Assembly (NCBI GenBank): GCA_038735125.1
Contig: JAVYNU010000006.1
Span: 1-64,000 of the forward strand
Direction: 5' to 3'
Length of the DNA: 64,000 nucleotides
Source: Ignisphaera sp.
Lineage (GTDB): Archaea; Thermoproteota; Thermoprotei_A; Sulfolobales; Ignisphaeraceae
The notes beneath the pieces were generated by a model that saw nothing but the letters and a program-made list of their open reading frames with translations, was not told the origin of the DNA and searched no databases. A program made the position numbers and the translations under genes. Positions 1 through 64,000 of this stretch are shown one piece after another (position 1 is the stretch's first letter; every line of letters begins with the position of its first letter).

Positions 1-862
1 ATATCTTTGCTTCTTCTTCAAGGTACGCTCTTATCTGCTCCGGTGCAGTTATGTTTATTTTAGCAGTAATATCTGGTTTTTCTATCTCTAGTGGTGCATC
101 AAGCAAAGCAATCTTAGCATTCTCAACCCTCCTAGGCATAGCAGGGTGGACAACCTCCTTATCCAAAACAACACCATAAACAAGCATACTGTCTAGCAAG
201 CTACCACCCCTCTTCTTCTCTATCTTAACCATATCAAGCTTTACATCATATGTTCCATCAGATCTCTTCTCTGCAACTTTGAAGGCAGCATCAATAACCA
301 TGTCCATTAGCTTGTCTATGACATCAGGTGTTGCAATATATTTGCTTGCTAGTGTTGTGTATAGAGCCTTCTTGATTTCGGCTTTTGTCTTCTCCCTATC
401 CTCAGGCTTGTCTAAATCACCAACATAAACCTTCATCCCTATCTCATCAAGAATTTCTAGCGCCTTTGATAAAGCCTTCTTATAACCTTCTATTATAGTC
501 GTTGGGTGAATGCCTTGGTCCAAGAGCTGCTCGGCTTTATCAAGCAAGGCACCTGCCAAAACAACAGCTGAGGTTGTTCCATCTCCAACCTCAGCATCAA
601 CCGCCTTTGCCGCTTCAACTAATAGCTTTGCTGCTGGATGTTGAACCTCCATTTCCTTAACTATTGTTGCACCATCATTCGTTACGGTAATGTCGCCAAA
701 GCTGTCGACAAGCATTTTATCAAGGCCTTTGGGACCCAAGCTTGTTTTTAATATTTCTGCCAGTACACGTGCTGCCATGATATTAGCTCTCAGAGCTTCT
801 CTTCCATGAGTTCTTGAAGTGCCCTCTTTCAGTATTAGTACAGGTACGCCATACATTGCCAT
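1..862 (-). CDS. thsA: Thermosome subunit (group II chaperonin), C-terminal part cut off by window edge
   Basis: ATP-dependent cytosolic chaperonin subunit that forms the double-ring thermosome and folds proteins at high temperature. The translation begins [20 protein letters not shown] and continues through the group II signature [14 protein letters not shown], then the equatorial nucleotide-binding stretch with TVTNDG and the [12 protein letters not shown] loop. About 287 codons (equatorial plus start of the intermediate/apical domains) lie in the window; the family is normally about 540-560 residues, so the rest lies left of base 1. A GGTGG Shine-Dalgarno sits 7 bases before the ATG at 862, and a TATA box lies further upstream. 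Which thermosome paralogue (alpha, beta or gamma) cannot be decided; the symbol is generic. Confidence 0.96.
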
Positions 863-902
863 ATTTACACCACCATTATTTAGTCAGTGTTTAGAAGAGG
901 TT

Positions 903-911
903 CTATATAAG
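903..911 (-). promoter_or_regulatory. TATA box of the thermosome gene
   Basis: On the minus strand this reads CTTATATAG, preceded by a purine/A-rich BRE-like stretch. It is centred about 45 bases before the thermosome ATG, which predicts a transcript with a leader of roughly 20 bases that includes the GGTGG ribosome-binding site. It lies just beyond the stop of the upstream operon, so the chaperonin gene probably has its own promoter. Confidence 0.6.
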
Positions 912-936
912 TTTTTATGAAAATTCCAAGCTATGT

Positions 937-1812
937 TCATCCCTTAATAATCTTCGCAAAAGCCTTGCAATACTCGCAAACAACCTCATCGCTAAAAGAT
1001 CCGCACAAGTAGCATCTGCTTGGCTTCGATATAATAAAGCTTTGCAACATTTCAATTGATTTTGAACTTGAATACATTAGCTCTGGTGATTTAGTTAATA
1101 TATTGTAAGCCTTTTTAATATATCCATCAACATTTATTTCAATTCTATTTACAGAATCATTTATTCTCAGAATCTCTTGTGATGAATAGGCTAGGTAAAG
1201 AATGTCTTGCGAAAACACATTATAAAATGGTCTTACTATTTTTATATTTTCAACGTATTTTATTGGCATACCCTCCCCAAAAACAGTTTTTGATATGAGT
1301 AAGAGACCAAGGATTAACATCATTGATATTTCGTCTCTGAATAATAGAGATGTCACATACTCCACATGATCCTCTAGTGCTATTTTTGTAGCATAAGCAT
1401 CTATATATTTAGTCATGTAGATAATTGATTTCGAAATTATGTCGACAGGGTATTTCACCTCATAGATTTCGAAGTTATTTTTAACATGTTTCTTAACCTC
1501 TTCCCCTATGATCTTGCAATCAATTAAGTTATCTGGGCACAGAATTTTGTATTCTAAATCAAAGTCTTTCATAGCATTGCTTAGCACGAAAAACGATTCC
1601 AGAGACAAAGCTATGTCATCGCCTCTTATTGCGAAAATCACCCTCTCGTTTTTTCTAAACATTTTGTAGTAATAAGATGTTTTTCGCACTTGTTTCACTA
1701 CACTATTGAATAGACAAAGTCTACACAGTTTTTCTCCTGATGTCAATCTATAGTATGTGGCCATTCTCTTGCCACATGAGGAACATAACAAATTATGGGT
1801 TTTAGTCATCAT
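937..1812 (-). CDS. TtuA/Ncs6-like protein with degenerate ATP-binding loop
   Basis: Resembles the tRNA 2-thiolation enzymes TtuA/Ncs6 in overall plan and length (291 aa). It has an N-terminal zinc finger (Cys 10, 13, 30, 33, with the family-like SGEKLCRLC), a central alpha/beta region, and a C-terminal zinc finger (Cys 267, 270, 279, 282). Where TtuA has the PP-loop SGGKDS, this protein reads AIRGDDIALS (about 61-70), so the ATP pyrophosphatase loop is not intact. The internal cysteines that hold the catalytic Fe-S cluster in TtuA are also not evident. The segment IVRPFYNVFSQDILYLAY resembles the family's KPL..I.E.EV..YA region. It is the last gene of a three-gene operon, 6 bases after the previous stop. 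I infer an RNA-binding or structural paralogue rather than an active thiolase. Confidence 0.6.
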   Translation of the reverse strand: MMTKTHNLLCSSCGKRMATYYRLTSGEKLCRLCLFNSVVKQVRKTSYYYKMFRKNERVIFAIRGDDIALSLESFFVLSNAMKDFDLEYKILCPDNLIDCKIIGEEVKKHVKNNFEIYEVKYPVDIISKSIIYMTKYIDAYATKIALEDHVEYVTSLLFRDEISMMLILGLLLISKTVFGEGMPIKYVENIKIVRPFYNVFSQDILYLAYSSQEILRINDSVNRIEINVDGYIKKAYNILTKSPELMYSSSKSIEMLQSFIISKPSRCYLCGSFSDEVVCEYCKAFAKIIKG

Positions 1813-1818
1813 TATAAT

Positions 1819-2169
1819 TCATCTTTTCATGAATTTTACTTGTATAGATCTCGACTTGAGAGCTTCTCTAATGCCTCTTTTAAGTGCTATGATATCATTT
1901 TCAATATCATTAAAAATACCTTCTTGGGTAAAAACACAGAAGCCATCTATGTAGAGATTCAACTCAATGTGATGAGCTCTCTTGTTTTCGCTACTTGTAT
2001 CATAGACTAAGGCTGTGTATATTGTTGGGTGCGATTCTTCTTCTATTATTTTTAGAAGTCTAGTGATATAATCTTTATCGGTGTTTCTAGATGTTAATGC
2101 AATTAAGATTAGCTTATGCTTTGAAATATATTTGCTAGCCTCTTCACGACTTCTTATTTCAATAACCAT
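1819..2169 (-). CDS. Small protein with thioredoxin-like layout but no CxxC
   Basis: About 116 aa from the ATG at 2169; a GTG 12 bases earlier is also possible. The order of predicted elements resembles thioredoxin: an initial helix (REEASKYISKH), strand LILIALTS, a long helix, strand IYTALVYD, then ELNLYIDGFCVFTQEG followed by a C-terminal helix. The residues where CxxC should be are RNTD, so it cannot be a classical thiol-disulfide oxidoreductase, and the fold call is tentative. The start overlaps the end of the upstream gene by 11 bases and the stop is 6 bases before the TtuA-like gene, so the three are likely co-translated. Confidence 0.45.
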   Translation of the reverse strand: MVIEIRSREEASKYISKHKLILIALTSRNTDKDYITRLLKIIEEESHPTIYTALVYDTSSENKRAHHIELNLYIDGFCVFTQEGIFNDIENDIIALKRGIREALKSRSIQVKFMKR

Positions 2170-2971
2170 CTTGTTTCTCACGTTGCTTGAGTATGTCTAA
2201 TAAAATATTTCTCTCTTCATTAGTTAGAAGAATCTCAATATCTAAAACATCCTTAGCTTCACTAGGAGGCTTTATACCTATACTACTTAAGTAAACATAG
2301 CCATAGCTTAAAGCTTTCTTCACTCCGTCCAACGACTCTTTATATGCAAATTCTGTAATCATGTTCTTGAAATTAATGGATTTCTTTAGTTCTCCTTCGG
2401 AAATAGAGGCTCCGCAAACTAGGCAGGATAGATCTGGCATCAAAGAATTGAATCCGCATCTGGGACACTGCAATGGAAGAACCGGATAACGCTTTGACAA
2501 CCATGTGTGTCTCCACAAATCCCTTAGCCTTTCAATTAAATCGGTTCTACCAAATCTCAAAGCATCATTATATAGCCTAGGAGCGTAAGCCAACACAGAA
2601 TCGCCTATATTGTTAATCACAAACTCTAGCTGAGCCTCATCTAATTGCTCTCTTAGCTCAAGAATAGCCGATGCTATCATCGGATAAACCTTATCGAGGT
2701 TTCTCCTAATCCTTCTAATGATGGTGTCTAGATCTAGAGTTGAAGACTCTCCTCTAAGCACATCAACAATTCTTGTAAACACTGTAATGTACTCATCGTT
2801 ACTTAAATTTAGAAATTCTAGGCCAATAGAAGATATAAGATCACTAACATGTCTTGAAACCCACTCTTCAGTATCCACAAAACGTTTTTTGTTTGATGCC
2901 CTCGACCTAGACTTGTATTTAGAATCTGTAGCTTCGGCGGTTTCCTCCTTAGATCGTTTTGATCTGGGCAT
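2159..2971 (-). CDS. Conserved-looking helical protein with internal zinc ribbon, function unknown
   Basis: A 270-aa protein I do not recognise. The first 30 residues are highly charged (Lys/Arg/Ser/Glu) and probably disordered. Residues about 35-155 are mostly helical. A single zinc ribbon follows (CPRCGFNSLMPDLSCLVCG, near 170-190), then another helical segment. It is the first gene of the operon that ends in the TtuA-like protein. The basic tail and zinc ribbon would suit nucleic-acid or ribosome binding, but that is inference. Confidence 0.55.
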   Translation of the reverse strand: MPRSKRSKEETAEATDSKYKSRSRASNKKRFVDTEEWVSRHVSDLISSIGLEFLNLSNDEYITVFTRIVDVLRGESSTLDLDTIIRRIRRNLDKVYPMIASAILELREQLDEAQLEFVINNIGDSVLAYAPRLYNDALRFGRTDLIERLRDLWRHTWLSKRYPVLPLQCPRCGFNSLMPDLSCLVCGASISEGELKKSINFKNMITEFAYKESLDGVKKALSYGYVYLSSIGIKPPSEAKDVLDIEILLTNEERNILLDILKQREKQDGY

Positions 2972-3318
2972 GTTTCAACACCATTGTGTCACACTGGCTT
3001 AAGTTTGTTTTGCCACAGTATACATTATTAGAAAACATGTAAAGCAATGCTTTAATACATAAATATGTTTTTATGAAATATGAAATTGTGGTTCAGTTGA
3101 AAATTAGTGAAACTACGATGAAAGTTAGACACAATCTAGTAGAAATATATAAACACACTGAAGTTGCGTTATAGCTACATAGAAACATTGAAACATTTTC
3201 ATATTGAGGTAAACTTTTTGTTAATACTGGTACCATGATGATGTACACATAGTTTCGTTTAGCTCTATACATATTAGTTACCTAAGCAAATAATATACTT
3301 TACCAGGGGCAGTAATTC
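2972..3318. other. 347-base divergent intergenic region
   Basis: Separates the minus-strand operon from the ribonucleotide reductase gene. It is AT-rich and has no convincing ORF or sRNA pattern. Near the right end are two TATA-like stretches, CTATACATATTA (about 3264-3275) and TAATATACTT (3291-3300), and an AGGGGC Shine-Dalgarno-like motif at 3304-3309 ahead of the ATG at 3319. Either a short-leader or a leaderless transcript is possible. Confidence 0.4.
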
Positions 3319-5940
3319 ATGGTAGTTGAGCAGAGAGGGTTATCAACAATTTTGGGTATACAAAGCACAGAAGCTGTAAATATAGCCGTCATTAAGAGGA
3401 GAGGCACCAAAGAGAAATTCGATATTGGTAAGCTGATGAGAAGCATCTTTATGTCTTGTAATGATATGTGTAGTGAGGAAGAAATACAGAACATCGTGAA
3501 GGAGATTATTGCTGAACTTAAGGATAGAACCGAGGTTTCCACAGATGAGATTATTGATAGGGTAGAGAGGATTCTCATCTCAAAGGGTATAGAAGATCCT
3601 AAATGGTTTGAAATAGCAAAGGTATATGAGCTTGGCAAAATTTATAAAGATGTGTATGGCAAAGGTAAACCTATTTCGATAGATCCAAGAGATATGAAAT
3701 TAAAGTTCTCCGCTGTAAAGGTACTGGCTAGTAGATACTTGCTTAAAGATCCTAACACGCTAAGATTTCTAGAAACCCCCCAGATGATGTTTAGAAGAGT
3801 TGCCAAGGCCATTGCCAAGGCTGAGTTTATCTACTGCAAGAATTCTGGGTATAGTGATGAGTATTGCAATAATGTTTCTAAATATTGGGAGGAGAAGTTT
3901 TATGATATAATGAGTGATTTAAGATTCTTGCCCAACTCACCAACATTGATGAATGCTGGTACAAGGCTTGGGATTCTTTCAGCGTGTTTTGTAATACCAG
4001 TTAGAGATGCAATTACAACCCCAGATGGTGAGGGTATATATGATGCTGTAAGGGCCCAAGCAATAATATTTCAACAGGGTGGTGGAACAGGATTTGATTT
4101 CTCAGAACTGAGACCCGAAGGAGATGTAGTGGCATCAACTGGAGGTGTGGCAAGTGGTCCTATTTCATTTATGAAAATGTTTGATGCTAATACAGATGTG
4201 ATTAAGCAAGGTGGTAAAAGAAGAGGAGCTAATATGGGTGTCCTCCATGTGTGGCACCCAGACATAGAGAAGTTTATAGATGTGAAAAGCGGAAAGCTCA
4301 AAGATGTTAACCTACAAAACTTCAATATATCTGTTGGTGCATACGACTATTTCATGGATGCTGTAATCAAAGGAAGAAAGGTCCCCCTAATAAACCCAAG
4401 AAAGACTAACCTGCGTCCAGATCTAGGCAATGATTCGAGGTATTATATAATATCTAAAGCGAGGCACTATATCCATGAGGATTGGGTTCAAGAAGAGATA
4501 ATAAAAGAATTAGAGCTCAAAGGTGGTAGTGTATGGATAGACAACTCTATTATTGTAACATTAGACGAGGCCATGACTATAGCAGAGAACACAAATGCTA
4601 TTGTAAAGTATGAGGATGCTCAAAAACTGTTTGAGAAAATTGTTAGAAATGCTTGGGATTCTGGAGACCCTGGACTTCTATTCATTGATACAATTAATAG
4701 AAGACACCCAGTGTGGTACCTTGGCAAAATAAATGCAACTAATCCTTGCGGAGAGCAACCCCTTCTTCCATGGGAAAGTTGCAACCTTGGAAGTATTGAC
4801 CTATCAAAATATGTGTACATAGATTCTGAAGGTTTGCCTAGAATTGCATGGAAGCAGCTAGAAGAAGACTTGAAGGTTATTGTAAGGTTCATGGACAACG
4901 TCATTGACGTTGCCAAATGGCCTTTACCACAACTTGAACAAGCAGCCAAAAGAACTAGAAAGATAGGCGTCGGCGTAATGGGCTGGGCATATATGTTAGT
5001 GAAGCTTGGAATACCATATGATAGTGTTGATGCCATATATCTTGCTTATTACCTTGGCGAATGGATTGAGTATAACCTTGCACTAGCTAGCATAGAGCTT
5101 GCAAAAGAGCGGGGCTCTTTCCCTGCCTATGACCCTGAAAAATATAGACCTACATGGACGACAGCAAAGCCTCTAGAGGAATTACTTAGGATATCGAATA
5201 TTGATGGTCGCCCTAGCAAGAGGGTACTGGAATTAATATCTGATAGACCCCCCATTAACTGGAGCTATGTAGAGGAGCTTAGAAAAAGAATAGGAATTAG
5301 AAATGCTACACTAACAAGCATAGCGCCAACAGGCACAATAAGTATAATAGCAGGTACATCATCAAGCATAGAGCCTCTGTTTGCAATCGCTTATGAGAGA
5401 CATGTTACTGTGGGAACATTCATTGAAATTGATAGTCTATTCCTAGAATACTTGAGAAAGTATGAACTTGACAATAGCGATTTAATAAAGCTTATTGCTG
5501 AAAGAGGTAGTGTAGCTGAAATACCATTTATACCACGAAAGCTGAGAGCAATCTTTAGAACAGCCCACGATGTTGATCCTAAGTGGCATGTTATTCATCA
5601 AGCTACATGGCAGCAGTGGGTTTGTGCTGGGGTTTCAAAGACTGTTAATATGAGATTTGATGCAACTATAGATGATGTGAGAACTGTTTATGCTCTTGCA
5701 TGGTTACTTGGATGTAAAGGAATAACGATTTACAGGGATAAGTCTAAGACTCAACAGGTCATATATGTAGGTGTGAAAATGAGCCAGTCATTGTCGCAGA
5801 AAAATCATGGCGAAATGAGTCAAAGGCCCGCAAAAGAGGGTGGGCAGCAACAGAAAAGCTATGTACTAACATCGTTAGGTAATATTAGCGAAGCTATAGA
5901 GGATATTGCGCATAGCAATTGTCAAACATGCGAGTATTAG
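3319..5940 (+). CDS. nrdJ: Adenosylcobalamin-dependent (class II) ribonucleotide reductase
   Basis: Reduces ribonucleotides to deoxyribonucleotides using a B12-generated thiyl radical; cytosolic. The 873-aa protein has an N-terminal ATP-cone ([16 protein letters not shown], about 24-40) for allosteric control, then the catalytic ten-stranded barrel. Visible signatures are LSACF and the [16 protein letters not shown] loop, [18 protein letters not shown] (radical cysteine region), and [18 protein letters not shown]. The C-terminal tail ends SNCQTCEY, the mobile redox-active cysteine pair that re-reduces the active site. No intein interrupts it and no small subunit gene is nearby, as expected for class II. 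It is monocistronic, and its stop overlaps by 4 bases the stop of the convergent gene on the other strand. Confidence 0.95.
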
Positions 5941-6899
5941 CCATAGATATTCTTTATTCTTTTATCCAGCATTTCTACAAGCTCATCGATATTAAGTCTG
6001 TTAAGCACCTCTGCATATCTTACGATCCATGAGTATCCATTGGAATTCTCGAATACACTAGGGTAGTGCCTCACAATCCATGCGTTTATTATAGCTCTTC
6101 CACGAAATGATTTAATAAGCGTATCGACTTCGTTTATGTAAGGGAATCGTGATTTTTGAAGTGCTTCAACTAGTTTTTCATATTCATCTCTTGATAGATC
6201 CTTTCTTCCAAAACTTGCTTTACCATTCCCCACATATCTCTCTCCATATCCTGGCACAACAACCTTACCATAAGCAGCCTTCACCCTCCATGATGATGAA
6301 TCCAAAGATCTCACTCCAATGATTTTTAATGCTGTATATAGTGTAGATGTTCCGCCGATTCCTAATGCATGAACATTTCCATTAAAAAGCTTAGTTAGTA
6401 TTGCTAGTGGAATCAACGGTGTTGTTCTGCTTCCTCTGCCTCCTTTTGCAAGTGAAGGTGGGACTACACCTCCATAAGCAACCATTTTAGTTCCGTATCT
6501 TTGGTATGCATCTATGGCATCGAATAGTAATGAACTCTCATAACAGTGTATAACAGGGATGATATTTTTGTAGTCAAGTTTTGTGTATAGATATTCAAAA
6601 TTTTTTATGTTCTCTCTCACAAGCTCTTTTGTTGCACAGCAAAAGCGGGATGGAGGAATATCTAAGGACATGAAGTAATCGCCCTCAATTCCTTTGTACC
6701 TATTAAAGACATCTTCAACTGATAATTTCATCCCTTTAACCATTATTTGATAACCCCCTGAATCAACCCATATAGAAGATGCTGGTGGTCTACTCCATCT
6801 CCATCTAATACTATTGATCATCAATTCTATATCAGGTATGTAATCCCATAGCCTTATCATAGTATCTGGAACCACAAAGACAATCTTTGGAATGCTCAC
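5937..6899 (-). CDS. tRNA-guanine transglycosylase-like barrel protein (no zinc site, no PUA)
   Basis: A 320-aa protein that looks like the TIM-barrel part of tRNA-guanine/archaeosine transglycosylases. VDSGGYQ (45-51) corresponds to the family's SDSGAFQ with its catalytic Asp (D46), MSLDIPPS supplies a second Asp (D80), and GIGG then SLDSSSW (198-204) sits where the nucleophilic Asp is expected (D200). It lacks the CxCxxC...H zinc cluster and has no room for a PUA domain, so it is not standard ArcTGT or TgtA2. Related barrels act on tRNA or, in the DpdA family, on DNA deazaguanine; which applies here is unresolved. It converges on nrdJ with a 4-base overlap. The start is the ATG at 6899. Confidence 0.65.
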
Positions 6900-7052
6900 C
6901 CAAGAACACCAAGAACTGTTATTACCACTACACTAACCTCTTTAGATATCAAACCCAAAAAGGAATTCAATGTATCTATGCTTTCAATAGTGCTTCAATG
7001 TCATATGCGAAAGAAATATATATTACAGGGTTACAAAGGATGATAGTACAAT

Positions 7053-8849
7053 TTGTGGGTGCTTTGGTTGCCAGATCTCGAAAAGCCAATGATTGTTGCT
7101 AACATTGATAGAGAAAAAAATGTTGTGTATGTTGGCAAAAGGGTTATTCCCCTTGGAGGATTTGTTCCTAGCGTAAGAAATGACGAAAGACTGATAAGAT
7201 ATACTTCATCTCTTTGTCCATACTGTTTCAGGCTTCTACCTGCTGTAATAATTGAAAGAGATAACAAGTTGTATATAAGGAGACATTGTCCAGAGCATGG
7301 CGAAATCGAAGAAATATACTTTGAAGATGCTGAAATGTATAGAAAGTTCGAGAAATATGGCTTTGAAGGAACAGGTCCTGGACATGTATATACTGCCGCG
7401 ACTGCTCCCTGCCCATTCAACTGCGGTCTTTGCCCATTGCACAAATCACACACAGCTCTATTGAATATTGTTGCAACTAACAGATGCGACTTAAGTTGTT
7501 GGTACTGTTTCTATTATGCTGAAAGAGCAGGTTATGTGTACGAGCCTTCAATTGAAGATATCAAGAAAATGGTTGAAGCCGTAAAGAAGCAGCCGAATAT
7601 TGTTGTTGCTGTTCAGCTTACAGGAGGAGAGCCAACATTAAGAGAAGATCTCTACGATATTGTAAAGACTCTGCGAGAAATGGGGGTTAGACACATACAA
7701 TTGAATACGCATGGAATAAAGTTTGCTAAGCTTTATTTAGAGAATCCTGAAAAAGCCATTAAATATACCAAAGGTTTGAGAGAAGCTGGGGTAAATACAG
7801 TATATCTAAGTTTTGATGGTGTGACCCCAGAGACAAATTCTAAAAACCACTGGGAAGTGCCATACACTATCGAAGTTTTTAGAAATAGTGGTATGACAAG
7901 TGTAGTATTCGTTCCGACGGTCATTAAAAACGTTAATGACAGTGAACTGGGCGACATAATCAAGGTGGCAGCGTACAATATGGATGTTGTAAGAGCAGTC
8001 AACTTCCAGCCGGTTAGTCTTGTGGGCATGATGAGAAAACAGGATAGGAGCAGGTATAGGATCACAATTCCAGAGGTTATAAAGAAGGTTGAGGAGCAGT
8101 TGGATGGAGAAATAACAAAGAATGATTGGTTCCCTGTTGGTGCAGCCATACCGATAGCCAGGTTTTTGGAGCTATTGGATCCTTCAAAGAGGGCAGAGTT
8201 CACCACACATCCAGCCTGTGGTGCTGCTACATATGTGTATGTAAAGAGAATTGATAACAATGTGGAATTCATACCAATAACGAGATTCATAGATGCAGAG
8301 GGGTTGTTGGACTATCTGGAGAAAAGATATGAATCTATCAAGGAGAAACCAAAATTCCTAACAAAAATTCTGGGAGCCACAACAATACTGTCTATATTGA
8401 ATAGATTTGTACTTTGGGATAAGGTGCCAGATGAGATAAGAAAGGAGCTGAGATCCATATTACTAGACATTTTCATACATAGAAACTATGAAGCTCTAGG
8501 AAAATTCCATTACAAGTTCCTATTCTTAGGAATGATGCATTTCATGGATGAATGGAACTACGATGTGGAAAGAGTTATGAGATGCGTTATTCACTATGCT
8601 TTACCTGATGGAAGAATAGTGCCATTCTGTGCCTTTAATATACTCAACGATATATATAGGGACACCCCACAGAAAACATATGGTGTTCCAGTTGAAGAAT
8701 ACATTAAAAAATATGGAGAGAAGGTGTTCCAAGAACAAAAATATGTGCGGACAAAAGATTTGATAGAAAAAATGATTAAGGGAGAACCTTATAGAAGATT
8801 CTACAAACCTGTGATCGATAAACTGAAATCATTTTATCCCGCGCTATAA
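7053..8849 (+). CDS. tes: Tetraether lipid synthase-like radical SAM protein
   Basis: Radical SAM enzyme of the MJ0619/Tes family. Characterised members join the phytanyl tails of archaeal diethers into membrane-spanning tetraethers. The core cluster motif is TNRCDLSCWYCFYYAERAG (Cys 145, 149, 152). Ahead of it are the family's cysteine-rich segments CPYC (55-58), HCPEHG (79-83) and CPFNCGLCPLH (120-130), and a GGEP motif (QLTGGEPTLRED) follows for SAM binding. The C-terminal half contains further Cys (CVIHYAL, FCAFN). Start: TTG at 7053, 8 bases after an AAGGATGAT Shine-Dalgarno; GTG 7059 and ATG 7089 are alternatives. It sits alone between unrelated genes. Assignment to Tes rather than a close paralogue is likely but not certain. 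Confidence 0.85.
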   Translation: MWVLWLPDLEKPMIVANIDREKNVVYVGKRVIPLGGFVPSVRNDERLIRYTSSLCPYCFRLLPAVIIERDNKLYIRRHCPEHGEIEEIYFEDAEMYRKFEKYGFEGTGPGHVYTAATAPCPFNCGLCPLHKSHTALLNIVATNRCDLSCWYCFYYAERAGYVYEPSIEDIKKMVEAVKKQPNIVVAVQLTGGEPTLREDLYDIVKTLREMGVRHIQLNTHGIKFAKLYLENPEKAIKYTKGLREAGVNTVYLSFDGVTPETNSKNHWEVPYTIEVFRNSGMTSVVFVPTVIKNVNDSELGDIIKVAAYNMDVVRAVNFQPVSLVGMMRKQDRSRYRITIPEVIKKVEEQLDGEITKNDWFPVGAAIPIARFLELLDPSKRAEFTTHPACGAATYVYVKRIDNNVEFIPITRFIDAEGLLDYLEKRYESIKEKPKFLTKILGATTILSILNRFVLWDKVPDEIRKELRSILLDIFIHRNYEALGKFHYKFLFLGMMHFMDEWNYDVERVMRCVIHYALPDGRIVPFCAFNILNDIYRDTPQKTYGVPVEEYIKKYGEKVFQEQKYVRTKDLIEKMIKGEPYRRFYKPVIDKLKSFYPAL

Positions 8850-8971
8850 GTTTATGGTTTCACTATATCAATACAAATTAGACCGTTCTTTCAGCCCGTC
8901 AATATTGTGTTTTAGATCTTGCATTTAAAAGCTCTTCAGCAAACAAGGCTTAGTTTGAGGTGCAGTTAATA

Positions 8972-10417
8972 GTGAGTCATAATGTTGAGCACATCAGGCT
9001 AGTAACTTTCACACCGGTCAAGCTTAGCGATTACAAGGTTGCTGTACTAGAGACTGCGCCAGTGAAGGCAAATCTTAAGGTTATAGGTTTAGCTAACATA
9101 ATTTCAAAGGATTTGAATAAGCCAATCAACATTAACATTAAACATGTGGTAAAAAGCAAAAATTTTACAAAGCTCGGTGATGACGAACTAAGCTATGTTG
9201 TCTATTTAATGGCTACTTCAACTATTCCTTTGTATTTGCATAATTTTGATCCTCAGCTCCAATGTATCATCTCCTACATCAGTATACCGAAGAATGATGT
9301 CGCAACATTACATACAGTTGCATTGGTTACTAGAAAAAGCTTTAGGAATATTGGTAAAAGACCAACGTTTTTCATAGCTATTGTAAAGGCTATGGAGAAA
9401 AACATTAAAATGAATATGGTTAGACAGTTCTATAAGATGTCTTGGAATTTAATAGCGTACAAGCTCCGTGGAACAGCCGGAAATGATTTGGATTCTGCGC
9501 CACCACAAAGGGTGTATACACTACTTGTCCAGCTTACCTTAGAGAAAGAAAGCGATGTTGTTGAAATTGCTATTCCAGAGTTCAATGAGGCTATAAAGGT
9601 TAGGATACCCATAAGAAAATCTGAATGGAGTCTGAATGATATACCTCCAAAGCTTAGAAATGATATTGAAACAATAATAGTTAAACCAATATTGAACAAA
9701 GCTCCTTATGCCCCTAGAGGAATTCTGATTACTGGCCCTCCAGGCGTTGGAAAAACTGTTTCTGCAGAGGCTATATCAAGCGCATTAAAAATGAGAATAG
9801 TGGAACTACGTCCCAGCACATATCGTTCTATGTGGTATGGATTAACAGAGAAGATCTTGGAGGAGACATTACAGGCTGTAAAACGTAAGAATGATGTAAC
9901 TGTGCTTCTAGACGATGTTGACTTTCTTGTTGGCAGACATCTAGCTATTCATGAGACACACGTATCTGAAATAACAATATTTCTCAGATTTCTACAGAGC
10001 GAGCAAAGACCTCTAGTCATTTTAACTACGAACACACCTGAACTTCTGGATCCAGCTTTGATAAGACCTGGTAGAATAGATGTTGTAATGCTTATGGGAT
10101 ATCCGGACAGAGAATTTAGAAAATACATAGCTATTAAAAGTGCAAGAAGATATGGCTTAGAATTGAAACCAGAGATTTTAGACATCATCGCTGATTCGAC
10201 AAGGTGGTTTACACATGCTGAAATAGATGCTCTAATCAGGCTTGCTGCCAGCAAGTCTGAAGGAAATATAAATGAAGATGCTGTCATGTGGTCTCGCCAA
10301 AGGTTTGCCATCAACGAGTCAATTAGAAAATCAATTCAAGATAGATTAAGATGGTTTGGCGAGCAATTCCAAGGCATAACAATAAAGTACGTTCCAAGTG
10401 ACAACGAGATAATTTAA
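8972..10417 (+). CDS. AAA+ ATPase with unassigned N-terminal domain
   Basis: About 481 aa. The C-terminal half is a single AAA+ module related to the Cdc48/FtsH/proteasome ATPase group. It has Walker A GPPGVGKT, Walker B VLLDDVDF, sensor 1 LVILTTNTPELLDPALIRPGRID with the arginine finger, and a lid domain. The Walker B ends in Asp-Asp rather than the usual Asp-Glu, a conservative change at the catalytic glutamate. The first 220 residues match no domain I know. Start: a GAGGTG Shine-Dalgarno at 8956-8961 overlaps an upstream in-frame GTG at 8960, so GTG 8972, about 10 bases downstream, is the better start. Likely an unfoldase or remodelling ATPase; the substrate is unknown. Confidence 0.75.
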   Translation: MSHNVEHIRLVTFTPVKLSDYKVAVLETAPVKANLKVIGLANIISKDLNKPININIKHVVKSKNFTKLGDDELSYVVYLMATSTIPLYLHNFDPQLQCIISYISIPKNDVATLHTVALVTRKSFRNIGKRPTFFIAIVKAMEKNIKMNMVRQFYKMSWNLIAYKLRGTAGNDLDSAPPQRVYTLLVQLTLEKESDVVEIAIPEFNEAIKVRIPIRKSEWSLNDIPPKLRNDIETIIVKPILNKAPYAPRGILITGPPGVGKTVSAEAISSALKMRIVELRPSTYRSMWYGLTEKILEETLQAVKRKNDVTVLLDDVDFLVGRHLAIHETHVSEITIFLRFLQSEQRPLVILTTNTPELLDPALIRPGRIDVVMLMGYPDREFRKYIAIKSARRYGLELKPEILDIIADSTRWFTHAEIDALIRLAASKSEGNINEDAVMWSRQRFAINESIRKSIQDRLRWFGEQFQGITIKYVPSDNEII

Positions 10418-10490
10418 TAGATAATTTAATATAAGGTCTATTTAGATTTGTATAACTACATCAGTATCAAAATAAAGTTCATTCTATTCC

Positions 10491-11606
10491 TTAGATGCAT
10501 GATTTTAAACACTGCTTAAAGGCCTCAGCAATGAAATCTATGTCTCTATCCGTTAATTTAGGATGAATGGGGATACTCAATTCTCTTTCAGCAAGTGTAG
10601 AAGCAGTATTACAACAATCTCTGTAACCTAGCTTCTGGAATAGTGGTTGTTTATGAAGGGGTAGAGGATAGTGTATAGCAGTTTCAATTCCTTTTGAGCT
10701 CATACATTCAATAACACATTTTCTATTCACATTAGTGAATAGTTTTAATGCATATACATGATATACATGTTTCGCCCATGGCGCCTCATAAGGAGGTTCA
10801 ATATAGTCCTTCAAATCACTAAGCTTTGCAGTTAGCAAGCTTGCATTTTTCCTTCTAATATCATTTAATTTGTCAAGTTTTTTTAATTGTACTTCTCCTA
10901 GAGCTGCTTGGATTGATGTCATTCTATAGTTTCCTCCAAGTTCTTCATGAATATATCTAGCTGTTTGCCCATGGTTCCTAAGCAATTTAACTTTTTCAAT
11001 GACTTGCTTGTTATCTGATACAATAATTCCACCCTCACCTGTAGTCATATTTTTTGTTGCATAGAAACTAAATATTGCTGCATCCCCAAAACTACCTACC
11101 TTTTTACCCCAGGCCTCTGCACCATGTGCTTGAGCAGCGTCCTCTATGAGAATTATTTTCTTATCGGATGCTATTTCTTTTATAGCTCTAATATCTGCAG
11201 GATGACCAAAAAGATGAACAACTATAATAGCCTTGGGGTTAACTTCAGAAATTTTCTTCTGAAGATCATTCACATCCATATTAAATGTTTTATAGTCTAC
11301 GTCTACAAATATTGGTGTTGCTCCAACCATTAATGCACTAGTTGCTGTAGCTATGAATGTATAGTCAGGTACCAGAACCTTGTCAGTATTCCCTATACCT
11401 AAGGCTTTCAGTGAAAGCATTAGTGCGATTGTTCCATTGCTTACAGCTGCGGCATATTTAACTCCCACATACTCTGCAAATTTTTCCTCAAAAGATTCTA
11501 CAATAGGTCCATGAGCAAGCCAACCAGATTTCAACACAGATACAACAGCATTTACATCCTCATCTTCTATAAAAGGTTCAAACATTCTTATTCTGAAACC
11601 AGACAA
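10491..11606 (-). CDS. DegT/DnrJ/EryC1/StrS-family sugar aminotransferase
   Basis: PLP-dependent aminotransferase of the family that aminates keto-sugar nucleotides for glycans. The fold starts with IEDEDVNAVVSVLKSGWLAHGP and has the cofactor-phosphate region VSNGTIALMLSLKALG, IEDAAQAHGA, and the catalytic Lys in SFYATKNMTTGEGG. Length 371 aa is typical. The start is a TTG at 11606 that follows a GGTG Shine-Dalgarno by 7 bases; it is 14 bases after the stop of the M24 peptidase gene, so the two are probably co-transcribed. The substrate sugar cannot be inferred. Related glycan genes lie elsewhere in the window (glycosyltransferase at 30 kb, DUF354 at 35 kb). Confidence 0.88.
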   Translation of the reverse strand: MSGFRIRMFEPFIEDEDVNAVVSVLKSGWLAHGPIVESFEEKFAEYVGVKYAAAVSNGTIALMLSLKALGIGNTDKVLVPDYTFIATATSALMVGATPIFVDVDYKTFNMDVNDLQKKISEVNPKAIIVVHLFGHPADIRAIKEIASDKKIILIEDAAQAHGAEAWGKKVGSFGDAAIFSFYATKNMTTGEGGIIVSDNKQVIEKVKLLRNHGQTARYIHEELGGNYRMTSIQAALGEVQLKKLDKLNDIRRKNASLLTAKLSDLKDYIEPPYEAPWAKHVYHVYALKLFTNVNRKCVIECMSSKGIETAIHYPLPLHKQPLFQKLGYRDCCNTASTLAERELSIPIHPKLTDRDIDFIAEAFKQCLKSCI

Positions 11607-11620
11607 TATTAAACACCACG

Positions 11621-12751
11621 TTATAGGTATATGACTCTAGGCAGGGAGGTTAAAACCTTTCCTCCGGACTCATTAATATATGCATTCTCTTCTATTCTAA
11701 CACCAAACTTGTTGTACATATATATTCCTGGTTCAACTGTAATAACATCGCCATGCATTAAAGTATCCGTGGAATTTGAGGAAAGCCTAGGAGGTTCATG
11801 TACATCAACCCCAATGCCATGTCCAAGACCATGAATAAAGAATTGATCTAAGCCTTCTTTCTTCAATAAGTTTCTTGCTATAGAGTCTATGAAGCTTGCC
11901 TTGACACCGGGCTTCAACTCACTTACTACAGCATCTATAACGCCACTTATTAATTCAATGTATTTATGTATTTCAGAATATTCGGGAGATAGATTACTCT
12001 TTACAAAAATCCTTGTTACATCTGATACATAACCCCTGAATCTTACACCAAAGTCGATTAATATTGGCTCCGCGCCTTCAAATCGTGTAGTCTGGGGCAA
12101 ATGATGAGGTTTTGCAGTGTTCTTGCCTATAGCAACTATAGGTGAATATGCAATACCATCTGCGCCATAGTTTAACACTAATTCTATTAATTTTCCTGTT
12201 ATCTCTTTTTCACTAGTTCCAGGAATTATCAATGCTGAAATTTCCTTAAGTGCTCTCTCAGTTATGTTAATAGCTTCCCTAATTAGAGAAATCTCTGCAT
12301 CTGTTTTCACTCTCCTAACTAGGTCGATAATGGGTCTAATATTCACACACAATCTTGATTCACAAGAAGACATATTATCTGATGCTATAACCCTAGCATT
12401 ATTCAAAGCATTCTCAATAAATCTTCTCATCTCTTCAAAGCTAATCACACTTACATCATTTGGTAATTTCATCGAACTAGAGAACACTGGTACAAACCTA
12501 ACCATCGAAACATTGCCATAATATTCAAGGGCGCGAAAATAATCAAGCAATGAAATATATGTAATTGCCTCTAATGTTTTTGTATTTATAATCATATACA
12601 TAATCGACAGTTCATTTGGTGGCGGATTATACATATCTGCAAAGAGATATGAAAGTGCATCAAAACTTCTCAAGATAATGACATCTGCATCAAAATACTT
12701 TTTGACCTCATTAACTAACTTTTCAACTCTTATCTTAAATAATGTTTCCAA
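11621..12751 (-). CDS. pepQ: M24-family aminopeptidase (Xaa-Pro dipeptidase-like)
   Basis: Metallopeptidase with the creatinase/pita-bread fold. The N-terminal domain is followed by a catalytic domain carrying all five metal ligands: LIDFGVRFRGYVSDVTRIF (two Asp), HGLGHGIGVDVHE (His), VEPGIY (Glu) and RIEENAYI (Glu). These residues predict an active two-metal enzyme cleaving N-terminal residues, typically ahead of proline. Length 376 aa is normal for prolidases. The likely start is a TTG at 12751; a minus-strand TATA-like sequence (TATTTTAAGG, about 12764-12773) lies close upstream, so the message may be nearly leaderless. The specificity name is by family only. Confidence 0.85.
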   Translation of the reverse strand: METLFKIRVEKLVNEVKKYFDADVIILRSFDALSYLFADMYNPPPNELSIMYMIINTKTLEAITYISLLDYFRALEYYGNVSMVRFVPVFSSSMKLPNDVSVISFEEMRRFIENALNNARVIASDNMSSCESRLCVNIRPIIDLVRRVKTDAEISLIREAINITERALKEISALIIPGTSEKEITGKLIELVLNYGADGIAYSPIVAIGKNTAKPHHLPQTTRFEGAEPILIDFGVRFRGYVSDVTRIFVKSNLSPEYSEIHKYIELISGVIDAVVSELKPGVKASFIDSIARNLLKKEGLDQFFIHGLGHGIGVDVHEPPRLSSNSTDTLMHGDVITVEPGIYMYNKFGVRIEENAYINESGGKVLTSLPRVIYL

Positions 12752-12796
12752 AACAACCGCCTTAAAATATCATAGTAGGAGCTAGACAAAAAATTT

Positions 12797-12961
12797 ATGA
12801 GCGGCTACAGTAATAATCTTGGTTATAGAGTTAGAGACGCGGCTACAATGCTAAAACAACAAATTAGAAATCAAGAGGAGCAACATAATGAGCATCATAA
12901 GAAGAAGCCTAGTCATGTGCCCAAGATGTGGAACAACATTGCAAGTGGCTATAGAGAGTGA
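12797..12961 (+). CDS. Possible leaderless 54-aa small protein overlapping the next gene
   Basis: Short ORF beginning MSGYSNNLGYRVRDAATMLK, with a charged Gln/Glu/His/Lys-rich remainder. A TATA-like CCTTAAAATA (about 12763-12772) is centred about 29 bases before its ATG, the spacing expected for a leaderless archaeal message. The first 30 codons look protein-like (amphipathic helix). The last third overlaps, in another frame, the zinc-ribbon gene that begins at 12888. It could be a real small protein or a translated leader; no family recognised. Confidence 0.3.
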   Translation: MSGYSNNLGYRVRDAATMLKQQIRNQEEQHNEHHKKKPSHVPKMWNNIASGYRE

Positions 12962-13100
12962 GCACAGAGGAAAGGAGGTGATAATTTCATATAATTATCT
13001 TTGCCCTGTATGCAGATACAAGGAAATGACTGAACAGATAAATATAAGATTGAATGGAGATAAGATTTATATAGTAAAACAGCATGAAAAATTTAAATAA
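12888..13100 (+). CDS. Small zinc-ribbon protein
   Basis: A 70-aa protein with one four-cysteine zinc ribbon, CPRCG (11-15) and CPVCRYKE (38-45), flanked by basic strands. An AGAGGAG ribosome-binding site precedes the ATG. Small ribbons of this kind usually bind RNA, DNA or a transcription or ribosome complex; the specific role is unknown. It starts inside the preceding small ORF and probably shares its transcript. Confidence 0.65.
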   Translation: MSIIRRSLVMCPRCGTTLQVAIESEHRGKEVIISYNYLCPVCRYKEMTEQINIRLNGDKIYIVKQHEKFK

Positions 13101-13170
13101 AAAGATTTTTTAACACAGTATTATGAACATGCAATTAAAAATTATGTTCAACATTTAGGTGTTGTACTTA

Positions 13171-13875
13171 ATGCCACTATCAAAGACAGTATTATACACA
13201 GTTGGGATAACGATTATCACTATAGTTGCCTTTTCATCTATTTCCACATTTATACCACCAAGCTTCATCTACATAGCCAATGTGATATACATCATAGCTT
13301 TTATGTTTATAGCTATGGCCATACCAAGAATTATAATGAGAAAAAAGAGCGTTGAAATCAAGGGAATAATTATACTTAAAGCTTCACCTCAGGAAATTAT
13401 GAACCTAACGCTAAAAGATGATGAGTTAGAAAAAGAATTGAGACCTCAATTCGTGACAATGATTATGATGACTTTCATACCACTAATACTTTGGTTCCTT
13501 CTTGCAGGTTTTGTATCGAATGCCTTGTCTCCAATAATTACATCTAATAATGTTCTTCATAGATTTGTTGGATATATCATATTTTATTCAATATTGATCA
13601 GTATCATCAGAATCGCAACATACTTTGTAACTCCTAAGAAGATGATAATGCCTATTAACAGCTATGAGATAAGAAGTGATGGAATAAAAGCCAGCGGATT
13701 TGTTTTAACATTCCCAATAGATACCAATAGATATCAAGTAAACATTAATATGAAAAGGAATTTTTTTGAGATAATTGATAGATCAACGCGGTATGCATAT
13801 AGATTTTATGTATCAGATATAAACAAAGCTAAAAATGCTTTAGAGAAGTACGGAGGGATAAAAAGCGGTGCATAG
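13171..13875 (+). CDS. Membrane protein with four predicted helices (possibly DUF2208)
   Basis: About 234 aa. Two hydrophobic segments at the N-terminus (TVLYTVGITIITIVAFSSI and IYIANVIYIIAFMFIAMAI) are followed by a cytosolic loop with many charges, two more membrane segments (MIMMTFIPLILWFLLAGFV and FVGYIIFYSILISIIRIAT), then a C-terminal soluble beta-rich domain. The layout and size bring to mind the archaeal DUF2208 family, but I cannot confirm that. The ATG at 13171 is preferred because AGGTG lies 9 bases upstream. It overlaps the next ORF by 8 bases, suggesting translational coupling. Function unknown. Confidence 0.55.
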   Translation: MPLSKTVLYTVGITIITIVAFSSISTFIPPSFIYIANVIYIIAFMFIAMAIPRIIMRKKSVEIKGIIILKASPQEIMNLTLKDDELEKELRPQFVTMIMMTFIPLILWFLLAGFVSNALSPIITSNNVLHRFVGYIIFYSILISIIRIATYFVTPKKMIMPINSYEIRSDGIKASGFVLTFPIDTNRYQVNINMKRNFFEIIDRSTRYAYRFYVSDINKAKNALEKYGGIKSGA

Positions 13876-14068
13876 CATTACAACTATAACCACTTATTGG
13901 AAAAGCCATGAAGTTGCGAGCTATGATTCCGGATATGGAATGATAATTCTACAACCTGCTTCAAAATATTTAGGTATAATTATCAGTATTGGCATACTCT
14001 TCTTAGTATTAGGGCTCATAATGAGGTCATCAAAAGTTAAGTTCCAGTGGAGATCTTCATCTACTTAG
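13868..14068 (+). CDS. Small single-pass membrane protein
   Basis: A 66-aa ORF beginning at a GTG that overlaps the end of the preceding membrane-protein gene by 8 bases. The N-terminal 30 residues are polar and aromatic. One strong membrane helix follows (YLGIIISIGILFLVLGLIM), then a short basic tail, predicting the tail in the cytosol. The overlap argues for a partner of the upstream membrane protein. No family recognised. Confidence 0.5.
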   Translation: MHSITTITTYWKSHEVASYDSGYGMIILQPASKYLGIIISIGILFLVLGLIMRSSKVKFQWRSSST

Positions 14069-14093
14069 ACAAGCATTATATACCATGATTGTC

Positions 14094-14645
14094 TTATAGT
14101 GGATCCACTGCTTCACCGAGTCTAATATTTTTGAAAACAGCGGCTTTAGCAACACTTATCGTAGCCACTATATACCATCTTCTCATGGGTACTGTCCTTA
14201 TATACACAACCCACTCAGGATTCTCTAAATCAACCCTTCTTTCGATTCCCTCAGCGATTACCTTTATAGCTTCAATTGTATGCATCTTGACAAGCTTTCC
14301 ACTATCATCTACTTTGAATATCTTACCATGCAACGTAATTCTATATGAGGCATTTGGAGGGATTCTCGCAAGTGCAAGGCTCCTTGCTTTTTCGGCAACC
14401 TTATGTATCATGGGATCAACTAAATCATCCACTGGTATAATCCTATGTATAGGTGTGTCTTTTCCTTGCAAGCACTTCTTCATTTCAAACCAGAATCTAT
14501 ATGGCTCGGATACGCTGAGCAGAATAAGTGATGATCTAACCTTTACAATAACATATGAGGTTCCAACACAGTTATTCACTTGTGAAAATGCCCAATCAAT
14601 GTTCTCTTTGCTTGGATCTAGGGTTATTAAGACGTTAAAGCTCAT
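14094..14645 (-). CDS. THUMP-domain RNA-binding protein (Tan1/THUMPD1-like)
   Basis: A 183-aa protein with the THUMP pattern: a ferredoxin-like N-terminal half, then HKVAEKARSLALARIPPNASYRITLHG, VIAEGIERRVDLENPEWVVYIRTV and RRWYIVATIS. Stand-alone THUMP proteins such as yeast Tan1 bind tRNA and assist the cytidine acetyltransferase that makes ac4C. That role is likely here but inferred. The ATG is separated by one base from the stop of the upstream Sm-like gene, so the two form a tight operon of RNA-binding proteins. Confidence 0.75.
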   Translation of the reverse strand: MSFNVLITLDPSKENIDWAFSQVNNCVGTSYVIVKVRSSLILLSVSEPYRFWFEMKKCLQGKDTPIHRIIPVDDLVDPMIHKVAEKARSLALARIPPNASYRITLHGKIFKVDDSGKLVKMHTIEAIKVIAEGIERRVDLENPEWVVYIRTVPMRRWYIVATISVAKAAVFKNIRLGEAVDPL

Positions 14646-14646
14646 T

Positions 14647-15069
14647 TTACAACCTCTTCAATATTTTAATATATGATATTACCCCTCGTGGGATCACATA
14701 AGCTCTATTTTGATGTAGCAAAGCAACCTCGTTCCTAGATATCTTCACAATCCTTCCATTCAAATCTTGACCATTAACAAGTTTTATATCAGCATCGGAT
14801 CCTATCAAATCCTCGTCAAGAACGTATTCCTTATCACAACATTCTCCATAGCCATGAACATCGCTCTGCCCTGTAACCACATATACTATAGCCTGTCTAG
14901 AAACAATTACGGCAACGTTTTCAACTAGCATTCCTATCTCATGATTTGTAACCTCATCAACTAGGCCCATTAATTTACTACCATCAATGGTGTAAACCTC
15001 TATGCTTCTACCAACAAATCTTTCATCAATTATGTAAAGCCCTCTTCTCCTACCTTGGTAATAGGACAC
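14647..15069 (-). CDS. Protein with two tandem Sm/Hfq-like domains
   Basis: The 140-aa sequence contains two similar halves, each with the Sm fold rhythm of strand, Gly turn, strand, loop, strand. Half 1 is about 21-66 (EVYTIDGSKLMGLVDEV ... VIVSRQAIVYVV) and half 2 about 91-137 (DIKLVNGQDLNGRIVKI ... YVIPRGVISYIKIL). Both resemble the hhhhxxGxxhxGxh and hh.r..I..I signatures of Lsm/Hfq. A linker holding a Cys pair (GECCDKE) joins them. Classical archaeal Lsm proteins are single-domain; a fused pair could assemble a smaller ring. It is co-transcribed with a THUMP protein, one base apart. GTG start. Confidence 0.5.
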   Translation of the reverse strand: MSYYQGRRRGLYIIDERFVGRSIEVYTIDGSKLMGLVDEVTNHEIGMLVENVAVIVSRQAIVYVVTGQSDVHGYGECCDKEYVLDEDLIGSDADIKLVNGQDLNGRIVKISRNEVALLHQNRAYVIPRGVISYIKILKRL

Positions 15070-15232
15070 TCTGTTTGCACCAAGACCATTTTACACTATA
15101 AACTTTTTAAGCTATTGATAAACCCATTAATAACATGAAATCACTGTTTTTCTATGCTATACATGAAATTTTTTAAGAAAATCTTTTTTAAGTCTAGCAA
15201 ACAACAAATCTTGATTATGGTGAAAAACTTTT

Positions 15233-16663
15233 GTGTCAATAAAAATATATAATACGTTAACAAGATCTGTAGAACCTTTCCAGCCTCTTTCACCTCCATT
15301 GATAAAAGCATACTTTTGCGGACCAACAGTCTATGACTATACTCATTTAGGGCATATAAGAGCCTATCTAGCCTTTGACTTTATAAAGAGGTACCTCAAG
15401 CTTAGGGGATATACCTTCATACACGTTCAAAACATTACAGATATAGATGATAAAATCATTAAAAGAGCCAATGAAGAAGGTGTGTCTTGGAGTGAAATAG
15501 CAGATAGGTATACAAGGGAATACTTAGATGTGTTGACGAAGCTTGACATAGTTATTGATATTCATCCCAAGGTTACGGAACATATCAAAGAGATAATAGA
15601 ATTCGTTGAAAAACTCATTGAAAAAGGCCATGCCTACGTAGCACCAAGTGGTTCTGTATATTTCGATGTGTCAACAGTTTCGGATTATGGTAAACTTTCA
15701 AAAAGGTTTAAGAGTGAGGAATGGCGTCAAGAGGAAGAGTTTTTAGCAGAGAAAAGAAATCCATACGATTTTGCATTATGGAAAGCAGCAAAGCCTGGAG
15801 AACCATGGTGGGAGTCTCCATGGGGACGTGGAAGACCAGGGTGGCACACAGAATGTGCTGTAATGAGTAGCCGGTATCTTGGAACACAGTTTGACATACA
15901 TGGTGGTGGACAAGATCTTATATTCCCTCACCATGAAAATGAGATCGCTATGGCCGAGGCAGCATATGGTGTAAAGCCTTGGGTAAAATACTGGCTTCAC
16001 GTAGGTTATTTAACAGTAAGAGGAGAAAAAATGAGTAAAAGTCTAGGCAATGTAATAACGGCTAAAGAGGCTATAGAAAAATTCTCGCCAGAGGTTCTTC
16101 GTCTCTGGGTTTTTTCAGCACATTACAGAAAACAACTTGAATTCAATGAAAATATATTACAAGAGTACAGAGTTTTATACCAACGACTTGTAACAGCTAT
16201 TGAAAATTTGAGAAACATAATAAAAAGCCCGAGAATATCACATTATTTAACCGATGAAGAAATTTCAATTTTAAGCAAGTTGGAAGCCGGTGAAATGATG
16301 TTCCACGAGGCCATGTCAAACGATTTCAATACTCCAAAAGCACTAGAAGCAGTAAACAATGTTCTTTCTACAATATTTAAGGATGTCATGAGAAAAGAAA
16401 CATATGAGCTAGCGCTAAGAGCCTACTCAATCCTTGTAAACTTTAACACTGTGCTAGGTGTTTTGGATAAGTATCTAAAGGAGAAAATCGCCGTCGATTT
16501 AGAGCTCATAGAGAAACTTGTTGACCTAATAATTAGGGTTAGAACTGAGCTTAGAAAGAGAAAAGAATATGAATTAAGTGATAGAATAAGACAAGAACTC
16601 CTGGCATTAGGTATAAAGATTTTCGATTATAAAGATGAAAGCAAATGGGTGTGGGAAAGATGA
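15233..16663 (+). CDS. cysS: Cysteinyl-tRNA synthetase
   Basis: Class I aminoacyl-tRNA synthetase charging tRNA-Cys. The catalytic motifs are intact: YFCGPTVYDYTHLGHIRAYL (HLGH form of HIGH) and EKMSKSLGN (KMSKS). Zinc-binding residues are seen in the first Cys and in WHTECAVMSSRYLG and GGGQDLIFPHHENEIA. Length 476 aa is normal. The start is a GTG at 15233 about 10 bases after a GGTGA Shine-Dalgarno at 15219. The gene's stop overlaps the start of the next ORF (ATGA), placing cysS first in a three-gene string. Confidence 0.95.
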   Translation: MSIKIYNTLTRSVEPFQPLSPPLIKAYFCGPTVYDYTHLGHIRAYLAFDFIKRYLKLRGYTFIHVQNITDIDDKIIKRANEEGVSWSEIADRYTREYLDVLTKLDIVIDIHPKVTEHIKEIIEFVEKLIEKGHAYVAPSGSVYFDVSTVSDYGKLSKRFKSEEWRQEEEFLAEKRNPYDFALWKAAKPGEPWWESPWGRGRPGWHTECAVMSSRYLGTQFDIHGGGQDLIFPHHENEIAMAEAAYGVKPWVKYWLHVGYLTVRGEKMSKSLGNVITAKEAIEKFSPEVLRLWVFSAHYRKQLEFNENILQEYRVLYQRLVTAIENLRNIIKSPRISHYLTDEEISILSKLEAGEMMFHEAMSNDFNTPKALEAVNNVLSTIFKDVMRKETYELALRAYSILVNFNTVLGVLDKYLKEKIAVDLELIEKLVDLIIRVRTELRKRKEYELSDRIRQELLALGIKIFDYKDESKWVWER

Positions 16664-16980
16664 TTTGTAGTATAGCATCTGAAAACATTCCAGAGAAGGA
16701 ACTGGAAAAATTACTAGATTTTACAGCACTAGAGACCAGAAGAAGCAGAGGAAAATTCTTTACATTAATATTTATTGCATCATCAACAAAAAATGCTTTT
16801 AGATACCGAGATATTTTCACTAAATATCTTGATCTTGGTATAAGAATCTATATAGAGAATAACATTGTGCAAAGTAGTGAATTGTTAAACATGTGTAAAA
16901 AAATATTGTATTCTAAAAATGATCTTAGTATACAAAGCTTAATTAACAATATTAAAAATGCAAATGCATCAGCTATTTAG
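16660..16980 (+). CDS. Unknown small protein translationally coupled to cysS
   Basis: A 106-aa ORF beginning MICSIASENIPEKELEKLLD. The ATG at 16660 overlaps the cysS stop as ATGA, which favours it over an in-frame ATG 15 bases earlier. The protein is predicted alpha/beta, with FFTLIFIASSTKNAFRYRDIF and LGIRIYIENNIVQSS. No catalytic motif or family is recognised. It is followed after 8 bases by a cysteine-rich zinc protein. Confidence 0.5.
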   Translation: MICSIASENIPEKELEKLLDFTALETRRSRGKFFTLIFIASSTKNAFRYRDIFTKYLDLGIRIYIENNIVQSSELLNMCKKILYSKNDLSIQSLINNIKNANASAI

Positions 16981-16988
16981 GAAAAATT

Positions 16989-17351
16989 ATGCGAGGTCCC
17001 CGTCGCTCCACCCAACATCATAAGTCAGAGATGCTCCTTAGGTCATCCCTCTATAAATCTTTAGACACTAAAACAAAATTAAGCTTATACGTCACATATT
17101 GCGAGATTTGCAAAGTTAAACCAGCTAAATATATATGTACAATATGCAATAGATATGTATGCGAAACGCACTACAATGAAAAGAATAGAATGTGCGCTAT
17201 ATGTGCCGAGACTTTATGTGATATATGTAGGAGTTCTTTGTCGGTGGGCAGATGTAGCAACTGCGGAAGAAAAGTATGTCATAACTGTTCCATTGAATTA
17301 GATGAAGTACATAGATTATGCTACTTCTGTTTGATATCAAAGAATATATGA
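16989..17351 (+). CDS. Cysteine-rich multi-zinc protein (B-box-like)
   Basis: A 120-aa protein with about 15 cysteines and several histidines in the last 85 residues, arranged as successive CxxC pairs: YCEIC, YICTIC, MCAIC, LCDIC, RCSNC, VCHNC and LCYFC. The spacing resembles cross-braced B-box/treble-clef zinc fingers that bind at least three zinc ions. The N-terminal 30 residues are basic. Such modules mediate protein-protein or RNA contacts. It lies 8 bases downstream of the cysS-coupled ORF. Confidence 0.6.
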   Translation: MRGPRRSTQHHKSEMLLRSSLYKSLDTKTKLSLYVTYCEICKVKPAKYICTICNRYVCETHYNEKNRMCAICAETLCDICRSSLSVGRCSNCGRKVCHNCSIELDEVHRLCYFCLISKNI

Positions 17352-17561
17352 TATGCCTAATATTTAATAGATTGATAACTTATTCTGAGCCGTGCTTCAT
17401 TTTATATTTGCACATTCCATACTCAACCAATAATTTACTTATCCTATATTAAATCCCTTTGTCCTCACCCTCCAACAACCCATATTTAACACGTTTAATT
17501 CAGGTGACAGTATTGGAGTGCTCTTATTAGACATTAAACATGCACCTAAAAGCTTTCAAAG

Positions 17562-17571
17562 CTTTTAAACC
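17562..17571 (+). promoter_or_regulatory. TATA box for the 17.6-kb genes
   Basis: CTTTTAAACC at this place is centred about 27 bases before the ATG at 17593, the distance expected for transcription starting exactly at that codon. The preceding AAAGCTTTCAAAG could supply the BRE. Confidence 0.45.
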
Positions 17572-17592
17572 TTTCACTGAAGTAGAATAAAG

Positions 17593-17703
17593 ATGGCTAT
17601 TCACTATAAAAATGATTTATCAATTAAGAGAACTCTAGAGGATACAGAGTATGAATATCTCCTATATGCTCAAATATGTCCAAACATTAGAAAAAGCATA
17701 TGA
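17593..17703 (+). CDS. Possible leaderless 36-aa leader peptide
   Basis: Short ORF beginning MAIHYKNDLSIKRTLEDTEY. It starts where a TATA box predicts the transcript end, and its 3' half overlaps the start of the 17651 gene in another frame. It could be a leader peptide coupling translation, or a chance ORF. The arrangement repeats that seen at 12797-12961. Confidence 0.25.
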   Translation: MAIHYKNDLSIKRTLEDTEYEYLLYAQICPNIRKSI

Positions 17704-18169
17704 AGATACGTTGAAGAAAGCAACTTCGGGCAAAGTTGATAAAAGATATCTACAAGTTTTATCAGAGGTAGTATCGTTTATAACCTCCGTTAGAACATTC
17801 CTGAGCAAGGCAATAGTAATGGATAAAACGTTTAGCAATATAAAGAATGGTAGGATATGCTTTAAGTGGTTTTACTATGAAAATGGTCCGATTGTATCAT
17901 TATCAAGAATTGAGCCTCAAATAAGCATTTCATATGATGGTACATCTATCACTGCCTCCTATCACAAAAACTCGATATCATTCAGTGAGAGAGAGATAAA
18001 AATAAAGTTCAATGAATTTAGCGATACTATTTTAATAAACGATGCTGATAATGCCATTACTAAGAGGTCTATCATTATGAGATTAATTGGAGAAGTTTCT
18101 ACAGCATTACTAAGGTACTCAGATGAATTTAGCGTCTGTGCTAAAGCTTCCAAGCTCCTATCATCATAA
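17651..18169 (+). CDS. Unknown 172-aa protein
   Basis: No family recognised. The N-terminal 55 residues are predicted helical (YVQTLEKAYEDTLKKA and a second helix). They are followed by a beta-rich stretch (ICFKWFYYENG, ISISYDGTSITASYH, REIKIKFNEFSDTILIN) and a C-terminal helix. The ATG at 17651 has a TAGAGGAT Shine-Dalgarno about 8 bases upstream. The 240 bases before the leader ORF hold no other gene. There are no membrane segments and no metal motifs. Confidence 0.5.
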   Translation: MNISYMLKYVQTLEKAYEDTLKKATSGKVDKRYLQVLSEVVSFITSVRTFLSKAIVMDKTFSNIKNGRICFKWFYYENGPIVSLSRIEPQISISYDGTSITASYHKNSISFSEREIKIKFNEFSDTILINDADNAITKRSIIMRLIGEVSTALLRYSDEFSVCAKASKLLSS

Positions 18170-18419
18170 TTAAGTCAGTCTCTTTCATTATCCCAAAAAA
18201 TAAGATCTATTTAGATTCATGCTGAGCAATCAAATTCCATAGATCCACACCGGCATTAACTGTACTAAAAACCTAATGCCAATTTTTCTGAGTTTTAAAC
18301 CCAGCAAAATATACACTATTTTAGGATATGTATATCAGGTAATGATGTTGTTTTTAACCTTTAGGTAAGACATTGAGATGATTATACATACAATTAGACA
18401 TTGTATTGGTATATCAAAG

Positions 18420-18471
18420 TCAGTTGGGGATTCTAACATCATTTCATCAGCTGAGGCACGGGCTTCATCAC
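18420..18471 (-). ncRNA. C/D-box guide sRNA
   Basis: Read on the minus strand: C box GTGATGA (18465-18471), a 14-nt guide, D' box CTGA (18447-18450), a 4-nt spacer, C' box ATGATGT (18436-18442), a 12-nt guide (TAGAATCCCCAA) and D box CTGA (18420-18423). This is the complete archaeal C/D sRNA layout for directing 2'-O-methylation. It begins only 8 bases after the stop of the ribbon-helix-helix gene on the same strand, so it may be processed from that message. The first guide is complementary to CTGAGGCACGGGCT, which resembles a conserved 16S rRNA segment; the target is not verified. Confidence 0.75.
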
Positions 18472-18479
18472 ATCCATGA

Positions 18480-19193
18480 TTAGACGAGTACTTGCCACTT
18501 CTTTAATGTTGTATTGTATACAAGTAATGCAGATTCCTTGAGTTTTTTAAAGAGTCGCATGTCTATTGCATCTAAGATTTTTTGCAATTCTTCATCATTA
18601 TTAGTATCCAAGCTTTCTATTTTTTTAATAAATTCATTCCAGTAAGCAGATTCTACTGCTATTCTCTCATCCTTTCCTTCAATAATTTTTGCCCCTTCTC
18701 TTTCAAGCTTGCTGAAAAAACTATCTCTATCCCTTATTCTTGTCGCAATGTCTCTTTCAAATATTACCTTTTGTTCACGAAGAATATCTATAGCTGATTT
18801 TCTGCCCCCTCCTTTCTTCTCCTTGGTCACAGATTTCTCAGCAACTTGATGAGATGAGGATATTTTTTCCTCTAGATTCTTTATTCTCTCTTCTAATATT
18901 TCTAGTCTCTCGATAAACTCGCTATACTTCCTATTGAGCTCATCTATTTTCGAAGTAAAAGGGTTAATTTTATCTTGTATTCTCCGTTCAAGAAGTTGCA
19001 CTATCTTATCGGCTGTCATAGTGACTGATTTCTCTGCTTTTTCTGCCACCTCTTTTGCTACGGTTTCCTTCCCTAAGCTTTTAACTATTAGGGCCCTAGC
19101 ATATTCAGAGACAGTTAGAAAACCTTCTGACTTAGCCTTGGCCAATAGTTCTTCATATGTTTTTTCATCAACTCTTATTATAATGGTTTTCAT
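18480..19193 (-). CDS. Ribbon-helix-helix protein with coiled coil and C-terminal domain
   Basis: A 237-aa protein. The first 45 residues form a CopG-type ribbon-helix-helix (MKTIIIRVDEKTYEELLAKA then a helix ending ALIVKSLG), which usually binds DNA as a dimer. Residues about 50-115 have the heptad pattern of a coiled coil (KIVQLLERRIQDKI ... IERLEILEERIKNLEEKI). A Lys/Gly linker leads to a helical C-terminal domain (KSAIDILREQKVIFERDIATR ... YWNEFIKKIESL). It may be a chromatin or transcription regulator; the target is unknown. A C/D sRNA follows 8 bases after the stop. Confidence 0.65.
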   Translation of the reverse strand: MKTIIIRVDEKTYEELLAKAKSEGFLTVSEYARALIVKSLGKETVAKEVAEKAEKSVTMTADKIVQLLERRIQDKINPFTSKIDELNRKYSEFIERLEILEERIKNLEEKISSSHQVAEKSVTKEKKGGGRKSAIDILREQKVIFERDIATRIRDRDSFFSKLEREGAKIIEGKDERIAVESAYWNEFIKKIESLDTNNDEELQKILDAIDMRLFKKLKESALLVYNTTLKKWQVLV

Positions 19194-19253
19194 TATTTAA
19201 CCTACAATTACTAGACTTGAGTATTATATTGCATAAAAAGCATTAAATTTTTA

Positions 19254-20447
19254 TCAAATTTCAACATATTTAAGCTGCTCTAATACATATTGCCTTATCT
19301 CATGAGGTTCAGGGAGCTGCGCCAATATTTTTCCGTCTTCTAACACCTTATTAAGCATGGGCTTTGCTATTTCGCCATTACTGCACATAATTGTTTTTCC
19401 TGGGATATCTACATAGTCTTCAATAATTGGTTTACATCTATATAATTGCTTAAACCCCGGAAGCTTACCCCGTTTTGTGATTGGAATCCACCTCCCTTCT
19501 TTTTCATCATAGATTTCTACAATATCCATACTTAAATCAACTGATGGTGGAAACGCTATTGATGTACCAACACCAAAAACATCTGCAACATCTCTTAATC
19601 TTTCTATATTGTCTTCATCAAGACCACCACTTATAACTATCTTAATGTTCTCATATCCGTGGAGTTTAAGGGTCCATCTAACTTCTTGAGCAATTAGGTA
19701 GATATCTCCTCTTCTGCTTCTTGGTGTATCAAGCCTAACTCCCCACAGTTTTTTCCCAAGGGCTTGTGCTGCAAGCAGGCTTTCATAGCGTTCATCATAA
19801 AATGTATCGACAAGAGCAATGCGGGGAACCTCCTCTGGCATCACACTGTCAAATGCTTTCCATGCTTTAACTGGATCTCCAAAAACTATTATTAACGCAT
19901 GTGGTATTGTTCCCTTTGGTTCGATACCGAGGTATTCTTTGCTAAAGGCTCCAGAAACGGCATCACAGCCCCCTATATAGGCTGCTCTATCTAATGCAGG
20001 TGCTATTGCTGGGTGTTGAACTCTTAGCCCAAAGAATACTACTTGTTTATTGCCAGCTTTTTTCTTTATCCTAGCTGCTTTTGTTGATACACTACTATAA
20101 AACCTCAATATGCCTAGTAATGATGTTTCTATTGTTATTATATCACATATTTTGCCTTCTAATACAGCTAGTGGTTGCAACGATGAAAACAATGTTCCCT
20201 CAGGCACGGAGTAAAGTGTTACATGTAAATTTTGTAATAGTGCTATAGCCTCTTCCAGACCTGTGAAAACAGCCCATTTGTAGTTATTCGGAAGACCATA
20301 TGCATGAATCTCATATCTGACAATTTTGTTGCAAAGATCATATCTTTCTAGTATCTCCCTGCTTCTAACGAAGTATATGTCTGTAGCATACCCCTTTTTA
20401 ATATCTTCTTCACTAAATATATAGAACCTTGGATTAGAACTTGTCAT
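19254..20447 (-). CDS. pncB: Nicotinate phosphoribosyltransferase
   Basis: Converts nicotinate and PRPP to nicotinate mononucleotide in NAD salvage; cytosolic. The 397-aa archaeal-type protein has FFGLRVQHPAIAPALDRAAYIGGCDAVSG, the pocket segment LVDTFYDERYESLLAAQALG, LWGVRLDTPRSRRGD and IVISGGLDEDNIERLRDVADVFGVGTSIAFP, all typical of the type II PRTase barrel. The N-terminus starts at the ATG (MTSSNPRFYIFSEEDIKKG). It is followed by a short gap and lies downstream of a small unknown gene and leuS on the same strand. Confidence 0.92.
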   Translation of the reverse strand: MTSSNPRFYIFSEEDIKKGYATDIYFVRSREILERYDLCNKIVRYEIHAYGLPNNYKWAVFTGLEEAIALLQNLHVTLYSVPEGTLFSSLQPLAVLEGKICDIITIETSLLGILRFYSSVSTKAARIKKKAGNKQVVFFGLRVQHPAIAPALDRAAYIGGCDAVSGAFSKEYLGIEPKGTIPHALIIVFGDPVKAWKAFDSVMPEEVPRIALVDTFYDERYESLLAAQALGKKLWGVRLDTPRSRRGDIYLIAQEVRWTLKLHGYENIKIVISGGLDEDNIERLRDVADVFGVGTSIAFPPSVDLSMDIVEIYDEKEGRWIPITKRGKLPGFKQLYRCKPIIEDYVDIPGKTIMCSNGEIAKPMLNKVLEDGKILAQLPEPHEIRQYVLEQLKYVEI

Positions 20448-20505
20448 TGAAGACTCCTTAAAAATCTGTGTATTATTGGGGAGATATTTTTATTTAAGCC
20501 TACCT

Positions 20506-20763
20506 TCACTTACTACTCTCTATTTTTATCCCCTTCTCTTCCGCTATTTTTCTTGGCATTATTGTGATTATGCCTGTTTCTTCTTCCTTAATAACAACAA
20601 ATTCTTTGCCATACTTATCAACAATATTCCTCGGCACATACAAGTTTAATGATAGTGTATAGTAATCATAACTATATGTCTTATCTCTTATACGCTTCTT
20701 ACCCACAATTCTTCGCACCTCCACAAGCCTAGCCTTTGTTCTTCCTCCCATCTCCGAACTCAT
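20506..20763 (-). CDS. Small basic protein, AbrB/SpoVT-like in part
   Basis: An 85-aa protein with a basic N-terminus (GRTKARLVEVRRIVGKKRIR) and a C-terminal segment SLNLYVPRNIVDKYGKEFVV followed by ITIMPRK. That segment resembles the swapped-hairpin AbrB DNA-binding fold, where RV.LPK.. is usual. The fit is partial, so the call is tentative. It lies between leuS and the nicotinate phosphoribosyltransferase gene on the same strand, about 60-70 bases from each. Confidence 0.45.
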   Translation of the reverse strand: MSSEMGGRTKARLVEVRRIVGKKRIRDKTYSYDYYTLSLNLYVPRNIVDKYGKEFVVIKEEETGIITIMPRKIAEEKGIKIESSK

Positions 20764-20832
20764 TATTTCTCACCATAGGGTTTTTCAGCTATTATTTAGC
20801 AAAATAAGCTTTACTGAGATAAAAAAGCGTTA

Positions 20833-23751
20833 TTACTCAACATATATACCGGGTCTCAGAGGTTGCGCTATCTTCTTCTTTGCTCCATAATCTGGTGCCG
20901 TTGGGTCTTCTGCATCATATATCATAACCCTTGCGTTGAGCCTCTTCTCGATATATATCTTCGCTATCTTTAAGGCATCTAACTCATCAATATCACTCTC
21001 CATATAGAGTTTCCTCAGATCCTCTGGAACTGCTACTGCAACATCATAGAGTGCCTTAATTACCTTTCCAAATTCTTTTTTACTCAAATTCATTTCTTTA
21101 GATACGTTATCTATTATATCATTCACTTTTAAACCGATTGATAATGTTTTAAGCACATTCTTCATAATCTTCTGCATATTCTTTGAAGCAACATATACAA
21201 CAACTAGGTTAATACTAGGCTTTTTCAAAGCTTTTGCTATGTTGTTTATGTGATCTATTATCGTATCAGCATATCTAAACGACATTAACATGTTTTTGTC
21301 GTATCCCTTAGGTAGCTCAAGTACCTCCGCCGTTATCCTACCTTCTGCAAATGTTTTGCTCCATATCTCTTCTGCTATATATGGTGTGTAAACGCTTATT
21401 AGACCAAGCCATATTTTAATCGCATTTATAATCCTCCTTGAGGGTGTTTCAACAAGCTTTAGATATGAATCTATCAGCTCTTTTATTTCATAGAATATCT
21501 TGATTCCTGCCTCCCTTAATTTGTACTCCTCCATTAACTCCACTATTTCGTTGACAATGTAATCGAATTTTGTGAAAAACAGTTGATCAAGAGTTGTTTC
21601 CTCTGCTCTTAGTCTAGACGCATTATTATAGATTTGGATTATCATATCGTGTATATCTAGCAATAGCTGAGGATATTCAGATTTACCTAATTTGCTAAGC
21701 ATATCCATGTCTATGTTTTCATCCTGATAAACCTCAGCATTCAATGCTAACAATAGCCTAACTATATCTGTCCCATATTCATCAATAAGATTCTTAAGAG
21801 GTATTATATTTCTTGCAGACTTGCTCATCTTCTGTTGTTTTATGAGAACCCATCCATTGGCTATTATACCCTTAGGCCATAGGCTACTTGGAAACAAAGC
21901 CACATGATTAAATATGAAGAATGTGAGGTGATTTGGAATCAAATCTTTACCACTAACCCTCATATCTAAGGGGTACCAATATAGGAATTCCTTTCTCAGA
22001 TCCTCAATATCCTTGCCTTTTGCATTTATTAACCTGGCTACACTTTCTGAATCACCCTTACCCAAGAATATATAATCCCAGAATTCCTTAGGCAATGCCT
22101 TAATCCCATGCAAAATCTCCCTAATTCTGTGAACCGCTGTGTAAAAAGCCATGTATATAGTTGAGTCGCTAAGACTTTCAATAATCCACTTTTCATCCCA
22201 AGGTAAAGGTGTTCCAAGTCCTCTAGTCCTCGCGCATGCCCTTCTTTTAAGCCAATCTATTGTTGCTTCGAATTGTGCCCGCGCCTCTGGAGGCACTATC
22301 TTCATTTTCTCTAAAGCTTCTCTTGCAACGGTCTTCCAAGATTCATTTCCATAATTTATAAACCACTGATCCTTTAGCAACTTCACAACAATTTCTGTAC
22401 CGCATCTGCAATAAACAGGTCTATTCAATATTTCATATACAATTACACCCAAGTTATTATTCACCATAAGGTTCTTCATAGCTTCTCGAGCATTCTTAAC
22501 AGGGCTGCCACATACCTCCTTCTCTATATATTCTCTGAATTGATCTAAAACCTTGAGATCTTTAATCATAAATCCTCTTTGATATTCTAGTGAATACACA
22601 TATCTGGTTGCTTCATCGAGCTTCTCCCTCTCTGTTTGCGATAAGATTTTGAATTGCTTTAATGCTTGATAAGCTGTAGCAATTCTTTCCCCATCAACTT
22701 CGATAATTACCTTTGGCGCTATACCACTAACAAATTCTTTTAGTTTCTCATTGCTCTTAATATCCTCCAAGGCAATAGCATCATAAGGTGCATGAGCAGG
22801 GACACTCATAACAATACCTGTAGCAAATGATGTATCAACAAATGGCGCAGACAATACAGGTACTCTTTCTCCTGTAATTGGATTTGTGACAAATATACCA
22901 ATAAGAGAATTTCCTAAAAACCTATCCACAACCTCGAAGTCTAACTGATATTTAAGTCTCGAGGCAGCATCTTCTCCAACTATCCATAAATCTCCATTAT
23001 TTAACCTTATTTTTAGATAGTACCTATCTGGATTCACCCATATGTTGGTCACGCCAAATATAGTCTCGGGTCTCAATGTAGCTGTTGGATATGCCACACC
23101 ATTCTCGTCCCTAAATAGTATTGCCACAAATTCTCCTATCTCTGGCTCAACATCACCCTTGGTGTCATGCATTCCCACAGGCATTTCATGTCTTGGACAC
23201 CATCCTACGGGGTGCGTACCTCTCTCTATGTACCCTTTCTCATAGAGTGTAAGAAATTGCCATTGTATAAATGATTTATAGTCTTCATCTATGGTTGTGA
23301 ATTCTCTCCTCCAATCAATTGAGAGCCCGTAGAGCTTCATGACTTCCTTTGACACGCTATGAAAATATCTTGCCAAGTATAATGGATCCACCATTTTTTT
23401 GATATCTTCATCAGTTACACCATAAACATTCTTAAGCAGATAAATCAGATCCTTATCTCCATTTTCGATAGCCTCAGCCATTGTTATTATTGGTGTTCCT
23501 GTATAGTGAAATCCCATTGGAAATAATACATTGTATCCCTGCAATCTTTTGAACCTAGCTATGATATCAGCTATAAGATAAGTTCTTCCATGGCCTATGT
23601 GAATAGGTCCATTAGGGTACATGTAGGCAGCAGTTATGAAAAATTTTGGCTTGGAACTGTCTGGATCTGCTTGATACAGCTTTTCCTCGTTTAATATTTT
23701 ACTCCACTTATATGCTAGTTGAACAAAATATTCGTTAACGTTGTTAGCCAT
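20833..23751 (-). CDS. leuS: Leucyl-tRNA synthetase (archaeal type)
   Basis: Class I synthetase charging tRNA-Leu. HIGH motif in AAYMYPNGPIHIGHGRTYL, KMSKS motif in KQQKMSKSARN, and the CP1 editing domain between (TLRPETIFGVTNIWVNP and TGIVMSVPAHAPYDAIAL with the editing Asp). The C-terminal tRNA-binding extension reaches YIEKRLNARVMIYDAEDPTAPDYGAKKK. About 972 aa, normal for archaeal LeuRS. The ATG at 23751 is preferred over an in-frame GTG at 23775 because AAGGTAG lies about 10 bases before it. A TATA-like TAATTTATTAAAG lies further upstream. Confidence 0.96.
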   Translation of the reverse strand: MANNVNEYFVQLAYKWSKILNEEKLYQADPDSSKPKFFITAAYMYPNGPIHIGHGRTYLIADIIARFKRLQGYNVLFPMGFHYTGTPIITMAEAIENGDKDLIYLLKNVYGVTDEDIKKMVDPLYLARYFHSVSKEVMKLYGLSIDWRREFTTIDEDYKSFIQWQFLTLYEKGYIERGTHPVGWCPRHEMPVGMHDTKGDVEPEIGEFVAILFRDENGVAYPTATLRPETIFGVTNIWVNPDRYYLKIRLNNGDLWIVGEDAASRLKYQLDFEVVDRFLGNSLIGIFVTNPITGERVPVLSAPFVDTSFATGIVMSVPAHAPYDAIALEDIKSNEKLKEFVSGIAPKVIIEVDGERIATAYQALKQFKILSQTEREKLDEATRYVYSLEYQRGFMIKDLKVLDQFREYIEKEVCGSPVKNAREAMKNLMVNNNLGVIVYEILNRPVYCRCGTEIVVKLLKDQWFINYGNESWKTVAREALEKMKIVPPEARAQFEATIDWLKRRACARTRGLGTPLPWDEKWIIESLSDSTIYMAFYTAVHRIREILHGIKALPKEFWDYIFLGKGDSESVARLINAKGKDIEDLRKEFLYWYPLDMRVSGKDLIPNHLTFFIFNHVALFPSSLWPKGIIANGWVLIKQQKMSKSARNIIPLKNLIDEYGTDIVRLLLALNAEVYQDENIDMDMLSKLGKSEYPQLLLDIHDMIIQIYNNASRLRAEETTLDQLFFTKFDYIVNEIVELMEEYKLREAGIKIFYEIKELIDSYLKLVETPSRRIINAIKIWLGLISVYTPYIAEEIWSKTFAEGRITAEVLELPKGYDKNMLMSFRYADTIIDHINNIAKALKKPSINLVVVYVASKNMQKIMKNVLKTLSIGLKVNDIIDNVSKEMNLSKKEFGKVIKALYDVAVAVPEDLRKLYMESDIDELDALKIAKIYIEKRLNARVMIYDAEDPTAPDYGAKKKIAQPLRPGIYVE

Positions 23752-23835
23752 GCATGAACTACCTTTATGTATCACTTTAGTTCTTTAATAATTTATTAAA
23801 ATAATTTTAAATTTTAAATTAAGAAATTAGATTGG

Positions 23836-24063
23836 TTGAAAATATTGAGTAGGTGTACCACTGGAAGAAATATTGTAAAGGTTGTTATGTACTCAACTAT
23901 ATTTGTAGCCTTGATAGATGCGATTATCCTACTTATTCTAAGTTTCATAAACATATTACGAAAAATTCTTGGTGATGGGTTTTCACTATCACTGTTGATT
24001 TTCATTGGTCTCCTCATCATCTATGGACTCTATATATTTTCACGTAGAATTCTAAACTTGTGA
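23836..24063 (+). CDS. Small two-helix membrane protein
   Basis: Up to 75 aa if it starts at TTG 23836; an in-frame ATG at 23887 would give a shorter form. Two hydrophobic helices are predicted (VVMYSTIFVALIDAIILLILSF and LSLLIFIGLLIIYGLYIF) with basic ends (SRRILNL). It lies alone between leuS and an sRNA, with no recognised family and an uncertain start. Confidence 0.4.
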   Translation: MKILSRCTTGRNIVKVVMYSTIFVALIDAIILLILSFINILRKILGDGFSLSLLIFIGLLIIYGLYIFSRRILNL

Positions 24064-24116
24064 CCCATTAATGTTTAAAACATATATTGCTGTGAGTAGA
24101 ATCATATATAGGATAA

Positions 24117-24172
24117 GTGATGATCTTGGTCGTAGCCGATGGACCTTTAATGAGGAATTTGGTAGCCTCTGA
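24117..24172 (+). ncRNA. C/D-box guide sRNA
   Basis: C box GTGATGA (24117-24123), 12-nt guide TCTTGGTCGTAG, degenerate D' box CCGA (24136-24139), 10-nt spacer, degenerate C' box ATGAGGA (24150-24156), 12-nt guide ATTTGGTAGCCT, D box CTGA (24169-24172). The terminal C and D boxes are perfect and both guides are exactly 12 nt. A TATA-like ACATATATTG (about 24080-24089) lies about 32 bases upstream of the C box. It ends 34 bases before the likely start of the next gene. Confidence 0.6.
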
Positions 24173-24206
24173 AATGGGATGACGAAACTTGCCCCCTACA
24201 GATTTG

Positions 24207-25091
24207 ATGAAGATATTATCGCGAACGGACCATATAGCACATAGTTTCCTTATGTTTATGCAGAGCATCGGTTTTTCTGATGGACAAGGAGACGAGCTTG
24301 TGAATATTTTTCCCTATACATCTAATGTTATATGGGGAGAAGAGCACCTTCTTTGCCTAGGAATGTCTGTATGCTATCCCATTGACAGTGATAAGGTTCT
24401 CAAACATCATTCAAAAAGTTTTGAATATGACGGTTTTTCTTTTGAGTTCTCAATTGAAAGCTCCATCTATTGCTTGGATAATCTTTGTAAAATATGTGGA
24501 AGCAATAATTACATCACCATTTATTCTTCTAAAAAGTTCGAGTCTCTGCAAATAGTTAGAGCTAAGCCTTTTGCATTATTAAAGGCTGAATTAGCGATGA
24601 CCAGCGGATTATCATCAGTCATAGCCATTAACATACTGGAAGAAAAAAAGTCGGGTTTATCTATAGTTTTTAAGGATCCAGCTAGAATTGCATATTCAAG
24701 TCGTCATCACATCTCTATCGAATACCATGGGGATTGCATGTATGTATCAAGAGAGCCTGTGGTACCAGCCGTTAGGAGATTACTTGTAGAGACAGCTATA
24801 CACAGATCTAACATAGCCATTGGCAAATTACATTATACACCTCTTATAGAGGTTGTCGACCCATATTCAATTCTAATTCCACATAACTTCTATAATCGTT
24901 GCATAGAAATGACTTCGTACAACATTACCAGCAATGCTATCAACAGCATCATTAAGGTTTATGGCAGTAGGGTCATGAAAATTCAAATAGATGATGTCGA
25001 ATATGATTATAGGCATAACGTTATAAGAATGGCTATGGCACCATTATCTGAATCCCAAATAAGACTTTGTCTACAACCAAAAATAGTTTGA
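24207..25091 (+). CDS. Unknown 294-aa protein
   Basis: No family recognised. From the ATG at 24207 the protein begins MKILSRTDHIAHSFLMFM; a TTG at 24189 would add six residues. A zinc-finger-like pair (CLDNLCKICG) lies near residue 90, but only three or four cysteines are present. The rest alternates strand and helix (YITIYSSKKFESLQIVRAKPFALLKAELAM, then IIKVYGSRVMKIQIDDVEYDY near the end). A C/D sRNA lies immediately upstream on the same strand, so the two may share a transcript. The stop is 4 bases from the convergent PDO stop. Confidence 0.5.
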   Translation: MKILSRTDHIAHSFLMFMQSIGFSDGQGDELVNIFPYTSNVIWGEEHLLCLGMSVCYPIDSDKVLKHHSKSFEYDGFSFEFSIESSIYCLDNLCKICGSNNYITIYSSKKFESLQIVRAKPFALLKAELAMTSGLSSVIAINILEEKKSGLSIVFKDPARIAYSSRHHISIEYHGDCMYVSREPVVPAVRRLLVETAIHRSNIAIGKLHYTPLIEVVDPYSILIPHNFYNRCIEMTSYNITSNAINSIIKVYGSRVMKIQIDDVEYDYRHNVIRMAMAPLSESQIRLCLQPKIV

Positions 25092-25095
25092 TCTT

Positions 25096-25821
25096 TTACA
25101 ACTCTAGTTGTGCTAGTCTCTTTACTGCTTTAAGCAACTGTGTCTCATATGGTAATCCAACAAACACAACTCTACCATTTATTGCAATTGTGGGAACAGT
25201 TGTAACAGCATATTTATCTGCTATATCTGGATTCTCATATGCCTCAACAACTACAGATTTTACATTGTTGAACCCATACAATTTACTGGCATATGCAAAC
25301 ATATTTGCCAGCAAGACAGCATATGGACAGTAGGGACATGGTGGTGTCACAATAGTTTCGATAATGGCTTTGCCCTTCAACTTGGATAATTCATTGATAG
25401 TTGTCGTAGAAAGTCCATGATCGCTTGTGCTTATTCTAATGATTGTTTCAACTAACGCTTTAATTTCTTCTCCTGCTGGCATTCCATAGTACGTTATAGC
25501 ACCATCGAGAAGCAGTATGGTTGGTACCCTACTAACATCGTATTTCTTGAACATTTCAGTGCTTGTTTCTAAATCGTATTTTTCAATTATGATGGCTTTC
25601 TCGGAACCTATTGGCGGACTTGCTTCAATTAAAACATTCAGCAACTTTTCTGTCTCTAAGCATGAGAAACATTGCCTATTATTCCCAGTTGTGAAAAGCT
25701 TTAGTTTGACCTGTGTCTTCATATCCCTTAACGTTTCTTTAAGTGCTTCAATATCACTATCTGTGACATCAAACTTGAACATCTCTTCAATGTATGGTGG
25801 TAAAGCATATTCTGATGTCAT
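25096..25821 (-). CDS. pdo: Protein disulfide oxidoreductase (two-thioredoxin-fold PDO)
   Basis: Hyperthermophile thiol-disulfide exchange protein that forms or isomerises cytosolic disulfides. The 241-aa sequence has two thioredoxin units: the first with CFSC in NNRQCFSCLETEKLL and cis-Pro in SRVPTILLLDG, the second with CPYC in TPPCPYCPYAVLLAN and cis-Pro in TTVPTIAINGRVVF. Both active sites are complete. The length and the CPYC second site match archaeal PDO. It is likely monocistronic. Confidence 0.9.
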   Translation of the reverse strand: MTSEYALPPYIEEMFKFDVTDSDIEALKETLRDMKTQVKLKLFTTGNNRQCFSCLETEKLLNVLIEASPPIGSEKAIIIEKYDLETSTEMFKKYDVSRVPTILLLDGAITYYGMPAGEEIKALVETIIRISTSDHGLSTTTINELSKLKGKAIIETIVTPPCPYCPYAVLLANMFAYASKLYGFNNVKSVVVEAYENPDIADKYAVTTVPTIAINGRVVFVGLPYETQLLKAVKRLAQLEL

Positions 25822-25896
25822 TTCTTGTTCACCGTTACTCGAGATACTCTAACATCTTCCTGATTCTACTTAAAAGCATTTCTCATGTGAAAATCG

Positions 25897-26718
25897 TCAC
25901 GAATAATAATCTCTGTTAATGTACCTTTGAACCAGTAGCTTCATTCTTTCAACGTCACTACGCACCTTCTCATCTTTCAATTCATCTATCCTCTTTTCAT
26001 TCGACTGCAATACAAACTCAAATATCTTTGATGGATACACCGAGTTAAGTATCTTAGTATTTGGAATAAGACAGTGCCCCCCTATATAATCTGGATAGTA
26101 TATTGGTCTATCATGCAAAACTTCATGTACTTCACCAACAAATTGCGCAATAGCTTCTATGTCTGCACCAAACCTTAAGGCGATCCTATGTATTTCATGC
26201 CAAGAAGCTATCATTATAGCTCTGTAAACCGTTTCCCACAGTTTTGCTAGTTCCAGTGTCTCCGGATTACCTCTATACTCCTTCACCTTGAATCCGGCGA
26301 GAAAATGATGTAAGATAAAAATTGATAACTTTCCTAAAGGAAGACTTGCAACCCATTTGGGCCAAAAGTATAGATGTCTAACAATATTTGGATGCTTCCC
26401 TCTTACAGGCGAGAATGCTGTTGGAATAGAGGTTTCATTGTAAATCTCTCTCGTTGTCCCTGGAGCTACTGTAGAATGTATCACTATATATCCTGGCCTA
26501 AATTTAGCTACATACTGTTTCACGATATCAACAAATCTTGGCGAATAAGGTATTGCTATATGCATGAAATCAATATTTTGGGGAATTTCCTCAAGCCTAT
26601 TAATTGTCTTGCTAGGATCTATATCATATCCATAAACCTCAAATTTGCCACTATATTCAAATACTCTATAAACTGCACTGCCGACCTCACCTAATCCAAT
26701 CACAACTATCTTATCCAC
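25897..26718 (-). CDS. Short UDP-sugar dehydrogenase-like NAD-binding protein
   Basis: A 273-aa protein with an N-terminal Rossmann fold (IVVIGLGEVGSAVYRVF), the dehydrogenase-like IVIHSTVAPGTTREI, and a central helical region ending in YIGGHCLIPNT. That last segment matches the GGHCIPVDP catalytic-cysteine motif of UDP-GlcNAc/ManNAc dehydrogenases. Full-length enzymes have another UDP-binding Rossmann domain (total about 430 aa); here only about 55 residues follow the Cys. It could be a complete small dehydrogenase on a different substrate. Start GTG 26718 follows GGTGAT by 5 bases. Confidence 0.6.
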   Translation of the reverse strand: MDKIVVIGLGEVGSAVYRVFEYSGKFEVYGYDIDPSKTINRLEEIPQNIDFMHIAIPYSPRFVDIVKQYVAKFRPGYIVIHSTVAPGTTREIYNETSIPTAFSPVRGKHPNIVRHLYFWPKWVASLPLGKLSIFILHHFLAGFKVKEYRGNPETLELAKLWETVYRAIMIASWHEIHRIALRFGADIEAIAQFVGEVHEVLHDRPIYYPDYIGGHCLIPNTKILNSVYPSKIFEFVLQSNEKRIDELKDEKVRSDVERMKLLVQRYINRDYYS

Positions 26719-26912
26719 TTATCATCACCACTCTGCAGTTGTACAAATTATTTACAGCCTAGGCTTAAAAATAGATAGATAGTTCAAATATTAACACATG
26801 TGTTATTAGCGCAAGACTATTCCCTTCCCTCTCAAGAATTGATAAGAGATTTTATGGGCATGCGTTGCATTATTCACATAAGCTTTCCAGTTCATCACTA
26901 AGAACATACACT

Positions 26913-26968
26913 TCAGCGCCGGAATCAACTCATCATTATTTTTAGTCAGGCTAGGACACCAACATCAT
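26913..26968 (-). ncRNA. C/D-box guide sRNA
   Basis: Minus strand: C box ATGATGT (26962-26968), 12-nt guide TGGTGTCCTAGC, D' box CTGA (26946-26949), 9-nt spacer, C' box ATGATGA (26930-26936), 13-nt guide GTTGATTCCGGCG, D box CTGA (26913-26916). A TATA box about 31 bases upstream supports independent transcription. A second sRNA lies 41 bases upstream on the same strand. The targets were not identified. Confidence 0.75.
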
Positions 26969-26993
26969 GTCCAATTAAGTGAAATTAAAAAAC

Positions 26994-27004
26994 ATTATAT
27001 AAAC
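26994..27004 (-). promoter_or_regulatory. TATA box of the 26.9-kb sRNA
   Basis: Minus-strand GTTTATATAAT, centred about 31 bases before the C box of the downstream sRNA. That predicts a transcript starting 4-5 bases before the C box, as is usual for C/D sRNAs with their own promoter. Confidence 0.55.
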
Positions 27005-27009
27005 GAGAA

Positions 27010-27057
27010 TCAGAGTAGCTCAGCTACATCACACATCAGTGCCTTTACCATCATCAC
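27010..27057 (-). ncRNA. C/D-box guide sRNA with a guide matching the tRNA D-arm
   Basis: Minus strand: C box GTGATGA (27051-27057), 11-nt guide TGGTAAAGGCA, D' box CTGA (27036-27039), 3-nt spacer, C' box GTGATGT (27026-27032), 12-nt guide AGCTGAGCTACT, D box CTGA (27010-27013). The second guide is complementary to GUAGCUCAGCU, 11 nt spanning positions 7-17 of the tRNA-Thr gene at 39.8 kb. By the D-plus-five rule the methylated nucleotide would be G10. It starts 21 bases after the speD-family gene's stop on the same strand. Confidence 0.8.
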
Positions 27058-27078
27058 GACTTATCGCATTATTTATGA

Positions 27079-27480
27079 TTATGATCTTATTGCTTCGAAG
27101 CTGCTTCTATCTGCGTAGTTTACTGTGTAGTACTTTGGTTTTAAGTTTCTTACAATGTATTCAAATGCTTTCCAGGGATCGCTTTTCTCGCCGCAAGTAT
27201 AAACATCGACTGTCGCATATCTATATTCTATCCAAGTATGAATAGCTATATGGCTTTCGAGAACAAGTGCTATCACTGATACACCCCCTTTTTTCCCTCC
27301 AAAGCTCCAACTCTTAACCTCATGCAAAGTCATGTTAGCTATCTTAGCCGCCTCTATCGCTATTTGCCTTAGCTTATCCTCATCTTTAGCTATATCTACA
27401 TCGACTTCATATAGATTTCCATACACATGCTTTCCTACTATTCTATCCATTTCAGTTTGATTTTTATTGCCTTGATCCAT
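27079..27480 (-). CDS. speD: Pyruvoyl decarboxylase of the SpeD family (arginine or AdoMet decarboxylase)
   Basis: Self-cleaving pyruvoyl enzyme of polyamine synthesis, 133 aa as proenzyme. The processing site is the Glu-Ser bond in LVLESHIAIHTW; the Ser becomes the pyruvoyl group. VKSWSFGG, ATVDVYTCG and the C-terminal KPKYYTVNYADRS match crenarchaeal members. In Crenarchaeota this fold has two paralogues, one making AdoMet decarboxylase and one arginine decarboxylase. The C-terminal end looks more like the arginine-decarboxylase branch, but sequence alone does not settle it. Spermidine synthase is encoded at 56 kb. Two C/D sRNAs follow downstream. Confidence 0.85.
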   Translation of the reverse strand: MDQGNKNQTEMDRIVGKHVYGNLYEVDVDIAKDEDKLRQIAIEAAKIANMTLHEVKSWSFGGKKGGVSVIALVLESHIAIHTWIEYRYATVDVYTCGEKSDPWKAFEYIVRNLKPKYYTVNYADRSSFEAIRS

Positions 27481-27609
27481 TTTTGTTTGACGCCTAGAGA
27501 CAGGCTAGCTATGAGTAGCAGGCTTATAAGCTCTATGCTAAATAAATAGCTAAACCTTTTTGAAGTTTTATTCATTTAGTTAGCGGCATAGCTTTCATTT
27601 CTGCCTTTA

Positions 27610-28239
27610 TCATGATTGCGTTGTTTTCTTATTAGGGCATAAAATCGCGTATTGACAGTATGAACACTCCCAACTGTATCTAGGAGCTGGTTTTAACGAC
27701 AGAATACTTCGAATGAGATCTGCTACTTCACCATCTGAAACAGGGTCTTCTATGAAATACTGTGATATCCTGTTTTGTGTAATATAGAGCAATACAGCTT
27801 TTCTTAATCCTGTTAACCAAAGATATAGCCTAACCTGTAGAGTATGATGCTGATGTGGAATGCTTAAATCAGATCTGCTAGACTTAATCTCTACTAGCCA
27901 ATCACCTACAACAGCATCTACACGCCCTTTTACAATATATGTGGCACCATCAATCACCATCTCCTTCTCATATTCTACTTCTAATTTTACATTATCCTTA
28001 CCTAAGAGATCTGCAAGTACCTTGCCAATGCCTAAATGAATTAGCTCTCCAGATATTGTAATAGGGTCAAACGCATTTGCTATTGCTATCTCTTTATACA
28101 TCCTCTGGTAGTGGTATTTTAGTGGACAGTAAATTAGATCAGTAATGTAAATTTCATTCTCAAGCTTCTTTTCCAACTTTTTTCTAGCCTCCTCTATACG
28201 CCAACCATAAACCAGATTAACAATATCAAAATTTGACAT
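27610..28239 (-). CDS. Cas4/RecB-like Fe-S nuclease not linked to CRISPR
   Basis: A 209-aa member of the PD-(D/E)XK Cas4-like group. The N-terminal Cys is in ITDLIYCPLKYHYQR (C38). The nuclease core is VKGRVDAVVGDWLVEIKSS, with the Asp and Glu-x-Lys metal triad, followed by the QVRLYLWLTG helix of RecB nucleases. The C-terminal cluster is ECSYCQYAILC, giving the four cysteines of a 4Fe-4S cluster. No cas gene or repeat array is in the window, so a role in DNA repair or recombination is as likely as one in immunity. Confidence 0.8.
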   Translation of the reverse strand: MSNFDIVNLVYGWRIEEARKKLEKKLENEIYITDLIYCPLKYHYQRMYKEIAIANAFDPITISGELIHLGIGKVLADLLGKDNVKLEVEYEKEMVIDGATYIVKGRVDAVVGDWLVEIKSSRSDLSIPHQHHTLQVRLYLWLTGLRKAVLLYITQNRISQYFIEDPVSDGEVADLIRSILSLKPAPRYSWECSYCQYAILCPNKKTTQS

Positions 28240-28280
28240 GGTTTCCCCACTTACTTTACCTAGTTAATTAATAGAGTTGC

Positions 28281-28330
28281 TCAGTAACACGGGTTGTCAT
28301 CAAGTTTTCAGAAACAGCCGTGATCATCAT
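28281..28330 (-). ncRNA. C/D-box guide sRNA
   Basis: Minus strand: C box ATGATGA (28324-28330), 12-nt guide TCACGGCTGTTT, D' box CTGA (28308-28311), 4-nt spacer, C' box TTGATGA (28297-28303), 12-nt guide CAACCCGTGTTA, D box CTGA (28281-28284). All four boxes are essentially consensus and both guides are 12 nt, the most regular sRNA in the window. It begins 11 bases after the stop of the winged-helix gene and ends about 41 bases before the Cas4-like start, all on one strand, so it is probably excised from a longer transcript. Confidence 0.85.
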
Positions 28331-28341
28331 CTAAGAACTTC

Positions 28342-28596
28342 TTACTTTTTGACCCGTTTATATATTCTAATCAAAATCCTTGCAGCTAGCGTGAGTTTGT
28401 ATCCACCACCTTTGGTTCTTCTTATGAAGCCCTCTCTTCGCAACTTCCTCAGAATAGTCTTAACCTTTTCTCTATCGATGCCCCACATTTCTGCCAGTTC
28501 ATTAACTGTATATATATGTTCTTCATTTTTCCCCAGAGGATGAACATAGTCCATAAACTTTAGAAATTTCTGCATTAGGTCTGTATCTTGAGACAT
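28342..28596 (-). CDS. Small winged-helix DNA-binding protein
   Basis: An 84-aa protein with a clear winged helix: TVNELAEMWGIDREKVKTILRKLRREGF (helix-turn-helix), then IRRTKGGGYKLT (wing), and a basic C-terminal helix (ARILIRIYKRVKK). It is a probable transcription regulator or architectural factor; the target is unknown. It lies between the TIP49 gene (31 bases upstream) and a C/D sRNA on the same strand. Confidence 0.7.
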   Translation of the reverse strand: MSQDTDLMQKFLKFMDYVHPLGKNEEHIYTVNELAEMWGIDREKVKTILRKLRREGFIRRTKGGGYKLTLAARILIRIYKRVKK

Positions 28597-28627
28597 AACA
28601 TTCCAACCTTTTTATCCTAAGCTTAAT

Positions 28628-30004
28628 CTATTTAAGGAACTTGCTCTCCCATTTCTTTGCTAACTCAACGCTTTGTGAAACATCTATAAATAATTTGCAT
28701 GCCTCTTCAACATCCTCTTCTTTTATTTCGTCTCTGCCCTTCCTCTCGGCAATGATTCTAGCTGGCTGCATTAATTGGATTGCATACCTCAAGCTTCTTT
28801 CACTTGCTATCTTAACTAAATACTCTATTGCATCCTTAGAGAGTTTTATCTCCTCCTCCTCGGCTCTGATCATTATTATTTCCCTTATCTCATCTGGGTT
28901 ATATGGTCTTACACTTATGATTAGAAGTCTATCCAAAAGATCGAGAGGCATGCCGTGAGGGCCTTCATAATCAGTGCCACGAATTCTTGTTATACCTCTG
29001 TTTGTGGCGAGTATAAGTATTGGTGAGAACTCGCTTTCCATCACTCTTGTTAGAAAGCTGAATGCCTCTATATCAAGCATATGCACATCGTCTATGAATA
29101 ACACACCTGGAACAAGGGTTACCTTGCCCTCGCTCAACGCTTTTCTAACAGATTCATCAACAGCTTTTCTGATCTCGGGATCTATTTCCCTCTCCTCGGA
29201 TCCAACACCAATCAATGATATTACAGCCCTCTTCTGCGCCGCGTATGCTTCATCCAAGTCGTGTAGCGTAACAGTTCTCACAATCTCTTTCTCCTTGAAT
29301 ATCCTCCCCTTTGGAATCTCCTCTAAAACCCTAGATGTCTCTATATCATAGTATTTTGCCTTTTCTACCCCCTTCACTCTGCCAAGCTTAAAAACCTCAC
29401 CAGAATCAGCATCTATACTTATCAAATCACCTCTCCTTACAGAAAGTTGCGCAAGCTGCATAGCTATAGACTGGTCTACCTCTAGTGTTTTCTCTTCATC
29501 CTTTGTAGCAAGGGTTACTCTAGCACCACGTGGTACCTTAACATATGGGTTAAATGGGTGAGATGCTAAAGCAAACTTGATCTCCTTTACAACACCTTCA
29601 TAAACCCTTCTTAACTCCCTTATTCTGATCCCAATTGCTCTTCTAACAGCTCTCATCAAAATTTCCGTCTTTTTAACCTCAGTCGAATAAAGCTCAGCAC
29701 CATTTATCATTACGAAGGGTGTATCTTCGCCAAGTTCTCTTGCTATTGCAATTGCAAGCGCTGTTTTGCCCGAGCCTGGTGGACCAACAAACAATATTCC
29801 TCTTCCAGCAAGCTTACCCTCTTTAATCATCTTAACAACTATTCCAGCCGCCTTCCTTGCCTCTAGCTGTCCCACAAGACCATCTGCAATGTATTTTGGC
29901 TCACCTTTCTCATCTAAACCCAGCCCCCTTATGTGGCTATGTGCACTTATCCTCTTCAACATCTCTCTTTTCGATTCTTCCTTTACCTCTCTTATCATAC
30001 TCAA
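28628..30004 (-). CDS. TIP49/RuvB-like AAA+ helicase
   Basis: Archaeal homologue of eukaryotic reptin/pontin (RUVBL1/2), ATPases of chromatin remodelling and snoRNP assembly. The 458-aa protein has HSHIRGLGLDEKGEP at the start, Walker A FVGPPGSGKTALA, a central OB-like insertion (about 150-245), Walker B VLFIDDVHMLDIEAFSFLTRVME, sensor 1 LATNRGITRIRGTDY and the C-terminal lid (RLLIISVRPYNPDEI). Walker B has Asp-Asp where the eukaryotic proteins have Asp-Glu. The start is TTG 30004 or ATG 29998, behind a GGTGAAG site. The presence of C/D sRNAs nearby is notable given the box C/D role of eukaryotic homologues. Confidence 0.9.
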   Translation of the reverse strand: MSMIREVKEESKREMLKRISAHSHIRGLGLDEKGEPKYIADGLVGQLEARKAAGIVVKMIKEGKLAGRGILFVGPPGSGKTALAIAIARELGEDTPFVMINGAELYSTEVKKTEILMRAVRRAIGIRIRELRRVYEGVVKEIKFALASHPFNPYVKVPRGARVTLATKDEEKTLEVDQSIAMQLAQLSVRRGDLISIDADSGEVFKLGRVKGVEKAKYYDIETSRVLEEIPKGRIFKEKEIVRTVTLHDLDEAYAAQKRAVISLIGVGSEEREIDPEIRKAVDESVRKALSEGKVTLVPGVLFIDDVHMLDIEAFSFLTRVMESEFSPILILATNRGITRIRGTDYEGPHGMPLDLLDRLLIISVRPYNPDEIREIIMIRAEEEEIKLSKDAIEYLVKIASERSLRYAIQLMQPARIIAERKGRDEIKEEDVEEACKLFIDVSQSVELAKKWESKFLK

Positions 30005-30169
30005 AAAACTTCACCAATCATCTACATCAATTTATCTCTATACAATTCCAAGCTTATAACCTTTTATCTTAGGTGAGCTGTTACTATGACCTGATGAAAA
30101 TTATTAAAAGTGTCTATAAAATAGAAATTATATCCATACCCAGCCAACAAAAATGGTCAGCGGGTATAC

Positions 30170-31615
30170 ATGGTGAAAAAACAGTTTGATTATATTACAT
30201 TAGTTATTTTGTTAGCAATCATTGCTGTTCATATATATCTAGCCGCAGTGCAAGCTCTAAGCTTTGAGAAAGAGGAGCTACAGAGATTCTATTTGGGTGC
30301 AAAAGGCTATGTATCTGATGAGGTGTGGTATGTTGATGCTGCTAGAAATATTTTGAGAGCAGTATTTGGACTAGAGCCTAAGCAGGTAGGCGGATTTAAT
30401 GCAACATTAGTGTACCCCACTAAAAATGATGCTTTAAAGGCCGCATCAATTGCATCACAGTATGAAGTAACAGTTATCACAACATCTTTTAATAAGATAA
30501 ACGCTATTTACGTTCACGCAAAAGATGCAAATAATATAAAGAGGTTTGCAGCTACCACCAATGCGAGTGATGTTGTCTATGGATGGATCCTAGGCGATGC
30601 CGAAGGTATAAACACTTATTTTAATCTTGAGCATCCCCCAATGGCAAAGTACATAATAGCTATTGTCATGGCTTTGCTTGGAGATAGACCACTTTATTGG
30701 CGCATTCCATCAATTATAATGGGTTCTCTAACGGTTATAATCTCTTTTCTAATTGCAAAAAAGCTCACAAAATCCAATGAGCTTGGACTCATAATAGCTT
30801 CTGCAATAGCTGTTGATCCTATGATGAGGAATCTTGCCTCTATTGCTTTACTGGATATATATGTGGCTATGTCTACAGCCCTAGCAATTCTACTAGCCGT
30901 TAATGAAAGATATAGAGAGTCCATTATAGCACTAGGCTTTGCATCTACATTCAAATTTACAGCACTTCTAGCCTTTCTACCAATACTTTTGTTATATATA
31001 AACAACCTTATTAGAAAAGGTGAAAAAAGATTCCTAAAAATAGTCTCTAGATCCGTGGATCTCTTCATACTGATGCTACTATCCTTTATCTTTTTCCAAT
31101 TAGCGGTGTCAATACCAATAATACTCAAGTTTGGATTGGATACATGGCTCAACCAAAGTATGTTAGGAGCCATCTCATGGCATCTTAGAGTCAAATGTGT
31201 TGGAAATGAATGTCCTATATCATCTGCTCCCTGGGAATGGTTCTTCGGTCTAAACTCTTTCCCCCTTTACATATACCCAATGGGAGTGACGATATATGCA
31301 CAAGGCTTTGTGCCGGCTTATGCTCTAAGCTTTATTCTATTGATGCTCACAACAGCTTATAGAGTCTTTGATTCCGTGAGTAAAAAACCTTGGTTTATAC
31401 TAACTGGGTTTGTTTTAGCCTATGTAATGCTTTGGCTTGTCGGTTCTAGATCGCAGTACAGTTTCTATGCGGTCCAAATAACGCCATATATCTACATTTA
31501 CCTTGTCATACAGCTGTACGAATATATTTGGAGAGAGACTGTCATCAAAACCTTTGAAGCATGGAAACATGTCTTCGAAAATGCATGGCACATAATCTTG
31601 GTTTTGTTAGGCTGA
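30170..31615 (+). CDS. Membrane glycosyltransferase of the PMT/GT-C type
   Basis: A 481-aa polytopic protein resembling dolichyl-phosphate-mannose protein mannosyltransferases (GT39). After the first membrane helix comes the acidic motif SDEVWYVDAARNIL, where the Asp-Glu pair is the usual catalytic/metal site, then LEHPPMAKYIIAI, typical of PMTs, and about nine further helices. A loop before TM2 is about 100 residues long and probably extracytoplasmic. It likely transfers a sugar from a polyprenyl phosphate to surface proteins. It leads a three-gene plus-strand operon, with 4 bases to the next gene. Confidence 0.75.
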   Translation: MVKKQFDYITLVILLAIIAVHIYLAAVQALSFEKEELQRFYLGAKGYVSDEVWYVDAARNILRAVFGLEPKQVGGFNATLVYPTKNDALKAASIASQYEVTVITTSFNKINAIYVHAKDANNIKRFAATTNASDVVYGWILGDAEGINTYFNLEHPPMAKYIIAIVMALLGDRPLYWRIPSIIMGSLTVIISFLIAKKLTKSNELGLIIASAIAVDPMMRNLASIALLDIYVAMSTALAILLAVNERYRESIIALGFASTFKFTALLAFLPILLLYINNLIRKGEKRFLKIVSRSVDLFILMLLSFIFFQLAVSIPIILKFGLDTWLNQSMLGAISWHLRVKCVGNECPISSAPWEWFFGLNSFPLYIYPMGVTIYAQGFVPAYALSFILLMLTTAYRVFDSVSKKPWFILTGFVLAYVMLWLVGSRSQYSFYAVQITPYIYIYLVIQLYEYIWRETVIKTFEAWKHVFENAWHIILVLLG

Positions 31616-31619
31616 AAAC

Positions 31620-32453
31620 ATGGTTATAGAAAAAGATCTTGGAAAAACACTTAGCAACTTAGTTGCTACCCTTTCACATCTAGGTCTTAATGTAGATGAT
31701 CTAAGGAGTTCCATCCATGAACTGGAAAAAAGTCAACAATTTCTCATTTCTATAAAATCGCTAAAAATATTGGAAAAAATCCTTACACAGTTAACTAATC
31801 TTAAAGAACTCTTAGAAAAAAGTGAGCTTAAAGACTTTTTAACTCAGGTTACTCCCATTATCAAAGGTATTTCAAGTGATGTAAAAGAGCTAGGCATTGA
31901 ATTCAGTGTTTGTACAGTTAGATTGAGCCTGCTTCTTACGATTGTAACATTTATTTCAATGGTTTCTAGCATCACTTCATTAGCCATCTTATATCAATTT
32001 CAAATATTAAATATCACTAGCTTCTTATCCCTCACATTCATAACATTGTTCATAATAATGGCTACACTTTTATCGCTATACCTTAAATTGCTATTGGTGC
32101 TTACTCTAGAGCCTTTAGCTATTCTCCCATCATTGACAGCCTCTTTAGCTGGTTTAATTTTGCATCCATCTGCGAGCCTTGTAATCATTATTCTAACCAT
32201 AATTAATATAACTCTACTAGTTGCACTACTTAGATTCTTGGTTCTGCAAGCAAATACATATAAGATTGCTATCAGTATTGCAACATCTATTTACCATATG
32301 ATAGAAGTATTAAAAACAATTATTGAAAACAAGTTGAGGGCTGTTTCAGACAATCAACGTGCCATACCAAGTGAGAGTCTCTTCATTAAGGTTTATGGTA
32401 ATGAAGCTAGTGAGCTTATTAAGTACACTACAGATGTTAACAAAGTAAGGTAA
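31620..32453 (+). CDS. Membrane protein with N-terminal coiled coil
   Basis: A 277-aa protein. Residues 1-95 are amphipathic helices with heptads (LGKTLSNLVATLSHLGLNVDDL ... KILEKILTQLTNLKELLEKS). About four tightly packed membrane helices follow (LLLTIVTFISMVSSITSLAILY, SFLSLTFITLFIIMATLLSLYL and two more to residue 205), then a soluble C-terminal helical tail. No family is recognised. It sits 4 bases after the glycosyltransferase gene and 19 bases before the winged-helix gene, so all three are likely one operon. Confidence 0.5.
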   Translation: MVIEKDLGKTLSNLVATLSHLGLNVDDLRSSIHELEKSQQFLISIKSLKILEKILTQLTNLKELLEKSELKDFLTQVTPIIKGISSDVKELGIEFSVCTVRLSLLLTIVTFISMVSSITSLAILYQFQILNITSFLSLTFITLFIIMATLLSLYLKLLLVLTLEPLAILPSLTASLAGLILHPSASLVIIILTIINITLLVALLRFLVLQANTYKIAISIATSIYHMIEVLKTIIENKLRAVSDNQRAIPSESLFIKVYGNEASELIKYTTDVNKVR

Positions 32454-32472
32454 ATTGCTTGGTGTTTTCAAA

Positions 32473-32946
32473 ATGCCTGAAAAACAGGTACAACAACAAA
32501 AAACTAAGGAACTTAAAACATTTTCAACACAAGTTGTCACAATAGATACGATAAAAAATGATAAGAGAAAAATGACATTGCTACACATAATTAAAGTGCT
32601 AAACGCAGTCAGCGAAAAGGGCTTGTCCTATTTAGTAACTATACTCCACGACGAAAAGAAGATAGATCTAGGTTACACAATTGTCAAGTTGGGCAACAGA
32701 GTTATAGTAAAAGATCTGCTTGAGGACCTAAAAGCCTTGTTATATGTAGGTCTGATCGAAGCAGATCCAAAAACCAAAAAGCTTCAGCTGACCAGTAGAG
32801 GAAAAGAGTTTTTGGAAACATTACAAATCATGGATGCAAAATTATCTGAGGTTCTAAGCTCAGTAGAAGAATTGAAGAGCAAGGTAGTTGCAATAGATGA
32901 AGAGGTTGTGACAGCAACACAACTAGTGAAACAAGTTAGGAAATAA
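32473..32946 (+). CDS. Winged-helix protein with C-terminal coiled coil
   Basis: About 157 aa from the ATG at 32473; a TTG at 32455 would add six residues. A polar N-terminal tail (EKQVQQQKTKELKTF) precedes a winged-helix-like core (MTLLHIIKVLNAVSEKGLSYLVTIL ... LEDLKALLYVGLIEADPKTKKLQLTSRGKEFL). A coiled-coil helix follows (LSEVLSSVEELKSKVVAIDEEVV). It is the third gene of the glycosyltransferase operon and could be its regulator. Confidence 0.6.
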   Translation: MPEKQVQQQKTKELKTFSTQVVTIDTIKNDKRKMTLLHIIKVLNAVSEKGLSYLVTILHDEKKIDLGYTIVKLGNRVIVKDLLEDLKALLYVGLIEADPKTKKLQLTSRGKEFLETLQIMDAKLSEVLSSVEELKSKVVAIDEEVVTATQLVKQVRK

Positions 32947-33056
32947 CTAAAATAACTATTAAAGTAGTAAAAGAATAAAGAATGCTGAAAACAAATGAAA
33001 ACAAATCAAAAATTTATTTAGATATATTTTGAAGTGAATTGCTTAGTGTCCTCTGA

Positions 33057-33473
33057 TTAAATTGATAATGATATGCCTTCGCGTTCTCCTCTTCTTCTTC
33101 TACCGCCACTTTCACTAAACAACTCTAGCAAAAGAGGATTCAGCTTACCCTCTTTCTCTAATTTAGATATGTAATCTCTAAACTCAGATGTATGCTTAAT
33201 GTCTAAATCTATTAATTGTTGCAGTATATTGTAAACAGTGGCCCACACAAACTCAAGCTCTTCTTTAGGCATGTTACTGATTATAAAGGGGTCTTGAAGC
33301 CAGTTATCAAATGCTTTTAGCGTCCTAATCATGTGCTGAAAAGCCATTCTGGTATAAAGTATCAGTTCGAGTCTGTCACCTTTCTTGGCATTCTCATTAA
33401 CATTGCCGAACCATTCCTTAACCTTTTTCTGCATTTCAATCCATTGCGTTAAGCTGTCATACATTGAAGACAT
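33057..33473 (-). CDS. Helical protein of unknown function (possibly DUF2153)
   Basis: A 138-aa all-helical protein beginning MSSMYDSLTQWIEMQKKVKEW, with conserved-looking segments RMAFQHMIRTLKAFDNWLQDP and FVWATVYNILQQLIDLDIKHTSEF and a basic tail (GGRRRRGER). Size and composition are reminiscent of the archaeal DUF2153 family, but this is a tentative memory-based match. ATG 33473 is preferred over GTG 33485 because GGGTG lies about 9 bases before it. It may share a transcript with the Trm112-like gene upstream. Confidence 0.55.
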   Translation of the reverse strand: MSSMYDSLTQWIEMQKKVKEWFGNVNENAKKGDRLELILYTRMAFQHMIRTLKAFDNWLQDPFIISNMPKEELEFVWATVYNILQQLIDLDIKHTSEFRDYISKLEKEGKLNPLLLELFSESGGRRRRGEREGISLSI

Positions 33474-33534
33474 TTTATGTTGCACCCAAATAATACCATG
33501 CCATTTTCCTGTATTTACATTAACCTAAGTTGTG

Positions 33535-33948
33535 TTATTTGCTTAATAAATTATATGGTTTTCCATGCAATCTAATTTCCTCTGGTATTTTATCTTTATA
33601 TATGTTAAGAAATGCGACATCCTCTTCTTTCTTCCTATAATTATCTGGCAATAGCCTAGGAATTTCATCTAGTATAGGATACCATCTACCACAATTTTCA
33701 CAGTAAAGAACACCTGTCTTCACCTCAATCTTTATGCATTCATCGCATGGTGCTTCCTCATTCTTCTCACTAAGATCCTTGATATAAGCATTTTTGAATG
33801 AACAGTACAAATCGCAGAGTGGTTTTTGGGCATTCTGTGGAATCCTTCTATGCTCGTATCGCACAGCTTCTATTACAAATAATTTCAAGGGAAAACCCTT
33901 GTCTTTACAGTAAGGACATGCTAGATAATTTAGGAGTCTATGCTTCAT
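33535..33948 (-). CDS. Trm112-like zinc protein
   Basis: A 137-aa Trm112-family protein: MKHRLLNYLACPYCKDKGFPLKL at the N-terminus and VLYCENCGRWYPILDEIPRLLPD near the C-terminus, giving the zinc knuckle pair, with an insertion holding more cysteines (LCDLYC, APCDEC). Trm112 partners activate tRNA, rRNA and release-factor methyltransferases; several archaeal methyltransferases depend on it. The start overlaps the stop of the phosphohexomutase gene as ATGA, so translation is coupled. Confidence 0.85.
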   Translation of the reverse strand: MKHRLLNYLACPYCKDKGFPLKLFVIEAVRYEHRRIPQNAQKPLCDLYCSFKNAYIKDLSEKNEEAPCDECIKIEVKTGVLYCENCGRWYPILDEIPRLLPDNYRKKEEDVAFLNIYKDKIPEEIRLHGKPYNLLSK

Positions 33949-35333
33949 CTTCCTAACCTTTTCTTGATTTCCTCTACTTTGTCTAGCAACTCAGATAATA
34001 TCCTCTTCGATACTGCTTCATCCCACGACTCCACAGTTATCCTCAGCAATGGTTCAGTACCACTTGGTCTCACAAGAAATGCTGCACTATCCATAACAAC
34101 CTTTATCCCATCTATATCAATTGTTTCATATGAACTATAATATGTTTTTAGAGCTTCCACAATAGCAAATCCCTCTTCCCTATTAGTAATTGGAATCTTT
34201 GCTCTTAGTATAACTGGCTTTTGAATTGAATCCACAATATATGAAAGCTTAGAGCTTTTCTCTATAAGCATATCAGCCATTAAAGCCGCTGAAGCTGTTC
34301 CATCCCTAACTAGTTGATGAGGGACATAAGCAAATCCACCATTGTCCTCAAACCCAGAAATGGCTCCACCCAGCTCAGCAATTTTTCTTGCTATGTTTAA
34401 GAAACCAACCCTTGTCCATACAACCTCTATACCATTTTTAATCAGATACTTGTCTGATAGAATATGACTTGTAGATATGGCTGTAACAACTCTTCTTGGC
34501 AGGTTGGGGTTCTTCTCGGACACATAGTTAGTCAATATTATTGCAGAAATTGTACCATCCACAAATCTACCTTGATCGTCAACAAAAATGGCTCTGTCAC
34601 CATCTCCATCGTGGGCTACGCCAAAATCAGCATTAACAGCTTTAACAATCTGCATTAGATCCACTAAAGTTTCGGCTGTTGGCTCATATGGTCTATAGGG
34701 CAAGCCTAGGTCAGCATTTATTGTTAGAACCTTTAAACCAAGTTCTTTTAAAACTCTAGGTGTTGTCAAAGCTGAAACACTATTAGCACAGTCCACAACA
34801 ACCCTCATCTCTTTTCCTCTAAATTTCTCAGCATCGAAGTGTTTCTTAACACCATTCACATAATAATCTATTGCTGAATCGAATCTCTCAACAGGTTTTA
34901 AATCATACCAAGACAGGTGCCTAAATTTTGCTTCAAATAACAACGATTCTATTTCAGCGTCAACCTCAGGCGGGGCTTCTATACCATCGCTTAAAACAAC
35001 TTTTATTCCTACCCACTCAGGGGGATTATGACTTGCTGTAACAACAACGCCGTAATCAAAACCACATTCTTTAACACAGTACTGTAGAGCTGGCGTAGGT
35101 ATGAAGCCTGCATCATAAACCTTTGTACCAGCTGAGACCAGCCCCGCTATGACTAGATTGTAAATTAGATTGTTGCCAATCCTTGCATCCTTGCCTATCA
35201 ATGCTCTAGACCCTGTAGGAAAGTGACTTGCTATAGCCATAGCTAGTCTCAAGGGAAATGATACATCTTCTCTATCCACGATCCATCTAACACCATCAGT
35301 CCCAAACAATTTTCTTTCGATTGTTTTCTGCAT
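33945..35333 (-). CDS. glmM: Phosphoglucosamine/phosphomannomutase
   Basis: Alpha-D-phosphohexomutase interconverting hexose-1- and -6-phosphates for sugar-nucleotide synthesis. It shows LFGTDGVR at the start, the phosphoserine loop VVTASHNPPEW, the metal loop AHDGDGDRAIFVD, the sugar-specificity loop GFEDNGGFAY and the phosphate-binding RPSGTEPLLRITVE. The sequence cannot tell glucosamine from mannose activity, so the symbol is provisional. The ATG at 35333 has a GGGGTGA Shine-Dalgarno 5 bases upstream; in-frame ATG 35366 and GTG 35384 are alternatives, with TATA-like sequences near 35385-35408. Confidence 0.9.
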   Translation of the reverse strand: MQKTIERKLFGTDGVRWIVDREDVSFPLRLAMAIASHFPTGSRALIGKDARIGNNLIYNLVIAGLVSAGTKVYDAGFIPTPALQYCVKECGFDYGVVVTASHNPPEWVGIKVVLSDGIEAPPEVDAEIESLLFEAKFRHLSWYDLKPVERFDSAIDYYVNGVKKHFDAEKFRGKEMRVVVDCANSVSALTTPRVLKELGLKVLTINADLGLPYRPYEPTAETLVDLMQIVKAVNADFGVAHDGDGDRAIFVDDQGRFVDGTISAIILTNYVSEKNPNLPRRVVTAISTSHILSDKYLIKNGIEVVWTRVGFLNIARKIAELGGAISGFEDNGGFAYVPHQLVRDGTASAALMADMLIEKSSKLSYIVDSIQKPVILRAKIPITNREEGFAIVEALKTYYSSYETIDIDGIKVVMDSAAFLVRPSGTEPLLRITVESWDEAVSKRILSELLDKVEEIKKRLGR

Positions 35334-35437
35334 TAGCTTCACCCCAGCCAATGATAGATCTTGCATATTCTGAAGAGCAATCACTTTATAAATTTGTTTA
35401 AAAGTTTATTTATGCAATAATGCGGTAGAAAAAATTG

Positions 35438-36502
35438 ATGAGGATATGGATAGACGTTTTAACGCCAAAACAGGCAAAACTTTTTGGCCATATTTATCTA
35501 AATCTAAGAGAAAATGGTTACAAGGTTATTTTAACTGCAAGGAATTATGAATACACATTCTCTGTTTTAAGAAGCATTGGCATAGAATATAAAGCTGTTG
35601 GACAATATGTTGAGGGTTTAAAAGAAAAGGTTATTGAAGAAGCAAAAAGAATGTTGTCTCTTCTTGAGATTTTAGAAGATTTTGATGTTCTGATAGCCTT
35701 TCCCAATCCAGTTGCATCCAGAATAGCCTTTGGCTTGGGAAAACCGTACATTGCATTCACTGATAGTCCACACAGCAAAGCTCCCTCAAGACTTTCCCTG
35801 CCTCTTTCAACCGCTGTCATATTTTCTTCGTGTATTCCTAAAGAAGAGATTGAAAAATATGTATACAGGGAAGAAACTATCATTAGGCAATTCCACGGCG
35901 TAGATGAGGTAGAGTGGCTAAAAGAATTCAATCCAGACTCTCACTACATAAGTAAATGGGGTTTAGAGCCATACGAATATGTTGTGATTAGACCACCAGA
36001 GACAAAGGCCTCATATTACACAATGCAGGGGCATAATATTATTGCACTGCTTGAAAAGATTATTACAGAATCCATAGCAAAAGGTTACAAGGTTTTTTAC
36101 ATACCAAGATATAAAGATGATCCTTTGATGTATAAACATAAAAAAGACTCGAATGTCATTATCCCAAGCAATGCCGAAGATGTAGACGCTTCAAAGATTA
36201 GTTACTATGCAAAAATTGTTATTACTGGTGGAGGAACCATGGCAAGGGAGGCAGCACTACTTGGAACACCAGGTATGTGCTTATTCCCCATGAAACTTTA
36301 TGTAAATGAATGTGTATCCGAATGGGGCTTTCCACTATTCCATGTATCGGATATGCAAAAAACATATGAAACATTTAGACATTTAATAGATATGCCAGCT
36401 AAACAATTAGAGCACTATAAAATGTTCGCAAAAGAGAGAATCACTCTTCTTGAAACACCATCGCAAACGCTCAAAAACGTCTTAAGAGAGATAGAAAAGT
36501 AA
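35438..36502 (+). CDS. DUF354 family, GT-B-like glycosyltransferase-type protein
   Basis: A 354-aa protein with the DUF354 hallmarks: MRIWIDVLTPKQAKLFGHI at the start, LIAFPNPVASRIAFGLGKPYIAFTDSPHSKAP in the middle, YVVIRPPETKASYY, and IVITGGGTMAREAALLGTPGMCLFP near the C-terminus, the last resembling the nucleotide-sugar-binding helix of GT-B enzymes. The family is believed to act on surface or lipid-linked sugars, but the reaction is not established. It starts with ATG at 35438, divergent from the phosphohexomutase gene with about 100 bases between. Confidence 0.8.
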   Translation: MRIWIDVLTPKQAKLFGHIYLNLRENGYKVILTARNYEYTFSVLRSIGIEYKAVGQYVEGLKEKVIEEAKRMLSLLEILEDFDVLIAFPNPVASRIAFGLGKPYIAFTDSPHSKAPSRLSLPLSTAVIFSSCIPKEEIEKYVYREETIIRQFHGVDEVEWLKEFNPDSHYISKWGLEPYEYVVIRPPETKASYYTMQGHNIIALLEKIITESIAKGYKVFYIPRYKDDPLMYKHKKDSNVIIPSNAEDVDASKISYYAKIVITGGGTMAREAALLGTPGMCLFPMKLYVNECVSEWGFPLFHVSDMQKTYETFRHLIDMPAKQLEHYKMFAKERITLLETPSQTLKNVLREIEK

Positions 36503-36773
36503 GATTCAAACATCATGTAGGTTTTTATGATGTTACTTCATTTTCTCATGTTCTGTCTTCTTGTGCTTTCTTAGGGTTGCATCAAACCTTTATACCTTTC
36601 AAGATGGTTCAAAATGCTCATCATCCATATGATTATCTCTCCACTAATATGAACTCAAAATTCCTTATTTTGACCTAATTTAAAAATGATATTTAATTTT
36701 AATATTTAAGCTCTAACTCGAGTTTAGGGCCTTAGGATGCTATAAAGATGGAAGAGACTTCAAGGTAGTAATA

Positions 36774-37457
36774 ATGTATACAAAGATTTTGGCTGGTATT
36801 GATGAAGCTGGGAGAGGGCCACTTATAGGTGATATGTTCATAGCCTTAGTTGCTATGGAGAATAGATACCTCCCAGCACTACAGGTAGCTGGGGTAAATG
36901 ATAGCAAAAAAATATCTAAAACAAAAAGAGAGCAGTTGCTTCCTATAATACTCTCTCTTTCATCTCTAGTTATTGTAAACAGGATCCAGCCTAATCAGAT
37001 AGACGAATATAATATTAATGTTTTAGAGATGAATGCTATTCTAGATTTAATTAGAAGAGCCCAGAAGTTGATATACATAGACGAGGTTTATATAGACGCA
37101 TTCACAGATCCGGGTAAAATCACAGAGAAAGTGAAGTCAGTAGATAATGACTTAAAAATTTTTGCAGAATTTAAGGCAGATTCCAAATATGTAGTGGTTG
37201 GAGCTGCAAGCATAGTAGCAAAGGTTCTGCGCGATAAGCATATAGAGAGCCTCAAGGCTATATATGGCAATTTTGGTAGTGGCTATCCAAGTGATAGGAA
37301 AACAATAGAATGGCTGAAAAACTATTATAGACTTCATAAAGAGATTCCCCCAATTGTTAGAAGGTCTTGGGCTACAGTAAAAAAGCTGTTACACGAAGAA
37401 AATAGAACGACCAAAACACTATTCGACTATACATGCTATAGAGAAACATCTAAATAG
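36774..37457 (+). CDS. rnhB: Ribonuclease HII
   Basis: Cleaves RNA in RNA-DNA hybrids, including single ribonucleotides in DNA. The 227-aa protein has the acidic catalytic set: LAGIDEAGRGPLIGD (Asp-Glu), YIDEVYIDAF (Asp) and ADSKYVVVGAASIVAKVLRDKHI (Asp). The motif GRG at the start and YPSDRKTIEWLKNYY at the end are typical. An AAGGTAGTA ribosome-binding site precedes the ATG. The 271 bases between the DUF354 gene and this one contain no clear gene. Confidence 0.95.
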   Translation: MYTKILAGIDEAGRGPLIGDMFIALVAMENRYLPALQVAGVNDSKKISKTKREQLLPIILSLSSLVIVNRIQPNQIDEYNINVLEMNAILDLIRRAQKLIYIDEVYIDAFTDPGKITEKVKSVDNDLKIFAEFKADSKYVVVGAASIVAKVLRDKHIESLKAIYGNFGSGYPSDRKTIEWLKNYYRLHKEIPPIVRRSWATVKKLLHEENRTTKTLFDYTCYRETSK

Positions 37458-37508
37458 CTTATAATCAAAATATACAACATAGTTTTTGCATAAAAAGAGG
37501 AAGAGCTA

Positions 37509-38075
37509 ATGCCAAGCCACCCAAGGTTCATAGTGGATTCAATGCTTGGTCATGTGGCTAGATGGCTAAGGCTTTTAGGCTATGATACGCTATATCATAG
37601 GAAAATAGATGATTGGACCCTTCTGAAAATAGCGAGAAACGAAGATAGAATCCTTTTGACTAGAGATCAAGGACTCTACAACAGAGCAAAAAAATTACAT
37701 ATAAGAGCCTTTTTTATTGAAGATCCTGATATAAGTTCTGTTTTAGCTGAACTTTCTGCTAGGTTTAACATACAGCTAGAGTTTAATAAGAATGATACGA
37801 GATGCCCAAACTGTAACGCTCCTCTTCGCTACACAACATCGATTGCCGATGTTGCACACAGAGTTTCTAAAAATATTGCATTGAAGTATAAAGAATTTTG
37901 GATATGCCCTTCATGTAAAAAAGTCTACTGGCGGGGAACACATTGGAAAACAATAAATGAGATCCTAGAGAGTTCTAAAATTAAAAAAGCTAGTATGCTA
38001 GGAAACATAGCTATTAATATGAAGAGAGTTAGTGTAGAAGATAGTGGTATAGGTGCTGAGAATGAGCCAAGGTGA
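37509..38075 (+). CDS. Mut7-C RNase domain protein with zinc ribbon
   Basis: A 188-aa protein. Residues 1-95 form the Mut7-C (PIN-like) nuclease domain: PRFIVDSMLGHVARWLRLLGYDTLY, then RILLTRDQGLYNRAKK with its acidic residues. Residues 98-145 hold a zinc ribbon (RCPNCNAPLRY and WICPSCKKVYWRGTHW). This pairing is standard for the family, which is thought to be RNA-cleaving. A GAGGAAGAG site precedes the ATG, and its end overlaps the AMMECR1 gene by 14 bases. Confidence 0.85.
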   Translation: MPSHPRFIVDSMLGHVARWLRLLGYDTLYHRKIDDWTLLKIARNEDRILLTRDQGLYNRAKKLHIRAFFIEDPDISSVLAELSARFNIQLEFNKNDTRCPNCNAPLRYTTSIADVAHRVSKNIALKYKEFWICPSCKKVYWRGTHWKTINEILESSKIKKASMLGNIAINMKRVSVEDSGIGAENEPR

Positions 38076-38715
38076 CATCATTTTACCAAGTGAATTAACG
38101 TTAGAGGATGGAACTTATCTAGTAAGATTAGCTAGAAAAGCAATAGAGGAGTATATAAAGAAGGGTATTAAACTTGAGCCTGATAAAGATATAAATAAGA
38201 AGTTTCTAAAACGTGGGATGAGTTTTGTAACCATAGAAAGAATTGTTGGTTCAAATGAGAAAGAGCTTAGAGGTTGTATAGGATTTTTACAACCAATTTC
38301 ATCATTAGCAAGGGTAGTAATAGAATCAGCAATTGCGGCCGCTACTGAAGATCCAAGATTCCCTCCACTAAGGGAAGAAGAGCTTAACGATATTGTAATA
38401 GAGGTTTCGATCCTATCACCTCCAGCACCAGTAAAGAACCCGCTAAATGAAATCATAATTGGTGCACATGGGATAATAGTTTCAAGGGGGTGGAGTTCCG
38501 GAACACTTCTACCACAAGTTCCAGTGGATTACTGTTGGGACGTAGAAACATTTCTTGCAGAAGGATGCTTAAAGGCAGGGCTAGAGCCAGACTGCTGGTA
38601 CGATCCCAAGACCAAGCTATTTGTTTACGAAAGCAGGGTATTCTACGAAGAAAGACCATATGGTGATGTTAAAGAGCGCAATCTCAATATGGAGTATGCT
38701 GCAAAATGTCGATAA
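38062..38715 (+). CDS. AMMECR1 family protein
   Basis: A 217-aa homologue of human AMMECR1. The family core is visible: RGCIGFLQPISSLARVVIESAIAAATEDPRFPPL, IEVSILSPP, GAHGIIVSRGWSSGTLLPQVPVDYCWDVETFLAEGCLKAG and a C-terminal ESRVFYEE. The RGCIG motif is invariant in the family. Biochemical function is unknown; the fold suggests a nucleic-acid or peptide-modifying enzyme. The ATG at 38062 lies 6 bases after AGGTG; it overlaps the Mut7-C gene, so the two are translationally coupled. Confidence 0.92.
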   Translation: MSQGDIILPSELTLEDGTYLVRLARKAIEEYIKKGIKLEPDKDINKKFLKRGMSFVTIERIVGSNEKELRGCIGFLQPISSLARVVIESAIAAATEDPRFPPLREEELNDIVIEVSILSPPAPVKNPLNEIIIGAHGIIVSRGWSSGTLLPQVPVDYCWDVETFLAEGCLKAGLEPDCWYDPKTKLFVYESRVFYEERPYGDVKERNLNMEYAAKCR

Positions 38716-38813
38716 AGATTCAGAGCCAAATCCAATACTACTTTTAAATTTTGCATTTATACACAATGTATTAGGTATTGATGTAACAAAATCTCATCTA
38801 GGGTGTATATTTT

Positions 38814-39344
38814 GTGATACTATCGGATTTTGATTTAATTAACTACATAAGAAGTGGAAGGCTTGTAATAGAGCCTTTTTCAAATGAGATAGTTAGAGAG
38901 AATGGCTTGGATCTGAGAATTGGAGACGAAGTATGTATTTTAAATGAGGTAAACAAAGTTTTAGATCCATACGATGCCAATGTTGATATAAACACCTTTT
39001 ATAACTGCTTTAAAACAGATGAAATAATCTTTGAACCAAGGAAAATATATCTAGCTACAACAGTCGAGTATATTAAGGTCCCCCCAGAACTTATGGCATT
39101 TGTAGAACTTAGATCAACATTTGCAAGAATGGGTTTATCGATACCCCCAACAATAATCGATGGTGGATTTGAGGGTCAAATAACAATAGAGATTCATACA
39201 TCAACTTTTCCAATAAAAATCAAAAAGAATACTAGGTTTCTCCACATAGTATTCTCAAAAGTTTCCACACCTATTCAGAAACCATATACTGGTAGATACC
39301 AAGGACAAAGAGGTGTTAGGCCGCCAAAACTTCCAATCCAATGA
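38814..39344 (+). CDS. dcd: dCTP deaminase
   Basis: Deaminates dCTP to dUTP for dTMP synthesis. The 176-aa protein has ILSDFDLINYIRSGRLVIEP, VPPELMAFVELRSTFARMG (substrate-binding Arg and Ser), IIDGGFEGQITIEIH with the catalytic Glu, and the C-terminal YTGRYQGQRG that closes the trimer active site. All key residues are present. GTG start at 38814 after GGGTG. No dUTPase fusion is visible. It complements the B12-dependent ribonucleotide reductase at 3.3 kb in deoxynucleotide supply. Confidence 0.9.
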   Translation: MILSDFDLINYIRSGRLVIEPFSNEIVRENGLDLRIGDEVCILNEVNKVLDPYDANVDINTFYNCFKTDEIIFEPRKIYLATTVEYIKVPPELMAFVELRSTFARMGLSIPPTIIDGGFEGQITIEIHTSTFPIKIKKNTRFLHIVFSKVSTPIQKPYTGRYQGQRGVRPPKLPIQ

Positions 39345-39779
39345 AGGAACAGAAACTTAGATTTTTACTATATTTTGCTTTGCTCTGTTTCTTACAAGGA
39401 CTATAAAATTGGATATAGTTATTTACGTGGAGTTTTCCCTCTTCTATATACAATTGCTGGATCAACCAGATATTCTGATAAAAATAACTCTGTCTTTTTC
39501 TTTTGCTGACCTACTTAGAAAGAATACAAACTCTAATTCTACATGTAACTCTGACAACGTTAAAAAACATTGCCTAGTTATTTAAAAACAATAAATAATA
39601 TTCTGCTACTTGCAATAAACAAGAAATTATAATGACTATTTCAAATCACGTAATACTCTATCAATAAATTCGAACAAAACCTTTTGCAATTAATATGGAT
39701 AATTGATACAAAAATGTTTTACAGCCATACACCACTTATTATTTGTCTTATAGATTAGAGTACATTAGAATTCAATCCT
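39345..39779. other. 435-base AT-rich intergenic region
   Basis: Between dcd and the tRNA-Thr gene. No ORF longer than about 25 codons and no complete C/D-box pattern was found on either strand. A 21-codon hydrophobic ORF starts inside the dcd stop (ATGA at 39341) but has nothing else in its favour. Several A/T tracts and a weak inverted repeat (GGAACAG near 39345 with CTGTTTC near 39387) are present. Confidence 0.4.
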
Positions 39780-39782
39780 TGG

Positions 39783-39856
39783 AGCCGCCGGCGGGATTTG
39801 AACCCGCGGCCACCGGCTTACAAGGCCGGCGCTCTACCGAGCTGAGCTACGGCGGC
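39783..39856 (-). tRNA. trnT: tRNA-Thr (anticodon UGU), intronless, CCA encoded
   Basis: Minus-strand cloverleaf: acceptor GCCGCCG/CGGCGGC, D-arm GCTC...GAGC with AGCTCGGTAGA loop features, anticodon stem CCGGC/GCCGG with loop CTTGTAA (anticodon TGT at 34-36), short variable loop, T-arm GCGGG-TTCAAAT-CCCGC, discriminator T. The 3' CCA is encoded at 39780-39782. There is no intron. The D-arm is a perfect 11-nt match to a guide of the sRNA at 27.0 kb. Confidence 0.96.
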
Positions 39857-39983
39857 CCAAACACTATATCTATTCTAGGCGGGACACGCTTTTGAATTTT
39901 ATTGCTGGTTTCCGATACTTTATAAAGATTTGGTCTTTAATAAAAACTTATTTTATTTACTAGAGATTGAGGACAACGTAGGT

Positions 39984-40622
39984 GTGAGAAATTTGAGCAA
40001 CCCTGAATTAGCTGAGTCCTTGCCAATGTTTTACAGAGCCTTTTTACAAATTGCCAATTTTGTGATGAACTCTCTATCAGTTCTCAAAAAAACCCAAGTT
40101 GAGGCCTTTGTCAAGGTTTTGGAGGAGGCTTATAAAGAGAAAAAAAGAATACTTGTCATGGGTGCTGGTAGAAGTGGTCTTGTCGGAAGAGCTTTCGCCA
40201 TGAGACTTAAGCATCTTGGTTACGACGTTTATGTGCTGGGAGACACCATTGTATCGCCTGTTGAAAAAGGAGATGTTGTTGTAGCTATTTCCGGCTCTGG
40301 GAGAACCGCACTTATTGTGACAGCCGCTGAAGCTGCCAAAAAGGTTAATGCAACTGTTATTGCGATAACAACCTATATAGATTCTCCATTAGCGAAAATA
40401 GCTGACGTTGTAGTTGAGATTCCTGGAAGAACAAAGATAAGTGAAGTGGAAGACTACTTTGCTAGGCAAGTGTTAGGGCTACACGAGCCACTGGCCCCTC
40501 TTGGAACACTTTTTGAGGACTGCGCCATGGTATTTCTTGACGCTATCATAGCTGAGCTTATGCATAGACTTGGGAAAAATGAAGAAGAGCTTAGAAAGAG
40601 ACATGCAAATATAGAGGTCTAG
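39984..40622 (+). CDS. hxlB: 6-phospho-3-hexuloisomerase (SIS domain)
   Basis: Isomerises arabino-3-hexulose-6-phosphate and fructose-6-phosphate, the archaeal route to ribulose-5-phosphate for nucleotides. The SIS domain is clear: [57 protein letters not shown], and a C-terminal [22 protein letters not shown]. The partner 3-hexulose-6-phosphate synthase is not in the window. A TATA box TTTATAAAG (39919-39927) argues that the message starts near 39948, so the GTG at 39984, preceded by GAGGA, is preferred over upstream TTG codons. Confidence 0.88.
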
Positions 40623-40828
40623 TTTAGCTCTATGGTTAAATGACATGTCCCACGTAAACCGCCCAAGATGCTCTAGTTAACTTTTAATTTCAGCTCTATT
40701 ATTACGCTTTTAAATGTACCTTCGTTTTAATCTCGAATTCCTAGCGTTGTCAATACATGCTTATCAGAGAGTTCTTAAAAAGTGAAAATTGCAACGAATA
40801 AGTTAATACCTTTAAATAGTGCTTTTGA

Positions 40829-41917
40829 TTAGCCAAAGAGTGCTGATAAACCTTCTGATAACTGCTCTTCTGAAACACCCTCCTTCTTCTCCTCCTCTTT
40901 CTTCTCCTCAGCCTTAGGAGCCTGCTGATCAACAGCTTTTTGGCTAGCTTGTGAAATGGCTGTAATAGCTAGCTGTAGTTGTTGAGCAAGCTCAGAAGAT
41001 CTAGATGCTAAAGCATATGCCACAGCATAGGCTCTTGCAACTGCTGTTGTCAGTACCATAGCTGCCGTATCTTTTGTTACTATACCAGTTTCTATGGCAA
41101 GTTTCAATGCCCTTGAATATGCTTTGAAAATTGAGGCCTTTACCACAATTGGGTCTGGAACCACAACCTCTGAGGCTATGTTGATAGCATTTGAGATTGC
41201 ATCAATAAACTCCTTTCTTACGGCATCAATATCCAAAACAAGCTTTTCTCCAGGTATTAGAATACCTCTTTCATAAGCAACTTTTATATTAGGCTTTATA
41301 AACTTTGGCTCGATACCAAGTCTATCAAGTAACGATGAAAGCTCTGGTGTAACAACATCACCTGGTCTAGCTATGACAGCTTCTTTAGCTATCCAAATTA
41401 CACCATCCCTCACTTGAATAGGTATTTTAAGCTTGCTAAAGAGACTCATCATAGGACCAGGCTTAACACCTGTGTTGATTGATGGAACAACAATTTCATG
41501 CTCAATTCTATCACCAGGCTTAGCCTTCCAAGGCAATGCAATCTTGTCTAACAGTAACCTAGCCTCAAATGGATTCACATTTATAAATACAACAATGTTT
41601 TGATTCTGCAAGTATTTCGCCATCTCATCTGCATTCGCCATACCGAGTTCTTTCATCGCTATGTAAAGTAAGTTATTTTTATAAAGTTTAACCACGCCAA
41701 GGCCCTCCAACCTCTTTCTGAGGAACATTATGTACCTCGATGGAATGTTAGTTGCATTTATTACAATAAGGCTTCTATAAGACAGTAAAAGCTTCTTTGC
41801 CTCTTCAACAACCTTCCTCTTTTCTTCAAGAGCTCTTCTGATGTGTTGTTCTCCTACTCCTTGTTTGGAATAAGCCTTCACTATCTTGTTCAATTCTCTT
41901 GCAAATTTTGCTTTCAT
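40829..41917 (-). CDS. rplP0: Ribosomal protein P0 (uL10)
   Basis: Stalk base protein anchoring P1/L12 dimers on the large subunit. The 362-aa archaeal form begins with the rRNA-binding domain (VEEAKKLLLSYRSLIVINATNIPSRYIMFLRKRL), contains GPMMSLFSKLKIPIQVRDGVIWI, and ends with helical L12-binding spines, a Lys/Glu hinge and the tail SEGLSALFG, which matches the conserved GLFG-type end that contacts elongation factors. It is the last gene of the long translation cluster; the L12/P1 gene often found next is absent here. Confidence 0.95.
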   Translation of the reverse strand: MKAKFARELNKIVKAYSKQGVGEQHIRRALEEKRKVVEEAKKLLLSYRSLIVINATNIPSRYIMFLRKRLEGLGVVKLYKNNLLYIAMKELGMANADEMAKYLQNQNIVVFINVNPFEARLLLDKIALPWKAKPGDRIEHEIVVPSINTGVKPGPMMSLFSKLKIPIQVRDGVIWIAKEAVIARPGDVVTPELSSLLDRLGIEPKFIKPNIKVAYERGILIPGEKLVLDIDAVRKEFIDAISNAINIASEVVVPDPIVVKASIFKAYSRALKLAIETGIVTKDTAAMVLTTAVARAYAVAYALASRSSELAQQLQLAITAISQASQKAVDQQAPKAEEKKEEEKKEGVSEEQLSEGLSALFG

Positions 41918-41931
41918 GTTATGTCAGCACC

Positions 41932-42588
41932 CTAGAAAACTTCTATTGGTGGACTGCTAGTTGCTTTAACATATATTTTTGCAACTTGTAATAGAGGTCT
42001 TTTAATCTTTTCCTCTATATAATTCAAAACATGTAGAGCGTTCTCAACTAAGTCATCTAGTGACATCTTCTCAACACCTATCTTGCACCCTACCCATGGT
42101 TGTTCCTTAGAATGGAGTCTAACAGCGTTCTTGTATCGATTGATTAGCTGTGTTATGTCAGCTGTTGGAGAGTATGGTATAGGCGCCTTGCCCCTAGGTC
42201 CAAGCGCTGGCCCTAGAACTCTGCCGGCCACACCCATTAAGTCGGATTTGACTAAGATCCAATCACATTTACTTGCAATCTTTTTGGCCCCTTTTTTATC
42301 AATTTTCGATAAATCACTTTTACCCATGGCCATAAATGCTCCAGCATCTGTTACCTTCTGAACCATAGTATCATCTGTGACAACACAAACCTTAATATCT
42401 TTGCCAATTCCCTTGGGTAGAAACACCGTGTCTCTAAATCTGAATTCTTGTTGTTTTTTCACGTCAACACCTTTAAATGTTAATATTAATTCAACTGATT
42501 GTACGTATTTCCAGGGTCTCTTTACCTGTAAAGCGAGTTGAATTGCTTTTTTCAAAGGCTCTCTTAACTCACCTATGGAAGAACTCAC
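41932..42588 (-). CDS. rpl1: Ribosomal protein L1 (uL1)
   Basis: Large-subunit stalk protein binding 23S rRNA and, in archaea, often its own mRNA as a translational repressor. The 218-aa protein has FVQS-like VELILTFKGVDVKKQ, KSDLMGVAGRVLGPALGPRGKAPIPYSP (signature) and the C-terminal RPLLQVAKIYVKATSSPP. GTG start, 6 bases after the L11 stop. Autoregulation is known for archaeal L1; no obvious mRNA mimic was identified here. Confidence 0.95.
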   Translation of the reverse strand: MSSSIGELREPLKKAIQLALQVKRPWKYVQSVELILTFKGVDVKKQQEFRFRDTVFLPKGIGKDIKVCVVTDDTMVQKVTDAGAFMAMGKSDLSKIDKKGAKKIASKCDWILVKSDLMGVAGRVLGPALGPRGKAPIPYSPTADITQLINRYKNAVRLHSKEQPWVGCKIGVEKMSLDDLVENALHVLNYIEEKIKRPLLQVAKIYVKATSSPPIEVF

Positions 42589-42594
42589 AGTTTT

Positions 42595-43104
42595 TCACCT
42601 CTTAAGCCATTCCTCTTCATATTTTTTCAAAATTTCATCGTATAACCCTCTTTCTAACCCTGCAATCAGCTCCTTAGGGTCTTTTCCATCAACTGTCAGA
42701 CCTATGGTTCTGGCTGATCCAAGAATTGTTTTGACAGCTGCTTTTAGGCTTTTTGCTGTTAGTTCTTGTTTTTTAAGTAGAGCAACTTTAATGATATCCT
42801 CTAGAGTTATGTTGCCAATTTTTTTATGAGCAGGATCTCCAGAAGGTTCTGAAACCTTGGCCATGTTTAGCAATAAACTTGTTGTTGTAGGTAACTCAAG
42901 GAATAGATCATATTTCTTGGTGTCTAAATCAACAACAATTTTAATTGTAACTGTATGTCCTTTATAGACTTCGGTCATATTATTTATCTTCTCAACTACT
43001 TCATTTACATTAAGTCCTGCATCAGCTAAAGCGGGTCCTAAGGGAGGTGCGTTTGATGCTTTGCCTCCTTCTATCTGTACTTTCACTACTTTTATTCGAG
43101 CCAT
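42595..43104 (-). CDS. rpl11: Ribosomal protein L11 (uL11)
   Basis: GTPase-centre protein. The 169-aa sequence has VQIEGGKASNAPPLGPALADAGLNVNEVVEKIN (the proline-rich rRNA-contact loop), TVTIKIVVDLDTKKYDLFLELPTTTSLLL and the C-terminal RNA-binding LKAAVKTILGSARTIGLTVDGKDPKEL. It starts ATG 43104, 7 bases after the Spt5 stop, in the conserved order SecE, Spt5, L11, L1, P0. Confidence 0.96.
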   Translation of the reverse strand: MARIKVVKVQIEGGKASNAPPLGPALADAGLNVNEVVEKINNMTEVYKGHTVTIKIVVDLDTKKYDLFLELPTTTSLLLNMAKVSEPSGDPAHKKIGNITLEDIIKVALLKKQELTAKSLKAAVKTILGSARTIGLTVDGKDPKELIAGLERGLYDEILKKYEEEWLKR

Positions 43105-43111
43105 GGTTCGA

Positions 43112-43621
43112 TCACTCCTTCTTGGCTAATCGAATATAGTCTATAGGAACTGTTATTGTTAATGGATAACTCGCTTCTAAAACACTTAATGAGACCTCGT
43201 TTTTAACTTTATCCACGCCAACAACCCTTGCCCTCATTCCTCTAAAAGGTCCTGCTATTATTTCTACTTCCTCACCTTCTTTTAGCATATCAATAAGGGA
43301 CTTAGGCTTTAGCAATGATTCTAGATCCTCCCACTTGAGGGTTCCAGAAGCCTTGCCCTTAACATGTTTCAACCCTCTTATGGCTTCGTAAACAACATGA
43401 AGACCTGATGTTTCCATAACCACATAACCTTTTAGATTGGGTAACGAAACAATTGAATATATAGGCAAACTAGCTGTTCTAGCTCTTACCTCAAGCATCA
43501 GAAGAACATTGAGTTCTTGACCAGCCGTAGTTCTAACAGCAAAAAAGTTGTTTTGCTTTGAGGTTGCCACTTCACTATCAACTTGTTTTTGTTCATTTTT
43601 ATTTTGTGCCTCTTCCACCAT
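43112..43621 (-). CDS. spt5: Transcription elongation factor Spt5 (NusG-like)
   Basis: Clamps RNA polymerase with Spt4 to raise processivity and links it to the ribosome. The 169-aa archaeal form has an acidic/polar N-terminal tail of about 25 residues, the NGN domain (FFAVRTTAGQELNVLLMLEVRART ... SLPNLKGYVVMETSGLHVVYEAIRGLKHVKG) and one KOW domain (EEVEIIAGPFRGMRARVVGVDKVKNEVSLSVLE). It sits between secE and rpl11. Confidence 0.95.
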   Translation of the reverse strand: MVEEAQNKNEQKQVDSEVATSKQNNFFAVRTTAGQELNVLLMLEVRARTASLPIYSIVSLPNLKGYVVMETSGLHVVYEAIRGLKHVKGKASGTLKWEDLESLLKPKSLIDMLKEGEEVEIIAGPFRGMRARVVGVDKVKNEVSLSVLEASYPLTITVPIDYIRLAKKE

Positions 43622-43631
43622 CTTCCATCCC

Positions 43632-43829
43632 TTAAGATATCGATGCTATGCCAAGTGCTGCCATCAAGTAGTAGAGTCCAGTAGCTACAGCAAATGATAT
43701 GATACCTACAAGTGTGAAGCCTAGAAGAGTCAGTTTTAAGATTTGTTTGAATTCATCCGCATCAGGTTTCTCTGCTAGTTCCAGCACTTTTCCCATATTC
43801 TTGAACGCTTCTTCCAGTGTTTTCGACAC
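43632..43829 (-). CDS. secE: Protein translocase subunit SecE (Sec61 gamma)
   Basis: Tail-anchored clamp of the SecY channel. The 65-aa protein has the amphipathic surface helix KTLEEAFKNMGKVLELAEKPDADEFKQILKLT followed by one membrane helix (LLGFTLVGIISFAVATGLYYLM), as in archaeal SecE. The start is a GTG at 43829. It is placed directly before spt5 and downstream of ftsY, joining secretion and translation genes. Confidence 0.92.
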   Translation of the reverse strand: MSKTLEEAFKNMGKVLELAEKPDADEFKQILKLTLLGFTLVGIISFAVATGLYYLMAALGIASIS

Positions 43830-43864
43830 TTTTCTACCCTCTCACGATTGCTATCACTAAAAAT

Positions 43865-44785
43865 CTACTTAAAAAGCATTTTAAGCACAACACTAGGATC
43901 ATAATCAATTAGGTCGGTGTACCTCTGGCCAACACCTAGATACGCAATCGGTTTTCCAACACCAATTAATACAGTTAGGGCCGCTCCTCCATTAGCATCC
44001 GCATCAACTTTTGTTAAAATAACTGCATCTACACCAACAGCTTCTTCAAACCCTCTTAACTGCTCTAATGCATCATTACCTGTCAAAGCATCTAAAACAA
44101 GAAGCTTCAGATGTGGCTTAACAACTTTTGCAACCTTTCTAAGCTCGTTCATCAGATCAACATCTATATGCATTCTGCCAGCTGTATCAATTAAAGCAAC
44201 ATCAAAGCCATTCTTTTGCGCATAGACAATGCCATCAAACGCTATTGCTGCTGGGTCAACTCCATATCTACCACCAATAAATGCCACGCCTACCCTTTCT
44301 GCATGTTTTTGGAGTTGTTCTTGTGCCCCAGCCCTAAATGTATCGGCAGCTATCATTAAAACCCTTAAACCATTACCCTTCAAAGTGTTTGCAACCTTAG
44401 CTATTGTGGTTGTTTTTCCAACACCGTTAATGCCCATAAACATTATCTTAACAGGTTTTTCCTTGGATAACGTGGTTTTTACAAAGCTTATTAAATTGAA
44501 GGATCCTATACTTTTAAGCATATTCTCCAACGATTCTTCCACAACCTTATCTATGTAGCTTTTTATGTCCTCACTTCTCCTAATCTTTTTCCCTAACAGT
44601 TGTTGCTTAATGCCATTAACAATCTTTTCAGCAACTTCGTAAGCAACATCAGATTCTACAAGTTGCATAAAAAGCTTGTTACAATACTCGTCAACTTCTT
44701 TCTCGTCTAATGTCTTATACAAAATTGTGTTTGCTATCTGCTGTGTAAAATCTTGAAAAATCTTTTTTATTTTTCCAAACAACAC
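43865..44785 (-). CDS. ftsY: Signal recognition particle receptor FtsY
   Basis: SRP-dependent GTPase targeting ribosome-nascent chain complexes to the membrane. The 306-aa protein lacks a long acidic A domain, as in archaea. N domain about 1-95, then the NG GTPase: IMFMGINGVGKTTTIAKVA (G1), ADTFRAGAQEQLQKHAERVG, ALIDTAGRMHIDVDLMNELRKV (G3), ILTKVDADANGGAALTVL (G4, TKxD) and KPIAYLGVGQRYTDL. GTG start preceded by AAGGT. Confidence 0.95.
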   Translation of the reverse strand: MLFGKIKKIFQDFTQQIANTILYKTLDEKEVDEYCNKLFMQLVESDVAYEVAEKIVNGIKQQLLGKKIRRSEDIKSYIDKVVEESLENMLKSIGSFNLISFVKTTLSKEKPVKIMFMGINGVGKTTTIAKVANTLKGNGLRVLMIAADTFRAGAQEQLQKHAERVGVAFIGGRYGVDPAAIAFDGIVYAQKNGFDVALIDTAGRMHIDVDLMNELRKVAKVVKPHLKLLVLDALTGNDALEQLRGFEEAVGVDAVILTKVDADANGGAALTVLIGVGKPIAYLGVGQRYTDLIDYDPSVVLKMLFK

Positions 44786-44803
44786 AAAATACCTTGTTTA
44801 GCT

Positions 44804-45265
44804 CTATTTCGCACCTCCACCTCTCTGTCCAGTTTGCAGCATAGCTATGTACTCTTGTATCTTTCTTTGGACTTGGTTATATAACTCTGTTAGTTTTTTT
44901 AGCTCGGACTCTGTCTCCCTTAGTTCATCAGCAAGCTCTTTTTCATATTCCATAAGAACTCCTTTTGCCTTGTCTATTGGTAACGACACATAGTATTCTC
45001 TACCAACCCTAACGATTGCCTCATCAATTGAAGATAGCCTTGCTTTTACAAATACGTAACCATTTCTATCGAGCGAAGTAAAGACATTTTGCTCTGAAAG
45101 CTTTTGAATGTTGTTAAGCGTCTCATACGCTATCCTAATTTCCTGTAATTCAGATGATATAGCGAGAGACCTTGTTTGCACAACTCTAATAGCCTCTCTA
45201 AGCTCCTCGAGTTGGAGAAGCAGTTGTTGCACAGCCTCTTCTGCTTCAGTTCTATTAATACTCAT
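44804..45265 (-). CDS. pfdA: Prefoldin alpha subunit
   Basis: Jellyfish-shaped co-chaperone that hands unfolded chains to the thermosome. The 153-aa protein has two long coiled-coil helices (QQLLLQLEELREAIRVVQTRSLAISSELQEIR and EKELADELRETESELKKLTELYNQVQRKIQEYIAML) around a beta hairpin segment (VFVKARLSSIDEAIVRVGREYYVSLPIDKAKGVL). Its ATG overlaps the L18Ae stop by one base (TAATG). Confidence 0.92.
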   Translation of the reverse strand: MSINRTEAEEAVQQLLLQLEELREAIRVVQTRSLAISSELQEIRIAYETLNNIQKLSEQNVFTSLDRNGYVFVKARLSSIDEAIVRVGREYYVSLPIDKAKGVLMEYEKELADELRETESELKKLTELYNQVQRKIQEYIAMLQTGQRGGGAK

Positions 45266-45525
45266 TAAATCACCATCCTAGTTAATGTGGCCAAATCCCT
45301 TATATACTTACTCTCAACTTTTTCGAGCGGCACCTCCTCTATCTTAAGCACCTTTATATTTGCTCTCTTAACCTTGTGTCTGCTCCCAAGCACGGAATAG
45401 ACATGTTCCAGGGCGTGCTTCTCGTTCAGCGCCCTTACTTCCATCGAAAACCTTTGCCATCTTGGTAGTCTGTCAACTGATATTAGCATCACTCCATCTA
45501 CTCTATATATCTTCACATCTGCCAT
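45265..45525 (-). CDS. rplX: Ribosomal protein L18Ae/LX (eL20)
   Basis: Archaeal large-subunit protein of 86 aa: VDRLPRWQRFSMEVRALNEKHALEHVYSVLGSRHKVKRANIKVLKIEEV is characteristic. It overlaps the end of the aIF6 gene by 13 bases, the order seen in many archaea (aIF6, LX, prefoldin alpha, FtsY). Confidence 0.92.
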   Translation of the reverse strand: MADVKIYRVDGVMLISVDRLPRWQRFSMEVRALNEKHALEHVYSVLGSRHKVKRANIKVLKIEEVPLEKVESKYIRDLATLTRMVI

Positions 45526-46202
45526 GAGGTTATCACCCTAAACACCTTACCTATTCTCAAAAGTTCAGGACCTGTAGTTCTATCCCCAACTATAATTCCT
45601 TTTGTATTACCAATAAGACCAGACTTTATAAATCCAACTCCAAAATTGACTGTTCCTATATCAAATGGAACCTGGAAAATATTTGAAAGATACTCAACCT
45701 CTTTGTCGCTAGCCTCAGGATGAACAAGTCCTGCAATATTATTAACAAAAGCTATTGAACCAACAGTTGAAAAACCAGCTATGATCCCTTTTTCAACCGT
45801 TTCAACATCTAACACATCAAAAATAACTCTTTTGAGATCTGCATAGGCTTCTGGATGAATAAGAGCTGCTCTGTCATTAACTAGGCATATATTTCCAAGT
45901 GCTGTATACCTCGATTTAACAACCCCTACATTCAAATCAATACTACTTTTTATCAATCTAAGCTCCCAATCCTTCACCAATTGTGGAAGAAGTAACCCCT
46001 TATTGTTGCCTACCACGAATATTCCCAGCAAACCAGTATCAGCGATCGATGCTTTTACAACTGGAACTTGGAGAATTCTTGAGACGAGGGTTGAGAATTT
46101 TTCGTCTGCATCAAAGGGAATTAAAGCATACTTATCTGTTGCAAAAACATATACACCTATATTTGGATTGCCTTTGTAGTTCGCTCTTTCAATAATGATC
46201 AT
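45513..46202 (-). CDS. eif6: Translation initiation factor 6 (aIF6)
   Basis: Anti-association factor that binds the large subunit and blocks premature joining of 30S. The 229-aa protein shows the fivefold pentein repeats, each ending in a Gly/Asn-rich turn with LIHPEAY or LVHPEAS: IGVYVFATDKYALIP, LLGIFVVGNNKGLLLP, ALGNICLVNDRAALIHPEA, VGSIAFVNNIAGLVHPEA, VGFIKSGLIGNTKGIIVG. It starts 4 bases after the L31e stop. Confidence 0.95.
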   Translation of the reverse strand: MIIIERANYKGNPNIGVYVFATDKYALIPFDADEKFSTLVSRILQVPVVKASIADTGLLGIFVVGNNKGLLLPQLVKDWELRLIKSSIDLNVGVVKSRYTALGNICLVNDRAALIHPEAYADLKRVIFDVLDVETVEKGIIAGFSTVGSIAFVNNIAGLVHPEASDKEVEYLSNIFQVPFDIGTVNFGVGFIKSGLIGNTKGIIVGDRTTGPELLRIGKVFRVITSWQM

Positions 46203-46206
46203 CCTT

Positions 46207-46479
46207 CTACCTCTTCACCTCAACAGCAAGCATAGCCTTGAATATACCACTATCTATTTTCAGGAACCTCACCAGTATTTTCCTCGGCGGCTTCTCGATT
46301 TTTCTGCTGTAGATATACATACTAACTGTAGGATCCAGAATAACCCTACCACCTAAATGTCTCTCCAAGAATTTTCTTATATATCCTATTGCCCTTTTTC
46401 CCCTATCCCTTCTACTTCCAGCTCTATAAACATGTCTTAAAGGCACTAAGATTATGCCTTCACTTTTATCTTTAGGCAT
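46207..46479 (-). CDS. rpl31e: Ribosomal protein L31e (eL31)
   Basis: A 90-aa archaeal/eukaryotic large-subunit protein located near the tunnel exit. GIILVPLRHVYRAGSRRDRGKRAIGYIRKFLERHLG and VSMYIYSRKIEKPPRKILVRFLK match the family. The ATG at 46479 is one base after the L39e stop and follows a GGTGAT Shine-Dalgarno within the L39e end; an upstream in-frame GTG at 46491 is less likely. Confidence 0.93.
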   Translation of the reverse strand: MPKDKSEGIILVPLRHVYRAGSRRDRGKRAIGYIRKFLERHLGGRVILDPTVSMYIYSRKIEKPPRKILVRFLKIDSGIFKAMLAVEVKR

Positions 46480-46480
46480 G

Positions 46481-46639
46481 TCACACATCACCTAGTTTAA
46501 ATCTGCGCCAATTCCTCAATCTATAGCCTCTCATAACCTTCCTAATAGTTTTTACTGTTACCCACACGGGTATAGGTTGATTTGATTTCTCCCTATTTAT
46601 AAGTCTGAGTTTTTTTGCTATTGGTTTATTCCTAGCCAT
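46481..46639 (-). CDS. rpl39e: Ribosomal protein L39e (eL39)
   Basis: A 52-aa basic protein in the nascent-chain tunnel. The minus-strand translation reads MARNKPIAKKLRLINREKSN and continues QPIPVWVTVKTIRKVMRGYR, then LRNWRRFKLGDV. This is a textbook L39e, normally overlooked because of its length. It sits between PDCD5 (19 bases upstream) and L31e, with its stop one base from the L31e ATG. Confidence 0.95.
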   Translation of the reverse strand: MARNKPIAKKLRLINREKSNQPIPVWVTVKTIRKVMRGYRLRNWRRFKLGDV

Positions 46640-46658
46640 TTAAGACACACAACATCAT

Positions 46659-47015
46659 TTATTTCTCACGTATACTAATTCTAAAATCTCTCCTTGTCCT
46701 CTCATAGATCTCCGCTAATATATTCTTAAGCTCTTCATCAGTAATAGGCTGGGTTATTCTACCTTGTACTGCTAAGGCTATTAACCTATCTTCAACTGCT
46801 TTGGCAATCTCTGGTCTCACAAGCTTAATATTTGAGAGTCTTTCCCTTGCCTCTGGGGTTAAAATTGCTCTTAATATCTCCTGTCTCCTTGCCTCCTCCT
46901 CCAATTCTCTCCTTTTTCGCTCCGCTTCTTGTCTTCTAGCTAGCATCTCTCTATATCTTCTTTCAAGTAATGCCTCTACTTCATCATCACTATACATAAC
47001 TGTTTCATCTGCCAC
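46659..47015 (-). CDS. PDCD5/TFAR19-family DNA-binding protein
   Basis: A 118-aa archaeal PDCD5 homologue: a long charged N-terminal helix (EVEALLERRYREMLARRQEAERKRRELEEEARRQEIL) precedes a triple-helix core (ILTPEARERLSNIKLVRPEIAKAVEDRLIALAVQGRI ... DEELKNILAEIY). Archaeal members bind DNA weakly and lie in ribosomal operons; a link to prefoldin or chaperonin has been suggested for eukaryotic PDCD5. The GTG start follows a GGTGATC site that fits anti-SD pairing perfectly. Confidence 0.92.
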   Translation of the reverse strand: MADETVMYSDDEVEALLERRYREMLARRQEAERKRRELEEEARRQEILRAILTPEARERLSNIKLVRPEIAKAVEDRLIALAVQGRITQPITDEELKNILAEIYERTRRDFRISIREK

Positions 47016-47065
47016 TTAAGATCACCATATACAATAGTCTGAAATGTATATTTTTTAGTGGGTAA

Positions 47066-47551
47066 TTAACTTGTTGTTGCAATCAATGATTTAGGAGCGT
47101 ATTTAGAGAGCTCAGGGTTAGCTTTTAATAAATCTTTGAATATCTCTAAAGCTAGCATATCCAATAGCCTCTTCCCTTCATCTGATATTACTCTACCCTT
47201 ATCCGTTTTTTTAACTAAGCCGGCTTTTTCTAGTTGCTGAAGAATCTTTCTTATATTTGATCCCCCACACTTCCTGAAATGAGGAGGTGCTGACCCCCTC
47301 CTCTTTAACCCTCCGAAAATAGTCCTAAGCGTACCTATACCTAAAGGCTCCCCGGCTAAATAGAGTTTCCTGAGTATTGCTGCTGCCCTCATATACCACC
47401 AATCTGGGTCATCTGGAACTCTCTCTCTGTGGGAACCTGTCTTTGAAAATAACACCCATGAAGGTGGTTTGACTGCTGAAACATTACTTTTCAAATACTC
47501 TGCAAGCTTTCTTATCATCATATCTGCTGGTACATCTCTAACTGTTACCAT
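47066..47551 (-). CDS. rps19e: Ribosomal protein S19e (eS19)
   Basis: Small-subunit head protein, here 161 aa. Signatures: VRDVPADMMIRKLAEYLK, KPPSWVLFSKTGSHRERVPDDPDWWYMRAAAILRKLYLAGEPLGIGTLRTIFGGLKRRGSAPPHFRKCGGSNIRKILQQLEKAGLVKK. It is followed after about 50 bases by PDCD5 and preceded by the YhbY-like gene. Confidence 0.95.
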   Translation of the reverse strand: MVTVRDVPADMMIRKLAEYLKSNVSAVKPPSWVLFSKTGSHRERVPDDPDWWYMRAAAILRKLYLAGEPLGIGTLRTIFGGLKRRGSAPPHFRKCGGSNIRKILQQLEKAGLVKKTDKGRVISDEGKRLLDMLALEIFKDLLKANPELSKYAPKSLIATTS

Positions 47552-47573
47552 AAACCATCAAACCAACGCCAAG

Positions 47574-47867
47574 TCATCTTCTTGCTTTCTTTTCACGCTT
47601 TCTGCTTATAAGCACATATGTATATCCTCTTTCATCCACAATGAAAGCATTGAGAAGATTTGCAAGCCTTCTAATATCTTCATCAGTAATATTGCTACGC
47701 GCACTTTTAAGAATCCTTATTTTAACAGCTCCATGATCTTTTAAATGCCTTTTAATTTCGCTTATTACACCTTCATGTAAACCATTTTTCCCGATATTCA
47801 CATCAGCTCTATGCTGAGCTATTTTAATCTTTTTCAAATTTTTGAAAGATCTATTAGCTTCTGCCAC
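47574..47867 (-). CDS. YhbY/CRM-domain RNA-binding protein
   Basis: A 97-aa stand-alone CRM domain. It has the conserved GxxG loop in [31 protein letters not shown], followed by [35 protein letters not shown]. Bacterial YhbY associates with pre-50S particles; the archaeal protein probably aids rRNA folding. The GTG start overlaps the Rpp21 gene's end by 14 bases. Confidence 0.9.
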
Positions 47868-48195
47868 TACCTCTTCTCACCACAAACTGGTATCTGTGTA
47901 CCCAACCACAGGAGAAACACTTTGTTACTATTCTTAAAACCTTTCCATCTCTACGGGTTCTCACCCTAGCATTAAACCCTGGAACCATTATAGTATGACA
48001 CTGCTTACAAATCCACCTTCTAATCTCTTTGGGAATTTTGACCCTATTCCTCATTGAGATCCTCCTTATAAGTTCGCCATACCGCTTGGCTAGGTCTATA
48101 TGCCCATTCTCAACAGCCTCAACACCAAGTTTAAACAAAATTTCCATTCGCTCTACTGCAATGTCCCTGATAATACTCCTATTATGTCTTATCAT
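47854..48195 (-). CDS. rnp4: RNase P protein component 4 (Rpp21)
   Basis: A 113-aa protein subunit of RNase P, which trims tRNA 5' ends. N-terminal helices ([53 protein letters not shown]) pack with a zinc ribbon formed by ICKQCHTIM and [15 protein letters not shown]. It is the first gene of the translation cluster on this strand; the tRNA-Glu gene starts 78 bases away on the opposite strand. Confidence 0.92.
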
Positions 48196-48272
48196 ACAAC
48201 AAATCGCCTTAATAATGATATAATGCTAAAATAAGCTTTTAAGGTAACTACAAATTGATTTCTGATAATAGT

Positions 48273-48372
48273 GCCGCGGTAGTATAGCCCGGACAAGTAT
48301 GCGGGCCTCTCGAGCCCGTGACGCCCTCATAGAAAGGCGCGGGAGACCCGGGTTCAAATCCCGGCCGCGGCA
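48273..48372 (+). tRNA. trnE: tRNA-Glu (anticodon CUC) with a 25-nt intron in the variable loop
   Basis: Acceptor GCCGCGG/CCGCGGC with discriminator A and encoded CCA (48373-48375). D-stem GTAT/GTAT, anticodon stem CGGGC/GCCCG with loop CTCTCGA (anticodon CTC at 48309-48311), T-arm CCGGG-TTCAAAT-CCCGG. Between position 43 and the T-stem there are 29 nt instead of 4 because an intron is inserted. After splicing the variable loop reads UGAC and the molecule has 75 nt before CCA. A TATA-like AAGCTTTTAAGG lies about 34 bases upstream. Confidence 0.93.
48321..48345 (+). other. Noncanonical tRNA intron (variable loop) with bulge-helix-bulge
   Basis: The 4-bp central helix pairs exon CCCG (48315-48318) with intron CGGG (48340-48343). 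It is flanked by 3-nt bulges TGA (48319-48321) and AGA (48344-48346); the intron itself folds as CGCC/GGCG closing a 10-nt loop. Cutting both bulges gives a 25-nt intron and a continuous UGAC variable loop. Its place corresponds to about position 45/46 rather than the usual 37/38. Confidence 0.8.
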
Positions 48373-48445
48373 CCAAAACAGAATACTTTTAACTTCTTCA
48401 TAACAATATCTTATAGTTCATTACATAAATATGGATCTTAGCATG

Positions 48446-49117
48446 CTAGAAAACTTCTTTTACATCTATAACTCTTTTCTCTATAAGCTTACTGATATAC
48501 AATGTGTAAATGCCTTCAACCTTTCCTATATCAATAAATGTCTTAAAGCCTCTCAAAGTGAAATCCTCAGAGTTCAAGACTTCGATTATCGAACTTATGC
48601 TTGCTGATACAATATCTTTTATGGTGTTGAGTTCTATCCTATACCCTATTTCACTTAGCTTATTATTGTAAGTTATACCTGAACCAACAACCACTATGAC
48701 ACAATCTCTGTTCTCTCGTACATGTAACTCTATATTTATGTCCCAGTATAGGGTCGTCAATATTTTTCGCAATTGGTTCTCTATAGCAACTGATCCATTA
48801 TCTTTGAGTTGTATGAAATGTTTTATCTGCGACAACAATCTATTACTTAATGCAATTTCAACATTAATTTTTTGCAATTGCTTAAATATAGTTAGGAGCC
48901 GCCCGACAAGCAAAAAGAATACATTCAGAACAGGTGTTGCATATACTATCATAATTCTGTTATGCTCCTCTAAGATCTTACTGATCTCCTTTACCTCATT
49001 CTTAGAGTACTCTTCTAGGCAAAGATCTATTGCATTCATTTCCCCCTTCTTTATTAATTTAATCCACCGCTCTCTATCTGAGCAATTGGTTCTGATGATA
49101 ACATCCCCTTTGAGCAT
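48446..49117 (-). CDS. Unknown protein at the end of the pyrimidine operon
   Basis: About 223 aa, not recognised. The first part is helical (MLKGDVIIRTNCSDRERWIKLIKKGEMNAIDLCLEEYSKNEVKEISKILEE), followed by IMIVYATPVLNVFFLLVGRLLTIFKQLQKINVEIAL and, later, NRDCVIVVVGSGITYNNKLSEIGYRIELNTI. It begins within 8 bases of the pyrD stop (TTG 49129 would overlap it as TTGA), so it is translated from the pyr message. The coupling points to a role linked to nucleotides or to regulation, but nothing in the sequence proves it. Confidence 0.5.
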   Translation of the reverse strand: MLKGDVIIRTNCSDRERWIKLIKKGEMNAIDLCLEEYSKNEVKEISKILEEHNRIMIVYATPVLNVFFLLVGRLLTIFKQLQKINVEIALSNRLLSQIKHFIQLKDNGSVAIENQLRKILTTLYWDINIELHVRENRDCVIVVVGSGITYNNKLSEIGYRIELNTIKDIVSASISSIIEVLNSEDFTLRGFKTFIDIGKVEGIYTLYISKLIEKRVIDVKEVF

Positions 49118-49125
49118 AGTCCCAC

Positions 49126-50052
49126 TCAAACCTTATGTGCCACACCAATAGTCTCTTCAATGCTCTTAAAACCAAGCATTTTAAGCCAGTTTCTTAGACC
49201 AATCAGCATCTCCTCTACAAATTTATGTGAAGCTGGACTAAAGATAATTGCTGTACCTACTTCAACAGCTTTTGCACCAGCTACCACAAACTCTGCTATA
49301 TCCTCCCATTTTGATACACCACCACAGCCAATGATATCAGCTTTGTATTCTTTATAAACTTCATAAACAATGCGTACAGCTATTGGATGTATAGGAGGTC
49401 CTGACAATCCTCCGAATATATTTGTTAAAATTGGTTTCAAGGAGTATATATCTATGGCCATAGCCTTAATCGTGTTAATTAAAGTTAGTCCAGTAGCCCC
49501 AGCCTCTAGAGCTTTACCAGCGGACTCTAAAACCTTGTCTGATAATCCCAGCTTTGCTATGACAGGTATTTTTGTAACCGACACCACATTTTTTACAACA
49601 CTAAATACTTTCTGCGGATCTATCCCAATCTCAATTCCATAACCTTTTGCATGAGGACAACTAAGGTTTAACTCTATAGCTGTGGCCCCCCTAAGCTCAG
49701 CCTCTTCAGCAACCTCAACAAATTCTTCCTCTGTTGACCCTCCTACACTAACTATTATTGGTATCCCTAGTTTTTTAGCCTCTTCAACCATCTCCTTTAT
49801 ACATTCTTTACCAGGGTTTTCAAGTCCTACAGCATTTAAAAGTCCGCCATTAGGCAATGCAATTATTATTGGAGGCTCATAACCCTTTTTGGGATATGGA
49901 GTTATAGTTTTTGTGACAACAGCTGAAAAACCATAGCTAGTCAATCTACGTATATGCTCCCTTGAATAGCCCAGAAACCCACTTGCATTCATTATTGGAT
50001 GCAAAAGCTTAATCCCAGCAATTGATACCCTTAGCAAAGGCTCTTGATTCAT
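49126..50052 (-). CDS. pyrD: Dihydroorotate dehydrogenase, class 1B catalytic subunit
   Basis: FMN enzyme oxidising dihydroorotate to orotate, with electrons passed to the PyrK subunit. The 308-aa protein has PIMNASGFLGYSREHIRRLTSYGFSAVVTKTITPYPK, the catalytic cysteine loop IELNLSCPHAKGYGIEIG (Cys rather than Ser, as in class 1), VIAKLGLSDKV, TLINTIKAMAID and the FMN phosphate site GGLSGPPI plus IIGCGGVSKWEDIAEFVVAGAKAVEVGTAI. The ATG at 50052 is preferred over the GTG at 50067; it overlaps the pyrC end. Confidence 0.94.
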   Translation of the reverse strand: MNQEPLLRVSIAGIKLLHPIMNASGFLGYSREHIRRLTSYGFSAVVTKTITPYPKKGYEPPIIIALPNGGLLNAVGLENPGKECIKEMVEEAKKLGIPIIVSVGGSTEEEFVEVAEEAELRGATAIELNLSCPHAKGYGIEIGIDPQKVFSVVKNVVSVTKIPVIAKLGLSDKVLESAGKALEAGATGLTLINTIKAMAIDIYSLKPILTNIFGGLSGPPIHPIAVRIVYEVYKEYKADIIGCGGVSKWEDIAEFVVAGAKAVEVGTAIIFSPASHKFVEEMLIGLRNWLKMLGFKSIEETIGVAHKV

Positions 50053-51325
50053 GATGTAGACACCCAATGGGTTTACCGATAGGCTTAGAAACTATTTCTC
50101 CGCTTAAATGCACAACAACACCACGGGCTACCGTTGCCTCAACAGACCCTCTAATTTCGAGACCATCATAAGGGCTATAAGATGCTTTAGAATAGAAATT
50201 CGATGAATCTATAACCCAATTTTTCCATAGGTTAACTATAGTATAGCTAGCCACGCATCCAACATCAATACAACCCCATTTTTCTAAACCAAGAATTCTT
50301 GATGGACCTAAAGACAGAAGCTTTGTAAGCATGTTTAAGTTGATCACATTTTTTGAAACAAGATTTAACATAAGTGCTGGAGCTATCTCGATGGATGCTA
50401 TGCCAGGTGGGCAGCTGGAAAAATCCCTAGCTTTTTCGTCGATTGAGTGTGGTGCATGATCCGTTGTGATAGCGTCTACATGGTGTAGATATTGAAGCAT
50501 TGAAATACTTGTAGAGATGTGCCTTAGTGGTGGATTCACCTTAGCTAAACAACCTTTTCTGTATTCATCCTCGCTTGACAAGTAAATGTAATGTGGTGTT
50601 GTATCAACTGTAAATCCATGATTCTTCGCATATGCTATAGTAATAGGATTTGTTGCATGTGTAACATGGAGTGGTATATGCTGGTACGATCTAGATACAG
50701 TTTTGCGTATCTCTATCAACGATTTTATCTCTGCTTCTAAGGGTCTGCATAACCACCTAGAACCTTTTTCGCATTCATTAATAAATTTTTCATGCTCTGG
50801 ATGCACCATTACAAGCTTTTTAACTCCAAGCTGATCCAAGATGCTAAGAATTTGAGGTAGCATGCTTAGTTCTTCTGGGAATATTTCGCCAATTGCTACA
50901 ACCTCTTGTTTTAATACAAGAGATTTGAACTCGTCAAAACTCCTATTTTGTGGAGGTGCAATAGCTATACCAAAGTCCGTATAGGCATTTCTGCTTAGCT
51001 TTGCTATTTTGGATTCGAAAGCATCTAAGTTATCTATTCGGGGTACGGTGTTAGGCATGTCTACTACTGCTGTATACCCTCCTCTAGCTGCAGCCTTTGT
51101 CCCACTTTCCTCATCTTCTTTGTATGCCAACATCAATCCTCTTAAATGCGTATGAATATCTATGAAACCTGGAAGAGCTATACCATGCATTGTTAGATCC
51201 TCGCATTCATATTCTTGACAAAGTTCCTTGTACACACCATTCTTTATCTGCGTTACAAAACCATCTTCATCAACAAATACTGTAACCTCTCTAACCTCAT
51301 CAAGTAGAGCTTTAAGAAACAGCAC
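50009..51325 (-). CDS. pyrC: Dihydroorotase
   Basis: Zinc amidohydrolase cyclising carbamoyl-aspartate. Signatures: GIALPGFIDIHTHLRGLML (HxH metal ligands and Arg), GYTAVVDMPNTVPRID, PLHVTHATN, and VDAITTDHAPHSIDEKARDF with the catalytic Asp. The usual carbamylated-Lys region is represented by VVAIGEIFPEEL, so the metal-bridging residue is not obvious and the active site may be of the one-metal type. About 438 aa from GTG 51325; in-frame starts up to 51376 overlap pyrK further. It overlaps both pyrK and pyrD. Confidence 0.9.
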   Translation of the reverse strand: MLFLKALLDEVREVTVFVDEDGFVTQIKNGVYKELCQEYECEDLTMHGIALPGFIDIHTHLRGLMLAYKEDEESGTKAAARGGYTAVVDMPNTVPRIDNLDAFESKIAKLSRNAYTDFGIAIAPPQNRSFDEFKSLVLKQEVVAIGEIFPEELSMLPQILSILDQLGVKKLVMVHPEHEKFINECEKGSRWLCRPLEAEIKSLIEIRKTVSRSYQHIPLHVTHATNPITIAYAKNHGFTVDTTPHYIYLSSEDEYRKGCLAKVNPPLRHISTSISMLQYLHHVDAITTDHAPHSIDEKARDFSSCPPGIASIEIAPALMLNLVSKNVINLNMLTKLLSLGPSRILGLEKWGCIDVGCVASYTIVNLWKNWVIDSSNFYSKASYSPYDGLEIRGSVEATVARGVVVHLSGEIVSKPIGKPIGCLHHESRAFAKGINCWD

Positions 51326-52103
51326 TCTCAAGGTGTTCAACCACTTCAGAGCATTTAAAAACAGGTCCATCAACACATAACAATTTGTGAGACCCCTTCA
51401 CGTAGCACGAACCACAAACTCCAATGCCGCATTTAACCATATTCTCTAGCGATACATAGACATTATCTCTATCTTCAAACATTCTGCAAAATGATAGCAA
51501 CATTTGCTGAGAACCTATAGCCAATACAACATCATAATCATTAATACTAACACTGTTTAGAACCGACAATGCAGTTCCGCATAAACCTTCTTGACAATCT
51601 TCTGAAACTTTAATCAGTCTCCAGCCACCCTTTTCTAGACCAAAAATATCTGACAAATCAAAAAATTCATCACTTTTTTTAACACCCCAAATCACATCAA
51701 TCTTTGTATTTGTTTTTGCTGCAAAGCTTAGTAAAAATGGCACAGGTGCGATGCCTACACCACCTGCTACTACAAGCCATCTTCTATTATTCGAAGGTTT
51801 GAAGCCTTTTCCAAGTGGTCCCTTAATCCCCACAAATTCACCGGGTTTTAACTGTGATAATGCTTTTGTACCCACACCCCTTATCCTGTATATGAAAAAT
51901 AGAGATTTATTGCTGACATATGCTATGCTAAGTGGAATCTCATCTACCCTGGGTATCCATATATTGAAAAAGTTAAATGGCTCAATCTCTACAGAATGGT
52001 TAATCAACTCAATTCTAAGTAGGTACATACTACTAGATATAGATTCATTCTCAACAACTCTAGCAGGTTTAATTAGATATCTTAACTTAGCGCTTTCTAG
52101 CAA
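51312..52103 (-). CDS. pyrK: Dihydroorotate dehydrogenase electron-transfer subunit
   Basis: FAD and 2Fe-2S protein that passes electrons from PyrD to NAD. The sequence has the FAD-binding PLSIAYVSN-type strand, GPLGKGFKPSNNRRWLVVAGGVGIAPVPFLLSFA (NAD region) and the cluster motif LENMVKCGIGVCGSCYVKGSHKLLCVDGP with four Cys. A TTG at 52103 placed 10 bases after GAGGTG is preferred, giving 263 aa; an ATG at 52151 would overlap pyrI by 65 bases. It is the partner of the class 1B PyrD in the same operon. Confidence 0.92.
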   Translation of the reverse strand: MLESAKLRYLIKPARVVENESISSSMYLLRIELINHSVEIEPFNFFNIWIPRVDEIPLSIAYVSNKSLFFIYRIRGVGTKALSQLKPGEFVGIKGPLGKGFKPSNNRRWLVVAGGVGIAPVPFLLSFAAKTNTKIDVIWGVKKSDEFFDLSDIFGLEKGGWRLIKVSEDCQEGLCGTALSVLNSVSINDYDVVLAIGSQQMLLSFCRMFEDRDNVYVSLENMVKCGIGVCGSCYVKGSHKLLCVDGPVFKCSEVVEHLESAVS

Positions 52104-52569
52104 CCAGCTTAGCCACCTCACCCTCACTAATGACTGCTCCACAATATTCACATTGTAGCCTGAGAGGCTCTTTGGAAAGCAGTCTAAACCTTGTCCTAAC
52201 AGGCTCTCCCTTTTTGTTGGTTATACATGTTGGATTAGGACATCTAAGAACATCTGTGATTACATTCGGTAATGAGACTTTGTACTTCTCTATTACAGCG
52301 AAATCCTCAATAATGTTTATAGTTGCATTTGGAGCTAGCAAAGCTATTACATTTAAATCATCTGGTGAAAGCCTTCTACCCTCTATCTTTATTATATCTT
52401 TTCTTCCAAGCTTCTTACTCTCAACATTCATCAGTACCGCCATTCTCAAACCTTCTTTACCATCAATCCCAAGCACATTTAGTATATCCATAGCTTTTCC
52501 AGCAGGTATATGATCTATCACCGTACCATTTCTGATCTTAGAAACCGTGAGGGTAGGCTCTTCAATCAT
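52087..52569 (-). CDS. pyrI: Aspartate carbamoyltransferase regulatory chain
   Basis: Regulatory subunit that binds CTP/ATP and, through a zinc domain, PyrB. The 160-aa protein has the allosteric domain ([27 protein letters not shown] ... [33 protein letters not shown]) and the four-Cys zinc domain ([16 protein letters not shown] and [12 protein letters not shown]). The ATG overlaps the pyrB stop as ATGA. Feedback control by nucleotides is expected from the family. Confidence 0.95.
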
Positions 52570-53498
52570 AGCTCAACACCAAAAATGAGAGTAAGAAGAG
52601 CCATTCTTACCGGCACCCCATACCTTGCCTGAATAAAGTATGCTGCATAGGGTGTGTGATCAATTCTTTCATCAACCTCGTCTACCTTCGGAAGTGGATG
52701 TAAAATCTTTAAATCTTTCTTAGCTCTTCTAATAACATCAAGTGTAACTTTATATGATCCCTTAACCTTCTCGTATTCCAGCGGGTCTGGAAACCTTTCT
52801 TTCTGAATCCTTATAACATATAGTACATCTAGCTCCTCTATAACCTCTTCCAAGTTTCGCTTCTCTTCAAAGACAATACCTCTCTCCTTCAATACATGCA
52901 ACACCTCCTCTCTTGCTCTTAAACTTTCAGGCGATATCATATATATCTTCCTTGGTTTAAACAGGGATAGACCATATATGAATGATGTTGTAGCTCTACC
53001 ATACCTCAGATCCCCTAATACCCCATAAACAAGACCGTCTATACCATTGAAAAGCTTTTTAATGGTATACAAATCAATCATTGCCTGTGTTGGATGATGC
53101 TGTTTACCATCACCAGCATTTATAACAGGATGCTCAGCTATTTCTGATGCATACTTTGCTACCCCTTCATATCTATGCCTAATTATTATGACATTTGAAT
53201 ATGAATCTAGCATTCTAATTGTATCAGCAAGTGTCTCACCCTTGCTTATACTTAAAGCTTCCTCCCCAACAATTGCTATAACGTCTGCTCCAAGCCTTTT
53301 AGCCGCAACCTCGAAACTTAGCCTAGTTCTTGTCGATGGTTCGAAAAATGCTAATGAAACTATCTTCCCGTTTAATAGATTAAGCTTTGAGTCAGCATAT
53401 TTTATCATTTTATCTGTATACTCAAATAGTGTTTCAATGCTTTCCCTGTCAAAGTCTAATATCGATATGACATCACGTTGGTAAAAAGAGGTTTTCAC
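52566..53498 (-). CDS. pyrB: Aspartate carbamoyltransferase catalytic chain
   Basis: Condenses carbamoyl phosphate with aspartate. The 310-aa protein has the phosphate-binding [97 protein letters not shown] and the aspartate loop [42 protein letters not shown] start. It is separated from pyrE by 56 bases. Confidence 0.96.
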
Positions 53499-53554
53499 AA
53501 AGACCCAGGAGAGTCATTTAGTTGTGCAAAAATATAAGCTCTTTGGCTTGCATT

Positions 53555-54160
53555 CTATAGTATGTTACCTGTGCTTGTAGCTTGAATATATCTAATTATT
53601 TTATGATATGTGTCAAAATCTATATACCCATTGTTATAGAGCGTATCAAAAATTTCGCGAGCTGTGATAAGACTATATAATTCAATTCCATATCTCCTTA
53701 GTCTTTGTCTTGCTCCTTGCTCTCTATCAATCACTGTGATGGCGGCAAGAACTCTTCCCCCCGTGTCCTTGACCGCCACTACTGCATGCTCTATAGAGCC
53801 ACCTGTTGTAGCAACATCATCAACTATTACAACACCCTTGTTGCCAACTATTCCCTCTACCAACGATCTTGTTCCGTGTTCCTTCTTCTCAATTCTAACA
53901 TAGGCAAGAGGTTTATTCAACCTATCTGCCATAATCGATGCTAGCACTAACCCGCTTGTCGCAATACCTAGGACAACATCGCATTGCTTTAATATGCTAA
54001 ACCTCGATATAATTTCGTTTATTACTCTGTTTCTAAGCTCTGGAAAACTATATAAAAGACGCAAATCTATGTAGTAAGGGCTTTCTAAGCCTGAAGTGAG
54101 TTTAAAACTACCTATCTTGATCATTCCACACTTGTATAGGTCTACTGCTATCCATGACAT
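53555..54160 (-). CDS. pyrE: Orotate phosphoribosyltransferase
   Basis: Makes orotidine 5'-phosphate from orotate and PRPP. The 201-aa protein has KLTSGLESPYYIDLRLLYSFPELR, VVLGIATSGLVLASIMADRLNKPLAYVRIEKKEHGT and the PRPP loop VVIVDDVATTGGSIEHAVVAVKDTGGRVLAAITVIDREQGA. The ATG overlaps the pyrF end by 13 bases, so the last two steps of UMP synthesis are translated together. Confidence 0.95.
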   Translation of the reverse strand: MSWIAVDLYKCGMIKIGSFKLTSGLESPYYIDLRLLYSFPELRNRVINEIISRFSILKQCDVVLGIATSGLVLASIMADRLNKPLAYVRIEKKEHGTRSLVEGIVGNKGVVIVDDVATTGGSIEHAVVAVKDTGGRVLAAITVIDREQGARQRLRRYGIELYSLITAREIFDTLYNNGYIDFDTYHKIIRYIQATSTGNIL

Positions 54161-54822
54161 TTTGCAACCCTTTGTCTCTGACTCTCTAAAATCTTTAAAG
54201 CGTTTTGCCTTACATTATCAGCATATGTTATAGCTCTTCCAACGATTTCATAGTCAGCGCCATAGCATATCGCCATACCTGGCTCAGCACCTTGCACCCC
54301 AACACCAGGAGATAAGATTCTCATTTCCTTACCAATAATCTCCCTAACTTTCTTTATGATCAAGGGTCTCGTAGCTGGTGCCACAAGACCCCAGCTACCA
54401 GCAGCTCTAGCAACCTCGATGAAATCTTCTAAATGCTTATCTAGAAACTCTTCAGAACCCTTATGAGACATTGAAACAACTAGTATGAGTCTCAAACCCT
54501 CCTTTCTACAAACATTACTAAGCTCATCAACCGCCTGTCTGTATCCGACAAAAGCATGGGCTATTACAGCATTAAATCCATGTTCTTTTAAAATACTTGC
54601 TGTAATAGCCATTATGTCTCCTATATCAGCAAGTTTCAAATCAGCGATTAGAAGACCACTATAATCTTTGAAGATTTTGCCAAGACCCTCTACTCCAACC
54701 CTTATAATTGCTGGAAGTCCTAGCTTAAAGCCTTGAACAAGATCCTTAAGCTCATTATACCTTCTTTCAATCCACTCTACAACATTAACATTATGTGGAG
54801 GATCTAAAGCTACTACTAACAC
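54148..54822 (-). CDS. pyrF: Orotidine 5'-phosphate decarboxylase
   Basis: Last step of UMP synthesis. The 224-aa protein has LVVALDPPHNVNVVEWIE, the substrate and catalytic strand FKLGLPAIIRVG, the Asp-Lys-Asp catalytic signature in GLLIADLKLADIGDIMAITASIL, and the phosphate-binding SPGVGVQGAEPGMAICYGADYEIVGRAI. GTG start at 54822. It is first in the pyr cluster; the 91 bases upstream contain a TATA-like region near 54850-54890 but no distinct operator was recognised. Confidence 0.94.
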   Translation of the reverse strand: MLVVALDPPHNVNVVEWIERRYNELKDLVQGFKLGLPAIIRVGVEGLGKIFKDYSGLLIADLKLADIGDIMAITASILKEHGFNAVIAHAFVGYRQAVDELSNVCRKEGLRLILVVSMSHKGSEEFLDKHLEDFIEVARAAGSWGLVAPATRPLIIKKVREIIGKEMRILSPGVGVQGAEPGMAICYGADYEIVGRAITYADNVRQNALKILESQRQRVAKCHG

Positions 54823-54913
54823 AGTATTTCACAATATGAATTGTGTAAATTGTTTGTGTGGATTTTTAACGTTCATGAAAGAAAAGTCGTCTATATACTT
54901 GGGTTTGGGTAAC

Positions 54914-55273
54914 CTATTGCTTGGGAGTCCAATAAGGGCATGTTGCACATATCTCTGGATGTTTAGATGCATTAATGTATAGAACGCCATTCTTATTCAC
55001 GTATTCTAGGGTTGGCACTATAACATTTGGCCTATGAAACATGCATAAACCTGTCTCAGTATCGTAGTATCTGCATTTGCTTGCTTTCTCCTTGCCCATT
55101 AACATCATATTAATTAGCACTGTAGCAATATCAGAGATGTCTTCCTCTAAGTTTCTTCTACCTCTAAGCAGTTTGGGTCTAGATATTCCACTCATCGATT
55201 TACTGAATGCTACTCTAATTTTTGTTGCACCTATGTTTGCCTCCTTGATAACTTTTGACAGCCTTTCTAACAT
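54914..55273 (-). CDS. Small protein with two cysteine pairs, unknown
   Basis: A 119-aa protein. The N-terminal half is basic and helical (LERLSKVIKEANIGATKIRVAF ... GISRPKLLRGRRNLEEDISDIATVLINMMLMGKEKA). The C-terminal half contains KCRYYDTETGLCMFHRP and EICATCPYW, four Cys likely binding zinc or an iron-sulfur cluster. It lies 91 bases upstream of pyrF on the same strand, so it may share the promoter region or the transcript. No family recognised. Confidence 0.5.
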   Translation of the reverse strand: MLERLSKVIKEANIGATKIRVAFSKSMSGISRPKLLRGRRNLEEDISDIATVLINMMLMGKEKASKCRYYDTETGLCMFHRPNVIVPTLEYVNKNGVLYINASKHPEICATCPYWTPKQ

Positions 55274-55454
55274 TTCTTTACCCTGCTCAATTAATATTAA
55301 TTTCTAGTCTGCTGCTCTATAAATTGTAAGGGTTTTGCAGAACCTTAATAACACATACCTTAAGTTAATATATCAATTAGATCCAATCAATCATTTCATT
55401 AAAGAAATCTATAATAATTTCCATAGCTAGATATATTTCTAAGGGAATAAAGTT

Positions 55455-56129
55455 TTGAATAGAGATTTGAGGGCTTTAGAAGACTATTTAAAAGCTATTT
55501 ACAGATTAGAGGAGGTACTAGGATACGCTAAAACAGGTGATATCGCAAAAGAACTCAAGGTTACTGCTGCAACAGTCTCTAAAACACTAAAGAAACTGGA
55601 GTCGAACGGTTACGTGGTATGGCTCCCATACGAAGGTGTTAAGCTAAGTGAGAAAGGAAGGAAAATCGCTATAAATATAGTTAAGAAACATAGACTAGCA
55701 GAGTACTTTCTTTACTACTATCTTGGGTTTGACCTTATCAAGGCCCATGAATATGCCCACATGCTAGAACACATGCCTTCCGAGTTCTTTGATAAACTAT
55801 GGATATTTATGAAAAAACCTAGTACTTGTCCACATGGAAACCTGATCCCAGGACTTCCCGAATATAATGAGAATGAACTTCATGAAATTGAAGACGACAA
55901 ACCTTTGACGCTGTTTAATGAGGGTGCAAAAGTAAAGATAACAAGAATTATGTGCTCTTTTCAAGATGATATAATAATGAAGTTAGCTAGTGCACACATA
56001 GTTAGGGGTAGCATAATAACTATTATAGAGAAAAAACCAATAAAAATTATTATAAAAGGCCCCAACAACAGTCTGCTGGAAATGGCATACCATCAAGCTA
56101 ACATGGTAAGAGGATTAGAAATCCATTGA
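55455..56129 (+). CDS. DtxR/MntR-type metal-dependent repressor
   Basis: A 224-aa regulator with an N-terminal winged helix (YLKAIYRLEEVLGYAKTGDIAKELKVTAATVSKTLKKLESNGYVVWLPYEGVKLSEKGRKIA), a dimer and metal-binding domain (HRLAEYFLYYYLGFDLIKAHEYAHMLEHMPSEFFDKLWIFMKKPSTCPHG) with the usual His/Glu/Cys ligands, and a C-terminal FeoA/SH3-like domain. Probably controls iron or manganese genes; none of these is adjacent. TTG start at 55455 preceded by AAGGGA. Confidence 0.88.
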   Translation: MNRDLRALEDYLKAIYRLEEVLGYAKTGDIAKELKVTAATVSKTLKKLESNGYVVWLPYEGVKLSEKGRKIAINIVKKHRLAEYFLYYYLGFDLIKAHEYAHMLEHMPSEFFDKLWIFMKKPSTCPHGNLIPGLPEYNENELHEIEDDKPLTLFNEGAKVKITRIMCSFQDDIIMKLASAHIVRGSIITIIEKKPIKIIIKGPNNSLLEMAYHQANMVRGLEIH

Positions 56130-56167
56130 ATTATAGATTTTTATGTTAAACACATCACATTTGTTCA

Positions 56168-56229
56168 TCAGCGCTTTGGCCCCACATCACCAGTCAGTAA
56201 AATTAGTCAGCGTTTAGTATGATCATCAT
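56168..56229 (-). ncRNA. C/D-box guide sRNA
   Basis: Minus strand: C box ATGATGA (56223-56229), 12-nt guide TCATACTAAACG, D' box CTGA (56207-56210), 16-nt spacer, C' box GTGATGT (56184-56190), 12-nt guide GGGGCCAAAGCG, D box CTGA (56168-56171). A minus-strand TATA-like CTTTAAATAC (56256-56265) is centred about 31 bases upstream of the C box. It lies between the DtxR-type gene and speE, on the opposite strand to both. The long D'-C' spacer is the only unusual element. Confidence 0.75.
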
Positions 56230-56255
56230 ACAGCTTCCAAATCTACACATACAAA

Positions 56256-56265
56256 GTATTTAAAG
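56256..56265 (-). promoter_or_regulatory. TATA box of the 56.2-kb sRNA
   Basis: Minus-strand CTTTAAATAC, about 31 bases before the sRNA C box. Immediately adjacent on the plus strand is ATATTTAAATTTAAC (about 56270-56284), the probable promoter of speE, so the two transcripts diverge from a shared region of about 30 bases. Confidence 0.5.
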
Positions 56266-56308
56266 CCTATATTTAAATTTAACATCTGATATAGATAAGC
56301 ATATCGAT

Positions 56309-57169
56309 GTGAGAAAAATGATACTAGGAACTGTAATCGTTCAAGGCATCGGCGAAAATAGTTTGATGGTGGTGAAGACCCGCGCCCTCATTTCAATTAA
56401 AAAGTCTCCTTTCCAAGAAATTATCGTGGCTGAGGTTGGGGATTTTGGAAAGGCTCTTGTCTTAGATGGCTATATCCAGAGTACAACATCTGACGAGTTT
56501 ATATATCACGAATCACTTGTTCATCCAGCCATGGTTCTACATCCAGACCCTAGAAGGGTTTTAATAATCGGTGGAGGCGAGGGTGCCACTCTTAGGGAGG
56601 TCTTGAAACATAGTACTGTTGAAGAGGCTATTATGGTTGATATAGATAAGGATGTTGTTGAGCTAGCTAAAGAACATTTGCCAGAGATGCATCAAGGATC
56701 TTTCTTTGACAGAAGGGCTAGGGTAGTAATCGACGATGGAAAAAGATTTGTCGAGAAAGAATATGAAAAAGGTGTGCAATATGATGTGGTTATACTTGAT
56801 CTGACTGACCCCTATTCAAGCGAAATTGCAAAAGATCTGTATACAGAGCAATTCTTTGTCAAAACGAACAGTATACTGGCAGAAAATGGTGTTATGGTTA
56901 CTCAAGCAGGTTCAAGGTTCTTCTATACTCAGGTCTATGAATATGTAGCTAATAATATCAAATCAGTATTCAGATATGTTGCTGAATACCAGGTCTGGAT
57001 TCCGTCTTTTGGCTATTCATGTAATTTTATTATAGGATCCAAGAAAATCGATACAAGCATGTTACTGAATTCCGAATATGTCGATGATGTGCTAAGGTCT
57101 AGGAAGGTTAGTACGAGGTTCATTAATGGAAAAAGAGTTGCCGCATTGCTTCTAATGGGTATATACTGA
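56309..57169 (+). CDS. speE: Spermidine synthase (polyamine aminopropyltransferase)
   Basis: Transfers the aminopropyl group from decarboxylated AdoMet to putrescine or agmatine. The 286-aa protein has FGKALVLDGYIQSTTSDEFIYHESLVHPAM (substrate Asp and Tyr/His), VLIIGGGEGATLREVLKH (dcAdoMet binding), VDIDKDVVELAKEHLPE, RVVIDDGKRFVE and the gate DVVILDLTDPYSSEIAKDLYTEQFF. It starts GTG 56309 or ATG 56318 with a TATA-like TTTAAATTTAAC about 28 bases upstream, so it may be leaderless. It works with the SpeD-family decarboxylase at 27 kb. Confidence 0.93.
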   Translation: MRKMILGTVIVQGIGENSLMVVKTRALISIKKSPFQEIIVAEVGDFGKALVLDGYIQSTTSDEFIYHESLVHPAMVLHPDPRRVLIIGGGEGATLREVLKHSTVEEAIMVDIDKDVVELAKEHLPEMHQGSFFDRRARVVIDDGKRFVEKEYEKGVQYDVVILDLTDPYSSEIAKDLYTEQFFVKTNSILAENGVMVTQAGSRFFYTQVYEYVANNIKSVFRYVAEYQVWIPSFGYSCNFIIGSKKIDTSMLLNSEYVDDVLRSRKVSTRFINGKRVAALLLMGIY

Positions 57170-57178
57170 GCTTTGCTT

Positions 57179-58525
57179 TCATTTTTTATGTTTCATAATT
57201 TTCAGAGTCATATATATCACTATCCCAGTTTCTACAGCCACTATTGCTATAATCAGCATAAATAATGCTAAAAATGTATCCATAGAGATTCCTTGCACAG
57301 CTGGTGGTGTTGTTATATTTGAGTGTCTCACAATCACAACTGCATTACTTATCTCACCACAAATATTTTGATTAACAAAGGAGGCTATAGTATAATTCGA
57401 TAGGTTGCATAAGATCTCCTTGTAATTCATATCATTGGTTGAGTTCATGTTATATATTGCTAATGCCATCTTTGAAGATGAGTAATTATAAAGTGAGACA
57501 ACAATTACATTGCTTTGCCCCCTTAGATAAGGCACTGAAACTGCATTGGCGTAACTATTTATTAAACTATTTGTAATGTTTCTTAAGAAGACTGGTATAA
57601 CCGATGTTAGAAATAGATTAAATGATGCAAAACTGTGAATGTTTGTTTGCGTTATATTAGCCTCTATATATTGAATCATGTCTTGGAGCTTGATCAGCAG
57701 AGGTAGTACACATAAAGTTGCTTTGTATCCGTTTACTATGTCACTAGGCATAGAGCCATCCACCGACATAATATATGTATTAACATATCCACGCATCTTT
57801 AGGCCTATGTTTATGTCTGTTCTCATTGGAAGAGAATCAAGTATGGCACAGTTTTGTGAAGGGCCTATATAGAGTCTTAGGTACTTACTCTTATTTACAT
57901 AAACATCGAAAAGATAGTAAATAGATCTAAGATTGTCCTGTGTAGCTTCTGCTACATAGACCCCACTAGCATCAGCTATGACCTTGCCAGGATTAATTGA
58001 CACATTATTCAGTAGCTCTACTAAGGGCTGCTTGAATGGAATCCAAACATGCGTCTCATTGAATTTGCCTAACATTACTACCTCATGCTTATGCCACTGT
58101 ACTAATATTATACCCTTCTCTATTGCAATGTTTCCTTCAGCATTCTCTACAAGCTTTTTCACAGTATTGTTTTCTACGAACGATGTATATAGATAGTGTA
58201 TTCGCTCACCACCAATAATATTTATTGTGAGATTAGCTACGGATATAACATTCTGGCTAGCTGAACTTGTTTCTATAGTAAATGTTGCTCTCATACCGCT
58301 ATAAGAGAACGCTATTGAAAAATCTTTGAAGGGCGATTGTGGAATTGATGTATTCGTATATGCCCATAGCATGTTATGCTCGTCAACAAACAACACATTG
58401 TTTTGCCCTTTCAATTCGTAAGGAGTTTGCACTGCAATTAATATTAGTAGTATTGTTGCAGCAAATCCCATCTTTTTGCTACAGGCTTTATAGCGGTGCA
58501 AGTTTGTTACCATGTAGCAATACAT
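57179..58525 (-). CDS. Secreted, membrane-anchored surface protein of unknown function
   Basis: A 448-aa protein with an N-terminal signal or anchor (MGFAATILLILIAVQTPYELKG) and one C-terminal membrane helix (MDTFLALFMLIIAIVAVETGIVIYM) followed by KIMKHKK, predicting an extracytoplasmic body of about 380 residues with its tail in the cytosol. The body is rich in Asn-Xaa-Ser/Thr sequons (for example NTTS, NLTI, NVSI, NITQ, NNVS), consistent with N-glycosylation. No enzyme motif or family is recognised. Confidence 0.6.
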   Translation of the reverse strand: MYCYMVTNLHRYKACSKKMGFAATILLILIAVQTPYELKGQNNVLFVDEHNMLWAYTNTSIPQSPFKDFSIAFSYSGMRATFTIETSSASQNVISVANLTINIIGGERIHYLYTSFVENNTVKKLVENAEGNIAIEKGIILVQWHKHEVVMLGKFNETHVWIPFKQPLVELLNNVSINPGKVIADASGVYVAEATQDNLRSIYYLFDVYVNKSKYLRLYIGPSQNCAILDSLPMRTDINIGLKMRGYVNTYIMSVDGSMPSDIVNGYKATLCVLPLLIKLQDMIQYIEANITQTNIHSFASFNLFLTSVIPVFLRNITNSLINSYANAVSVPYLRGQSNVIVVSLYNYSSSKMALAIYNMNSTNDMNYKEILCNLSNYTIASFVNQNICGEISNAVVIVRHSNITTPPAVQGISMDTFLALFMLIIAIVAVETGIVIYMTLKIMKHKK

Positions 58526-58761
58526 GCCAATATTAATTTTATATGTTTTTATGATAAACCTTCTTAACAGCTGAAATTCGCTATTCTTTTACAGTTGTGT
58601 AAGATAAAATTGGTATGGCACTTCATATAGCTCTATTATTGAGGTTCCTTATTCTCATCCGGTCTCTAGCATTTGATAGGATAGGAAATGGTGTAGGTGT
58701 TAGGACTCACACCTTAAAATAGGTAAATTCTTGATAGATATTATTGAAGGGTGTAACTCTA

Positions 58762-59067
58762 ATGAGGCAGGAAATAGCATTAAAGAAAATAGTGGAGTAT
58801 GTAGCTCGTAAGGCTGCTTCACTTACGCAAAAATATGAGTTAGATGACTTAGTAGCACCATCTATTGCTCCAATCTTTGAAAAATCTGTTGAAAAAATGG
58901 CTTCAATGCTTGTAAAAAAGGGTAGTGGGATGAGATGCAATCTCTGCGACAAAGGACCATTTACAAAGAGAGGAATGTATCTTCATCTTATAAGGGTTCA
59001 TTCCAAAGATATTGAAGTAATGGTCCAGGAAGAGCTAAAGAGGCTTCTTGAGGTAATTCGCAAGTAG
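58762..59067 (+). CDS. Small C2H2 zinc-finger protein
   Basis: About 101 aa from ATG 58762, which lies after an AAGGGTG site. The N-terminal 60 residues are helical. A single C2H2 finger follows (CNLCDKGPFTKRGMYLHLIRVH, near 63-84), then an acidic-basic helix (VQEELKRLLEVIRK). Archaeal C2H2 proteins of this size often bind DNA or RNA; the target is unknown. Confidence 0.7.
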   Translation: MRQEIALKKIVEYVARKAASLTQKYELDDLVAPSIAPIFEKSVEKMASMLVKKGSGMRCNLCDKGPFTKRGMYLHLIRVHSKDIEVMVQEELKRLLEVIRK

Positions 59068-59190
59068 GTTTTATACTTGCATTTCTTTGTTGCATCAAAT
59101 CCTATCATAACATAAAAATGGAATTCTCCTTGAGCCAAATTGGTTAAACCTGTAACAAGATGGTTTGTAAAAACAGGATACAAATACAAA

Positions 59191-59550
59191 TTATTTGTGG
59201 TTTTGCAAGCATCTTTCATACGAGGATATAACATCTCTTATCATTTCTTCGATTCTCGAAACATTGTTAATGCTATGAGAAATCTTTAATATTATGCTTG
59301 TTGAAAAACATTTATCCGTCGAGCCTATACATGCTATTTCCAGCATTCCATCGATAAACGGTTTAGGTACATCAATATGCCTAGTAATTATTTTCATGTT
59401 ATCTACTTCTATCACCTTATAGATGTCTTTAAAATCACCTATATCCTTTATTTGACATGGATACAAATCAGATATTATAATTGTTGATTCGCCTTCGTTT
59501 ATAAAAACAACTTTTCTATGATCATCGATGTAATAGTCTCTTACCCCCAT
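59191..59550 (-). CDS. Unknown 119-aa protein next to a zinc-ribbon gene
   Basis: No family recognised. Begins MGVRDYYIDDHRKVVFINEG with further beta strands (STIIISDLY, YKVIEVDNMKIITRHI) and a C-terminal amphipathic helix (SRIEEMIRDVISSYERCLQ). It starts 9 bases after the stop of the zinc-ribbon gene and follows a GAGGGTTGAT site, so the two are co-translated. Confidence 0.45.
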   Translation of the reverse strand: MGVRDYYIDDHRKVVFINEGESTIIISDLYPCQIKDIGDFKDIYKVIEVDNMKIITRHIDVPKPFIDGMLEIACIGSTDKCFSTSIILKISHSINNVSRIEEMIRDVISSYERCLQNHK

Positions 59551-59559
59551 ATCAACCCT

Positions 59560-59784
59560 CTAAGTAGGATATACTACCAGCACAAGATCTGAGCCACAAA
59601 ATGGGCATTTCATATTAAGCCTCTTAGCATCTGCTTGGCAGTAATACAAATTGTACTTGGATCCACATTTGGGACACTGATAAACAATGTCGTCTCCTAA
59701 ATAAAGTTTCTTAGCGCATATCGAACATTTGACTTCATACCAGCCTTTATGCCCTGACGCGTTACATCCCCTAGGCCTTAACAT
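59560..59784 (-). CDS. Small protein with three CxxC zinc knuckles
   Basis: A 74-aa protein with three CxxC pairs, KCSICAKKLY (20-23), QCPKCGSKY and KCPFCGSDL, and two more cysteines (GCNASG, YCQADA). It looks like tandem zinc ribbons, as seen in RNA polymerase- or ribosome-associated proteins. It precedes a small unknown gene in a two-gene unit. Confidence 0.55.
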   Translation of the reverse strand: MLRPRGCNASGHKGWYEVKCSICAKKLYLGDDIVYQCPKCGSKYNLYYCQADAKRLNMKCPFCGSDLVLVVYPT

Positions 59785-59882
59785 TGTTTAGCACCTTAAC
59801 ACCTTAACTTTACAAATTTGAATCATTGCACAGATTTTATAAGCTGAGATGCTGAATTTTGCTTTTTAGATTGGTCGGAATT

Positions 59883-60581
59883 ATGACTATAAAAATTATT
59901 GCTTTTGCCGATGTTCATGGCATGCAGTATCTAAGTATGTTGATATCCTCATTAAATAGAATCAATGTTAAGAATGTTGATTTTATTGTTATGGCTGGAG
60001 ATATTGTTGATAAGGGAAGGATTGAGTACATGAGAGTAGTCTTATCCGTTCTACAGAAGCTTTTTCCACACATTTATAGCAGGCCAATTGTTATAGCGGT
60101 CTTTGGTAATGAAGAATATTTTGGTACAGAAGAAAATTACTATTCGGCTTATCCTCAAGTAATATGGCTTAATAACAGTTACAGAATTGTTAAGTTAGAT
60201 GACTTTGAAATTTGCTTTGTAGGAGATCGAGGAGTATTAAAAAAGCCTACTACATGGCAACAGAGAAATATTAAAGGAATTGAAAATATTTATTCTAGGA
60301 ATTTAGGGAACATCATAAATATGGTCAGAGCCTGCAAAAAAGATTATTACACCATCTTGATAACACATTATGCCTCAAGTTATCTCACAATCTTTGGGGA
60401 AAACCCATCGATATATCATTTCTTGGGATATCCTATAATAGAAGGCATGGATATAAAACCTGATATCGCTATACATGGTCATGCTCATAACTCTCAAAAA
60501 ACAGAAGCTAATATAAATGGCACAGCTATTTACAATGTTTCTATACCTGCTAATAAAGGCGTTAAACTAATTACAATTTAG
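59883..60581 (+). CDS. Calcineurin-like metallophosphoesterase
   Basis: A 232-aa protein with the five metallophosphoesterase motifs: FADVHGMQYL (DxH), VMAGDIVDKG (GDxxD), VFGNEEYFG (GNxE), ILITHYASSY (TH) and AIHGHAHNS (GHxH). The ATG at 59883 is preferred over a TTG 24 bases upstream because the N-terminus then begins MTIKIIAFADVHG, as in the family. The substrate is unknown. Its stop overlaps by 11 bases the end of the convergent CitG-like gene. Confidence 0.85.
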   Translation: MTIKIIAFADVHGMQYLSMLISSLNRINVKNVDFIVMAGDIVDKGRIEYMRVVLSVLQKLFPHIYSRPIVIAVFGNEEYFGTEENYYSAYPQVIWLNNSYRIVKLDDFEICFVGDRGVLKKPTTWQQRNIKGIENIYSRNLGNIINMVRACKKDYYTILITHYASSYLTIFGENPSIYHFLGYPIIEGMDIKPDIAIHGHAHNSQKTEANINGTAIYNVSIPANKGVKLITI

Positions 60582-61383
60582 TTTTCACTAAGTAGAAAGA
60601 TGCTAGCATTATATATGGCATTAGATATGTAAGATCAATGCCCTTCTTTCTCATCTCCAAATCTATTTTTATGAGGTTAGCGAAAACTGTTTTATCAAAG
60701 TCTATTCCAGTTGGGATGTCGTCTTTCGCAAGCTCTATGAATATTTTTGATAAGATATTATTAATGCTTTGAAGAGATTTGAAGAGGTTGTCTGCCATTG
60801 TTAAAACGTTCAAGATTCTTTGTAGTGATATAAAGAATGCAAAGCCTTTGTTATATCTTGATATAATTGAAAACATCTGACCCAAGCTTAGATCCTCAGT
60901 AAGTACCCTCCTCTCTGTAAGTTCACTCGCATCAATAATTTTGCGAAACTCTCCACCTACATTATTAAATATCTTAAGCAATTCCACGGTTTCTTGGGAT
61001 GGAGTTAAATTTAAAGCATTGAAAACTTTTTTAACTGCTTCATGAAACTCTTTTTCTATTTTGTTAGAAAGATAGGCATCTATGTACAAAATAATTGTTG
61101 ATGATATCACAACTGGTATTGGAATGTTGTATCCCAGCTCCTTTAAAAGAAGCATTATATTCCTCGTGATCATCTTGCCTATTTCTAGCTCCCTTATAGT
61201 TCTCCTCCCAGACCTGAGCTCAGCAACAATATTGTATACAATCTCATGAGATGTTGTAGCTGGCAATATCGAAGAAAGAACACATAACTCAAAATCATCT
61301 GAGAGGCTATACCTGTGAGGAGCTGATATCTTGGGGTAGCTGTTGCACGCATAAAACAGTGCTTTGATAACCTCCGTTATCAT
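60571..61383 (-). CDS. CitG-like protein with altered active-site motif
   Basis: A 270-aa mostly helical protein. The N-terminal segment ALFYACNSYPKISAPHRYSLSDDFELCVLSSILP recalls the triphosphoribosyl-dephospho-CoA synthase (CitG) family, where SAYPKPGNVHR.RDF.D..FE.FLASA is usual. The Lys-Pro-Gly-Asn motif is replaced by KISAPH, so the known CitG activity is doubtful. Divergent from the DUF1614-like/ATP-grasp gene pair, 77 bases apart. Archaeal CitG-like proteins without citrate lyase are of unknown role; the assignment is by weak pattern only. Confidence 0.45.
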   Translation of the reverse strand: MITEVIKALFYACNSYPKISAPHRYSLSDDFELCVLSSILPATTSHEIVYNIVAELRSGRRTIRELEIGKMITRNIMLLLKELGYNIPIPVVISSTIILYIDAYLSNKIEKEFHEAVKKVFNALNLTPSQETVELLKIFNNVGGEFRKIIDASELTERRVLTEDLSLGQMFSIISRYNKGFAFFISLQRILNVLTMADNLFKSLQSINNILSKIFIELAKDDIPTGIDFDKTVFANLIKIDLEMRKKGIDLTYLMPYIMLASFYLVKTKL

Positions 61384-61460
61384 CTTTTCATTACCTTGAG
61401 ATAAACAGTCTCACAACTTAATTTATTTGCTTTAATCAAATGCATTAAGAGGTGATTCTA

Positions 61461-62075
61461 TTGAATACAAAAATCCATGTTCTATTTATAGCAACTATAA
61501 TTGTCTATAGCTTTGCAGTATTGAAAGATATATCAATAGCTATAGCAGTGCTGATAGTAGTTCTTAGCATAGATTTTATTAGATTAAAAGCTTCTAAGAA
61601 TGCTGTTAGTTTGATTGTTAGAAGAATAGCGTTAGATCTAAGAGGGGCTGTGGTTCCTCTGGTAACATCAACATTGATGGCTCTATGGAGTTTCCAAAGT
61701 ATAGACTATTTATCACTATTTTTTCTAATTAGCTTGGCTATAGCATTATCATCATTAAATACCATAATAACTAGCAAATTTTTTGCCATAAATATTCTAA
61801 GATATGTGATGCCATATTTTATATTGACATCATTTCTGTATGGTGGTAGTGAATTCTATCCTCATGTACTTCCATTAGTTACGCAGTTAGGCATAATAAT
61901 AGGATCTGATATTCTACATGGTGTTTATTTTACCAATGAAATGAGAGCAAAGATGTTGATTATTGGCGGTGCTGGCGAATATGATGCAATATATGTTTCA
62001 ACCATAGCGATAGAATGGCTAGAGATATTTTGTAAATCTTTAACAACACTTATATGTCTTACAAAAAGTGTTTAG
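61461..62075 (+). CDS. DUF1614-like membrane protein
   Basis: About 204 aa with six or seven short membrane helices and a terminal hydrophilic loop containing MLIIGGAGEYDAIYVSTIAIEWLE, which matches the Gly-Gly-Ala-Gly-x-Asp signature I associate with the archaeal DUF1614 family. The TTG at 61461 is preferred because a perfect GGTGAT Shine-Dalgarno (61451-61456) lies 4 bases before it; a GTG at 61452 would place the site inside the gene. It is followed 16 bases later by the ATP-grasp ligase. Confidence 0.55.
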   Translation: MNTKIHVLFIATIIVYSFAVLKDISIAIAVLIVVLSIDFIRLKASKNAVSLIVRRIALDLRGAVVPLVTSTLMALWSFQSIDYLSLFFLISLAIALSSLNTIITSKFFAINILRYVMPYFILTSFLYGGSEFYPHVLPLVTQLGIIIGSDILHGVYFTNEMRAKMLIIGGAGEYDAIYVSTIAIEWLEIFCKSLTTLICLTKSV

Positions 62076-62091
62076 TGAAAGACTTAGGACA

Positions 62092-62997
62092 ATGATGATT
62101 AGTATGAAGGTAGGTGTTGTAGCAGATAAACCCATACCCCCCTGGAGTGTTAGACAAATAATGTTAGCAATAGAGGAGTTAGGTGGTGAAGCTACGTATA
62201 TAAGACCATCAGATATAACATCATTTATTGGTGGGATCCATGAAATAGTTTATACAAGCTCTTTGAAACCTGTTGACTTTGATGCTGTTATCCTACGTGA
62301 TTTAGGTGTTGCAACAACTGTTGAAACATATCTTCGAAGAGTTGACCTATTCAAACATGTGGAGCTTACAGGTATACCAGTTGTGAATCCAGTTGAGTCA
62401 TATGTGACAGCAAGAGACAAATATCTAAGCCTATGCCTGCTCAGTAGGGCTGGGATACCAGTTCCAAAGACTATTGTTGTAGAAGATCACTACACGGCAA
62501 TCAAGGCTGTTGAAACACTTTCTAAAGCTGTTATAAAACCTCTTATAGGCAGTCTCGGTTTTGGGGTTATAAAGGTTGATAATCCGGATCTTGCATATAC
62601 CATAGGAAAGACTCTTGCACAGATAAAACAGCCTATATATGTTCAAGAGTTTATCGAGAAGCCTAGCAGGGACATCAGGGTGCTGGTTGTTGGTAATGAC
62701 GTTGTTACTGCTTACTATAGAATACAAACTGACCCCAAGAATTGGAAGACAAACATAGCGCAAGGAGCCATTGCAAAACCTATTGAGAAACTTGATAGAG
62801 AGCTGGAGGAATATTCATTTAAAATCTTAGATGTTTTAAAGCTTCACTATGCAGGCATAGACTTTGGAGAAACGAAGGAGGGTTACGTAGTTTTTGAAGT
62901 TAATGCATCGCCCCAGTGGAGAGGAATACAAAAGGTTACAGGTATTAACCCAGCGAAAAATATAGCAAGGTATGTATTGCAACTTGCTAGAAAATGA
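62092..62997 (+). CDS. ATP-grasp ligase of the RimK family
   Basis: A ligase of about 300 aa that forms an amide bond between a carboxylate and an amino acid using ATP. ATP-grasp features: AVIKPLIGSLGFGVIKV, VQEFIEKPSRDIRVLVVG, TNIAQGAIAKPIEKLDRELEEYSFKILDVLKLHYAGIDFGETKEGYVVFEVNASPQWRGIQKVTGIN. The DIRV and EVNASPQWRG segments are typical of RimK, LysX and the pterin/F420 glutamate ligases MptN and CofF. Substrate unresolved. The stop codon lies within the C box of the sRNA at 62994. Confidence 0.85.
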   Translation: MMISMKVGVVADKPIPPWSVRQIMLAIEELGGEATYIRPSDITSFIGGIHEIVYTSSLKPVDFDAVILRDLGVATTVETYLRRVDLFKHVELTGIPVVNPVESYVTARDKYLSLCLLSRAGIPVPKTIVVEDHYTAIKAVETLSKAVIKPLIGSLGFGVIKVDNPDLAYTIGKTLAQIKQPIYVQEFIEKPSRDIRVLVVGNDVVTAYYRIQTDPKNWKTNIAQGAIAKPIEKLDRELEEYSFKILDVLKLHYAGIDFGETKEGYVVFEVNASPQWRGIQKVTGINPAKNIARYVLQLARK

Positions 62998-63049
62998 TGA
63001 TAAGCAAACCATCTGAGGTCGGATGTATGATGATAAGCTCTCGCACTGA
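62994..63049 (+). ncRNA. C/D-box guide sRNA overlapping the ATP-grasp stop codon
   Basis: C box ATGATGA (62994-63000), 12-nt guide TAAGCAAACCAT, D' box CTGA (63013-63016), 10-nt spacer, C' box ATGATGA (63027-63033), 12-nt guide TAAGCTCTCGCA, D box CTGA (63046-63049). Every box is consensus. The TGA at 62995-62997 is both the stop codon of the upstream gene and part of the C box, so the sRNA must be processed from the mRNA or transcribed from a promoter inside the gene. Confidence 0.85.
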
Positions 63050-63117
63050 GTAAGTAATGCATTTTCTTTTTTACGCAATTTCTATGCAAAAATATTTTGT
63101 ATGTAGCAACTACACCC

Positions 63118-63432
63118 TCACTCTTCTTCTATGAACACTATGTTCTCCGGTTTAAAACCAAACTCTTCAATCAATATTTTTTTCAACCTTGATCTATGAT
63201 CGCCTTGAATCTCTATTCTACCGTTCTTAATAGTTCCCCCAGCAGCCAATTTTGTTTTCAAGTAAGAGGCTAGCTTTTTCAAATCAAATGCTTTTTCATC
63301 AATCCCTTCAACAACTGTGACAACCTTACCCATCTTTCTATGTTCCAGCTTGATTTTGATTACTTGTGATTCCATTTCTAACTGTGTGCATAGCTCTGGT
63401 GGTAGTCCCATACACTCTAATTCTGATTTCAT
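63118..63432 (-). CDS. sui1: Translation initiation factor SUI1 (aIF1)
   Basis: Archaeal eIF1 homologue, 104 aa, that monitors start-codon choice on the small subunit. [57 protein letters not shown] and the C-terminal [12 protein letters not shown] are diagnostic. The ATG start on the minus strand diverges from the rpoP gene with 91 bases between. Confidence 0.94.
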
Positions 63433-63523
63433 TTGTTTACATGCCCAAAAAGGTCTTTGTACAGAAGAGTTTAAAAGTTTACTTCGTGCAGACTCTGTTT
63501 AAGTACATGCTAGGCGTCTGCCC

Positions 63524-63670
63524 ATGGTCAAGTATATATGTATACGATGCAGAAGAGAATTTGATGAATCTCAACTAACAGTTATGATGACTATAAGATG
63601 CCCTTATTGCGGATATAGGGTTATAGCTAAGGCCAGAAGTGGCGAAGTAAAGACTATTAGGGCTATCTAG
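63524..63670 (+). CDS. rpoP: DNA-directed RNA polymerase subunit P (Rpo12)
   Basis: A 48-aa zinc subunit of archaeal RNA polymerase, too short for routine ORF lists. The translation begins MVKYICIRCRREFDESQLTV, then RCPYCGYRVIAKARSGEVKTIRAI. The two zinc cysteine pairs CIRC and CPYC are present. It is flanked by sui1 and TFB, a group of basic transcription-initiation and translation genes. ATG at 63524. Confidence 0.93.
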   Translation: MVKYICIRCRREFDESQLTVMMTIRCPYCGYRVIAKARSGEVKTIRAI

Positions 63671-63748
63671 CCAATAAAATTATATGAGCCTTGATGACTT
63701 GGTCAAGACAACAATTACATGTACTTGCAATACAAAGATGCCAAGTTG

Positions 63749-64000
63749 CTAATACTTTTTACCGCCCTTAAGCTCTTCACTACTCAATACACTGATGAGC
63801 TCTTTGTATCTATTTCTTACAGTAACCTCTGTAACGCCTGCAGCCATTGCCACTTCTTTCTGCGTTCTTCTCTCATCGTTTAAGAGCGCTGCTATGTAAA
63901 CAGCTGCTGCTGCAACACCTGCTGGGTCTCTACCAGCTGTGACCCCGCGTTCCCTAGCTTTCTGAATGATTTCGATAGCTGTTTTTACTGTTGCCCCGCT
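63749..64000 (-). CDS. tfb: Transcription initiation factor TFB, C-terminal part (cut by window edge)
   Basis: The last 83 residues of TFB, which recruits RNA polymerase to TATA-TBP. Minus-strand translation of the window end reads [20 protein letters not shown] followed by [20 protein letters not shown], then [20 protein letters not shown] and [12 protein letters not shown]. This is the second cyclin repeat, ending with the BRE-contacting helix-turn-helix ([21 protein letters not shown]). The stop is TAG at 63749-63751; the gene continues beyond base 64000. Confidence 0.93.

Follow-up and report, generated by a model that had tools for sequence, protein, structure and literature searches.

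Eukaryotic Ctu2 (Ncs2) is an NcsA-type paralogue that lacks the [4Fe-4S] cysteines, keeps its zinc sites and occurs beside an active paralogue. In a published model it takes the place of one NcsA in the dimer, and a role in orienting the tRNA has been proposed for it; archaea are described in the same source as using a single NcsA (PMC10067955). Archaeal KEOPS offers a precedent for a paralogue becoming part of a complex that modifies tRNA, since it contains the paralogue Pcc2 as a subunit beside Pcc1 (PMC9889334), although that family is unrelated to the protein considered here. In this report, we describe an archaeal protein, termed P1, that has in common with TtuA/NcsA enzymes (Ncs6, Ctu1; e.g. 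PDB entries 6scy, 5mkp and 5b4e) the fold, the length, both zinc fingers and the basic charge. Unlike these enzymes, it lacks the PP-loop SGGKDS and the [4Fe-4S] cysteine set, carries a replacement for the HNLDDE motif and forms a separate group in the tree.

The window analysed comprises the first 64,000 nucleotides of contig C6 in an archaeal genome from the genus Ignisphaera (1.8 Mb, 99.9% complete). The open reading frames for P3, P2 and P1 were confirmed at the coordinates originally assigned to them, all on the minus strand (Table 1). P2 is 120 amino acids long if translation begins at a GTG codon and 116 if it begins at the ATG at 2169, and its gene shares 23 nt with that of P3 (11 nt if the ATG is used) and is separated from that of P1 by 6 nt. 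Given this overlap and spacing, a single P3-P2-P1 transcript is plausible, and the TATA-like box listed in Table 1 suggests that the thermosome gene has a promoter of its own. On the far side of the ribonucleotide reductase (RNR) gene, positions 5937-6899 of the window (minus strand) encode a 320-amino-acid protein that is conserved at this site in Ignisphaera and has no match in Pfam or NCBIfam. It contains a DSGGY motif that, by eye, is reminiscent of tRNA-guanine transglycosylases.

Table 1. Features of the P3-P2-P1 locus and its flanks, in window coordinates.
Feature	Position	Strand	Basis
Thermosome subunit, cut by contig start; conserved P1 flank	1..862	-	gene order
TATA-like box CTTATATAG before thermosome gene	903..911	-	sequence
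P1: TtuA/NcsA-fold pseudo-thiolase, 291 aa	937..1812	-	AlphaFold, Foldseek, hhalign
P1 C-terminal zinc ribbon, C267-C270...C279-C282	967..1014	-	alignments
P1 residues 61-68, AIRGDDIA, at position of PP-loop SGGKDS	1609..1632	-	alignments
P1 N-terminal zinc finger, C10-C13...C30-C33	1714..1785	-	alignments
P2: thioredoxin-fold protein without CxxC	1819..2181	-	AlphaFold, Foldseek, relatives
P2 residues RNTD (SRNTD) at thioredoxin CxxC position	2077..2088	-	alignment
P3: helical protein, Ser/Arg-rich N-terminal tail, one zinc ribbon, 270 aa	2159..2971	-	alignment
P3 zinc ribbon, CPRCGFNSLMPDLSCLVC	2414..2467	-	four cysteines invariant in alignment
Ribonucleotide reductase (RNR), conserved flank on P3 side	3319..5940	+	gene order

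Single-sequence searches with P1 return weak matches, and no Pfam or NCBIfam model convincingly matches the members scanned. The NCBIfam model Pbp11 was rejected (E = 0.005, far under the model cut-off, with 34 residues covered), and no paper on Pbp11 was found. A profile built from P1 orthologues finds TtuA/NcsA structures (6scy, E = 2.6e-5), and hhalign pairs the P1 profile with an alignment of intact TtuA/NcsA proteins over the whole length (probability 99.5, E = 1.4e-22). When the AlphaFold model of P1 (pLDDT 84.9, pTM 0.86) was compared with the PDB by Foldseek, the first 17 matches were all TtuA/NcsA proteins (best E = 2e-13; TM about 0.55-0.67). The isoelectric point of 8.7-9.6 is similar to that of active TtuA/NcsA.

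In an alignment with the NcsA-like protein from the same genome, the place of SGGKDS is taken in P1 by residues 61-68, AIRGDDIA, and the PP-loop motif (SGG[KVR]D[ST]) is absent from all 61 non-redundant relatives gathered from across the class to which the window belongs, where proteins with and without the loop were sorted by this motif. Likewise, P1 has no triad equivalent to the three [4Fe-4S] cysteines, and none of the 61 relatives has a complete one; the first position is a gap in 53 and the third in 57, with cysteine never occurring at the third. An active TtuA or NcsA can therefore be rejected as the identity of P1 on both counts. The eight zinc-finger cysteines are invariant across 14 orthologues from the Ignisphaera family. 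Among the 61 class-wide relatives, each N-terminal cysteine is present in 59-61 and each C-terminal one in 43-46, the C-terminal ribbon having been lost in about a quarter. The original prediction, that P1 is a TtuA/Ncs6 relative that has kept two zinc fingers and lost its PP-loop and internal cysteines, thus agrees with fold, profiles and alignments alike. Neither of the two outcomes named in advance as contradicting it was encountered, as the model of P1 has a fold like that of TtuA, and the gene position of P1 yielded no homologue whose PP-loop is intact.

A normal TtuA had been sought elsewhere in the genome, and two proteins with intact motifs are present. One (G000:C1; SGGKDS, CTYC, ECPY) has NcsA as its best NCBIfam match (E = 4e-50) and the other (G000:C2; SGGKDS, CSIC, ECPY) has TtuA (E = 1e-77); because both fall below the strict equivalog cut-offs, we use 'NcsA-like' and 'TtuA-like' as best-match names. 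Judged by these motifs, P1 is a third, inactive paralogue beside them. In a tree built without the PP-loop label, a branch with 100/100 support sets the P1 relatives apart; this division reproduces the two sets obtained by motif sorting and fits one loss of catalysis followed by long survival. The P1 branches are too long for the tree to place the origin of the family at NcsA or at TtuA. Members are found in most families of the class, a large thermophilic group, including one (f11) whose P1 was recognized by its position beside P3 together with a profile match (L134-L136, L167, L168), and none is detectable in three (f6, f7 and f9). The two strongest matches outside the class (L172 and L173, with one genome sampled per group) are ordinary intact enzymes.

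The analyses show that P1 is homologous to TtuA/NcsA and has their fold, that its catalytic residues are gone while zinc fingers persist, that its relatives group together under selection (see below), and that intact paralogues accompany it. Beyond this, we infer tRNA binding, a partnership and a role in thiolation: P1 would be an ancient, catalytically dead TtuA/NcsA paralogue that acts as a non-catalytic tRNA-binding subunit or chaperone, most likely as a partner of NcsA or TtuA. We give this explanation roughly an even chance of being correct. Such a protein would be unable to activate uridine or to carry sulfur, yet its zinc fingers and basic surface could still bind tRNA or a similar structured RNA. 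Most likely, it would pair with NcsA or TtuA much as Ctu2/Ncs2 does with Ctu1/Ncs6, and would orient the substrate tRNA.

Ctu2 is the closest functional parallel, and it is for this reason that we propose P1 as a non-catalytic tRNA-binding partner, perhaps of NcsA/TtuA. As expected of a Ctu2-type protein, P1 shares its genome with putatively active paralogues, namely the NcsA-like and TtuA-like proteins with their intact motifs. However, Ctu2 contains two further regions (PMC10067955) that are missing from the compact P1. The Pfam CTU2 model (PF10288) does not match P1, which excludes it from that Pfam family and leaves descent from the duplication that gave rise to Ctu2 unsupported. Judging from these comparisons, the likeness is probably one of kind, produced by convergent, independent loss. 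A more ambitious proposal, that crenarchaeal tRNA 2-thiolation is carried out by a Ctu1/Ctu2-like pair whose non-catalytic subunit, P1, arose independently of the eukaryotic one, is offered only tentatively, and we consider it rather less probable than the preferred explanation. Some observations count against a Ctu2-like role. The commonest neighbours of P1, the thermosome and RNR genes, give no hint of tRNA work, and this adjacency may be plain synteny. Three families of the class have no detectable P1, and about a quarter of the relatives have dispensed with the C-terminal ribbon. In none of the loci examined does P1 adjoin ncsA or ttuA.

The AlphaFold model of P2 (pLDDT 87.8) has a thioredoxin fold, and its Foldseek matches in the PDB are mostly thioredoxins, together with spliceosomal and axonemal chains. 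The PDB matches also include the splicing factor Dib1, likewise a thioredoxin fold without CxxC. The redox CxxC of thioredoxins is missing from P2 and from all 47 of its non-redundant relatives, and 16 of these are entirely devoid of cysteine. Model and alignment therefore bear out the description of P2 as thioredoxin-like with RNTD in place of CxxC. The accompanying suggestion that P2 is related to sulfur chemistry has the fold as its sole basis. Also as predicted, the third member of the operon, P3, is a zinc-ribbon protein, with CPRC-x10-CLVC in the window and CxxC-x(8-14)-CxxC in 74 of 74 relatives. It is present in 136 of 144 genomes of the class and has a single marginal match outside it in a sample of 299 genomes from the phylum. 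Sequence searches with P3 against Pfam and the PDB yield nothing beyond weak matches to zinc ribbons, eS27 among them.

The P3-P2-P1 trio is conserved in every Ignisphaera-family genome examined, down to about 30% identity, but the co-directional operon is limited to this family, in which P1 is inverted relative to the usual order. The usual order across families is thermosome< P4> P1> P2< P3< P5< RNR>, with parts missing in many lineages, the thermosome gene adjoining P1 in most families and P1 transcribed against P2 and P3 with rare exceptions (in L184, P1 and P3 are co-directional). P1 and P3 occur without P2 in f4, f5 and f11, P2 and P3 without P1 in f6, f7 and f9, and P1 without P3 or P2 in f8, a family-by-family pattern in which P2 follows P3 rather than P1. 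The independent losses argue against an obligate three-protein complex. The conservation of the trio holds in the Ignisphaera-family genomes examined and gives way elsewhere to a convergent P1 and independent losses, and the single repurposed complex of the original prediction is not well supported. P3 and P2 would instead form a separate pair encoded beside P1, joined with it into one operon in the Ignisphaera family, and the pair and P1 may serve the same RNA or translation process without being obligate partners.

Other small proteins are encoded at these loci. P4 (about 112 amino acids, no Pfam match above the cut-off; L141:5338-5682, also L138, L144, L145, L155, L156, L165 and L186) is co-directional with P1, often overlapping or abutting it in several families, and remains beside P2 and P3 in f9, where P1 is gone; the opening 9 kb of the window yielded no match to P4. 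P5, which is acidic and about 105 amino acids long, adjoins P3 and RNR in many families (L141:2794-3123, also L138-L142, L146-L148, L154-L158 and L160) and has no Pfam match above the cut-off, with DUF2357 scoring below threshold in one member. In one branch of f2, P1 adjoins a protein of about 135 amino acids that has no Pfam match and looks Sm-like by eye (L163:5009-5431, L026, L121, L125, L126 and L132).

Gene neighbourhoods also bear on the foremost rival explanation, which takes up the repurposed complex of the original prediction. In this view P1, a pseudoenzyme that binds tRNA or rRNA, would serve translation or the assembly of ribosomes alongside P3 (and P2 where present) and would have nothing to do with thiolation. 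Where P1 has been relocated, it lies beside the genes for TiaS (tRNA-Ile2 agmatidine synthetase) and an autoantigen-p27 zinc protein (L165, L174 and L175; the latter gene is also found by P1 in L023), beside a class I W/Y-type (TrpRS-like) tRNA synthetase (L151 and L169), or beside Gar1 and TFB (L170 and L177). The TiaS, synthetase and Gar1 genes hint at tRNA or RNA work for P1, and we count these neighbours in favour of the preferred explanation. In four f2 genomes, a gene for a DRG-type TGS GTPase is located directly upstream of P3-P2 in a tight series (L145, 2289-3482; L164, L166 and L186), which hints that P3 and P2 act in translation. We treat all of these neighbours as hints only, given that the cases are few and non-independent and that other relocations, such as L149 and L182, bring P1 next to no RNA-related gene. 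A role with P3 would also accord with the persistence of P1 next to P3 or P3-P2 in many families despite changes of strand and order, with the overlapping or nearly contiguous genes of the Ignisphaera family, and with the Ser/Arg-rich tail and zinc ribbon of P3. However, P1 and P3 have been lost independently of each other (P3 in f8, and P1 in f6, f7 and f9), P1 and P2 occur together in only part of the class, and P1 is mostly convergent to its putative partners outside the Ignisphaera family. We therefore regard this explanation as possible but on balance unlikely.

A second rival would give P1 a different catalytic activity at a site rebuilt on the TtuA scaffold. Its family carries new conserved motifs, with [LF]xRDEL at the former HNLDDE position and SPELMYSS, including an E244 that is invariant in 21 aligned relatives. 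These motifs differ widely between families, however, P1 shows no evident site for a metal or a nucleotide, and the ATP site found throughout the superfamily has gone with the PP-loop, so that we judge a new activity to be improbable. Comparison of the window with its nearest relative gives dN/dS values of 0.11 for P1, 0.13 for P2 and 0.08 for P3 (0.06 for the neighbouring RNR), and P1, P2 and P3 are therefore real, constrained genes, with P1 under purifying selection. Thus, although its catalytic residues are gone, the notion that P1 is a decaying pseudogene, a chance open reading frame or an annotation artefact is refuted for practical purposes by this low dN/dS and by conservation of the trio to about 30% identity, as well as by the conserved zinc fingers, the intact frames and the occurrence of orthologues in many families.

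Among open-licence papers, we found none on a crenarchaeal TtuA paralogue or on this gene cluster; a description may already exist outside that literature, or as an arCOG without a paper. If the preferred explanation is correct and P1 partners NcsA or TtuA, the division into active and inactive subunits, described so far in eukaryotic tRNA thiolation, would also be archaeal, and split-subunit thiolation would become open to study with heat-stable proteins. A Ctu1/Ctu2-like crenarchaeal pair, if real, would overturn the rule that archaea use NcsA singly. Should there be no such partnership, P1 and P3, the latter a near-universal zinc-ribbon protein of the class that likewise has no named family, would still be strong candidates for an undescribed crenarchaeal RNA-related factor.
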